In this document: piece by piece, positions 1 through 37,704 of the stretch
Layout of the letters: every line of letters starts with the position of its first letter
How positions within the stretch are numbered: position 1 is the stretch's first letter
DNA from: an uncultured Ruminococcus sp.
Lineage (GTDB): Bacteria; Bacillota; Clostridia; Oscillospirales; SIG627
Length of the DNA: 37,704 bases
Direction of reading: 5' to 3'
NCBI GenBank assembly: GCA_902796545.1
Contig: CADBPF010000047.1
Span: 1 to 37,704, forward strand
Translations under genes and position numbers: made by a program
The notes under the pieces: generated by a model
Seen by the model: the letters and a program-made list of their open reading frames with translations, nothing else
Database searches by the model: none
Told to the model about the DNA's origin: nothing

Positions 1-103
1 TGAGATCGTTGATCTGGATATTGACCTGGATCATCACGATAAACAGGAAAACCAAGATCGCCAAAAAGGCAAGCTTGGCAAAGAAACTCAGTTTTCCTTT
101 CAT
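1..103 (-). CDS. divIC: DivIC/FtsL-like septum formation initiator, N-terminal fragment
   Basis: Only the first 34 codons are inside the window; the gene runs off the left edge. The peptide starts with a short basic stretch, then one hydrophobic segment (about residues 7-26), then a polar QVNIQIND-like stretch that looks like the start of a coiled coil. This is the bitopic layout of DivIC/FtsB-type division proteins, which help assemble the septal peptidoglycan machinery. The start is ATG at 103 with AAAGGA upstream. The main support is context: it follows yabP and yabQ, where clostridia and bacilli carry divIC. With so little sequence it could be another small single-pass membrane protein. 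Confidence 0.6.
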   Translation of the reverse strand, partial: MKGKLSFFAKLAFLAILVFLFIVMIQVNIQINDL

Positions 104-120
104 AGCACGTCCTTTCGCGG

Positions 121-585
121 TCAGAAACCGCGCTTGACTGAACGGATCAGTCGTTTTCTGATTCTTTGATCCTTGCGGATCACGCGTTTTTTCAAACGGG
201 CATCCCTAAAATCGCGGACGCGGGTAAGAAGCGGGGAAACAAGCCGCGTTCTGATCGCAGAGGCAAACCGACGGATCTGAAAAACCAGTTTCGGCGTGAT
301 TCTTTGGATCAGGCGGCCAATCGAAAAGCGAAACAGAATCGCTCCGCCGAAAGTGCCGACGACGCCGAACCAGCGGATCTCGCCGTAGGAGAGCGCGTAG
401 GTCACGAAAATGAAACCGACGGCGGCGGGGATGCAAAAGAAAAAGTCAAATAGCGATATCAGCCAGTTCGGATGCTTGAAGAACGCGCGGAACAGCTTGA
501 TCGGCTCATAGCAGAAGGCGATCAGGGCGCCGAGCAGGATGCAGACGAGAAAATACAGGCATTGCTCGGAGATCTCGATGCGCAT
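121..585 (-). CDS. yabQ: Spore cortex biosynthesis protein YabQ
   Basis: A 154-residue membrane protein with three or so hydrophobic segments (roughly residues 8-27, 40-65 and 70-90) and a long, very basic Arg/Lys-rich C-terminal tail. This is the usual build of YabQ, a forespore outer-membrane protein needed for spore cortex formation in Bacillus. The start ATG at 585 directly abuts the stop codon of yabP with no spacer and no visible Shine-Dalgarno sequence, so translation is probably coupled to yabP. The gene order rqcP-yabP-yabQ-divIC is the conserved sporulation/division block of Firmicutes and supports the call strongly. Confidence 0.85.
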   Translation of the reverse strand: MRIEISEQCLYFLVCILLGALIAFCYEPIKLFRAFFKHPNWLISLFDFFFCIPAAVGFIFVTYALSYGEIRWFGVVGTFGGAILFRFSIGRLIQRITPKLVFQIRRFASAIRTRLVSPLLTRVRDFRDARLKKRVIRKDQRIRKRLIRSVKRGF

Positions 586-849
586 TTAAGAAAACAGGCG
601 GGAGAATAGCCCCGGTTTTTTCATCGGCTCTTCTTCTTTGAAAAAGGAGTCGATCCTGCCGGTGATGAGAGCTTGTCCCGTTTCTCTGGAAAAGGCTTCG
701 ATCTGCAAGCCCGCTCCGCCGACCAAAAAGACGCATTCGGTCAGTTTGAGTTCCACGTGCGCGTCGTCAAAGGCGAGGACCTCCGTTACGCCGGACAGTT
801 CCAGGCGCTCAAACCCCGTCAGACGCAAAGAAACGTTTGCGTGTTCCAT
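586..849 (-). CDS. yabP: Sporulation protein YabP
   Basis: An 87-residue protein of the YabP/YqfC family. The recognisable features are an N-terminal HANVSLRLTGFERLELSGV-like stretch, an acidic middle, an LxGxGLQIEAF-like stretch and a TGRIDSF segment near the end, all typical of this small family of mother-cell proteins required for spore coat/cortex assembly. The start is ATG at 849 with GGAGGA about seven bases upstream. It sits between rqcP and yabQ, as expected for yabP rather than its paralogue yqfC, which normally neighbours spoIV/yqfD. A 6-bp hairpin (888-903) lies in the short gap to rqcP but has no T-run. Confidence 0.85.
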   Translation of the reverse strand: MEHANVSLRLTGFERLELSGVTEVLAFDDAHVELKLTECVFLVGGAGLQIEAFSRETGQALITGRIDSFFKEEEPMKKPGLFSRLFS

Positions 850-908
850 TCGCTTCCTCCGAATCGTTGAATTCAGGTAAGCCTATGAAACCGCAGACGG
901 TTTTATGT

Positions 909-1148
909 TCAGATCACGCGAAACAGGGTCTGCGCGTCTTCCTTTTTCGTCGTTTCCCGGATATCGGTGATCTCAACGGTCAAAGGAGAAGCGCCGAGTC
1001 GCAGCTCGATCCTGTCGCCGACTTTGACCTGTGCGCCCGGCTTGACCGGACGGCCGTTCAGATAGACGCGAGAAGACAAGCAAGCCTCGCTTGCCAATTC
1101 ACGCCGTTTGATCAAACGGGAAACCTTTAAATATTTGTCGATACGCAT
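909..1148 (-). CDS. rqcP: S4-domain RNA-binding protein RqcP (YabO)
   Basis: A 79-residue S4-domain protein beginning MRIDKYLKVSRLIKRR, the signature opening of the YabO/RqcP and Hsp15 group. In Bacillus, RqcP works with RqcH on obstructed 50S subunits to add alanine tails to stalled nascent chains. The S4 alpha-L fold spans about residues 1-60. A longer reading from a TTG at 1199 would add 17 residues, but those codons lie inside the terminator hairpin that follows hup, so ATG at 1148 is preferred because it matches the family start exactly. No good Shine-Dalgarno sequence precedes it. Position between hup and yabP is standard for clostridia. Confidence 0.85.
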   Translation of the reverse strand: MRIDKYLKVSRLIKRRELASEACLSSRVYLNGRPVKPGAQVKVGDRIELRLGASPLTVEITDIRETTKKEDAQTLFRVI

Positions 1149-1151
1149 AAA

Positions 1152-1190
1152 CGAAAATGAAAACAATGCCGGCGGGGGACCGCCGGCATT
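1152..1190 (-). terminator. Rho-independent terminator after hup
   Basis: On the minus strand an 11-bp perfect stem (1165-1175 with 1180-1190) around a 4-base loop is followed by a T-rich run. It lies 15 bases after the hup stop codon and ends about 15 bases before the rqcP start. It should cut most hup transcripts and let only part of the RNA continue into the sporulation genes. Confidence 0.85.
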
Positions 1191-1205
1191 ATTCTCCAAG
1201 GAAAC

Positions 1206-1481
1206 TTATTTATTGAGAGTTCTCTTCAAAGCTTTGCTGGGAACGAAGCCCGCGCAGTCATAAGCGGCGATCTTGATCTGGGCGCCGGTCTGCGGGTTGC
1301 GGCCGGTACGGGCGGCACGATGACGGACCTTGAAGCTACCGAAACCGGAAACCTGAACAGCGTCTTTCTTTTTGAGGGCGCCGGTGATGGTGTCGAACAC
1401 CGCGGTCACGGCTGCTTCAGCGTCTTTTTTCTTGATACCGGCTTTTTCTGCAACGGCTTCAATCAGTTGAGATTTGTTCAT
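1206..1481 (-). CDS. hup: HU-family DNA-binding protein
   Basis: A 91-residue histone-like protein. It starts MNKSQLIEAVAEKAGI and carries the family signature GFGSFKVRHRAARTGRNPQTG at about residues 46-66, including the Arg-rich beta arm with the conserved RNPQTG tip that inserts into the DNA minor groove. HU dimers bend and compact DNA. Length is normal for the family. It has its own consensus promoter (1532-1560) and terminator (1152-1190), so it is probably expressed strongly and largely independently of the flanking mazG and rqcP. Codon usage is clean, as expected of an abundant protein. Confidence 0.97.
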   Translation of the reverse strand: MNKSQLIEAVAEKAGIKKKDAEAAVTAVFDTITGALKKKDAVQVSGFGSFKVRHRAARTGRNPQTGAQIKIAAYDCAGFVPSKALKRTLNK

Positions 1482-1531
1482 AGTATTCTCCTTGTCTTTC
1501 GTGTTGTAATCCGGTCATACGACCTATTTGG

Positions 1532-1560
1532 ATTATAGCACCGCAATAGGAAAAAAGCAA
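1532..1560 (-). promoter_or_regulatory. Sigma-A promoter of hup
   Basis: On the minus strand TTGCTT (1555-1560) and TATAAT (1532-1537) are separated by exactly 17 bases, about 45 bases upstream of the hup ATG. The rest of the 153-base gap between mazG and hup (1482-1634) is AT-rich and shows no other gene. Confidence 0.85.
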
Positions 1561-1634
1561 GTCCGGAACTGCACTTTTGTCACTTTCACAAAAAAATCGC
1601 TCAATTTTTGTAGAAAAATCACAATATTTTGTGG

Positions 1635-2297
1635 TTATTTTGCAGTTTTTGCCCGTTCTAAATACAATTTATTGTACTTTTCCAGAGCTTCCTCCGCGTC
1701 GATCCCCGCCGTTTTTGCCCGCAGCGCGACAGAAAACAATTCGCGTCCGATCGCGGTTTTGTCGTCCATGGCGTCGGGCATGAGGCTTTCCGGGTCGATC
1801 GATTGTTTTTGGGTGCGGCTTACAAACTTCTGCGCGCGCATCAAAGCGGGAAGCGCGCCCGCCACGCCCGCCAACGTGTCGCTTAGGGTGCTCATGCCCT
1901 TGGTTTGGTTTTTGATGCTCTCCCAGTTGGTAAGCACGGTGTCGGAGTCCTTTGCTTCTATCTCGCCGAACACGTGCGGATGGCGCACGACCAGCTTCGT
2001 GCAAAGCTCGTTTAATACGTCGGTGATCGTAAACTCGCCGTTTTCCTCCGCGATCACCGCGTGGAAGACCACCTGCATCAATACGTCGCCGAGTTCCTCA
2101 CGCAAGGCGGCAGGATCGTTTTGATCGATCGCGTCGCAGGCTTCGTAGGTTTCCTCCAAAAAGTTCTGACGGATCGATCGGTGCGTCTGCTCCCGATCCC
2201 AGGGACAGCCGCCCGGGCGGCGCAAAAGGCGCATGAGTTCCAAAAAATCGTCGAAAGAATATTCGGCCTTGTTGATAAAGTATGCTTTTTCTTTCAT
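1635..2297 (-). CDS. mazG: MazG family nucleotide pyrophosphohydrolase
   Basis: A 220-residue MazG protein, predicted to hydrolyse nucleoside triphosphates to monophosphates and pyrophosphate, with a house-cleaning role. The N-terminal MazG domain shows the LRRPGGCPWDREQTH motif (about 25-39), then FLEETYE (EExxE, residues 48-52) and EELGD (67-71), the Mg-binding acidic residues of the all-alpha NTP pyrophosphatase fold. A partial second helical repeat follows. It lacks the methylase-like N-terminal domain that Bacillus YabN carries. The start ATG follows the radA stop by four bases, with AAGGA lying inside the end of radA, so the two are translationally linked. Confidence 0.93.
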   Translation of the reverse strand: MKEKAYFINKAEYSFDDFLELMRLLRRPGGCPWDREQTHRSIRQNFLEETYEACDAIDQNDPAALREELGDVLMQVVFHAVIAEENGEFTITDVLNELCTKLVVRHPHVFGEIEAKDSDTVLTNWESIKNQTKGMSTLSDTLAGVAGALPALMRAQKFVSRTQKQSIDPESLMPDAMDDKTAIGRELFSVALRAKTAGIDAEEALEKYNKLYLERAKTAK

Positions 2298-2301
2298 GTT
2301 C

Positions 2302-3675
2302 TTATCCTTTTTGTAAGATCTGGGTCAACTCAAACGCACTCCTGACGCCGATCAGCTCCACGCCTTTGGGCGGATTTTTCAATAGCTTGATATTTCGCTG
2401 CGGCAAAACGATTCTCGTAAACCCGAGCCGCGCGCCCTCTCTGACGCGCGCGTCACAGGCTCCTACCGTGCGGCATTCGCCGGAAAGCCCGATCTCGCCC
2501 AAAAAGAGGGTATCGCCGGCAAGCGGGATGGCTTTTACGCCGGAATAGAGCGCCGCGACGATCCCGAGATCCGTGGCGGTCTCGTCAAAGCGCAGACCCC
2601 CGATCACGTTGAGATACACGTCTTTATCGAACATCGGAATGCCGAGCCGCTGCTCCATGACGGCAAGCAGAAGATGCATCCGATTATAATCGACTCCGTT
2701 TGCCAGTCGTTTCGGGGACGGGAAGGGTGATTTTGCCACGAGCGCCTGGATCTCCGCCAGGATCGGGCGCGTGCCTTCCATCAGGCAAACGCTGGCGCTC
2801 CCGGGAACGTCCTTCGGGGTATCCTCCAGTAAACGGCGGCTGGGGTCGGGGATCTCGCACAGTCCCTCGTCCGTCATCTCAAAAAGTCCGATCTCGCTCG
2901 TGGCGCCGTAACGGTTTTTGATCGTGCGGATAAAGCGGCAGGACTGCGTTCTGTCGCCTTCAAAATACAAAACCACGTCCACCATGTGTTCCAAAAGCTT
3001 CGGACCGGCGATCACGCCGTCCTTATTGACGTGCCCGACCATAATCGTGGCGCAGGCGAGCTGTTTGGTCAGATTGATCAGCGCACCCGCCGCCTGCTTG
3101 ACCTGCGAGGCGCTGCCGGGCGAGGAGGAGATCGACGCGTCGCAGACGGTCTGGATCGAGTCGATCAGAATAAGCTGATAGCCGTTTTTCGCTTCCTCCA
3201 GGATCGCTTCGAGATCGGTCTCGCAGAAAAGATACAATTGATCGTCGGCGACCGACAGGCGCTTTGCGCGCTGTGCGATCTGCCGCGCGCTTTCCTCGCC
3301 GGAAACGTATAAGATTTTCAGATCCGGCAGGGCGCGGCAAAGCTGCAGCAAAAGGGTGGACTTACCGATCCCCGGCTCGCCGGAGAGCAGCGAAACGCTC
3401 CCCGCGACGATGCCGCCGCCCAACGCGCGATCAAACTCCGCGATCCCGGTGGGTCGGCGGAAAACGCCCTCATCGCTTTGCTCAACTTCGTTCAAGCGCA
3501 GGCTTTTGGCGCGCGGCGCAAGCGGTTTTGCGGAAATGCTGACCGCTTTTTGGATCGCGCGGGTCTCCTCGGTCAGCGTGTTCCAACTGCCGCATTCCCG
3601 GCATTTGCCGCTCCAGTTCGGAAATTCCGCTCCGCATTCGGAGCAGACGAATCGGGTTTGCACTCCTTTTGGCAT
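2302..3675 (-). CDS. radA: DNA repair protein RadA (Sms)
   Basis: A 457-residue RadA/Sms, the RecA-related branch-migration helicase that helps process recombination intermediates. Visible parts in order: an N-terminal C4 zinc finger (Cys 11, 14, 25, 28), Walker A GEPGIGKST (99-107), Walker B LILIDSIQT (168-176), the RadA-specific KNRxG motif (here KNRYG, 253-257; most family members have Phe) and a C-terminal Lon-protease-like domain (GVDYNRMHLLLAVMEQR region onward). Length is normal. The start ATG at 3675 has AAGGAAG upstream. It lies between the cwlD-like gene and mazG with gaps of 24 and 4 bases, pointing to one operon. Confidence 0.97.
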   Translation of the reverse strand: MPKGVQTRFVCSECGAEFPNWSGKCRECGSWNTLTEETRAIQKAVSISAKPLAPRAKSLRLNEVEQSDEGVFRRPTGIAEFDRALGGGIVAGSVSLLSGEPGIGKSTLLLQLCRALPDLKILYVSGEESARQIAQRAKRLSVADDQLYLFCETDLEAILEEAKNGYQLILIDSIQTVCDASISSSPGSASQVKQAAGALINLTKQLACATIMVGHVNKDGVIAGPKLLEHMVDVVLYFEGDRTQSCRFIRTIKNRYGATSEIGLFEMTDEGLCEIPDPSRRLLEDTPKDVPGSASVCLMEGTRPILAEIQALVAKSPFPSPKRLANGVDYNRMHLLLAVMEQRLGIPMFDKDVYLNVIGGLRFDETATDLGIVAALYSGVKAIPLAGDTLFLGEIGLSGECRTVGACDARVREGARLGFTRIVLPQRNIKLLKNPPKGVELIGVRSAFELTQILQKG

Positions 3676-3699
3676 ATTGCACTTCCTTCTTCGTTTATG

Positions 3700-4449
3700 T
3701 CAGGGTTGGTACAGATAAGCGGCGATCGAGGACGCAAGCACAAAGGCGAATTTGTTTTGGTAATCCTCGTCGCACAACGATTCCAGTTCGTCCGGGGTCG
3801 AGAGAAAGCCGCATTCGATCAGCGCGCTCGGCATGGACAAGCGATTGAGCAGGTAGATTTGCGAGGTGGATTTGATCGTGCGGGAATTCTCTTGCTGCAG
3901 GCAGGATGCGATCGAATGCTGCAAAAACGAGGCAAAAACCTCGTTTTGCGGATTTTGCTCGGTGAAAAAGACCTGCGCGCCGCGGCACTCCGCCGCGGGA
4001 TAGGAATTCATGTGGACGGATAAAAAGAGATCCGCCTTCGCGGCGTTTGCGATCCGCTCGCGGGCGAGCATCTCGCTTTGCTTGACGGACAGCTCCGGTT
4101 TGTCACCCGCCTGCGGCAATTCGTCGCTATCGCGCGTCTGAATGACCTCGATCCGGAACAGCGAGAGAAACTGCGCGGTTTTCGTTGCGATCTGCAAATT
4201 CAAGTCTTTTTCCAAGACCCCGGTCGCGCTTTGCGCGCCGGAATCGATCCCGCCGTGTCCCGCGTCCAGTACGACGCGCTTGATTTCCGTTTGCGATACC
4301 GCCGTACTTTCCGCCTGCGCCGGCATAGTCGCGGGCTTTTTTCGATCAAGCGGGGCAAGCGCGTCGGAACAGAGAAGTAATAAGAAAATCGCCGCGAGCA
4401 GATAGGACAGGATCGCAAGATAGATCCGGATGAGATTGTTTGTTTTCAA
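3700..4449 (-). CDS. cwlD: N-acetylmuramoyl-L-alanine amidase, CwlD-like
   Basis: A 249-residue zinc amidase of the Amidase_3 family, cutting the bond between MurNAc and L-Ala in peptidoglycan. One N-terminal membrane anchor or signal (about residues 9-27) is followed by a short linker and the catalytic domain. Zinc ligands and catalytic Glu are all visible: His65 in LDAGHGG, Glu80, His146 in SVHMNS and Glu212 in IECGF. The lack of any cell-wall-binding repeats and the small size fit CwlD, which makes muramic lactam in spore cortex; the symbol is given on that basis and on the sporulation setting. The start is TTG at 4449, five bases after a near-perfect Shine-Dalgarno sequence that is buried in a hairpin. 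Confidence 0.85.
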   Translation of the reverse strand: MKTNNLIRIYLAILSYLLAAIFLLLLCSDALAPLDRKKPATMPAQAESTAVSQTEIKRVVLDAGHGGIDSGAQSATGVLEKDLNLQIATKTAQFLSLFRIEVIQTRDSDELPQAGDKPELSVKQSEMLARERIANAAKADLFLSVHMNSYPAAECRGAQVFFTEQNPQNEVFASFLQHSIASCLQQENSRTIKSTSQIYLLNRLSMPSALIECGFLSTPDELESLCDEDYQNKFAFVLASSIAAYLYQP

Positions 4450-4450
4450 G

Positions 4451-4482
4451 AAATCACCTCATCACAGACTATGAGGTGATTT
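4451..4482. promoter_or_regulatory. Hairpin covering the cwlD-like ribosome binding site
   Basis: A 12-bp perfect inverted repeat (4451-4462 and 4471-4482) with an 8-base loop. On the minus-strand RNA the arm next to the start holds GAGGTGAT, an extended Shine-Dalgarno sequence; the opposite arm is its complement and resembles the 16S 3' end. It could block translation or act as a weak terminator of the upstream gene; the minus-strand T-run is poor. On the plus strand the stem is followed by six Ts, but no plus-strand gene precedes it. Confidence 0.6.
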
Positions 4483-4495
4483 TTTGCTTCATACC

Positions 4496-5119
4496 TTATT
4501 TCAGTTTCGGTTTTTGATCTTGCGCGCCCGAGGTCTTACTGCCGCCGAACATCCGCTTGTCCTTTAAGCCGTAGGAATACGCGACCAGTCCGATCAGCGT
4601 GACGGGAACGATCGAAATCAGATAATAGGGCATACTCGCGTTATAGATCGCGATATTGGACAGTGCGACCTCATAATCGGCGTTTGCGATCACGTGGACC
4701 GGGAAGAGCACGCGGATCAGACCGCCGTACACGCCGTTGAAGAAGAATTCGGTGATCACGTAGATCACGTAGTTCCAGCCGGTCGGGTTCCCGACGGCGT
4801 TGGGCGTCAGCGGGAAGAGCACCGGCACGAGCGAGAGAACGAAGCCGGGCAAGGCGCCGCAAAAGCCGAGGATCGCTCCGGTAACGGGGCCGATATTCGT
4901 GCGCTCGTCGGGCGTGCGCAAAGCCTCGTCACAGCCGGCTTTCCAGATGATATCGTAGATGAGATAATAAAACAAGCCGATCGACGTGACGATCCCGACG
5001 ACGAGCAAAAACGTGATCTCGGAGACGGCGAGATAGACCATTTTTCCGAGCATGGACAAAATGATCTGGGTGCCGACTAACTTGCCGACGATCGGCAGGT
5101 TCCGTTTCCAAAAACTCAT
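4496..5119 (-). CDS. Hypothetical polytopic membrane protein
   Basis: A 207-residue protein I do not recognise. It has four or five likely membrane segments: about residues 17-50 (possibly two), 75-97, 115-140 and 165-185. A conserved-looking charged loop between the first and second groups reads IWKAGCDEALRTPDERTN, and the C-terminal tail is short, polar and Lys-rich. The start ATG at 5119 is chosen over a TTG at 5131 because GGAG sits at the proper distance from it. It is first in the unit membrane gene-cwlD-radA-mazG and has its own divergent promoter. No transport or enzyme motif is visible. Confidence 0.75.
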   Translation of the reverse strand: MSFWKRNLPIVGKLVGTQIILSMLGKMVYLAVSEITFLLVVGIVTSIGLFYYLIYDIIWKAGCDEALRTPDERTNIGPVTGAILGFCGALPGFVLSLVPVLFPLTPNAVGNPTGWNYVIYVITEFFFNGVYGGLIRVLFPVHVIANADYEVALSNIAIYNASMPYYLISIVPVTLIGLVAYSYGLKDKRMFGGSKTSGAQDQKPKLK

Positions 5120-5155
5120 GACAAACTCCAAATCCTAACGTTTTCCGTTTGATTT

Positions 5156-5184
5156 ATTTTACCTTTTTTCCTCATGTTTGACAA
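5156..5184 (-). promoter_or_regulatory. Sigma-A promoter, minus strand, for the membrane protein unit
   Basis: Minus-strand TTGTCA (5179-5184) and TAAAAT (5156-5161) with a 17-base spacer, about 40 bases before the ATG at 5119. Its -35 hexamer is one arm of an inverted repeat whose other arm is the -35 of the plus-strand promoter. Confidence 0.75.
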
Positions 5185-5193
5185 GTGTTTTTC

Positions 5194-5222
5194 TTGTCAA
5201 AAACGAAAAGTTGTGTTACAAT
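5194..5222 (+). promoter_or_regulatory. Sigma-A promoter, plus strand, for the Xer recombinase gene
   Basis: TTGTCA (5194-5199) and TACAAT (5217-5222) with a 17-base spacer and a TGT extension before the -10. It lies 21 bases before the start codon at 5244, so the leader is very short, with the Shine-Dalgarno sequence AAAGGAGA inside it. Confidence 0.8.
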
Positions 5223-5243
5223 CGCGCGTGAAAGGAGAAGCCG

Positions 5244-6212
5244 ATGTTCGATTATTCCGCTTTAAGCGAGCCCATTGCGGCGTTTGCCTCGTATAAACTG
5301 AATATTCAAAACGCATCCAAACTCACGGTGTATAACTACGTCGTGGATCTGAACGGCTTTTTCCGTTGGTATCTGGAAACGCGAAAGATCGACTGCGCGC
5401 CGGAAAAGCTTACGTTCGAGATCGTATCACGCGTCAAACAGATCGATATTTACGAATATCTCTTATACGTTGCCTCGCAAAAGCAAAACGGCGCGAAAGC
5501 GCGCGCAAGGAAGCTCTGCGCTTTGCGCGTGTTCTATAAGTATCTTGTAAAAAACCACAAGGAAGTCACGGAAAACCCCGCAAAGGATATCGACTCGCCC
5601 GCCGTGAAACCCGCTCTGCCGCGCTATCTTTCGCTCGAGGAATCCAAGCGCCTGCTGGACGCGGCGAAGGCAAACGGAAAAGAAAACCGCCTGCGCGATT
5701 ACGCGATCTTAACCTTGTTTTTGAATTGCGGGATGCGGCTTGCCGAATTATGCGGCTTGTCGTTTTCCTCGCTTGCGGATGATCTGAGTTGGATCCGCGT
5801 CTTGGGCAAAGGCTCCAAAGAGCGCATCTTATACTTAAACGACGCGTGCAAAAGCGCGTTGAGCGAGTACCTCAAGCTGCGTGCGACCCTGCCTGCCAAG
5901 GATAAGGACGCGGTCTTTCTGAACCGGAGCGGTGACCGACTCGGCAGACAGGGCGTACAGCTTTTGGTGCAGAAGTATCTTAGAGCCGCGGGACTTGGCG
6001 GATCGCATTATTCCGTGCACAAGCTCCGGCATACCGCGGCGACGCTCATGTATTCCACCGGAAACGTGGACGTGCGCGTTCTCAAAGACATTTTGGGTCA
6101 CGAGCAGTTGAATACGACGCAGATCTACACGCACGTAAACGACGAGCAGATGAAAAACGCGCTCAATGCAAACCCGCTTGCCGAGGAAAAGGGTATCAAA
6201 TCCGAAAAATAG
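5244..6212 (+). CDS. Tyrosine recombinase, XerC/XerD type
   Basis: A 322-residue site-specific tyrosine recombinase. An N-terminal SAM-like core-binding domain (about 1-115) precedes the catalytic domain, which has the full active-site set: Arg165 (NCGMRLAEL), Lys192 (GKGSKER), His259 and Arg262 (HKLRHTAATL), His286 (LGHEQ) and the nucleophile Tyr295 (TTQIYTH). Size and architecture match chromosome-dimer-resolving XerC/XerD rather than larger phage integrases. No attachment sites, excisionase or phage genes are nearby, so a housekeeping role is more likely. It is followed 29 bases later by a membrane protein gene that probably shares its transcript. XerC and XerD cannot be told apart here, so no symbol is given. 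Confidence 0.93.
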   Translation: MFDYSALSEPIAAFASYKLNIQNASKLTVYNYVVDLNGFFRWYLETRKIDCAPEKLTFEIVSRVKQIDIYEYLLYVASQKQNGAKARARKLCALRVFYKYLVKNHKEVTENPAKDIDSPAVKPALPRYLSLEESKRLLDAAKANGKENRLRDYAILTLFLNCGMRLAELCGLSFSSLADDLSWIRVLGKGSKERILYLNDACKSALSEYLKLRATLPAKDKDAVFLNRSGDRLGRQGVQLLVQKYLRAAGLGGSHYSVHKLRHTAATLMYSTGNVDVRVLKDILGHEQLNTTQIYTHVNDEQMKNALNANPLAEEKGIKSEK

Positions 6213-6241
6213 GGCATACTGGCCTTAAACAGGAGGCTTGT

Positions 6242-6844
6242 ATGCGGTATCACCTGACTTACGAAACCGAAACACACATCGAAGCCCGCAGATTGTTTGC
6301 CTGCGGGCTTTGCGCGTTTGTGGCGGCATTTTTATGGGAAAGCGCGTCCGAACACCTGAAGGATCTGTCCTTCTTATTCGATCTGTTCGGGTGCGTTTTA
6401 TTCTTCTGCGGCGCGCTTCTTTGGGACCGGAAACGGATGCGCCTTTGCGCCTTGCTGTTTGCCGCCGCGTTCTGTGCGCGCCTGGTCGTGCTGATCGTGC
6501 ATCCAAAGGGTCTGTTTTCGTTTTTATATCTTCTGCCTTTCGCGCTGCTTTCGCTCATCGGGGAACTGATCGCCTTAAAGGCGCTGATCGGGTTCTACCG
6601 GAAGGACCCGAAAAACGGCTATTTCAAACGGGTCAGACGCATCTATTACGCCTTACCGCGCGCGGAGGTTTGTTTTTGGATCGCCACGACGATCTCTTAT
6701 ATTTCCGATCTGCTCTTATTGCCCGCGGCGCTTCTCTTTTTATGGACGCTCGGGCTCAGGCTCTGGATCTCGTTTTTGCTGTTTTCCGGCCCGCACGCGG
6801 GCGCGTTTTTGCGGGACCGGAACAAGAGCCCCCAAAGCCAATGA
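6242..6844 (+). CDS. Hypothetical membrane protein
   Basis: A 200-residue polytopic protein of unknown function. Hydrophobic segments lie at about residues 19-33, 43-60, 65-84, 92-118, 143-160 and 160-182, many rich in Leu, Phe and Cys. The start ATG at 6242 follows a good AGGAGG eight bases upstream. The last 49 codons overlap the 3' end of the oppositely oriented SpoVB-like gene by 148 bases. The plus-strand reading there encodes a convincing membrane segment (LLLLPAALLFLWTLGL), so I think the coding pressure in the overlap belongs to this gene. Probably co-transcribed with the recombinase gene before it. Confidence 0.72.
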   Translation: MRYHLTYETETHIEARRLFACGLCAFVAAFLWESASEHLKDLSFLFDLFGCVLFFCGALLWDRKRMRLCALLFAAAFCARLVVLIVHPKGLFSFLYLLPFALLSLIGELIALKALIGFYRKDPKNGYFKRVRRIYYALPRAEVCFWIATTISYISDLLLLPAALLFLWTLGLRLWISFLLFSGPHAGAFLRDRNKSPQSQ

Positions 6845-8328
6845 CGTTCGCCCTTGTCGATGCAGCCGGAGCATAGATACAGCGTAAAGCAGAATATGAC
6901 CGCGCAAACGATCGAGAACGCCAGCGCCGGCGTTCCGGAGGATGCGGAAAATAAAACGAATCTCGTAAACGCACAGGACGCTATAACCGCCGAAACGGGA
7001 AGGATCAGATCCCGCCAAAGCGAAAAGCGCACCTTGACGTGCCGCCGTAATTCGATTTGCCCGAGCAGCGTATTGATCGATTCGCCGCAGTAGATCGTGA
7101 CAAGATAGCCCGTGATCGCAAAGGGCGGCAGTAAAAAGAAGATCAGCGTGAGGGATAAAAGCGAATCGACGATCCCGATGGCAAGCACCTTGATCTGCAG
7201 ATCGAGCCCCTTTAAGATCCCGTCGGACACGATATCAAGATACATGATCGGAATAAGCGGCGCAAGCGCGCGCAGATAGGGCACGGGCTCAGCGGATGCA
7301 AAGAGGCTTTGCGACAGTCCGTCGGCAAAGAAAAAGATCACCCCGGCGCACAGATAGGAAAAGAGCAGCGAAAAGCGCAGCGCGCGCCCGCAAACGCGCC
7401 GGATCGCAGAGGCGTCGTTTCGCGTGCGCAATCGCGCGATCTCCGGCACGATCTGCAGGGAAACGGCGCTCATCAAAGCGGAGGGGTAGAGTAAGACCGG
7501 GAGCGTCATTCCCTGCACGGTCCCGTATGCGGCAAGGGCGCGCGTTTCGCCCGCGCCGCTTTTTTTGAGCCCGACCGGCACGAGGATATGATAGATCGTG
7601 TTCAGCGAAGCACGAAACAGCGCCCCGCCGCCGACCGGCAAAAGTAAACGGAAAAAGCGCGAAAGAAAACCGCTTTGCAGTTGGGATTCCCGCGCTTCCG
7701 CACGGGCGACTATACGATAATAAAGCGCGGAAAAGAGGAAAAACAGCACCTCCGAGCAGGTGATCGCAATACTGATCGAGCAAATGGAAAAGGACAAGTC
7801 CTGCGCGGTAAACCGCTCTAAAAGAAAGATCGTCAGTCCGAGGCGGAGCAGTTGTTCAAAGATCTGGATCGGCGCAAAGCCGCGCATTCGTCCGACCGCC
7901 ACGAAATAGCCGCCGTACGCGGAGGACAGGGAGATAAAGGGCAGGGAACAAGAGAGGATGCGCAAAGCGAGTATTCCTCCCGGAGGATCGTTTAGGAGTT
8001 TGCGGCAAACGACGGGCGCAAGGCAAAACATAAGCGCGGCGATCCAAAGCCCGATCGCAAGGCAGACGATCAGGATCCGGCGCATGGTGACTTTGAAACT
8101 GCCGGTCGTTTCCGCGCGCATCCGGGTCGCGGCAAGAGAAACTCCGGCGCCCGCGGCGGTTTTGGCAAAAAAATAGACGCTTACGAGCAATTCAAAAATG
8201 CCGACGCCGAAGGCGCCGATCTTTTTGGACAGGTAAACGTCGTAATAGACCACAATGCCGCGCGTAAAGAGCGTACTTACGGTCAGCACGAGGACGGTTT
8301 GAAAAAAGTTGCGGGAAAAACGGCTCAT
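6697..8328 (-). CDS. SpoVB/MurJ-like polysaccharide flippase (MOP superfamily)
   Basis: About 543 residues with 12-14 predicted membrane helices, of the MVF/PST group of the MOP exporter superfamily that includes SpoVB, MurJ and Wzx lipid-linked glycan flippases. Typical features are the amphipathic N-terminus (FFQTVLVLTVSTLFTRGI), the GVGIFELLVSVYFFAKTAA stretch in place of the family's G..G.Y.l....f segment, and the AxGxVQGMTLPVLLYPSAL motif near residue 275. SpoVB orthologues act in spore cortex formation, which fits this window. ATG at 8328 is used; a TTG at 8334 is also possible and sits better behind AAGGA. The last ~40 residues are polar, unlike the family, and overlap the convergent gene, suggesting loss of an earlier stop codon. 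Confidence 0.85.
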   Translation of the reverse strand: MSRFSRNFFQTVLVLTVSTLFTRGIVVYYDVYLSKKIGAFGVGIFELLVSVYFFAKTAAGAGVSLAATRMRAETTGSFKVTMRRILIVCLAIGLWIAALMFCLAPVVCRKLLNDPPGGILALRILSCSLPFISLSSAYGGYFVAVGRMRGFAPIQIFEQLLRLGLTIFLLERFTAQDLSFSICSISIAITCSEVLFFLFSALYYRIVARAEARESQLQSGFLSRFFRLLLPVGGGALFRASLNTIYHILVPVGLKKSGAGETRALAAYGTVQGMTLPVLLYPSALMSAVSLQIVPEIARLRTRNDASAIRRVCGRALRFSLLFSYLCAGVIFFFADGLSQSLFASAEPVPYLRALAPLIPIMYLDIVSDGILKGLDLQIKVLAIGIVDSLLSLTLIFFLLPPFAITGYLVTIYCGESINTLLGQIELRRHVKVRFSLWRDLILPVSAVIASCAFTRFVLFSASSGTPALAFSIVCAVIFCFTLYLCSGCIDKGERHWLWGLLFRSRKNAPACGPENSKNEIQSLSPSVHKKRSAAGNKSRSEI

Positions 8329-8353
8329 ATCCAAAGATATGAGATCCTTGGAT
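8329..8353. repeat. Hairpin immediately before the SpoVB-like start
   Basis: A 10-bp stem (8329-8338 with 8344-8353, one G-U pair on the minus-strand RNA) with a 5-base loop fills the gap between the Gx transporter stop codon and the flippase start. The AAGGA that would serve as ribosome binding site is inside the stem. Confidence 0.45.
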
Positions 8354-8355
8354 TT

Positions 8356-8871
8356 CTATGCCGACTGATCCGCGGTTTTGATTCTTTCAAACAAAAGATT
8401 TTGCAGGATCCCGAGGACCCCGCCGGCGATCAGTCCGGCGAGCAGCAGCCACGGCAAGAGGTAGAGCACGCCGAAATCGTAAAGGATCAAGGCGGGGAGC
8501 ATCTGACCGATCTGGAAACAGACAGAACCGAACAGGCTGATCGAAATAAAACTGTATCCGCGGTCAGTCAAAGAGGAAGTAAGCGCCATCGCCGTTACGG
8601 AAAACAAGCCGCCGCAAAGCGAAAACGCCGCGCCGAGTGCGCCGCCGAACAGCAAAAAATGAAACAAGGAACGCAAGATCGCAAGCAGGTACGCGCTTTT
8701 GATCTCGCGGCGCCCGATCAGATACAACAGTACCGCGTTCGACACCCCGAGCTTGCAGCCGGGGATCGGCAGGGGGATGAGGGCAAAGAGCAGGCTTTCC
8801 AGATAATTGAGGGCAAGGATCAGCGCAAGACACATCGAAAAGCGCGTGATCGTTTTTGCGGCGCGGTTCAT
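8356..8871 (-). CDS. Gx transporter family membrane protein (HepPP synthase component I-like)
   Basis: A 171-residue integral membrane protein. The PIPGCKLGVSNAVLLYLIG stretch (about residues 34-52) and the later HFLLFGGALGAAFSLCGGL are hallmarks of the family annotated as Gx transporter or, historically, heptaprenyl diphosphate synthase component I; it resembles S-components of ECF-type transporters. The substrate is not known. The ATG at 8871 overlaps the stop of the NusG-domain-II gene as ATGA. The pairing of these two genes is common in clostridia. A longer open frame upstream of 8871 is not coding, since it crosses the partner gene in another frame. Confidence 0.85.
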   Translation of the reverse strand: MNRAAKTITRFSMCLALILALNYLESLLFALIPLPIPGCKLGVSNAVLLYLIGRREIKSAYLLAILRSLFHFLLFGGALGAAFSLCGGLFSVTAMALTSSLTDRGYSFISISLFGSVCFQIGQMLPALILYDFGVLYLLPWLLLAGLIAGGVLGILQNLLFERIKTADQSA

Positions 8872-9233
8872 GACACGACCGCGTCCGGGGCGCCTGAAGT
8901 GCCGGTGATCCGCAGCAGGATCTGCTGCGGCGCGCAAAGGATCGATTGTCCGGCGTTTGCGATCGGCGGCATATGAACGCAGTCCTGCCCCGCGCAGGCG
9001 GAATGCAAGACGCGCACGGTTCCGTTTTCGATCTGTACCGTCAGATCGACCGAATCCTCGATCCGAAAGACCGTATCCCGATCCAGCGGATAACTTGCGA
9101 TGAGCGCACCGGAGCGGTAAACCGAGACCGTTTCGCCCGCCGCATTTGTTCCGGAGAACACCGGGATGCACAACAGCGCGCAGAACAGGATCAGGATCAG
9201 AAGGAATACGAGGTCCTTTTTGGTCGCGCGCAT
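8868..9233 (-). CDS. NusG domain II-containing membrane-anchored protein
   Basis: A 121-residue protein with one N-terminal membrane segment (about residues 8-26) and an extracytoplasmic NusG-II/KOW-like beta domain. A CAGQDCVHM motif (Cys80 and Cys85) is characteristic of this family. The start ATG at 9233 shares one base with the stop codon of the SGNH hydrolase gene, and its own stop overlaps the next start, so the three genes are tightly coupled. Its biochemical role is unknown; related proteins sit beside the Gx transporter gene and sometimes beside FMN-binding or ApbE proteins, none of which are seen here. Confidence 0.82.
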   Translation of the reverse strand: MRATKKDLVFLLILILFCALLCIPVFSGTNAAGETVSVYRSGALIASYPLDRDTVFRIEDSVDLTVQIENGTVRVLHSACAGQDCVHMPPIANAGQSILCAPQQILLRITGTSGAPDAVVS

Positions 9234-10780
9234 CAGCGATCCTCCTCGGAGGCTGCGGAGCGCTTCTTTTTTCGGATCAGCGTAAACGCAAGCCCCGCTC
9301 CGCAAAGAAGAATGACGCCGCAGAGACCCCAAAACACGGGAGAATCAAAGAAGGTTCCAACGGGCGCGACGGCGGCTTTCGGAGCGTCGGAGTCCGACGT
9401 ATGGGACCCGGCAACTTGCGGCAAGGCCGAAAAACGGGCGTAAAGTGTCAGATCCGAATGGGGGAAAACAAGCTCCGTTTCCGTGATGATCTCACCGTCT
9501 GTGCTGTCAGCCCAACCGTTAAAATCATAGCGCGATCGGTCGTAATCGAGATCGTAGTCGAGCGGTAACGACAGCAAATCGCCGCTCTGATATGAGGACT
9601 CGTCGATCAGAGGCGTTTGCAAAACCCGGTCCGGGTCGAGAAAGGTAACGGAAAACGGACCGTTTTTGACCCAGTTTCCGTATAAAACCTCATTGTGTTC
9701 GGGCATGGTGAAGCTCTCGCCGGGCAGATAGGAGATCTCGGCTCCCGGTAACACTGACCACCCTAAAAATTCCGCGATCAGACCCTCGTCTTTCGCCGCC
9801 TGTGACAATTCCGGCGCGGGAAGCGTGATCTGCGCTCCCGCTTTGCCGGAAAGGGCGTCCAACGGTGTGTAAACGCTGCAATCGCTTAAATCGAGCGTTA
9901 AGGTATATTCCAAAACGACCGGATCGGGCGTTGGCGGCGGATTGACGGTTTGCGTGGGGTTGTCGGAGGGGTTCGGTGCGGGCGTCTGATCTGCGTTTCC
10001 GGAAATATCGATCCCATTTAAGACCTGATAAACGGTTTTTGCAAGCAGCGCGTAGCCCGAGGGATTCGGGTGCACGCAGTCGATCAACAGGTTGGAAAGC
10101 TGCAGCATCCCGTGCTCGCTCTGCGGATCGGGAAACACCCGGCGCAGATCGATCACGGGGCAGGAAAACTCCTGCGCAACCGCGCGGATACAGGGCGTGA
10201 TCTCCTCGCGCAGGATCCGCTCGGTGATGCGGTAGGACTGCCGTTGATAGGCGCCGGCGGGCAGAGCGGGGGGCGGAATGACGCAATAAACGGTCGGGTG
10301 CGAGGTTAAATTCAGATAGCGCCGCACCAGATCCCGGTATGCCGACATAAAATTGGAGGCGCCGCCCGTCGCGGAATCCCAGACGCCGGGCTCGCCGGAG
10401 GCGCTGATCTTGGAATCGTTCGTACCGAGCATAAGGACCACGATATCCGCGTCGCCGCGTTTTAAGGACGCCTGGATCGTGCTGTGGTTGACGGCTCCGC
10501 CGTTCACGACGCGATTGGAGGCGGGATCCGGCAGAACGCTCAAGCCGCTCACGCCGTAGTTGATCACGACGCTTCCGTCGTTGAAAAGCGCCTGTAAGCG
10601 TTGGGGATAGGTGTTCTTTTGTTTGCCGTTGAGGGCGCCCGTCGAACCGGAACCCCAGGTGATCGAATCGCCGACACAGAGGATCGTTTTACCTTTTGCA
10701 AACACGGTAAACGCACCAGCGGGAAGACAAGTAAACAGCGCGACGTAAAGCGCGAAGACCGCCAAAACCACTCGTTTCAT
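9233..10780 (-). CDS. Secreted, membrane-anchored SGNH/GDSL hydrolase with InlB-type repeat
   Basis: A 515-residue surface esterase. A signal peptide (about 1-28) precedes an SGNH domain with block I GDSITWGSGS (Ser39), block III GTND (119-122) and block V DCVHPN (Asp234, His237), the catalytic triad region. A Pro/Asn-rich linker (about 265-290) follows, then a beta-rich InlB B-repeat-like region ending in LTLYARFS, and a C-terminal membrane helix with an RKKKR stop-transfer tail. Such enzymes often deacetylate cell-wall or extracellular glycans; the substrate here is unknown. The start ATG at 10780 has AAGGAG upstream. It is a paralogue of the next gene upstream (10874-12109). Confidence 0.88.
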   Translation of the reverse strand: MKRVVLAVFALYVALFTCLPAGAFTVFAKGKTILCVGDSITWGSGSTGALNGKQKNTYPQRLQALFNDGSVVINYGVSGLSVLPDPASNRVVNGGAVNHSTIQASLKRGDADIVVLMLGTNDSKISASGEPGVWDSATGGASNFMSAYRDLVRRYLNLTSHPTVYCVIPPPALPAGAYQRQSYRITERILREEITPCIRAVAQEFSCPVIDLRRVFPDPQSEHGMLQLSNLLIDCVHPNPSGYALLAKTVYQVLNGIDISGNADQTPAPNPSDNPTQTVNPPPTPDPVVLEYTLTLDLSDCSVYTPLDALSGKAGAQITLPAPELSQAAKDEGLIAEFLGWSVLPGAEISYLPGESFTMPEHNEVLYGNWVKNGPFSVTFLDPDRVLQTPLIDESSYQSGDLLSLPLDYDLDYDRSRYDFNGWADSTDGEIITETELVFPHSDLTLYARFSALPQVAGSHTSDSDAPKAAVAPVGTFFDSPVFWGLCGVILLCGAGLAFTLIRKKKRSAASEEDR

Positions 10781-10820
10781 CCCGCGTCTCCTTTTTTCTT
10801 TGAGTATAGCACCAAGCACG

Positions 10821-10860
10821 AAAAAATTCAAGAAAGAAAAGCGCCTGCGATCGCAGGCGC
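10821..10860 (-). terminator. Rho-independent terminator between the two SGNH hydrolase genes
   Basis: A perfect 20-base palindrome (10841-10860) begins 13 bases after the upstream hydrolase stop and is followed on the minus strand by a T/C-rich run with six consecutive Ts. It would end the transcript that contains the hydrogenase genes and the second SGNH gene. Confidence 0.8.
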
Positions 10861-10873
10861 TCTTCAGTTTCAG

Positions 10874-12109
10874 TTATTCGGATTTCTTGCCGGGCTTTTT
10901 CAAGACGAAGATGCCGGTGCCGACCAGCCCGAGCACCACGACGGCAGCAGCGATGATGATAATGATCAAAGCCGAATTGCTCGGCGGGAATACGGCATAC
11001 AGGGTGATTTCCTTTTCTCCGGCAGGGATCTCGAAAACGCCGCCGTCTTCCACGTCGGGATCCTTCGCGTTTTCAGTCAGGGACCAACCCAAGATCGGCT
11101 GATTGCCTTTGGTCAGTCTGCCGCGGGTGTTGCGCAGGGTAACGGTATTGCCGCTGCGAACGGTGACCTCCGGCGGGATCATAGCAGGATCGTCCGCGCC
11201 TTCCGCGGAGAAGGTGATGTGATGCATGTTGCTGACCAGCGCGTTATAAATCGTTTCCGCCATGACGGCGTAACCGTCCTGATTCGGGTGCACACCGTCT
11301 GCAAGCAGGGTGAGCAGCTCTGCCATTCCTTCATCGGTATCCGGATCCGGGAAAGCGGAGCGCTGATCGATCACGGCGATCGGTTTTCCTTCCTTGGCAA
11401 GACTGTCGGCGATCGATTGGATCAAGGGACAAATCTCATCGCGCATGATGATATCGGTGATGCGGTAGTTGCCGCGATCCATATTGCCGTTGATCGCGGG
11501 CGGAGGAAGCATCACGTACACGAAGGGCTTGGAATCCATGTTGAAATAAATATCCAACAGTTCGCGATAAGCCGCCTCAAAGTTTTCGGCACCGCCGGTG
11601 GTATTATCCCAGACGCCGACCTTGTAAGTCCCGCCGTTGGAAGCGGCTTTGGTCGTATAGGGATAGCCGTTCTTTTCGTAAGCGGTCAGTTTGGAGTCGT
11701 TGGTGCCGAGCATCAGGATCACGATATCAACGTCTTCGCGTTCAAAGCTCGCGGTGATTTCCTTCACGCTCGAATAGCCGCCTTCGGAAATCGAGCCTTT
11801 CGCGCGGTCGGGAAGCAGGGACGCACCGGGTTTGGAGTCGTTGTAAATAATGTACTCGTCGCCGGTATAGACCCCTTCGCCCGAGAGTTTGCAGGTCTCG
11901 TCCAGCATTTTCGCAAGCTGGCCTTCATAGTTCATATCCTGGTTGCGTTTGCCGTCGATCGCGTTGGTTGAGCCGGAGCCCCAGGTAATGGAGTCGCCGA
12001 CGCAATCGATGACGGTTTTGCCCTCGTTCTGCGCGTGCACGGCAGTCAGCGGGCAGAGGGCGCACGTGATCATCACGCACACCAAAAGACAACTGAATAA
12101 ACGTTTCAT
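10874..12109 (-). CDS. Secreted, membrane-anchored SGNH/GDSL hydrolase (second copy)
   Basis: A 411-residue paralogue of the 9233-10780 product. It has a signal peptide (1-26), the block I motif GDSITWGSGST (Ser40), GTND (135-138) and a DGVHPN motif near residue 270-275 supplying the catalytic Asp/His. It lacks the long Pro-rich linker; a shorter beta region ends in ITLYAVF and leads to a C-terminal helix with an Ile-rich run and KKPGKK tail. AGGAGG lies properly before the ATG at 12109. Only 31 bases separate it from the hydA stop with no terminator or promoter, so it may be read through from the hydrogenase operon. Confidence 0.87.
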   Translation of the reverse strand: MKRLFSCLLVCVMITCALCPLTAVHAQNEGKTVIDCVGDSITWGSGSTNAIDGKRNQDMNYEGQLAKMLDETCKLSGEGVYTGDEYIIYNDSKPGASLLPDRAKGSISEGGYSSVKEITASFEREDVDIVILMLGTNDSKLTAYEKNGYPYTTKAASNGGTYKVGVWDNTTGGAENFEAAYRELLDIYFNMDSKPFVYVMLPPPAINGNMDRGNYRITDIIMRDEICPLIQSIADSLAKEGKPIAVIDQRSAFPDPDTDEGMAELLTLLADGVHPNQDGYAVMAETIYNALVSNMHHITFSAEGADDPAMIPPEVTVRSGNTVTLRNTRGRLTKGNQPILGWSLTENAKDPDVEDGGVFEIPAGEKEITLYAVFPPSNSALIIIIIAAAVVVLGLVGTGIFVLKKPGKKSE

Positions 12110-12140
12110 AAATTCCTCCTAAAATGAAATGGATTACGGT

Positions 12141-13886
12141 TTACTTGCCGCGTTTCACGTAGCTCGTGTGCAAGATCTCGTGCGCCTTATGGCTTCCGGG
12201 CTTGCCGAGATACTCTTCGTAAACGCGGATCACGTCGGGATTCTCGTGGGACTTTCTGTATTCTTTGTTCTGGTCGGAATCATAGAGAACTTTCGCACGG
12301 ACCGATTTCAGATCCACGGTGTTGCGGACGCTCGCGGGCTGGGTGGGCTGACCGCCGCCGTTGACGCAGCCGCCGGGGCACGCCATGATCTCGATGAAAT
12401 GGTAGTTTTCCTTACCGGATTCGACCGCTTTGAGCAATCGATCGGCGTTCGCGGTACCGGAGGCGACGGCGACTTTGACTTCCAGATCGCCGAGCTTATA
12501 GGTGGCGCGCTTGATACCCGCCGTGCCGCGCACGTCGTCGAACTCCAGCTTTTCGAGCGGTTTATGAAGGATGGTTTCCGCGGCAGTACGAAGAGCCGCT
12601 TCCATCACGCCGCCGGTGGCGCCGAAGATCGCGCCCGCGCCGGAGCCGATGGAGAAGGGGGAATCGAAGGGCTCGTCTTCCAGTTCGCGGAAATTGATGC
12701 CGGCACGCTTGATCATACGGCCGAGCTCACGGGTGGTGATCGCGTAATCCACGTCGTAGATGCCTTCGCCCGCGGCGCATTGATCATCTCTGCGGCACTC
12801 GAATTTCTTGGCGGTGCAGGGGATCGCGGAAACGAACACAATATTCTTGGGATCCCAGCCGTTCTTTTCGGCAAGATAGGTCTTTACGACCGCGCCGAAC
12901 ATCTGCTGCGGGGATTTGCAAGTGGACAGGTTGTCGGTAAAGTCAGGGTAATAGTGCTCACAGAACTTGATCCAGCCGGGGGAGCAGGAGGTGATCATCG
13001 GAAGCTTTCCGCCGTTCTGGATGCGTTCGATCAACTCGTTTGCCTCTTCCACGATGGTCAGATCGGCGGTGAAGTTCATATCGAACACGCCGTCAAAGCC
13101 GAGACGGCGCAGAGCCGCGGCCATTTTGCCTTCCACGTCCGTGCCGGGCGCGTAGTCGAAGCATTCGCCGATCGTCGCGCGGATCGAGGGCGCGGTGCAG
13201 ATCAGCACCTTCTTTTCGGGGTCGTTCAGAGCCTCGAAAATGGGAGCGGTGTCATCGCGCTCGGTCAGAGCGCCGGTCGGACAGGCAACGATGCATTGCC
13301 CGCAGTTGATACACGGCACGTCGGCAAGGTTTTTTTCAAAGGCACAGCCGATATGGGTATCGAAGCCGCGCGCGTTGGGACCGATCACGCCGACGGCCTG
13401 CTGACGTTCGCAGGCGGCGACGCAGCGGCGGCAAAGCACGCATTTGTTGTTGTCGCGGACGATCGAGGGGGAGGAGGTATCCTTCTCATAGTGGATCGCC
13501 TTGCCCTCGAACACGTTTGCGTCTTCCACGCCGAATTCGACCGCGAGCTTCTGCAGTTCGCAGGACTGATTTCTCACGCAGGACAGACAATTCTTGTCGT
13601 GATCGGAAAGGATCAGTTCCAGATTCATTTTGCGCGCGTTTCGGACGCGCTCGGTGTTGGTGAGGATCTCCATCCCTTCGCTGACCGGCTGCACGCAGGA
13701 AGCGACGAGCGATCTTGCGCCCTTGACTTCAACGAGGCAGATCCGGCAGGCGCCGATGGCGTTCAAGTCTTTCAGATAGCAAAGCGTGGGGATATTGATG
13801 GAGACGCTGCGGCATGCTTCCAGGATCGTCAGGCCCTGCTCGACAGCATAGTCTTTTCCGTTGATTTTGATGTTCACAAGTGCCAT
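12141..13886 (-). CDS. hydA: [FeFe]-hydrogenase catalytic subunit HydA (HndD type)
   Basis: A 581-residue catalytic subunit of an NAD(P)-linked, probably electron-bifurcating [FeFe] hydrogenase that reversibly makes H2. Domains in order: plant-type [2Fe-2S] (Cys36, 47, 50, 64), His-Cys3 [4Fe-4S] (His96, Cys100, 103, 109), two ferredoxin [4Fe-4S] clusters (Cys149-159 and 192-202), the H-cluster domain and the C-terminal small-subunit-like tail. H-cluster motifs are TSCSPGW (299-305), IPCTAKKFE (355-363) and [16 protein letters not shown] (Cys503, Cys507). The second Cys of the common TSCCP motif is Ser here. It is the last catalytic gene of the operon, 15 bases after the NuoF-like gene. Cytoplasmic. 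Confidence 0.96.
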
Positions 13887-13901
13887 AGCAAATCTCCTTT
13901 C

Positions 13902-15698
13902 TTATTGAATATCGATCGCATTGAATTTGCAGGTCGCCTTGCAGGCGCCGCATTTAATGCATTTGCTCGGATCGATCTTGAAGGGTTTCTTGATCTCGCC
14001 GGAGATCGCGCCGACCGGGCAGGCGCGAGAGCAGGCGGAACAACCGCGGCACTTGTCGGGATCGATCACGTATTGCATAAGTTTCTTGCAAACGTGCGCC
14101 GGACACTTCTTGTCCTTGATATGCGCGATATACTCGTCTCTGAAGTAGCGCAGCGTGCTGAGCACGGGGTTCGGCGCCGTCTGACCGAGTCCGCAGAGCG
14201 CGGAGCTCTTGATGTGGTTGGCAAGCTCTTCGAGCTTGTCCAGGTCCTCCATTTCGCCGTTGCCGGAGGTGATCTTTTCCAAAATCTCGAGCATCCGCAC
14301 GGTGCCGATCCGGCAGGGCGTGCATTTGCCGCAGGATTCGTCCACGGTGAATTCCAGGAAGAATTTCGCCAAGTCCACCATACAGGTGTCTTCATCCATG
14401 ACCAAAAGCCCGCCGGAGCCCATCATGGAGCCGATCTTACCGAGGTTTTCGTAGTCGATCGGCGTGTCGATCAGGGAAGCGGGGATGCAGCCGCCGGAAG
14501 GACCGCCGGTCTGCGCCGCCTTGAATTTCTTGCCGTTCGGGACGCCGCCGCCGATCTCCTCGATGATCTCGCGCAGGGTGGTGCCCATCGGGATCTCCAC
14601 AAGGCCGGTGTTGGTGATCTTACCGCCGAGCGCGAACACTTTCGTGCCCTTGGAGGTCTCGGTGCCCATGGAAGCGAACCAATCCGCGCCTTTTAAGATG
14701 ATCTGCGGAATATTCGCGTAGGTTTCCACGTTGTTGATGATCGTCGGCTTGCCGAACAGACCCTTCACGGCCGGAAACGGCGGACGGGGTCTCGGCTCGC
14801 CGCGGTTGCCCTCGATGGAGGTCAGAAGGGCGGTCTCTTCACCGCAGACGAACGCGCCGGCGCCGAGGCGGATGTGGATATCGAAATTAAAGTCGGTGCC
14901 GAGGATGTTTTTCCCGAGCAGACCGTATTCTCTGGCCTGTTCGATCGCGATCTGCAGGCGCTTGACGGCGATCGGATATTCGGCGCGGACGTAGATCCAG
15001 CCTTCATCGGCGCCGATCGTATAACCCGCGATCGTCATGGCTTCCAAGACGGCGTGCGGATCGCCTTCCAGGACGGAGCGATCCATAAAGGCGCCGGGGT
15101 CGCCTTCGTCGGCGTTGCAGACGACGTATTTCTTATCGGAAACGCTGGCTTTGGCAAAGGACCACTTCTTGCCGGTGGGGAATCCTCCGCCGCCTCTGCC
15201 GCGCAGACCCGCGGCGTTCAAGGTGTCGATCACGTCGTCCGGGGTCATTTCCTTCAATACTTTAGCGATGGCGAAATAGCCGTCCATCGCGATGTATTCG
15301 TCAATGTTTTCCGGGTTGATGACGCCGCAGTTGCGCAAAGCGACGCGTTTCTGTTTTTTATAGAAATTGGTCTCGGAAAGGGAAGCGGCGTGCTGTGCGG
15401 TCTCGTCGGCGCCGGTGTCGTGATAGACCAGGCGTTCGACCGGACGGCCCTTGAGGAAATGCTCCTCCACGATCTCGGGAACGTCTTCCGGCTTGACCAT
15501 GCTGTAGAAGGTCCCTTCCGGATAAACGATCATGATCGGGCCGAGCGAGCAGAGACCGAAGCAACCGGTCTGAACGATTTTAACTTCTTCTTCCAGACCT
15601 TTTTCTTTAATCTCTTTTTCCAGCGCTTCTCGAATGCGGACGCTTCCGGAAGAAGTGCATCCCGTACCTCCGCAAATCAGTGCATGAATACGAAACAT
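13902..15698 (-). CDS. hydB: Hydrogenase NAD(P)H/FMN subunit HydB (NuoF-like, HndC type)
   Basis: A 598-residue flavoprotein subunit that links NAD(P)H to the hydrogenase. It carries an N-terminal thioredoxin-like [2Fe-2S] domain (Cys9, 14, 46, 50), a NuoF core with the Gly-rich [20 protein letters not shown] site and the [13 protein letters not shown] and [13 protein letters not shown] motifs, an SLBB segment, a [4Fe-4S] site ([10 protein letters not shown] near 453-461 plus a Cys near 503), and two C-terminal ferredoxin clusters ([12 protein letters not shown] and [12 protein letters not shown]). This full set is typical of HydB of bifurcating hydrogenases, where FMN is the bifurcation site. 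Gaps to neighbours are 15 and 23 bases, consistent with one operon. Confidence 0.96.
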
Positions 15699-15721
15699 TG
15701 TCGAACTTCTCCTCCTTTGAG

Positions 15722-16096
15722 TTATTTAGTCGCAGCGCCGATGGTATATTCCGCGATGGGCTTGCCGCCCTTTAAGTGACGTTCGATCACTTCTTTTGCT
15801 TTGTCGGCGGTCATTTTGACGTAGGTGATTTTGTCTTTCCCTTCTTCATAGACCTCGACCACGGGCTCGTACTGGCAAATGCCGATACAGCCGGTCTGCG
15901 TGACCATGACTTTATCGGAAAGCCCGGCCTCGTTCACGCCCTCGACAAAGGCGTTGAGCACGGGACGGGCGCCCGCCGCGATCCCGCAGGTGGCCATGCC
16001 CACGACGACCCGGAGTTCGCCGGCATCGCTGTTTCGCAACGAGACCTTGCTCTGCATTTTTTCTTTGATCGCCATGAGTTCTTCGATTGATTTCAT
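15722..16096 (-). CDS. (2Fe-2S) ferredoxin domain protein, HndB-like
   Basis: A 124-residue thioredoxin-fold ferredoxin like HndB of NADP-reducing hydrogenases. The N-terminal helix (SIEELMAIKEKMQSK) is typical. The motifs are TCGIAAGA (Cys37) and TGCIGICQYEP (Cys70, Cys74); the position of the second Cys in the usual Cx4C pair is Gly, which is usual for this branch, leaving three Cys. It probably passes electrons within the hydrogenase complex. ATG at 16096 follows AAGGAA; an upstream in-frame extension lacks a good start. It lies 23 bases before hydB. Confidence 0.88.
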   Translation of the reverse strand: MKSIEELMAIKEKMQSKVSLRNSDAGELRVVVGMATCGIAAGARPVLNAFVEGVNEAGLSDKVMVTQTGCIGICQYEPVVEVYEEGKDKITYVKMTADKAKEVIERHLKGGKPIAEYTIGAATK

Positions 16097-16131
16097 ATTG
16101 CCTGTTCCTTCCTTAAAAAATAGTTTTGATT

Positions 16132-16704
16132 TCAAAGATTCGCTTCTTCATAAGCCTCATCCAGGTATCCGCGGATCCAGGAGAGGATCTCAAAGTCCGC
16201 AAGAGAAACCTGATCTCCGAGGACTTGCTTCAATTCCGCACAGGAAAGCCGCACTTCGCCGCCTCCGGAAAGCCTGTGGTAAAAGGTAAAATCGATCTCG
16301 GGACTGCCCTGGATCAGCGATATCAAGGTTTCGGGCAGGTTTCCCATCGGGAGAAAATCAATATGGTTGCGCCCGAAAACGGCTTTAAGCGTCGTTCCGT
16401 GATCCGTTTTTGAGTCCTCATCGGAGATCGATTGGATCGCAAGACTCCCGCCGGTCTGTTCGGAGAGCATTTTCAAGAAGGGAACGCCGAGTCCGACGGC
16501 GCGCGTTTTTCGGGTGGTGAAAAAGGGATCGGTCAATTTTTCAACCTGTTCTTTGGTCATCCCGCAGCCGTTATCGGTCACGGTGAAGGTCAGATACTCG
16601 CCGTCTTCAAAAAGCTTAACGTCGATCTTGCTTGCGCCGGCGCGAACCGAGTTCATCACAATATCTAATACGTATAAGGAAAATTCGTCCACGGACCCGG
16701 TCAC
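16132..16704 (-). CDS. GHKL-family ATP-binding protein
   Basis: A 190-residue protein with a histidine-kinase-like ATPase fold but no phospho-acceptor or sensor domain. The N-box (LDIVMNSVRAGAS), G1 box (VTDNGCGM), an F-box-like TDPFFTTR and a G2-like GLGVPFLKML are all visible in the first 110 residues; the last 70 have no recognised domain. The start is GTG at 16704, overlapping the PHP gene stop as GTGA. Proteins of this kind are regularly found in clostridial hydrogenase operons but their partner is not known; a switch-type regulator acting on another operon protein is plausible, not shown. Confidence 0.82.
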   Translation of the reverse strand: MTGSVDEFSLYVLDIVMNSVRAGASKIDVKLFEDGEYLTFTVTDNGCGMTKEQVEKLTDPFFTTRKTRAVGLGVPFLKMLSEQTGGSLAIQSISDEDSKTDHGTTLKAVFGRNHIDFLPMGNLPETLISLIQGSPEIDFTFYHRLSGGGEVRLSCAELKQVLGDQVSLADFEILSWIRGYLDEAYEEANL

Positions 16705-17441
16705 CGCCTGTTCGTTTTCAAGTATGCGATCAGCGCTCTGCGCACGGCTTGCGGATCGTCGGCGGGCGCGTTTAGGGTAAGAGCGTTCGATCCGTCCGAA
16801 AGATTCCAGAGCTGATGCGCGTCGGAAGACACCACGTAGGACAGGCGATCCAGGATCGGGAACCTTTCCCGATAGCTTTCAAGCGCATCGCCGCATGCCA
16901 GTTCAAACGCCGTATAGGGCGGATCCTCCGGGAAAGTGCCGAGCGTCGCCACGATCCCGTTTGCCTCGCGGTCGATATGCGCGGGATAGCAAACGCCGCC
17001 GAGGGAATCGACGAGCGAAAACGCCTCGGATAAATCAAGCGTGGTCGCGTTGATGACGAGATCTTCGATCTCACGGATCGGCTCGTCCTGATCGTTTACT
17101 ACGTACTGATGCCCGAAGATCTCCGGCTTGTTTTTGACACGGATCAGGCGCTCTTCCACGATGCGGTCGAACTTCATCGCGCTTTCCAGATCGCAAAAGA
17201 GGCAGATTGCGTGGATATCCTCGGAGGTGGTCAGCTCCATACCCGCGACCGGGACGATCCCATAGCGCGCGGCGTGGCGGAAAAACGCGGGACAGTTCTT
17301 GGAAGAATTGTGATCGGTGAGCGCAAGAAGATGCAAACCGTTGATCGAAGCCATCCCCGCGATGTTCGCGGGCGTCATATCGTCGTCCGCGCAGGGGGAA
17401 AGGCAGGAATGGACGTGGAGATCGTAATTATACGCCGGCAT
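16701..17441 (-). CDS. PHP-domain phosphoesterase
   Basis: A 246-residue PHP-family metallo-phosphoesterase. Metal-binding motifs are intact: DLHVHSCLSPCADDD (about 6-20), ALTDHNS, GMELTT, YPAHID and SSDAHQL near the end. The fold hydrolyses phosphate esters or diesters such as histidinol phosphate, 3',5'-nucleotides or short oligonucleotides; substrate cannot be told. ATG at 17441 is used, with an alternative ATG at 17459; either overlaps the end of the DRTGG gene. Its place inside the hydrogenase operon suggests a regulatory or nucleotide-turnover role linked to redox state, which is inference. Confidence 0.85.
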   Translation of the reverse strand: MPAYNYDLHVHSCLSPCADDDMTPANIAGMASINGLHLLALTDHNSSKNCPAFFRHAARYGIVPVAGMELTTSEDIHAICLFCDLESAMKFDRIVEERLIRVKNKPEIFGHQYVVNDQDEPIREIEDLVINATTLDLSEAFSLVDSLGGVCYPAHIDREANGIVATLGTFPEDPPYTAFELACGDALESYRERFPILDRLSYVVSSDAHQLWNLSDGSNALTLNAPADDPQAVRRALIAYLKTNRR

Positions 17442-17769
17442 GGCTCTTTTGCAATTCATGGATCCGCACGCACAACTCGTAAGCGGAAAGCGGAGAGGTG
17501 AGCACGCAGACGTCCTTTTTACCAGCCGCGTTTTGCGCGTCTGGCAAGAGCGTGACGCCCTCCGCGAGGATCACCGCGGCGGCGTCCGTCAGGGAGGCGA
17601 CCGCGATCACGTTTGGGTTGTTCATGATGGTGATCCACAGGTTATCCGCCTTGACGCGGCTCATCGCGCGGGAAAGAAAATCGCCGGAGTAAACGCCGTC
17701 ATACTCGCGGCACGGATCGCCGGAGAGAACGCGAAGCTCCAGGAAAGCGGAGAGATCGGATATTTTCAT
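17428..17769 (-). CDS. DRTGG-domain protein (operon copy 2)
   Basis: A 113-residue stand-alone DRTGG domain, an alpha/beta ligand-binding module found next to CBS domains and phosphotransacetylases. The pattern seen is MKISDLSAFLELRVLSG at the start, then MNNPNVIAVASLTDAAAVILAEG in the middle and a VLTSPLSAYELCVRIHEL end, which matches the other DRTGG protein of this operon in layout though not closely in sequence. The ATG at 17769 follows the sensory hydrogenase stop by five bases. The ligand is unknown; adenine nucleotides would be a reasonable guess. Confidence 0.78.
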   Translation of the reverse strand: MKISDLSAFLELRVLSGDPCREYDGVYSGDFLSRAMSRVKADNLWITIMNNPNVIAVASLTDAAAVILAEGVTLLPDAQNAAGKKDVCVLTSPLSAYELCVRIHELQKSHAGV

Positions 17770-17774
17770 ATTAT

Positions 17775-19115
17775 TTATTCGCTTTTCTTTTCTCGTGTTT
17801 TGCCGGAGCGATCCATAAAATCCCGGTACGCGTCGGAAAGGGTGGTTTCTTTGTGATTTACAAGATAGTCGTGGAACATTTCCCGCATGATCACGGTACA
17901 TTCGTCGGCGCTCGTTTCGTTTTTCACGATATCTTCGGCAAACGCCATACAGGTCGGCGCGCCGCAGGAGCCGCAGTCGAGCCCCGGAAGCTCCGCGGTG
18001 ATGGCTTCGATCTCGCTCATCATCCGAAGCGCCGTGTTGCGATCGTCGGAGAGCAGGTGCCCGGGATCAAAGGAAACGCTTTCGTCCACGAAATACTTTT
18101 CAGGGATTTTCGTATCCGCCGGTCGGTTCGGGGAAACGGGCAGATAGCGCTTTAAGATCTGCAATCTCGCCTGGGCGATATAGGGGTTTGCGACCGTCAT
18201 CGCGCCGCCGACGCAGCCGCCGCTGCACGCGTTGAGTTCGATGAAATCGAGCCCGGTGAAATCCTCGTTATCGATCTGCTCCAAGACCTTGATGCAGTTT
18301 TCGATCCCGTCCGCGGCAAGATATTTATCGTTGAAGATCGCGGAGGATTCGCCGCCGGTGGATGCCCAGCCGATACCGATCATGCCGGAGGCGGCGGTAT
18401 GTTCGGGCTCGTCGATCTTTTCGATGATGTCGTTGATCTTGAAATACACGTCCCGCATCGACAGGATGCGGTCGATATTGTTTTGTTTGCCCGCAAAGCC
18501 GTTTTTCACGTAGCTGACTTTCGCGGTACAGGGAGAAATGAAGAAAATGCCGATCTGATCGGGGTCCAGATCCGGATATTCCGCCTCCATGCGTTCCCGC
18601 GCCACGGACGCCGCGACCTCGATCGGCGGCAGGATGGGCATCACGTGATCCTTGAGATAGGGGAAATTCATGTTGATCATCCGGGTGATCACGGGACAGG
18701 CGGAGCTGATGACCGGACGCTTCACGTCCTTGCGCTCCAGATACATCCGGGTATAGGCGGATACCATTTCCGCCGCGCCGGCGACCTCGAAGACGTAATC
18801 GAAACCGAGGCGGTACAAGCCCTCGATGATCACGTCGATATTGTCGATATTGTCAAACTGGCCGTAGAACGCGGGGGCGGGAAGCGCGACCCGGATCTGA
18901 AAATCGGCAAGCGAATCCAGGCTGTCGTGCACGGCTTTTTTCGCCTTGTGCGGACAGACCTTGATGCATTCACCGCAGTCGATACAACGTTTGGAGTTGA
19001 TCTGCGCGTGATTGTCGCGGATCCGGATTGCCTCGGTGGGACAGCGTTTGAGGCAGGTCGTGCAACCTCTGCACTTTTTTACGTCCAGCGATACAGAGTG
19101 TTTGTATTCCTGCAT
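17775..19115 (-). CDS. Putative sensory [FeFe]-hydrogenase (HydS-like)
   Basis: A 446-residue hydrogenase-like protein. Two N-terminal ferredoxin clusters (Cys15, 18, 21, 25 and Cys44, 47, 50, 54) precede an H-cluster domain with changed motifs: SSACP (137-141) where TSCCP is usual, SPCTAK (Cys196) and NACSGGCVGGA (Cys297, Cys301). A C-terminal RnfB-type [4Fe-4S] motif (DCGSCGAPTC plus a distal Cys, about 390-420) follows. Ala for the proton-relay Cys is the mark of sensory-type (group C/D) enzymes, which turn over slowly and report H2 or redox state. No PAS domain is present. ATG at 19115 with GAGGG upstream is chosen over a TTG at 19130. Confidence 0.88.
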   Translation of the reverse strand: MQEYKHSVSLDVKKCRGCTTCLKRCPTEAIRIRDNHAQINSKRCIDCGECIKVCPHKAKKAVHDSLDSLADFQIRVALPAPAFYGQFDNIDNIDVIIEGLYRLGFDYVFEVAGAAEMVSAYTRMYLERKDVKRPVISSACPVITRMINMNFPYLKDHVMPILPPIEVAASVARERMEAEYPDLDPDQIGIFFISPCTAKVSYVKNGFAGKQNNIDRILSMRDVYFKINDIIEKIDEPEHTAASGMIGIGWASTGGESSAIFNDKYLAADGIENCIKVLEQIDNEDFTGLDFIELNACSGGCVGGAMTVANPYIAQARLQILKRYLPVSPNRPADTKIPEKYFVDESVSFDPGHLLSDDRNTALRMMSEIEAITAELPGLDCGSCGAPTCMAFAEDIVKNETSADECTVIMREMFHDYLVNHKETTLSDAYRDFMDRSGKTREKKSE

Positions 19116-19148
19116 AAAACCCTCGCGCAAAGAAGCTTGAGCGCCGAT

Positions 19149-19574
19149 TTAAGTAATGTTGACGGTCATGGTGATGGTGGTTCCGCGCCCGAGTTCTGTT
19201 TCGATCTTCATGGAGTCGGTATATTTTTTCATATTGGGAAGCCCCATGCCGGCGCCGAATCCCAAAGAGCGGATATGGTCGCGGGCGGTGGAGTAACCCT
19301 CCTGCATGGCGAGTGAAACGTCGGGAATGCCGGGGCCGTGGTCGGCGAGAACGATCGTGATCTCGTGATCGGAAACGATCACGTCCGCCGTACCGCCGGA
19401 TGCGTGGATGACCATATTGATCTCGCCCTCATACATGGCGATCGCCACGCGCCGGATCTGTTCCGAGTCGATCCCGAGCTGCCTGAGCTTCTTTTTCACG
19501 GTAACGGAAGCGCCGCCCGCCGAAGAAAAATCTTCTCCGTCGATGTCAAAATGGAATACAACGTTTTCAGCCAT
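19149..19574 (-). CDS. RsbW-like ATP-binding (anti-sigma type) protein
   Basis: A 141-residue GHKL ATPase with the compact build of anti-sigma-factor kinases. Seen are the N-box helix (RRVAIAMYEGEINMVIHA), the G1 box (LADHGPGIPDV), a Gly-rich lid (LGFGAGMGLPNMKKY) and the ending GRGTTITMTVNIT. Such proteins bind a partner and, with ATP, phosphorylate a STAS-type antagonist, but no sigma factor or STAS gene is visible nearby. The N-terminus starts MAENVVFHF at ATG 19574; upstream codons are rejected because they overlap nothing conserved. Its position just upstream of the sensory hydrogenase gene suggests the two signal together. Confidence 0.83.
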   Translation of the reverse strand: MAENVVFHFDIDGEDFSSAGGASVTVKKKLRQLGIDSEQIRRVAIAMYEGEINMVIHASGGTADVIVSDHEITIVLADHGPGIPDVSLAMQEGYSTARDHIRSLGFGAGMGLPNMKKYTDSMKIETELGRGTTITMTVNIT

Positions 19575-19612
19575 GACGATACGGCGCCTTTCGTGATGAT
19601 ACCGGGATGAAA

Positions 19613-19969
19613 TCAGGAGTTCTTGCCGCGGGCGACCAGACCGGAGGTATAGAGCTTCCCGCAAGCCTCGTAGGCGCGATAGTGCGCTTTCATGACCACG
19701 ATATCGCACTCTTCCGCTAAACGGATCATTTCTTCGGTCGGCATTTTATTGCGAACGAAGACCACACAGACCATGTCCATCATGCTGGCGGTACGGATCA
19801 CCTGCGCGTTCACAAGACCGGTCAGTAAAACGCCCTGGTCCTTGACAAAGGCCAGAACGTCGCTCATCATATCGCTGCAGCAGGCGTTATAGACCTCGTG
19901 GTCCAAAAGGGATTCGTCGTGCGTCAAAAGTTCAGCGTCCAGCAATTCTTTCAATTGCGCAATTTTCAT
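19613..19969 (-). CDS. DRTGG-domain protein (operon copy 1)
   Basis: A 118-residue single DRTGG domain. The start MKIAQLKELLDAELLTH and the middle segment VLLTGLVNAQVIRTASMMDM, then EEMIRLAEECDIVVMKAHYRAYEACGKLY, match the family well. DRTGG domains are thought to bind small ligands and regulate partner enzymes. GAGGT lies five bases before the ATG at 19969. It follows the NuoE-like gene by 40 bases. With the second copy at 17428-17769 it brackets the RsbW-like and sensory hydrogenase genes. Confidence 0.83.
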   Translation of the reverse strand: MKIAQLKELLDAELLTHDESLLDHEVYNACCSDMMSDVLAFVKDQGVLLTGLVNAQVIRTASMMDMVCVVFVRNKMPTEEMIRLAEECDIVVMKAHYRAYEACGKLYTSGLVARGKNS

Positions 19970-20009
19970 AAGTACCTCGATACCGGAAAGGCGGTCGATT
20001 CAGCCGCGA

Positions 20010-20501
20010 TCAGTATTTTTCCAGAATGCCCTTCAACTGGTTCGGTTCCAGACGGCCGTAAACGTCCTCGCCGATCATCACGACCGGAGCAAGACCGCAG
20101 GCGCCGATACATCTGGTCGCGTCCAGGCTGAATTTCATATCTTCCGTGATCCCGCCGTTTTTGATGCCGAGAAGGTTCTCAAGCTCTTCCATCAGCTTGC
20201 CGGAGCCTTTTACGTAGCAGGCGGTGCCGAGACACACGCTGACCGGGACCTCTCCCTTCGGGTTCAGCAAGAACTGCGAATAGAAGGTCACGATGCCGTA
20301 GATCTCTTCCAGGGGCACGCCCAGCTCGTCGGCGATGATCTTCTGCACCTCGACGGGCAGATAGCCGTAAATCTTTTGCGCTTCCTGCAAAACGGGCATC
20401 ATGGGGCTCTTTTCGCCCTTATAACCCGCGATCATTTCGCGCAGCTGTTTTTCCTGTTCCGCGGTCCCGTGGAATTTTACGGAGGTCGGTGCTTTTTTCA
20501 T
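20010..20501 (-). CDS. hydC: Hydrogenase NuoE-like [2Fe-2S] subunit HydC
   Basis: A 163-residue thioredoxin-fold [2Fe-2S] subunit equal to NuoE of complex I, HydC of bifurcating hydrogenases. The helical N-terminal half contains the PVLQEAQKIYGYLP and GVPLEEIYGIVTFYSQF motifs; cluster ligands are Cys90, Cys95, Cys131 and Cys135 (CLGTAC and CIGAC). It passes electrons between the flavin of HydB and HydA. It is the first gene of the operon with a consensus promoter about 65 bases upstream, and AAAGGATT before its ATG. Confidence 0.95.
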   Translation of the reverse strand: MKKAPTSVKFHGTAEQEKQLREMIAGYKGEKSPMMPVLQEAQKIYGYLPVEVQKIIADELGVPLEEIYGIVTFYSQFLLNPKGEVPVSVCLGTACYVKGSGKLMEELENLLGIKNGGITEDMKFSLDATRCIGACGLAPVVMIGEDVYGRLEPNQLKGILEKY

Positions 20502-20567
20502 ACCAAAACCAATCCTTTCTGTCTATTCTGCACACGGCTTTTGGTGCCGGCATACGCATTCGAAACT

Positions 20568-20596
20568 ATTATAATGATTTATAGTTGGAATTTCAA
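20568..20596 (-). promoter_or_regulatory. Sigma-A promoter of the hydrogenase operon
   Basis: Minus-strand TTGAAA (20591-20596) and TATAAT (20568-20573) with a 17-base spacer. A weak inverted repeat (AACTAT at 20564-20569, ATAGTT at 20581-20586) spans the -10 and spacer and could be an operator; no Rex-type site was seen. It is the only clear promoter found for the ten genes down to 12141. Confidence 0.85.
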
Positions 20597-20699
20597 GTGC
20601 TTTTTTCGCATTTCCAGAATTTTTTCGGAGAAAACGTCGCAATTTGCGCAACGCTGGGGAAGCGTCAGCGCTTTCCGGAAAATTCGGGCGAAAAAACTC

Positions 20700-20728
20700 T
20701 TGACACCGAAAAACGAACATGGTATAAT
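20700..20728 (+). promoter_or_regulatory. Consensus sigma-A promoter of the tRNA cluster
   Basis: TTGACA (20700-20705) and TATAAT (20723-20728) with a 17-base spacer: both hexamers are perfect. Transcription should start about 20 bases before the first tRNA, as expected for a stable-RNA promoter. Confidence 0.95.
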
Positions 20729-20754
20729 ACCACGCGTCGCCCGAAAAAGCACAC

Positions 20755-20830
<76 letters not shown>

Positions 20831-20833
20831 CTT

Positions 20834-20909
20834 GCGGATTTAGCTCATTTGGTAGAGCGCGACCTTGCCAAGGTCGAGGTGGCGGGTTCGAGCCCCGTAA
20901 TCCGCTCCA
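20834..20909 (+). tRNA. tRNA-Gly (GCC)
   Basis: Perfect 7-bp acceptor stem (GCGGATT with AATCCGC), D-stem GCTC/GAGC, anticodon loop TTGCCAA giving GCC, T-loop TTCGAGC, discriminator T and encoded CCA. Three bases separate it from tRNA-Phe. Confidence 0.97.
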
Positions 20910-20914
20910 CAAAC

Positions 20915-20991
20915 GGGAGCTTAGCTCAGCTGGTTAGAGCATCTGCCTTACAAGCAGGGGGTCACAGGTTCGAGTCCTGTAGTTCCCACCA
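20915..20991 (+). tRNA. tRNA-Val (TAC)
   Basis: Acceptor GGGAGCT pairs with AGTTCCC (one G-U), anticodon stem TCTGC/GCAGG with loop CTTACAA giving TAC, T-stem ACAGG/CCTGT, discriminator A and encoded CCA. Confidence 0.96.
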
Positions 20992-21012
20992 ACTTGCGGC
21001 TCTCGACAATAC

Positions 21013-21089
21013 GGCCCGGTAGTTCAGCTGGTTAGAACGCCAGCCTGTCACGCTGGAGGTCAAGGGTTCGAGTCCCTTTCGGGTCGCCA
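21013..21089 (+). tRNA. tRNA-Asp (GTC)
   Basis: Acceptor GGCCCGG with TCGGGTC (two G-U pairs), D-stem GTTC/GAAC, anticodon loop CTGTCAC giving GTC, T-stem AAGGG/CCCTT, discriminator G as expected for tRNA-Asp, encoded CCA. Confidence 0.96.
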
Positions 21090-21092
21090 AAC

Positions 21093-21168
21093 GCTGACAT
21101 AGCTCAGCAGGTAGAGCACATCCTTGGTAAGGATGAGGTCGGCCGTTCGATTCGGCTTGTCAGCTCCA
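21093..21168 (+). tRNA. tRNA-Thr (GGT)
   Basis: Perfect acceptor stem (GCTGACA with TGTCAGC), anticodon stem CATCC/GGATG with loop TTGGTAA giving GGT, T-stem GGCCG/CGGCT, discriminator T, encoded CCA. Last gene of the array, directly followed by the terminator. Confidence 0.96.
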
Positions 21169-21205
21169 AAAAAGCCAAACGTTGATCGTTTGGCTTTTTT
21201 GTTTT
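21168..21205. terminator. Strong bidirectional terminator between the tRNAs and the MutS-like genes
   Basis: A 14-bp perfect stem (21168-21181 with 21187-21200) with loop TTGAT, flanked by A-run and T-run on both sides. It can end the tRNA transcript on the plus strand and the MutS-like transcript on the minus strand. Confidence 0.93.
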
Positions 21206-21207
21206 GC

Positions 21208-22725
21208 TTAAATGCGTGATTTCTTGATTTCGCGTAATTGATACGGCGTCTCTCCGTCCGGGTCCGTGGTCTCGAGCATCGTCACGGGGTCGTTTTCCAG
21301 TTCCCGGAACAGTTTTCCGAGATGCGTGACGCAGATCCAGCTTGCGCCGAGCGCGTTTAGGTAGCGTAAAACGTCGGCAAGTCCTTTTGCGCCTTCCTCA
21401 TACGCGGTGGTCTGGAAGATCTCGTTGAGGAAGATCAGATCACCGCTTTGGACCTGATCGACCGTTTCGGAGAGCGCGCGCACCTCTTCTTCGAATCTCC
21501 CGACGCCCGCGCCGACGGAAACCGCTTTTTCCGCGCTGGCAAAGAGCGTTCTGATCGAGTGCTGCGGGAAGATCTGCGCAGACCTTGCAAGCACCGGCAG
21601 TCCGTTTTGCGCAAAGACGAGCGCGGTGGCAAGCGCGCGCAGATAGACCGTTTTGCCGCTGTTGTTCTCGCCGCGGATCAGGATCCCGCCGCTTTGCGAG
21701 GGAAAGATCGCGTCGTTTCCGATGACCGTCTTCTGCCCGTAGGACGACAGGGAAAGCACGAGGTCTTTGAGTCCGTGGATCTCGGTCGGGCGGTCGCTCA
21801 CCGGGGTCGCGGCGCAATAGGGGATCCCGTAGCGGTCAAAGGACTGCACCAGATAAAGCGCGACCCGATAGAACGATAATTCAACGGAAACGCCGCTAAA
21901 CTCCGTGAGCAAGCCGGACAGAACGCGATTCAAGATCTCCGCCATTTTATTATAGATCCCGCCGAGCAGCTGGTTGCGCAGGACGTTGTCCGGATCCGAA
22001 AGCGCGATCGAGGCGGGGACGTTGAGCGAGATCTGCGGCGAGCGGCGCTTTTTGCGCAGTTTGGAAAGATCTCCGTGGATCTTCAGATCCAGGCGGTCGA
22101 TGGAATGCACGTCGTAATTTGCGATCTTGCCGAACTCGTCTAACGTGAATTGCAGCTCGACAAGGTACTCGTCCGGAGTGGAGGCGATCAGATCCAGAAT
22201 CTCTTTTAAGCGCGCATAAGAGGGATGTTCGATCAGCTCGTGCAGGCGCAAGATCAGAGATCGAAACGCCGCGGACTCCAGCGGTTGCTTTTCCAGGATC
22301 TGCAGGATCCCGGTCAACTGCTCGAAGGTCGTTTGGATCATATTGGCGGTCATGATCAACACGCCGAGCGAGGTGCGGTATTTCGCGTCCGAACCGAATT
22401 TTGCCGCGGTATGCACGGAGATCGAACTTTTCTCCAACTGAAATTGCTGCGGCAAAAGATCAAAGGCGTTCCATGCGGCGCTCAAACGGTCGAAGAAGAG
22501 GGGAAACTTCTGAAAATCGGAAAAGACCTCGGCGCGACAGACGCTGTTTTCCGCTTTTTCGGGCACCCTGGAAAGTACGTTGAGAAAATAGTTTACGGTC
22601 TTTGCGTCCAAAGCGGTCCCGATCGCGTCTTTGATCGTATTATCCAGCATCAGATCGCGGATCAGCGCACGATCCGGCTCGCGCTCCGGCTCTTCGATCT
22701 GCCAGAGCAAGCTACGCTTTTTCAC
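21208..22725 (-). CDS. MutS-like ATPase B (MutS domain V family)
   Basis: A 505-residue protein with a helical MutS core-like region (about 30-320) and a C-terminal MutS ABC-type ATPase domain. Walker A is GENNSGKTVYLR near residue 353-364; the Walker B region reads LIFLNEIFQTT near 430-440, with Asn where MutS has Asp, but the catalytic Glu kept. The signature helix and a CVTHLGKLF switch (H-loop) follow. There is no mismatch-binding domain I, no connector and no Smr nuclease, so it is neither MutS1 nor MutS2. The start is GTG at 22725 with AAAGGAGG upstream. It overlaps its paralogue by 14 bases. Confidence 0.85.
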   Translation of the reverse strand: MKKRSLLWQIEEPEREPDRALIRDLMLDNTIKDAIGTALDAKTVNYFLNVLSRVPEKAENSVCRAEVFSDFQKFPLFFDRLSAAWNAFDLLPQQFQLEKSSISVHTAAKFGSDAKYRTSLGVLIMTANMIQTTFEQLTGILQILEKQPLESAAFRSLILRLHELIEHPSYARLKEILDLIASTPDEYLVELQFTLDEFGKIANYDVHSIDRLDLKIHGDLSKLRKKRRSPQISLNVPASIALSDPDNVLRNQLLGGIYNKMAEILNRVLSGLLTEFSGVSVELSFYRVALYLVQSFDRYGIPYCAATPVSDRPTEIHGLKDLVLSLSSYGQKTVIGNDAIFPSQSGGILIRGENNSGKTVYLRALATALVFAQNGLPVLARSAQIFPQHSIRTLFASAEKAVSVGAGVGRFEEEVRALSETVDQVQSGDLIFLNEIFQTTAYEEGAKGLADVLRYLNALGASWICVTHLGKLFRELENDPVTMLETTDPDGETPYQLREIKKSRI

Positions 22726-24160
22726 GGATTTTCCTCCTTTCCCGCAAGGAATCCGCGTCTAAGCGGTATTTGCGCAGTACGTCTTCGGCAAAGGAAGAAC
22801 GCAGACCGGTGTTTTTGGCGATCTTGTAGCTGCGCTTATGCTCCGCGCCGTCTTCCACAACGGTACTCAAAACCGAAAAACCGTGGCCGTTCACGCCGTG
22901 AAAATGCGTGACGAACAGCCCGAATACGCCCTCCGACTTACAGCGCTCGGCACATTCCAGAGCCAGCACGAGCCCCTTTTGCTCGTTTGCGCCGGAAAAG
23001 GTTTCGTTGAAGAATAAAAACGGGTGTTTGCCGCCGGCAAACAGGGCGTTGACGCGCGCCTCTTCTTCGACAAGCCGCCCGCTGTCCGCCACCTCGTCTT
23101 TCGGGAAGTGCGTGCCGATAAAGTCGAACGGATACACGCGCGCAGACTCGGCAAAAACCGGGCAGCCGGCAAGCGCAAGGGTCAGATTGATCGCCGCGGC
23201 GCGCAAATAGGTGGTTTTCCCGCCGCCGTTCGCGCCGGTCAGAAAGGCAAAGCAATCTTCGGCGGTAAAGGAAATATCGTTCGGCACGATCGTCGTTTCG
23301 GGACCGGAAAGCAGACTTGCGTCGTAGGCGTTTTTGCAAGCGTAAACGGGAGTTTTGGAAAGGTCCGGGATCGAGTTCGGGATCCCGCGCGCGGCGGCAA
23401 GCTCGTCCAATTCCCGGATCGACTTGTAAAACGCGATCTGGTGGCGGTATTCGCAGATCCCGGCGTCCAGTTCCGTTTCGAAATCCGCGATCAGCTTGCG
23501 GCAGAGGGCGAATTGCTCGGGATAGACTCGAAATAACGCCTCCGCGAGCGCGGGCGGCAGATCCACCGTCCGCTGACCCGGAAGCGAGAGATCGCACAGA
23601 TCGAGCGCGCCGGCGCAGGAATGTAATTCCGCCATCAAGCCCTCGCTTTGCTCGTCCGCACACACGAAAACGCCGATCGGCGAGAGATAGGCGCGACTGG
23701 TCAGAATGTCAGAAATCGAGTCTTTTAGCGCGTCAAGCGCCGTATCGAGGCGCCGGATGACCGGCAAAAGATCTTGAAAATATTGTAAAAACGCATGGAC
23801 AAAACCGCCGCCGTCTTTCAATAAGACCGCGCGCCTGACGGTCTCCGAAAAGCGTTCGGCATACGCGTAAAACGACAATAAGCGCTCGCACTCGTTGCGG
23901 GCGGCGGCAAAGCGCTGATAGGCCTGATAGGTATGGGTCAGAGCGTCCTGCAGATCAAAAAACGGCGTCCGGAAATCGGGGTCCTCCAGACACCGGAACA
24001 TCGCTCCACGCGAACGGATCTCCGAGGCGGTGCAGGGGATCCGCAAAATCTCCGCCGCGCGCTCGCCGAAAAGCGTATCCAGGCGCACGTCGGAAAAGAG
24101 CGCGGCGTCGTGGTGCGCGCGCTGATCGGTCGGGCTGTCAAACAAAATCGAAGGGATCAT
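22712..24160 (-). CDS. MutS-like ATPase A (MutS domain V family)
   Basis: A 482-residue MutS-related ATPase, distantly similar to the product of the next gene. The N-terminal half is helical (lever/core-like); the ATPase domain has Walker A TGANGGGKTTYLR near 307-318, a RLVEEEARV stretch, the Walker B region FLFFNETFSGANEQKG near 380-395 (Asn for Asp again, Glu kept) and an FVTHFHG H-loop. No mismatch-recognition or nuclease domain is present. The two products are of similar size and coupled in translation, so a heterodimer is likely. ATG at 24160 follows AGGTGG. A TATAAT -10 lies at 24187-24192. Confidence 0.85.
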   Translation of the reverse strand: MIPSILFDSPTDQRAHHDAALFSDVRLDTLFGERAAEILRIPCTASEIRSRGAMFRCLEDPDFRTPFFDLQDALTHTYQAYQRFAAARNECERLLSFYAYAERFSETVRRAVLLKDGGGFVHAFLQYFQDLLPVIRRLDTALDALKDSISDILTSRAYLSPIGVFVCADEQSEGLMAELHSCAGALDLCDLSLPGQRTVDLPPALAEALFRVYPEQFALCRKLIADFETELDAGICEYRHQIAFYKSIRELDELAAARGIPNSIPDLSKTPVYACKNAYDASLLSGPETTIVPNDISFTAEDCFAFLTGANGGGKTTYLRAAAINLTLALAGCPVFAESARVYPFDFIGTHFPKDEVADSGRLVEEEARVNALFAGGKHPFLFFNETFSGANEQKGLVLALECAERCKSEGVFGLFVTHFHGVNGHGFSVLSTVVEDGAEHKRSYKIAKNTGLRSSFAEDVLRKYRLDADSLRERRKIREKA

Positions 24161-24186
24161 AATCCACCTTTTCTCGGTTTGCCGTT

Positions 24187-24214
24187 ATTATACCATATCC
24201 CCGCGAAAATGCAA
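24187..24214 (-). promoter_or_regulatory. Probable promoter of the MutS-like gene pair
   Basis: Minus-strand TTGCAT (24209-24214) and TATAAT (24187-24192) with a 16-base spacer, about 27 bases before the ATG at 24160. The -10 is perfect, the -35 is weak. Confidence 0.7.
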
Positions 24215-24282
24215 CGCGGACCCGCGATCGCGGAAAAACGGCGGATCTCGATCTTTTTTCACGAAAAAACCGGGCGTTTTTA

Positions 24283-24311
24283 TTGACAAGCACTATCGAA
24301 GGTGATACACT
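24283..24311 (+). promoter_or_regulatory. Probable promoter of the large helicase-like gene
   Basis: TTGACA (24283-24288), a 17-base spacer with a TGA extension, then TACACT (24306-24311). A TATACT at 24311-24316 is an alternative -10 but is 22 bases from the -35. The 208-base gap between the divergent genes (24161-24368) holds both promoters and nothing else that I can recognise. Confidence 0.65.
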
Positions 24312-24368
24312 ATACTTAGTTATTTTTACAGTTTCGACGCCCATATCTTGTGTTTATCGGAGGAACCC

Positions 24369-27300
24369 ATGGATTACGATTTCCGTCTTGGTTTTGAGTG
24401 CCCGGGTTATTATTCGCTGCCGGTCCTGCTGATAAAGCAGGAGGCGGTCTATGATCTCTTTGCGATCAACGATTCCGAGGCGCCCGTGGAAAATCTCAAA
24501 CTCACGATCTCCTCGGAGCCCGCCTTCTTCCAGACGAAGGTGATCGATCTCGGAACGCTCAACCCGCATACCAAACGGATCTTTCCGGATCTTTGTCTGG
24601 ACTACGACCGCACGTATCTTTCCTACCTTGCCGAAAACACCACCTCCAAGATCACGGCCGAGCTTTCTCAAAACGGGAAAACCGTTGCTTCCTTTTCCTT
24701 AAATTGCGACCTGATCCGCTATTGCTGCTGGGGCGGCGTGCATTTCGCGCCGGAATTACTTGCGACGCTCATCACCCCGCAGCAGCCGCAGATCCAGGAT
24801 CTGCGCAGGGAACTGAAAACGATCCTGCGCAAAAAGCGAGTCACGCTCGCTTCCGACGGCTATCAGGACCATCTGGACGCAGAGTCCGTCCGGAAAGACG
24901 CGACCGCGCTCATGAACGCGGTCTTTGAACTCGTGCGCGGCGCGGGGATCATTTATTCGATCCAGCCGCCGGAGCTTACGCGGCGCGGCGCGGCGATCTC
25001 CATGCCGGAGGAAACGCTTGCGAAAAAATCGGGCAACGCTCTGGACGCCGCGATCCTGTTCTGCTCCTGCGCGGAATGCTTCGGACTCAACCCCGTTTTG
25101 CTGTTGAGCGGAGAATACGTTTTAGTGGGCGCGTTTTTGGAGCCCTGTTCCTTTGCCTGCCCGGTGATGGACGATCTCGGCTCCGTTTTGGAGGCAGTAG
25201 GCGCCAAGAAACTTTTACTGATCGATTCCACCTCGATGGCAAACGGCACCTCGTTCGGGTTTGCCGCCGCCTGCAAGATGGGAGAAAAGCGCATCCGCGA
25301 GTGCGAGGAGTTCTATTTCGCCTTGGATCTGTTTGCCTGCCGTGCGCAGGGGATCCGGCCTTTGGAAAACCGCGTGGTGTATGAAGACGGGATCCATTTT
25401 GAAAAACCGGGTCTAAACGAGGAAGACGACGACGTTTTCCAGAACGACACCGCGATCGCCGAGGCGAGCCCCGATCCTTTCGATCAGCATATCAAAGAGA
25501 TGCGCCGCGATCTGTGCGATTTGAGCGTATACCACAAGCTGATCTCTTTATCGGAAGAAGATCGCGTGCGGATTTTGATGATGGATCCCGTTCGCTTTCT
25601 GGCGCAGCTCGGAAGCGGCGATCCGCTTCCGCTGTTCGGTCCGGACGCGGCGTTCGGCTATCGCGGCAGCGCGGAGCTTTCCGCAAAAACGCTCGATCTT
25701 TTTGAAAAGCGCGCATCCGCGTTTCCGACCACGGAAGGCAGAGTCTGCCTCTGCTTCGGGCTGATAAAATGGAAGTTGAAGGAAGCGCAGGGCGAGGCCC
25801 CGCTTCTGATCGTCCCCGTATCCGTCCGCCGTGAGCGCGGCCGCATTGCGTCCATGACCGCGGACGTGACGCCGGGACTGCTCAACGGCGCGCTCTTAAC
25901 CTTTTTGAACGAGTATTTCGCAACGGATCTTTCCGTGCTCAAAGAGATCGCCTTTGCCGAATTTTCTGATCACGTCAAGCAGATCCTGATGCGCGCGCGC
26001 GCCTTATTATATGAAAACTCCGCGCTGACCTTTTTGGACAACGAGGTCTTCTTCGCGCTTTTGCAGACCGGATCGCTCGAAACGCTCGACGCGCTCTCCG
26101 TCGCCCGCCTGGAAGGGCATCCGCTGTCCCGGGCGATCTGCGCGGACGAGGCGATCGAAGAAAACGCTTCGGAGCCGCTGCCGAGCCTTGCCGACGCCGC
26201 GCCCGCGGTGCTCTCGCTTCCGTACTTTTTGGATCGTGACGCGTACGACGTGTGCGCGAGTCTGCAGACCCGCAATTTCACGCTCGTTTCCGCACCGCCG
26301 CGGGGAGGGAAGACCCGACTCGGCATGGCGCAGGCGTTTGCCACGCTCAATCATCCCGAACAGACCGTTTTATACGTGACCGGTGAAAACGGCAACCCGG
26401 CGGACGCGTTTCACGCGCTGCGCCGTGCGGGCCTGGACGATCTTGCCATTTCGCTTTCCCAGTCCTCTCCGGCGCCCGCCGACTTTTCCATGAAAGCGTC
26501 GGATCTTTTCCCGACGGAGGATTTCTTCACGAAATGCGCTTTGTACGCCGACGCGCTCAAAAAGCTTTCCGGCTATGAGCCGGTGCTGAATCACACGCTG
26601 CCCTGCGGTTTTACGCTGGAGGAAGCGATCTTCGTCTTCGATCACGTGCGCAAGGCGCCGGATTGCCTGCATTTTGCCCCGGAAACGGTCGGGAATATGT
26701 CCAAGGAAACGGCAAGTGCGCACGGCAGCGTGATCCGCGACCTTGCAAACGCGCTTTCTTCGATCTCGACTCCGGTCGGTCATCCCTTACGTTTCGTCGG
26801 AACGCGCAGCTTCTCCTATGAGATCAAGGCGGAAGCCACGCGCCTGATCGACGAATACATGAAGAAATCAAAAGAGTATCTCACTTTCCTGCGCGGCTCC
26901 TGCGCCGGACTGTTCGCCAAAGCGAAACCGAAAAACGCCAAAGAAGAAGCGGCGTTTCTGGAACTGTTGCGTCTGATCGGCGAAAAGCGCGGGATCAACG
27001 AGTGCTATTTTGAAAAGCCCGTGATCGCAAGCGATCTTGCCAAGGCTTCCACGGTGCTCGCATACGGCAAAGAGCTTTGCGGGATGCGCGAGGAGATTTT
27101 ACAGACCTTCCAGCCCGCGGCGTTCGATCTGCCCGTCAAGGATATGATCGTTTCCTGGCGCGAAGCCGAGCACAAGAAGGGCGGCGCCAAGCGGAAAGTG
27201 CAAAAAGAGATCATCAAAAAACTCGTTTCCGTCAGCCGCGTCAAGCTCGAGGGCCCGGTGCCGGATCTGCTCTATCAGCTGGAAAAATATATCAATTATC

Positions 27301-29360
27301 AGAGCTATCTGGAAGAAAACGCTTCGCTCTTGCAGCGCCTGTTTGGCGTGGACGTTTCCGCCCCGCAAAACGACACGGGCGAGACCTGGGATCGCTTGAA
27401 CGAGCTGTTTGTCGATTGCGGCGAATTTGACCGCTATCTGGAACAATTAGGCGACGATCACGCGTCTCTGCGCCTGCTTGCGGCAAGGCTGATGCATTCC
27501 TTTACCGCGGAGGACGCCTCCCGCGCCGCGTCCTTGCGGGAAGCGATCTTGGAAATGCAGGCGGAGCTGTATCAGGTCAGACAGCGCTTCATCCATTACG
27601 TGAAACTCGATTTCGACGCGCTGTGCCGCGACCACGAGGAAGATCTCTACGAGATCCTGCCGAAACTGCAAAAAGAACTGCGCGAAGGTCTGGACGGGCT
27701 CCAGCAATGGGTGGACTGGCTGATCGCCTCCGACGAGGCGAGAGCGCAAGGCTTTTCACAGATCCTGGAAGAGATCGCCGCGGGGCACCTGCACGGCGAC
27801 GATCTGGAAGACGCCTACACGCGCGCGTTTTTCTCCGCGCTGTGTGAATACGTGTTCGTGGTCAATCCGATCCTCGGCGAGCTTTCCGGTCATTCCTACA
27901 CCGAAAAACTGGATTCGCTTGCCGCGCTGCGCGAGGAGATCTACGATCTTGCCAAGAAAGAGCTTTGCGCCAAACACCTGCGCCGTTATACCTCGTTTTT
28001 GGAGGAGAGCGGCTGGGATCCCTCTCAAAAATTCGATCTCACCCGTTTGAACTTTGCGCGCTTCTGCTATCAGACCTCCTGCCGCTATCCGATCCTCGTC
28101 GCCAACGCGAAAGACGCGATCGCGTATCTGAACAATACGCCGACCCGCTTCGGGCTGATCGTTTTGGACGACGCGCACACGCTGTCTTTGTCCTCGGCGC
28201 TCGCCCTGATCCCGCGCGCGCAGAAAGTGCTGATCCTCGGCACGCCGCGCTGCGCCCTTCATAACCGCGTGTTCGATCCGGTCCGCATCTCTGCGACTCA
28301 TCGCCTGCGCGAGGGCGGCGGAATGTTCTGGGAGCACGCCGTTGCCTCGATCCGACCGATGCAGCTTAGCCGCGTCCGCGCGACGAACGCGGCGCTTTAT
28401 GAACTTTTGGATCTTTGCGCAAAACAGGCGTACCCCGCGATCCCTTTTATCCGGCGCGAGGATTCGATCCGCTGCGTCAAGACGACCGGACTTTACGACG
28501 TTGCCACCGGGATCAACCTTCAGGAGGGCATGCAGACCGTGGAAGAAGCCCTGCGGCTGATGCGGGAATGCGCCGAATCCGGACGGGCACTTTCGCTCGG
28601 GATCTGTGCCGCAACGGGCGCGCAGAAGCTTTTGATCCTGCAAACGATGGCAAAGAAGCTGCGCGAAGAACCGGCGCTCTACGAGGTTTTGCGTTCCGCG
28701 TCCGAGCCGTTTTACGTGATCTCGCCCGACGAGACCGTTCCCGCCGGACGCGACGTGATCTTGTGGTCGCTCACCGTCGGCGCGAACAAAGCCACCGAAC
28801 GGCCGACGAGAGCCCTTGCGCCGATCAACGATCCGGACGCGCAAAGCAAGGTCCTTGCGATCCTGACCGCCGCGCGCAAAGAACTCTGCCTGATCCATTC
28901 GATCAATCTGGATCTGCTGCGCGATTTCGCGCTTTCCACCCCGGGCGCGCGTGCTTTTGAGCGCGTCGTCCGCGCGATTTTGGAACGGGATTCCGGCGCC
29001 TGCGCCGTGGTCGATCGCGCGTCGGAAAGCGATAACCCGATTTTAGCGCGCGTAGCCGTTGATCTGGAAAGCCGCGGCTATTCGGTCTCCAAGCTCGTTT
29101 CCTGCGGCGATTTTGCGATCGACCTTGTGGCGCGCAAACCCGAAGATGGCGATTTTGCCCTGGCGCTTTTGTTCGACGACACGATCACCGCGTCCTGCAA
29201 AGGCCACGTCTTGGGCGAGACCGGACTGTTCGACGCGATCCGCGCCCGCGGATACGTGCCGTTCCACCTGCGCTCCGCCGACTGGTTTGTCGATGATCAG
29301 GGCGTTTTGGATGCGATCTACGCGCTTTTGCCAAAGAAAAGCAAAAACTCCAAGAAATAA
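24369..29360 (+). CDS. Very large degenerate DUF4011/SF1 helicase-nuclease-like protein
   Basis: A 1663-residue protein. Its layout follows DUF4011 helicases: a transglutaminase-like segment (about 220-260, SGNALDAAILFCSC...GLNP...GEYVLVGAFL) where relatives have Cys and His but this has Ala and Tyr; a DUF4011-like stretch (377-415); an LCFGLIKW...APLLIVPV stretch (457-490); a P-loop APPRGGKTR near 641-650; a long helical insert; motif II as VLDDAH (near 1265) with VLILGTPR after it; DVILWSLTVG (near 1462); and a Vsr-like C-terminus (1569-1643, DFAIDL...LALLFDD...SADWF) lacking the usual IExDG. The Walker Lys remains. ATG at 24369 has GGAGG upstream. Function unknown; assignment by pattern, not by search. 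Confidence 0.75.
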   Translation: MDYDFRLGFECPGYYSLPVLLIKQEAVYDLFAINDSEAPVENLKLTISSEPAFFQTKVIDLGTLNPHTKRIFPDLCLDYDRTYLSYLAENTTSKITAELSQNGKTVASFSLNCDLIRYCCWGGVHFAPELLATLITPQQPQIQDLRRELKTILRKKRVTLASDGYQDHLDAESVRKDATALMNAVFELVRGAGIIYSIQPPELTRRGAAISMPEETLAKKSGNALDAAILFCSCAECFGLNPVLLLSGEYVLVGAFLEPCSFACPVMDDLGSVLEAVGAKKLLLIDSTSMANGTSFGFAAACKMGEKRIRECEEFYFALDLFACRAQGIRPLENRVVYEDGIHFEKPGLNEEDDDVFQNDTAIAEASPDPFDQHIKEMRRDLCDLSVYHKLISLSEEDRVRILMMDPVRFLAQLGSGDPLPLFGPDAAFGYRGSAELSAKTLDLFEKRASAFPTTEGRVCLCFGLIKWKLKEAQGEAPLLIVPVSVRRERGRIASMTADVTPGLLNGALLTFLNEYFATDLSVLKEIAFAEFSDHVKQILMRARALLYENSALTFLDNEVFFALLQTGSLETLDALSVARLEGHPLSRAICADEAIEENASEPLPSLADAAPAVLSLPYFLDRDAYDVCASLQTRNFTLVSAPPRGGKTRLGMAQAFATLNHPEQTVLYVTGENGNPADAFHALRRAGLDDLAISLSQSSPAPADFSMKASDLFPTEDFFTKCALYADALKKLSGYEPVLNHTLPCGFTLEEAIFVFDHVRKAPDCLHFAPETVGNMSKETASAHGSVIRDLANALSSISTPVGHPLRFVGTRSFSYEIKAEATRLIDEYMKKSKEYLTFLRGSCAGLFAKAKPKNAKEEAAFLELLRLIGEKRGINECYFEKPVIASDLAKASTVLAYGKELCGMREEILQTFQPAAFDLPVKDMIVSWREAEHKKGGAKRKVQKEIIKKLVSVSRVKLEGPVPDLLYQLEKYINYQSYLEENASLLQRLFGVDVSAPQNDTGETWDRLNELFVDCGEFDRYLEQLGDDHASLRLLAARLMHSFTAEDASRAASLREAILEMQAELYQVRQRFIHYVKLDFDALCRDHEEDLYEILPKLQKELREGLDGLQQWVDWLIASDEARAQGFSQILEEIAAGHLHGDDLEDAYTRAFFSALCEYVFVVNPILGELSGHSYTEKLDSLAALREEIYDLAKKELCAKHLRRYTSFLEESGWDPSQKFDLTRLNFARFCYQTSCRYPILVANAKDAIAYLNNTPTRFGLIVLDDAHTLSLSSALALIPRAQKVLILGTPRCALHNRVFDPVRISATHRLREGGGMFWEHAVASIRPMQLSRVRATNAALYELLDLCAKQAYPAIPFIRREDSIRCVKTTGLYDVATGINLQEGMQTVEEALRLMRECAESGRALSLGICAATGAQKLLILQTMAKKLREEPALYEVLRSASEPFYVISPDETVPAGRDVILWSLTVGANKATERPTRALAPINDPDAQSKVLAILTAARKELCLIHSINLDLLRDFALSTPGARAFERVVRAILERDSGACAVVDRASESDNPILARVAVDLESRGYSVSKLVSCGDFAIDLVARKPEDGDFALALLFDDTITASCKGHVLGETGLFDAIRARGYVPFHLRSADWFVDDQGVLDAIYALLPKKSKNSKK

Positions 29361-29382
29361 TCGCATCCGCAAGCATAGTTGA

Positions 29383-29432
29383 CCGGGCATCCGAATACCC
29401 TTGTTGCGGGGGTGATCGGATGTCCGGTTTTT
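29383..29432 (+). terminator. Terminator-like hairpin after the helicase-like gene, covering the next start codon
   Basis: A 12-bp stem with one G-U pair (29383-29394 with 29416-29427) and a 21-base loop is followed by TTTTT. The 3' arm contains the ATG (29420) of the TIGR04086 gene, and its Shine-Dalgarno sequence (GGGGGTG) is in the loop. Confidence 0.65.
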
Positions 29433-29881
29433 CAGTCAAAAAACGCCCGGAGCACGGGATTGTTTCGCGGCTATTCTTCGGCGTTTCCTGTGCGCTATGC
29501 TTTTCCGCGATCCTTACGCTTGTCTTTGCTTTGATCCTCTTAAAGATCCCGGGAGCGGAGGATCATATCGCGGTGTTGTCCTATGCGCTCTGCGCGCTTT
29601 GCGGTCTTGCGTGCGGCGCCGTCGCTTCCAGGATCTTAGAAAACAGGACCGCGTACGCCCTGCTTTGCGGACTGTTGTGCGGCGTTTTGCTTGCGGCGCT
29701 TTCCGTGATCTTCGGCGCGGCGCTGGAAAGCGGGACGGTCTTTTTTATCAAGGCGGCGGTTTATCTTGCCGCGACGGGGATCGGGACGATCCTTTGGAAA
29801 TTGATTTGCGCGCAAAAACGCAAAAGCCGCAAAGCGGATTTCGCATCCGCCCGAAAAAAAGTGAAAAAATTCCCGAAATAA
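29420..29881 (+). CDS. TIGR04086 family membrane protein (SCIFF-linked)
   Basis: A 153-residue membrane protein with four hydrophobic segments (about 17-43, 50-70, 80-102 and 107-128) rich in Gly, Ala, Cys and Leu, and a strongly basic C-terminal tail (KRKSRKADFASARKKVKK). Size, topology and position directly before the SCIFF peptide gene match the TIGR04086 family, which is described as closely linked to the SCIFF system. Its role is unknown; export or anchoring of the peptide would be a guess. The ATG lies inside a terminator-like hairpin, so expression from upstream transcripts is probably low. Confidence 0.8.
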   Translation: MSGFSVKKRPEHGIVSRLFFGVSCALCFSAILTLVFALILLKIPGAEDHIAVLSYALCALCGLACGAVASRILENRTAYALLCGLLCGVLLAALSVIFGAALESGTVFFIKAAVYLAATGIGTILWKLICAQKRKSRKADFASARKKVKKFPK

Positions 29882-29904
29882 TTGCAAAACGTTCGGTTTT
29901 TCTC

Positions 29905-29933
29905 TTGCTTTTTCCGAGTTTTTATGGTAAAAT
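29905..29933 (+). promoter_or_regulatory. Promoter of the SCIFF peptide gene
   Basis: TTGCTT (29905-29910) and TAAAAT (29928-29933) with a 17-base spacer and a TGG extension directly before the -10, 33 bases upstream of the peptide's ATG. Confidence 0.75.
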
Positions 29934-29966
29934 CACTTATCAAAATTCGGAAAGGGGATCCACCCG

Positions 29967-30107
29967 ATGAAAAACGTGAAAACGATCAATTCCGTGAAAG
30001 CCGAATCCGAACATAAGCACGTCAACTGCGGCGAATGCCAGGCGTCCTGTCAGTCCGCCTGTAAAACTTCCTGCACCGTCGCAAACCAAACCTGCGAACA
30101 GAAATAA
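29967..30107 (+). CDS. scfA: SCIFF ranthipeptide precursor (six Cys in forty-five)
   Basis: A 46-residue peptide: a Lys/Glu-rich leader (1-20) and a core with six cysteines at 21, 24, 28, 32, 36 and 43 (CGECQASCQSACKTSC then TVANQTC). This matches the nearly invariant SCIFF core. In the Clostridium thermocellum homologue (CteA) a Cys32-Thr37 thioether was reported, as far as I recall; both residues occur at the same numbers here. The maturase gene follows. AAAGGGG precedes the ATG, with a promoter just upstream and a terminator directly after the stop, so this small gene is a transcription unit of its own. Related ranthipeptides have been linked to quorum-type control in clostridia. Confidence 0.97.
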   Translation: MKNVKTINSVKAESEHKHVNCGECQASCQSACKTSCTVANQTCEQK

Positions 30108-30130
30108 CACGCACTTTGTGCGTGTTTTTC
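30106..30130 (+). terminator. Terminator 1 after the SCIFF peptide gene
   Basis: A 9-bp stem (30106-30114 with 30118-30126) with a TTT loop, then a run of Ts. It starts within the stop codon of the peptide gene. Confidence 0.85.
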
Positions 30131-30143
30131 TCTTTGCGCATCC

Positions 30144-30187
30144 GGTAAGGCAAACGGTCAACCGCCGTTTGCCCTTACCTCTTTTTG
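30144..30187 (+). terminator. Terminator 2 before the SCIFF maturase gene
   Basis: A 14-bp stem with one bulged C (30144-30157 with 30165-30179) followed by TCTTTTTG. It sits 32 bases before the maturase start, so transcripts must pass two terminators to reach that gene. Confidence 0.8.
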
Positions 30188-30218
30188 CCTACCATTCAAG
30201 ATAAAGGAATTTGAAACA

Positions 30219-31610
30219 TTGTCGAAACCACTCGTTCATCAATTCGTCATCGATTCGTTTCACCTGGTATTGGACGTCAATTCCGGCACGCTGCACGCGA
30301 TCAACGAGCTGTGCTCCAAACTGATCGACCGCCTTGCGCCGCCACTCGATCCCGAGCCGGATCCGGCGCTTTACTCCGAGCTATCCTCCTATCATCCGGA
30401 ACTGATCAAGGAAGCCTACGGGGAACTCTACGAGCTCTGGCGCAAGAATTTGCTTTGGGCGGACTGGGACGATTCGATCGCGATCGACTATGAAACGCTC
30501 CCGGTCAAGTCGCTTTGCCTGCACGTCGCGCACGACTGCAATATGCATTGCGAATATTGCTTTGCTTCCAGCGGAAACTATCACGGGAAGCGGGAGCTGA
30601 TGAGCGAAGAGACCGCGATTTCCGCGATGGAATTTCTGTTCCGGGAAAGCCGCGGCCGGCACAATCTGGAAGTGGACTTTTTCGGCGGCGAGCCGCTGCT
30701 CAATTTCGACGTGGTCAAAAAAACCGTCGAATATGCGCGCAAACGCGAAAAAGAGCTGAACAAGAACGTTCGCTTCACGCTGACGACCAACGCGCTCGGG
30801 CTCACGCACGAAATCTCGGACTACCTGAACGAGCAAATGTATAATCTCGTTTTCTCCCTGGACGGCAGACGGGAAGTGCACGAGTCCATGCGCCACGCAA
30901 ACGCCGGCGGCGAGACCTACGACCGGATTTTGGACAATATCCGCTATTGCGTGGAGCATCGCGGCGACAAATCCTGGTACGTGCGCGGCACGTTCACGCA
31001 CAAAAATCTTGATTTCCACAACGACGTGTTGGCGCTTGCCGAGGCGGGACTCAAGCACGTTTCCATCGAGCCGGTCGTCCTCCCGGACACGGATCCGCTT
31101 GCGATCAAGGAACGCGATCTGCACAAACTGCATTTGGAATACGAGCGTTTGGCAAGGGAACTGATCCGCCGCAGAAAGAACGCGCGGAAAAGCCCGCCCG
31201 GCATGGACTTTGAGTTTTTCCATTTTTCCATCGATCTCAACGGCGGCCCCTGCGCTTATAAGCGCTTGAAGGGATGCGGCAGCGGCACGGAATATCTCGC
31301 GGTCGCGCCGAGCGGCGATCTGTATCCCTGCCATCAGTTCGTGGGCAAGGAAGAATTCAAGCTCGGAACGGTGACGCGCGGGATCGTAAACCCGCAAGTC
31401 AAGGCCCGCTTTTGCCGCAGTCCCTTACGGGAAAACGATGACTGCAAGACTTGTTTTGCAAAATTCTTCTGCTCCGGCGGCTGCGCCGCGAACAATTACA
31501 ATACCAATCAGGATCTTTCCAAGCCTTATAAGATCGGCTGCGATCTGATGCGCAAGCGCCTGGAATGCGCGATGCTGATCAAAGCCTGTGAGGCGTTCGA
31601 GCAGGAATGA
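30219..31610 (+). CDS. scfB: SCIFF radical SAM maturase (thioether-forming, SPASM domain)
   Basis: A 463-residue radical SAM enzyme that installs thioether crosslinks in the SCIFF peptide. An N-terminal RiPP-recognition-like region (about 1-90, starting KPLVHQFVIDSFHLVLDV) is followed by the radical SAM motif CNMHCEYC (Cys107, 111, 114), FFGGEPLL, and a SPASM domain with the auxiliary-cluster cysteines in GPCAYKRLKGCGSG, LYPCHQF and CKTCFAKFFCSGGCAANNY. Length and motifs match the CteB/ScfB group. The start is TTG at 30219 behind AAAGGA; no ATG is available in frame before the catalytic motif. Two terminators upstream suggest it is made in small amounts relative to its substrate. Confidence 0.95.
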   Translation: MSKPLVHQFVIDSFHLVLDVNSGTLHAINELCSKLIDRLAPPLDPEPDPALYSELSSYHPELIKEAYGELYELWRKNLLWADWDDSIAIDYETLPVKSLCLHVAHDCNMHCEYCFASSGNYHGKRELMSEETAISAMEFLFRESRGRHNLEVDFFGGEPLLNFDVVKKTVEYARKREKELNKNVRFTLTTNALGLTHEISDYLNEQMYNLVFSLDGRREVHESMRHANAGGETYDRILDNIRYCVEHRGDKSWYVRGTFTHKNLDFHNDVLALAEAGLKHVSIEPVVLPDTDPLAIKERDLHKLHLEYERLARELIRRRKNARKSPPGMDFEFFHFSIDLNGGPCAYKRLKGCGSGTEYLAVAPSGDLYPCHQFVGKEEFKLGTVTRGIVNPQVKARFCRSPLRENDDCKTCFAKFFCSGGCAANNYNTNQDLSKPYKIGCDLMRKRLECAMLIKACEAFEQE

Positions 31611-31632
31611 ACGAGAAAGTAGAGGAGAAACC

Positions 31633-33099
31633 ATGAAACGCACCCTCCGAAATGGTCTTTGCCTGATCCTTGCGATCCTTTGTTTGTTTTGCTGTTTTGC
31701 CTGTGTCAAAGAGCCGGAAGGGCCGGATGATTCCACGGATCCGACGATTCAGCAGACCGAGCAGACGCCGACGATCACGCTTGCGGCTTCCACGCTTCAA
31801 TTGCCCGAGGAAAGCGCGTTCATTCTTTCCTTTTTCGAGGCGGACGAGAAGCTCGGCGGGATCAAAAGCGCCCGTCCGACCAGCGCAAACGCGTATCTCA
31901 ACGACCTGATCTTAGATCAGGTACAGCTGCAGATCAACTCGCTTGCCCCTTCTGATTCCAAGGCGGCGGCGTTGGACGTGTTGGCGGTCTATCAGGTGGA
32001 AAGCACCTATTCGTTTGAGTTTTTGGCGTATTACGACCTGTCTGACGGTTCCCGGAAGGTCGCGCCGTTCTTCGTTTCCACGGATTTCACCTCCGGAACG
32101 ATCCTGACGCTCGGAAATCGCATCCGTCTTTCAAACTTTGAAAACGGCAATGCAAACGAATACGTGCCCGCGTATCTTGCCGAGCATTTTGCCGGACAGT
32201 ATCAGGCGGATCTGATCCCCGCGATCACCGCGGACCAAAGGGACGGCTTCTACGTTTCCGCCGGCGGTGCGACGCTCGTCTATCCTGCGGGCTCGATCGG
32301 CAACACGGATCGCTTGAGCGTCTATATCGGCGACGCGGCGATCTCGCAGTACCGCAGGACCGGCACCACGCCCACCGAAGCGCCCGCCGATCTCTCCGGC
32401 GGGGACTACCAACCGGCCGGTGAAAACGAAAAAGTGGTCGCCATGACCTTTGACGACGGCCCCGGCGGCGCGAGCACCGCGCGGCTTTTGGACTATCTGG
32501 AACAGAACAATATCAAAGCGACGTTCTTTATCAACGCGAGAAATGTTGCAAATCTGGAAAACAGCGCCTCCGATCAAGCGCTTTTGCAGCGCATGGTCTC
32601 CTTGAATTGCGAGGTCGGGAATCACAGCTATTCGCACCCCTATTTCAGCAAGATCTCCGTGAGCGATCGGATTTACCAGGTCGAGCACAACGCGGAATTG
32701 ATCGAGGCGGCGTGCGGCGTGTATCCGAATCTGTTTCGCGCCCCCGGCGGGATCTTTATGAAGAATCAGGCCTATGCCGACGATTATTTCTTCATCGACT
32801 GGACGGTGGACGGCGGCAGCGGCACCGAGGACTGGCGCTGCAAGAACGACGGGGACGGCGGTGTGCACGTGGCAAACGCGTATCTGAATTATATCGGACC
32901 CGGATCGATCGTTTTGATGCACGATATTTATGAAAACTCCGTGTCCGCCGCGATCATTATTATGTCCAACCTCAAAGCGCAGGGGTATCGCTTCGTGACC
33001 GTCAGCGAATTATTGGATCTGAAAAACAAGGTCCCGGACGGCACGATCTACACCTCGCAGACGACTTCACGCAACTATATGTCTTACGAGCAGGGGTAA
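31633..33099 (+). CDS. Polysaccharide deacetylase (NodB domain), secreted
   Basis: A 488-residue exported carbohydrate esterase family 4 enzyme. A signal peptide (about 1-25) ends in a CCFAC stretch that could be a lipobox, though it is not a good match; a Thr/Gln-rich linker and an N-terminal domain of about 200 residues with DUF3298/RsiV-like flavour follow. The NodB domain carries TFDDGP (273-278), NHSYSHP (329-335), RAPGG, and IVLMHD near the end, i.e. catalytic Asp and zinc His residues. It probably removes acetyl groups from peptidoglycan. ATG at 31633 follows AGAGGAG, 22 bases after the maturase stop. Confidence 0.9.
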   Translation: MKRTLRNGLCLILAILCLFCCFACVKEPEGPDDSTDPTIQQTEQTPTITLAASTLQLPEESAFILSFFEADEKLGGIKSARPTSANAYLNDLILDQVQLQINSLAPSDSKAAALDVLAVYQVESTYSFEFLAYYDLSDGSRKVAPFFVSTDFTSGTILTLGNRIRLSNFENGNANEYVPAYLAEHFAGQYQADLIPAITADQRDGFYVSAGGATLVYPAGSIGNTDRLSVYIGDAAISQYRRTGTTPTEAPADLSGGDYQPAGENEKVVAMTFDDGPGGASTARLLDYLEQNNIKATFFINARNVANLENSASDQALLQRMVSLNCEVGNHSYSHPYFSKISVSDRIYQVEHNAELIEAACGVYPNLFRAPGGIFMKNQAYADDYFFIDWTVDGGSGTEDWRCKNDGDGGVHVANAYLNYIGPGSIVLMHDIYENSVSAAIIIMSNLKAQGYRFVTVSELLDLKNKVPDGTIYTSQTTSRNYMSYEQG

Positions 33100-33132
33100 C
33101 CTGTCATAGTACAAGCAGAAAGTGGTAACAGT

Positions 33133-34788
33133 ATGGGCGAATTGCTCTATCAAAAATATATCAAAGAAGAACGCCTGGAAAACGGAAAGCTCGTTGATCT
33201 GTCTTGGGAGATCCCGGAAACCTTCAACTTTGCCTATGACGTGATCGATCTGCTCGCCGAGCGCGAGCCGGACCGGCGGGCGCTTTTGTGGGTCAACGAT
33301 CTCGGGGAGGTCCACGACTTCACCTTTCGTGATCTGAAGGAAAAAAGCGATCAGGCCGCCTCGTTTTTGCAGTCCCTCGGGATCGGCAAGGGCGATCGCG
33401 TGCTTTTGATGCTCAAACGGCATTACGAGTATTGGTATTGCTATCTTGCGCTGCACAAGCTCGGCGCGATCTGCATCCCCGCAACGAGTCAGCTCGTCAC
33501 CCACGATATTACGTACCGGATCAGCGCGGCGGGGGTCAAGGCGGTCGTTTGCGCATCCGATACCGATCTTCCGCGGTTCTGCGAGGAAGCGCAGGAGATC
33601 CTTCAGGTACCGCTGATCAAGGTTTTGCATCAGGGAAGCCGCGAGGGCTGGTATGAGCTGCACGCCGGTATGGATTCGGCGCCCGCGTTCCGTCGCCCGG
33701 AGGATCGCACGAAATCAAGCGATCCGATGATCTTGTATTTCACCTCCGGCACCTCCGGGATGCCGAAAATGGTCCTGCATGACTTTACATATCCGATCGG
33801 GCTGACCGCGATGGCGATCTACTGGCACAAAGTGGTGCCGGGCGGGCTGCATCTTTCCGTCGCCGAAACCGGGTGGGGAAAGGCCGCATGGGGCAAAATG
33901 TACGGCGCGTGGCTTGCCGATTGCGCGTTCTTTATCTTCGACTGCGAGCGGTTCCACGCGACCGAACTATTGAAAGTGGTGCAGGATTACAAAGTCACGA
34001 CCTTCTGCGCGCCGCCGACGATCTATCGCTTTATGATCCAGGAGGATCTCTCACAATTCGATTTTTCGCATCTGACGCATTGCGTAACCGCCGGTGAAGC
34101 CTTGAATCCGGAAGTGTTCTCGAAGTTCAAACAGGCGACCGGAATGTCGCTTTTGGAGGGCTACGGGCAGACGGAGCTGACCTTGACCTGCGCGAATCTG
34201 TATCAGGACGAAGTACGCGTCGGCTCGATGGGGAAGGCGTTTCCGGGGATCCCCGTCGATCTGGTGGACGACGAGGGGAAGACCGTTCCGGACGGCGTGA
34301 CCGGGGAACTCGTGGTACGGGTCCCGAGAGAACGCAAGCTGCCCGGAATGTTCTGCGGCTACTATAAAGACGACGAGATGACCGATTCCGTCTGGCACGA
34401 CGGGATCTATCACACGGGGGATCTTGCCTGGCGTGACGAGGACGGGTATTACTGGTACGTCAGCCGCAAGGACGACGTGATCAAATCCTCCGGCTACCGT
34501 ATCGGTCCCTTTGAGGTCGAGAGCGTTTTGATGGAGCATCCCGCGGTCGTGGAATGCGCCGTGACGGGTGTTCCGGATCCTTTGCGCGGCATGGTGGTCA
34601 AGGCGACGATTTTGCTTGCCCGCGGGTACGAGGGAACGGACGAACTGAAGAAAGAGCTTCAGAATTTCGTCAAATCGCGCACCGCGCCGTATAAATATCC
34701 GCGCGTGATCGAATTCACGGACGCGCTCCCGAAAACGGTCAACGGAAAGATCCGCCGCGCGGCGATCCGCGGGGAACAGGGGAAATAA
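33133..34788 (+). CDS. AMP-forming acyl-CoA synthetase
   Basis: A 551-residue member of the ANL (adenylate-forming) superfamily, making acyl-CoA from a carboxylic acid, ATP and CoA. The phosphate loop YFTSGTSGMPK lies near 200-211, the A5 motif GYGQTE near 345, the hinge and A8 region (YHTGD...SRKDDVIKSSGYRIGPFEVE) near 430-460, and the catalytic, acetylatable Lys in KTVNGKIRR near 539. It resembles the acetyl/medium-chain (AcsM, MbcS) branch rather than long-chain FadD; acid specificity cannot be read. No methylase or biotin genes flank it. It is followed by a two-base gap and the next gene. Confidence 0.93.
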   Translation: MGELLYQKYIKEERLENGKLVDLSWEIPETFNFAYDVIDLLAEREPDRRALLWVNDLGEVHDFTFRDLKEKSDQAASFLQSLGIGKGDRVLLMLKRHYEYWYCYLALHKLGAICIPATSQLVTHDITYRISAAGVKAVVCASDTDLPRFCEEAQEILQVPLIKVLHQGSREGWYELHAGMDSAPAFRRPEDRTKSSDPMILYFTSGTSGMPKMVLHDFTYPIGLTAMAIYWHKVVPGGLHLSVAETGWGKAAWGKMYGAWLADCAFFIFDCERFHATELLKVVQDYKVTTFCAPPTIYRFMIQEDLSQFDFSHLTHCVTAGEALNPEVFSKFKQATGMSLLEGYGQTELTLTCANLYQDEVRVGSMGKAFPGIPVDLVDDEGKTVPDGVTGELVVRVPRERKLPGMFCGYYKDDEMTDSVWHDGIYHTGDLAWRDEDGYYWYVSRKDDVIKSSGYRIGPFEVESVLMEHPAVVECAVTGVPDPLRGMVVKATILLARGYEGTDELKKELQNFVKSRTAPYKYPRVIEFTDALPKTVNGKIRRAAIRGEQGK

Positions 34789-34790
34789 GC

Positions 34791-35651
34791 ATGAAATTAT
34801 CCGTCAGCACCTACAGCTTCCACGATTATCTCAAGCGCGATACGCGCGGACCCTTTGCCGCCGTCGATTACGCCGCCCTGCTCGGCATCGAGGGCATGGA
34901 TTTCACCGATATTTTCACAGACCGCAAGGATCCTTTGGGCTTTGCAAAGACGATCGGCGATTACGCGCGTGAGCACGGAGTAAGTCCCGCGTGTTTCTGC
35001 GTGCATCTGGACTTTTTGAACGGCTCGGGCGGCGACACGGAAGCGGAGCTGGAAAGAGGCTATCGCTGCGTGGATCTTGCCGCCGCGCTCGGTGTTCCGG
35101 TCATGCGGCACGACGTGGTCGGCTTCATGAACGGTTTTCGCGGCATCGGGAGCTACGAAAAGGCGATCCCGAAATTGTGCGGAAGCATCCGCAAGCTGAC
35201 GGCTTATGCCAAAGAAAAACAGATCAAAACCTGCACCGAAAACCACGGTTTCTTTTCCCAGGACGCCTTCCGGGTGGAGGCGCTGATCAACGAGGTCGGC
35301 GATCCGAATTTCGGGATGCTTGTGGATCTCGGCAATTTCTTATGCGCGGATGAAGATCCCGCCGTGTCGGTCGGCAGATGCGCGCAGTATGCGTTCCACG
35401 TGCACGCAAAAGACTTTTATTACCGTTCCGGCACTTTGGAAAAGCCCGGCACCGGTTATTTTATGACCCGGGCGGGGAATTATCTGAAAGGCACGATCAT
35501 CGGCCACGGCGTCGTGCCGTTAAAGCAATGCCTGGAAACCTTGAAGCGCAACGAATATGACGGTTTCGTGGCGATCGAATTCGAGGGGATGGAAGATCCT
35601 CTGGAGGCGATCCGGATCGGCGCGCAGAACCTGCGCCGCCTGCTTCCGTAA
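34791..35651 (+). CDS. Sugar phosphate isomerase/epimerase (TIM barrel, xylose isomerase-like)
   Basis: A 286-residue TIM-barrel protein of the AP-endonuclease-2/IolE-type family. Metal-binding positions are visible at the strand ends: Glu in CTENHGF, Asp in LVDLGNFL, His in FHVHAKDF and Glu in VAIEFEG. The N-terminus MKLSVSTYSFHDYL is typical. Substrate unknown; family members isomerise or epimerise keto-sugars or inositol derivatives. It starts two bases after the acyl-CoA synthetase stop and so is co-transcribed with it. No sugar transport or dehydrogenase genes are near to suggest a pathway. Confidence 0.88.
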   Translation: MKLSVSTYSFHDYLKRDTRGPFAAVDYAALLGIEGMDFTDIFTDRKDPLGFAKTIGDYAREHGVSPACFCVHLDFLNGSGGDTEAELERGYRCVDLAAALGVPVMRHDVVGFMNGFRGIGSYEKAIPKLCGSIRKLTAYAKEKQIKTCTENHGFFSQDAFRVEALINEVGDPNFGMLVDLGNFLCADEDPAVSVGRCAQYAFHVHAKDFYYRSGTLEKPGTGYFMTRAGNYLKGTIIGHGVVPLKQCLETLKRNEYDGFVAIEFEGMEDPLEAIRIGAQNLRRLLP

Positions 35652-35662
35652 AATAAGGGCTT

Positions 35663-36487
35663 ATGAACCGATTTGACCGACAGGTCCGCCGCGATCAAAA
35701 AGCGCGCGACCGAAAGAACTCCGCACCCGTGAAAACCGCAGTGCTTCTGCTCTGCGGTCTTCTGCTGTGGGCGGGGCTTTCCTATTTCGGTTATCTCGGT
35801 TTATCCGAAACGATCCGCCGAGCGGATGAAATGGTGGAGGCGCCGGAACCGGAAAACGCGTTTTCGCTTGCAACGCCGGATTACGACGCGAATATTTTCG
35901 AAAACCTGCGCTATCTCGACCGGGACGGGCAGATCCACTACGGGACCTTGTCCAATCAGGTGGTTTTGGATTCGGAAGCTTCTGCGCCGGACGAATACGG
36001 AGCATTCTTTTATCGCTATCTTCATTCGATCATCATGGGCGACGCCGCGACCTATCGCGGTTGTTTTACCGAAAGCTACGTAAAAACCACGGCACTTCCC
36101 GAACGCTTTACGATGCAGATGCTCTACGACGTCGAGGTGCAGGAGATCGGCGATCTTTTCGGCGAGGATACGGCGCAGGAAACCGTGATCGGCAAGGAGT
36201 TTTTGGTTTCTTACCGGATCCTCGACAACAACGGTACGTTTCGCGACGATCTGCCGCCGCGCGCGAGCAGAAAAGAGCATTACAAGGTCCTTATGACCGC
36301 GGACGGAACCTTGAAGATCGATGCGATCGTTTTGGAAAAAGACGCGGCGATCCTGGTGCGGCGCGGTCTGGAGCCCGGCCGGGCGATCGTGTTCGGTTTG
36401 ATCGTGTTTCTCTGCGTTCTTGCGCCGATCTTGGCGCTGATCCGGCTCTTGCGTTATCTCAAAAGAAGGAAGTCGAAAACAGTATGA
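35663..36487 (+). CDS. Hypothetical protein with two flanking membrane segments
   Basis: A 274-residue protein I cannot place. A basic N-terminus (MNRFDRQVRRDQKARDRK) leads to a membrane helix (about 24-48), an extracytoplasmic alpha/beta region of some 180 residues with an NTF2-like feel (YGAFFYRYLHSIIMGDAATYRGCF...YKVLMTADGTLKIDAIVLE), then a second helix (about 237-262) and a basic tail (LKRRKSKTV). The stop overlaps the start of the phosphoglycerate mutase gene as ATGA, so the two are translated together. No catalytic motif is seen. Confidence 0.8.
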   Translation: MNRFDRQVRRDQKARDRKNSAPVKTAVLLLCGLLLWAGLSYFGYLGLSETIRRADEMVEAPEPENAFSLATPDYDANIFENLRYLDRDGQIHYGTLSNQVVLDSEASAPDEYGAFFYRYLHSIIMGDAATYRGCFTESYVKTTALPERFTMQMLYDVEVQEIGDLFGEDTAQETVIGKEFLVSYRILDNNGTFRDDLPPRASRKEHYKVLMTADGTLKIDAIVLEKDAAILVRRGLEPGRAIVFGLIVFLCVLAPILALIRLLRYLKRRKSKTV

Positions 36488-37692
36488 AGTATTTTGTCTT
36501 GCTCGGCGACGGTATGGCGGATTGGCCCTTGGAGGATTACGCCTCCCGCACGCCTTTGCAGCTTGCCGTAAAACCCATGATGGATGAATTATGCGCGCAC
36601 AGCCTGTGCGGGATGGTAATGACCGTTCCAGAAGGGATGGTGCCGGAGAGCGATACGGCGAATCTCGGCGTTTTGGGCTATGATCCGCGCGTCTATTCCA
36701 AAGGCAGATCTCCCTTGGAAGCCGCGAGTATCGGGCTTGATATGCAGCCGGACGACGTGGCGTTTCGCTGTAATCTTCTGACGATTTCCGAAGAAGAACG
36801 CGATTACGAGAAAAAGCGGATGATCGATCACGGCGCGGACGAGATCACCACCGAGGAAGCGGATCAACTGATCCGCGCCCTGCAAGAGAAGCTCGGCACG
36901 GACAAGCGGCGCTTCTATACCGGCGTCAGCTATCGGCATTGTATGCTCTGGAAAAACCCGCCGAAGATCCCCGATTTTTCGCGTCCGCACGATATTCTTG
37001 GGCTTTGCGTTGGCGATTATCTGCCGGAAAGCAAAGAGTATCTCGATCTGCAAAAAGCAAGCTACGAGATTTTAGTGGATCATCCGGTGAATCTGGAGCG
37101 CAAAAAGCAAGGTCTGCACCCGGCAAACTCCGCCTGGTTCTGGAGCCCCGGCAAAAAGCCGCAGCTGCCGAACTTCAACGAGCGTTTTCACGTGCGCGGC
37201 ACGGTCATCGCGGCGGTCGATCTGATCCGCGGCATCGCCAAAGTAGCGGGGCTGGACGCACCGTTCGTCCGGGGCGCGACCGGCACCTTCGATACGAATT
37301 ACGATGCCAAATCCTACGCCGCGATCACGGCGTTCATGAACGGCAGCGACTTCGTGTATCTGCACGTGGAAGCGCCGGACGAATGTGGGCATCGCGCCGA
37401 AGCGGATCACAAGATCATGTCGATCGAGTTTTTGGATCAGCTGATCTTAAAGCCCGTCAAGGAATATCTGGATGGATGCGGAGACGATTACCGGATCCTC
37501 GTTTTGCCGGATCATCCGACGCCGATCGCCAAGCGCACGCATACCAGAGAAGCGGTGCCGTTTTTCATTTACGACAGCCGCGAAAAGGACCGGGTTTCCG
37601 GGATCACTTGTTACAGCGAAAAAGACGTGAAAGCGGGCTCCGATCTCTATTTGGAAGAGGGAACCGAACTGATGCCGCTGTTTTTGCAATAA
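36484..37692 (+). CDS. apgM: Cofactor-independent phosphoglycerate mutase, archaeal type (ApgM)
   Basis: A 402-residue member of the alkaline phosphatase superfamily that interconverts 3- and 2-phosphoglycerate in glycolysis. Key sites: LLGDGMADWP at the start (metal Asp), the phospho-Ser in ESDTAN near 56, HVEAPDECGH near 300 and LPDHPTP near 343 (metal Asp/His). This shorter type is distinct from the 510-residue GpmI; related proteins were once annotated as putative homoserine kinases. The frame continues open upstream of 36484, but the family N-terminus MKYFVLLGDGMADWP fixes the start. The 12 bases after the stop hold no feature. Confidence 0.95.
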   Translation: MKYFVLLGDGMADWPLEDYASRTPLQLAVKPMMDELCAHSLCGMVMTVPEGMVPESDTANLGVLGYDPRVYSKGRSPLEAASIGLDMQPDDVAFRCNLLTISEEERDYEKKRMIDHGADEITTEEADQLIRALQEKLGTDKRRFYTGVSYRHCMLWKNPPKIPDFSRPHDILGLCVGDYLPESKEYLDLQKASYEILVDHPVNLERKKQGLHPANSAWFWSPGKKPQLPNFNERFHVRGTVIAAVDLIRGIAKVAGLDAPFVRGATGTFDTNYDAKSYAAITAFMNGSDFVYLHVEAPDECGHRAEADHKIMSIEFLDQLILKPVKEYLDGCGDDYRILVLPDHPTPIAKRTHTREAVPFFIYDSREKDRVSGITCYSEKDVKAGSDLYLEEGTELMPLFLQ

Positions 37693-37704
37693 GTAAACAA
37701 AAAA

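What the first reader, a model, noticed from the sequence alone, without database searches (positions are those of the whole stretch)
24369..29360. 1663-residue helicase-nuclease fusion in which almost every catalytic motif has decayed
The order of segments matches DUF4011-containing SF1 helicases with a C-terminal Vsr-like nuclease, a group often found in defence islands. Yet the transglutaminase-like Cys/His are Ala/Tyr, the P-loop begins APPRGGKT, motif II is DDAH instead of DEAS/DEAQ, the VxxGDPKQL motif is VLILGTPRCAL, and the nuclease IExDG is LLFDD. The frame is intact over 5 kb with good promoter and ribosome site, so this is not a decaying pseudogene. It may have become a scaffold, sensor or nucleic-acid clamp.
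Basis: partly seen in the sequence, partly recalled or inferred. Interest (0 to 1): 0.75.

Follow-up and report, generated by a model that had tools for sequence, protein, structure and literature searches.

The report
Dead helicase-nuclease kept across bacterial family
A very large bacterial protein descended from an anti-phage helicase-nuclease (ProA) has lost its motor and protease-like active-site motifs, yet gut Clostridia of all eight sampled genera in one family keep it intact under selection, often beside the working genes of another phage-defence system (Shango), so it probably acts as a binding platform rather than an enzyme.

Summary
The 1663-aa frame is intact, with a good promoter and ribosome site. 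It is a divergent homologue of the anti-phage protein ProA (DUF4011/SF1 helicase/MTES_1575 nuclease; 425 bits against NF058533, cutoff 1500). The residue losses are real: 16 of 16 canonical ProA proteins from the same order keep the N-domain Cys/His and helicase motifs I-VI; this protein and its orthologues do not. One correction: the Glu of ExDG is already missing in full-motor Clostridia/Bacteroides ProA, so that loss is older.

Twelve of 22 family genomes (10 of 11 near-complete; 8 of 8 genera) carry an orthologue, all motor-dead, all open over 4.2-5.1 kb, forming one clade, mostly at one syntenic site. A within-genus pair shows purifying selection. Conservation has inverted: the motor lost its constraint, the helical insertion and N-terminal domain kept more of theirs. 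In six genomes it is the fourth gene behind SngA-SngB-SngC (Shango), whose SngB/SngC motifs are intact; in this window Shango is absent but the pseudoenzyme remains.

Best reading: a ProA-derived pseudoenzyme acting as a non-catalytic platform, originally with Shango. The pseudoenzyme part is well supported; its function is inferred.

The parts
24283..24311 (+). sigma-70-type promoter TTGACA-17-TACACT with TG before the -10 hexamer
   Evidence: 10 of 12 matches; 3 sites found against 1.7 expected in the region, so position and quality count more than number
24359..24363 (+). Shine-Dalgarno GGAGG, 5 nt before ATG 24369
24369..29360 (+). ProA-derived pseudoenzyme, 1663 aa
24369..24743 (+). N-terminal beta-sandwich (Ig-like) domain, residues ~1-125
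   Evidence: AF2 model, block pLDDT mostly 77-96; weak Foldseek matches to beta-sandwich domains, none at E <= 1e-3
24744..25403 (+). alpha/beta N-domain, residues ~126-345; canonical Cys (GTCLD) is Ala in GNALD (222-226) and canonical His is Tyr in GEYVLVG (248-254)
25731..25928 (+). C-terminal part of DUF4011, residues ~455-520
   Evidence: Pfam PF13195, residues 461-513, E 0.005, below cutoff; canonical relative 153 bits
26232..26528 (+). RecA1 N-part with altered P-loop APPRGGKT (642-649)
26529..28073 (+). long all-helical insertion, residues ~721-1235; the part whose conservation is best kept in this clade
28074..28388 (+). RecA1 C-part, motif II DDAH (canonical DEAS) and motif III GTPRC (canonical GDPKQ)
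28389..28928 (+). RecA2; motif IV lost, motif V VPAGRD (canonical QGDERD), motif VI AILTAA (canonical VAVSRA)
29034..29324 (+). MTES_1575 (Vsr-like) nuclease remnant, LLFDD (canonical here LLDG), RDRE to VLGE; D1585 and D1603 kept
29420..29881 (+). TIGR04086/DUF3792 small membrane protein, 60 nt downstream; a small gene of similar size follows the pseudoenzyme in most members, with a TIGR04086 or DUF3792 match in several
30219..31610 (+). radical SAM protein, syntenic with G003
31588..33099 (+). polysaccharide deacetylase, syntenic with G014, G004, G005, G010, G006

Best explanation
The gene encodes a pseudoenzyme derived from the anti-phage helicase-nuclease ProA. An ancestor of this Clostridia family carried a ProA-like gene at a chromosomal site, very likely as the fourth gene after SngA-SngB-SngC. 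Its motor (motifs II-VI) and the N-domain Cys were lost before the family diversified, and selection since then has preserved the fold of the N-terminal domain and of the long helical insertion (shown). Most likely it works as a non-catalytic platform: it binds nucleic acid and/or partner proteins through those two regions, in this member perhaps with bound but slowly turned-over nucleotide, and positions or regulates a catalytic partner, in the ancestral layout the intact Shango ATPase SngB and helicase SngC (inferred). In this genome, where Shango is not detected, it must act alone or with another partner (inferred).
For: Homology: NCBIfam ProA 425 bits; profile of the clade matches canonical ProA over residues ~4-1648, E to 5e-256. 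Loss is clade-wide and complete: 12 of 12 family members lack motifs III, IV, VI, the Gln of motif V and the N-domain Cys; 16 of 16 canonical relatives keep them; no intermediates. One clade, support 98-99; genus pairs 100. Retention: 10 of 11 near-complete genomes, 8 of 8 genera. Selection: G008-G013 pN 0.25 against saturated pS 0.81, 10 gap positions per 1672 aligned codons; no stop in any of 12 frames of 1392-1713 aa. Conservation inverted: f1/canonical identity ratio 0.27-0.34 in the three motor segments, 0.59 in the N-domain, 0.85 in the helical insertion. Fold kept: Foldseek to Upf1/Ighmbp2/Dna2. Array with SngABC in six genomes, while SngC keeps TASGKTEA/DEIH/SAT/QRxGRSG and SngB keeps GxYGSGKS/DE.
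Against: No direct evidence of binding, partner or phenotype. Shango is not detected in this genome nor in G003 and G014, and lies elsewhere in G007, G015 and G012, so Shango cannot be the only partner. The protein evolves fast (34-60% identity within genera; SngC 66-79% in the pairs where both can be compared) and is missing from 10 of 22 genomes, mostly incomplete ones. Synonymous sites are saturated in all pairs, so no numerical dN/dS could be given.
Confidence: 0.5

Rival explanations
1. Domesticated housekeeping factor: the ex-defence protein now serves a cellular role (envelope, chromosome or nucleic-acid maintenance) unrelated to phage.
For: Inherited with chromosomal neighbours (small membrane protein, deacetylase, phosphoglycerate mutase); kept where Shango is absent in G000, G003 and G014; a second decayed lineage (f19) sits directly upstream of mreB.
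Against: Fast sequence turnover; absent from several species of genera g3 and g6; six members sit in an array with an anti-phage system.
Confidence: 0.25
2. Neofunctionalised enzyme: a different active site has arisen on the same fold, so it is not a pseudoenzyme.
For: A few polar residues are nearly invariant in the clade (N1383, E1386, Q1419, D1585, D1603) and the P-loop pattern survives in 6 of 12.
Against: All of those residues are equally conserved in canonical ProA, so nothing new is conserved only here; no clade-specific catalytic-looking cluster was seen.
Confidence: 0.1
3. Slow relaxed decay: a formerly useful defence gene drifting towards loss.
For: Fast evolution, DUF4011 region deleted in G007/G015, nuclease mostly lost in G012, gene absent in some species.
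Against: No broken frame among 12 genes of 1392-1713 codons at ~20% identity across genera; pN far below pS in G008-G013; promoter and ribosome site intact.
Confidence: 0.1
4. Inhibitor or decoy: a dominant-negative ProA mimic that binds substrates or partners of phage or rival helicases.
For: ProA-like shape without a motor.
Against: No canonical ProA was detected in the same genomes, so there is no resident enzyme to regulate; nothing direct.
Confidence: 0.05

Closest known systems
Anti-phage protein ProA (NCBIfam NF058533; DUF4011-SF1 helicase-MTES_1575-DUF3320)
   Same: Same domain order up to the nuclease, end-to-end profile match, same fold class, N-domain included
   Different: Scores 425 bits against a cutoff of 1500; helicase motifs II-VI, N-domain Cys/His and nuclease DG/RDR lost; ends after the nuclease (~1660 aa against ~1930 aa, the C-terminal DUF3320 region is missing)
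Hhe (NCBIfam NF042953, PADLOC Hhe)
   Same: DUF4011-helicase-Vsr-like nuclease superfamily
   Different: Only 75 bits of a 2000-bit cutoff; the Hhe-like G386 protein keeps ExDG and all motor motifs and lacks the N-domain Cys/His segment (its filing as Hhe-like is my inference)
Shango (SngA TerB, SngB BrxC/D-like ATPase, SngC Lhr-like helicase; PMC10250203)
   Same: Six orthologues lie directly behind SngABC in one operon-like array
   Different: Published Shango has three genes; here a fourth, motor-dead gene is attached in one family; in this window Shango itself is missing
PADLOC candidate PDC-S37
   Same: Best stretch is residues 746-1209, the helical insertion
   Different: Candidate model without assigned function

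Membership tests
ProA (NF058533) | Whole-protein score over the curated cutoff (1500 bits) | tested here: not met
   424.7 bits; canonical relatives in the order reach 2025-2106 bits
ProA (NF058533) | Homology along the domain order N-domain, DUF4011, RecA1, insertion, RecA2, MTES_1575 | tested here: met
ProA (NF058533) | Intact SF1 motor motifs | tested here: not met
   16/16 canonical have them, this protein and 11 orthologues do not
ProA (NF058533) | C-terminal DUF3320 region after the nuclease | tested here: not met
   DUF3320 at 1784-1813 in canonical G147; this protein ends at 1663, 11 residues after the nuclease match
ProA (NF058533) | Anti-phage activity | not testable with these tools
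   Needs phage challenge
DUF4011 (PF13195) | Pfam gathering score 22.2 | tested here: not met
   17.3 bits
Hhe | Score over cutoff 2000 bits and ExDG nuclease | tested here: not met
   75 bits; LLFDD
Shango | SngA, SngB and SngC in one array | tested here: not met
   SngB and SngC not detected in this genome; present in six relatives, PADLOC SngA 159, SngB 563, SngC 822 bits for G013
Transglutaminase-like protease domain | Profile match and Cys/His dyad | tested here: inconclusive
   No Pfam match even for canonical ProA; Cys/His invariant in 16 canonical, absent here; Foldseek only E >= 1.8e-3

The most novel reading that the evidence does not exclude
A whole bacterial family carries a vertically inherited, catalytically dead helicase-nuclease that has become a structural fourth subunit of Shango (a pseudo-ProA working with the intact SngB/SngC motors), and in lineages that later lost Shango, including this one, the pseudoenzyme was kept for a new cellular role; a second family did the same next to mreB.
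Probability: 0.3. Interest if true: 0.8.

Novelty: new variant of a known kind. Interest (0 to 1): 0.6.

Why it matters
Pseudoenzymes are familiar among kinases and proteases (general knowledge). A 1.4-1.7 thousand-residue prokaryotic helicase-nuclease that lost its whole motor across a family, yet stays under selection, would show that the non-motor parts of DUF4011-type anti-phage proteins have a separable function. That makes a practical test possible: the clade marks which regions (N-domain, helical insertion) matter without catalysis, and the six Shango-linked members name a candidate partner complex whose mechanism is, as far as I could find, still open.

Tried and rejected
Single-sequence scan of genome contigs found no relative, and the 12-row alignment had no stretch conserved enough for a scan; SngB was used instead. 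A common origin of the Shango-ProA pairing in G147 and in this family was considered and rejected: G147 SngC falls in another Shango clade, so the adjacency arose at least twice, and among the other fetched Shango loci no further ProA neighbour was seen. Formal dN/dS could not be estimated because pS is saturated. Universality was tested and weakened: the gene is in 12 of 22 genomes, and genomes lacking it also lack the downstream phosphoglycerate mutase. The grouping of f1 with f19 (support 100) may be long-branch attraction, so one or two losses remain open. An apparent 11,178-aa frame in G029 is a run of withheld N. Phage search gave one weak hit in an unannotated 11-kb record, not pursued. 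No paper found in the open-access library describes a Shango-ProA link or a motor-dead ProA; the origin of the name ProA was not found there. Searches were malformed queries of mine and returned nothing.

Full report
Observation. The frame 24369-29360 is open, 1663 aa, with an extended -10 promoter and GGAGG ribosome site. Pfam alone sees only weak MTES_1575 and DUF4011, but NCBIfam places the protein in the neighbourhood of the anti-phage protein ProA (424.7 bits in three stretches, cutoff 1500) and far from Hhe.

Are the motifs really lost, or misplaced? The same order contains sporadic canonical ProA (over 2000 bits). Aligned with 16 of them, the catalytic positions can be placed: canonical GTCLD / GHxFxG / GPPGTGKS / DEASQ / GDPKQ / WHYRSRH / QGDERD / VAVSRA (minor variants such as GPPGSGKS in G205) versus GNALD / GEYVLVG / APPRGGKT / DDAHT / GTPRC / none / VPAGRD / AILTAA here. 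Two qualifications: APPRGGKT still fits [AG]x4GK[ST] and the Walker-B Asp is kept, so nucleotide binding is possible; and the nuclease Glu of ExDG is missing already in Clostridia and Bacteroides ProA with intact motors, whereas three proteobacterial plasmid ProA and a Hhe-like protein keep it. The nuclease therefore changed first, the motor later.

The decay belongs to a family. The host genome (1.40 Mb, 96.9% complete) lies in a family (f1) of 22 held genomes; 12 have an orthologue, 10 of the 11 near-complete ones and all 8 genera. They are 1392-1713 aa, unbroken, about 20% identical to this protein. All 12 lack motifs III, IV, VI and the N-domain Cys; [AG]x4GK[ST] survives in 6 of 12 (G000, G004, G005, G008, G013, G014). 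They form one clade, genus pairs at 100. Rooted on a Hhe-like protein, they fall inside the ProA lineage that had already lost ExDG. A second family, f19, has an even more decayed version (228-275 bits with my profile) directly upstream of mreB.

Surroundings. In six family genomes the gene directly follows a TerB-domain protein, a BrxC/D-like ATPase and a DEAD/Lhr-like helicase, which PADLOC identifies as SngA, SngB and SngC (G013), the three genes of Shango described in PMC10250203. The Shango partners keep their motifs. Downstream come a small membrane protein (TIGR04086/DUF3792 in those that match), then in several genomes a polysaccharide deacetylase and a phosphoglycerate mutase. In this window the downstream side is kept, but upstream are two divergent MutS_V-only genes and no Shango; SngB and SngC are not detected anywhere in the genome. 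Two comparisons show Shango present or absent cleanly: PfkB-[SngABC]-pseudoProA in G004 against PfkB-pseudoProA in G014 (same genus), and DUF4956-[SngABC]-pseudoProA in G006 and G010 against DUF4956-pseudoProA in G003. The family SngC genes form one clade (support 86), so Shango looks ancestral to the family and lost or moved in some lineages. One distant genome, G147, has SngABC followed by a canonical ProA, but its Shango belongs to another clade. Among the 80 best SngB relatives in GTDB, a ProA-like neighbour was seen only in the five from this family.

Selection and where it acts. Between G008 and G013 (60% identity) pN is 0.25 against a saturated pS of 0.81, with 10 gap positions against 1672 aligned codons. 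Saturation prevents a numerical dN/dS but the direction is clear. The protein evolves faster than SngB/SngC of the same array (60% against 79-81%), though SngA is faster still (47%). Conservation has inverted: canonical ProA is most conserved in the motor (65-72% pairwise identity) and least in the helical insertion (25%); in the decayed clade the motor segments fall to 19-22%, ratio 0.27-0.34, while the insertion stays at 22%, ratio 0.85, and the N-domain at ratio 0.59. The clade-invariant residues are largely shared with canonical ProA and look structural.

Structure. AlphaFold2 with six sequences gave usable but not strong models (mean pLDDT 66 and 73; pTM 0.56 and 0.38). The C-part shows RecA1, a ~500-residue all-helical insertion, RecA2 and a Vsr-like alpha-beta end; Foldseek finds Ighmbp2, Dna2, Upf1, Senataxin and Aquarius (E 2e-5 and up). 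The N-part gave only weak matches.

Interpretation. Shown: homology to ProA, complete and clade-wide loss of motor motifs, maintenance of long open frames, purifying selection in one pair, linkage to Shango in six genomes, persistence without detectable Shango in three. Inferred: lack of activity, role as binding platform, partnership with SngB/SngC, possible nucleotide binding. I rate the pseudoenzyme statement at about 0.9 and the specific platform mechanism at about 0.5. Domestication for a cellular role is the main rival (0.25), strengthened by survival without Shango and by the f19 mreB arrangement.

Novelty. ProA, Hhe and Shango are known. I found no report in the searchable library of a motor-dead ProA clade or of a ProA-type fourth gene of Shango; subscription literature was not covered. 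New variant of a known kind.

Noticed in passing
L132:7220-13230, L133:2445-8480, L134:7113-13261, L063:6780-12778 (family f19): A separate, more decayed ProA-like protein of 1651-1696 aa lies directly upstream of mreB (Pfam MreB_Mbl in L132 and L134; same-size neighbour in L133 and L063), with a phosphoglycerate mutase next in L132.
   Followed up: partly
L171:4561-15517 (G147): SngA-SngB-SngC followed about 40 nt later by a canonical, full-motor ProA (1936 aa): an independent Shango-ProA array in another family.
   Followed up: partly
window 21208-24160: Two tandem ~490-aa proteins with only a MutS domain V match, divergent from the target gene, at the place where relatives carry Shango.
   Followed up: no
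canonical ProA loci L030, L058, L061, L062, L171, L208-L210, L292: Clostridia and Bacteroides ProA with complete helicase motifs have lost the Glu of the nuclease ExDG (LLDG/MCDG/IICDG), while proteobacterial plasmid ProA keep it; their nuclease may be altered or dead.
   Followed up: partly
L181, L182 (G285, G261): Shango loci with two tandem SngC-like helicase genes.
   Followed up: no
family f1 genomes G001, G002, G009, G011, G016-G021: The ten genomes without the pseudoenzyme also lack the phosphoglycerate mutase gene found downstream of it in relatives.
   Followed up: partly
G029:C1:1046000-1065000 (L066): An apparent 11,178-aa open frame is an artefact of withheld bases (9000 N in the fetched stretch).
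   Followed up: yes
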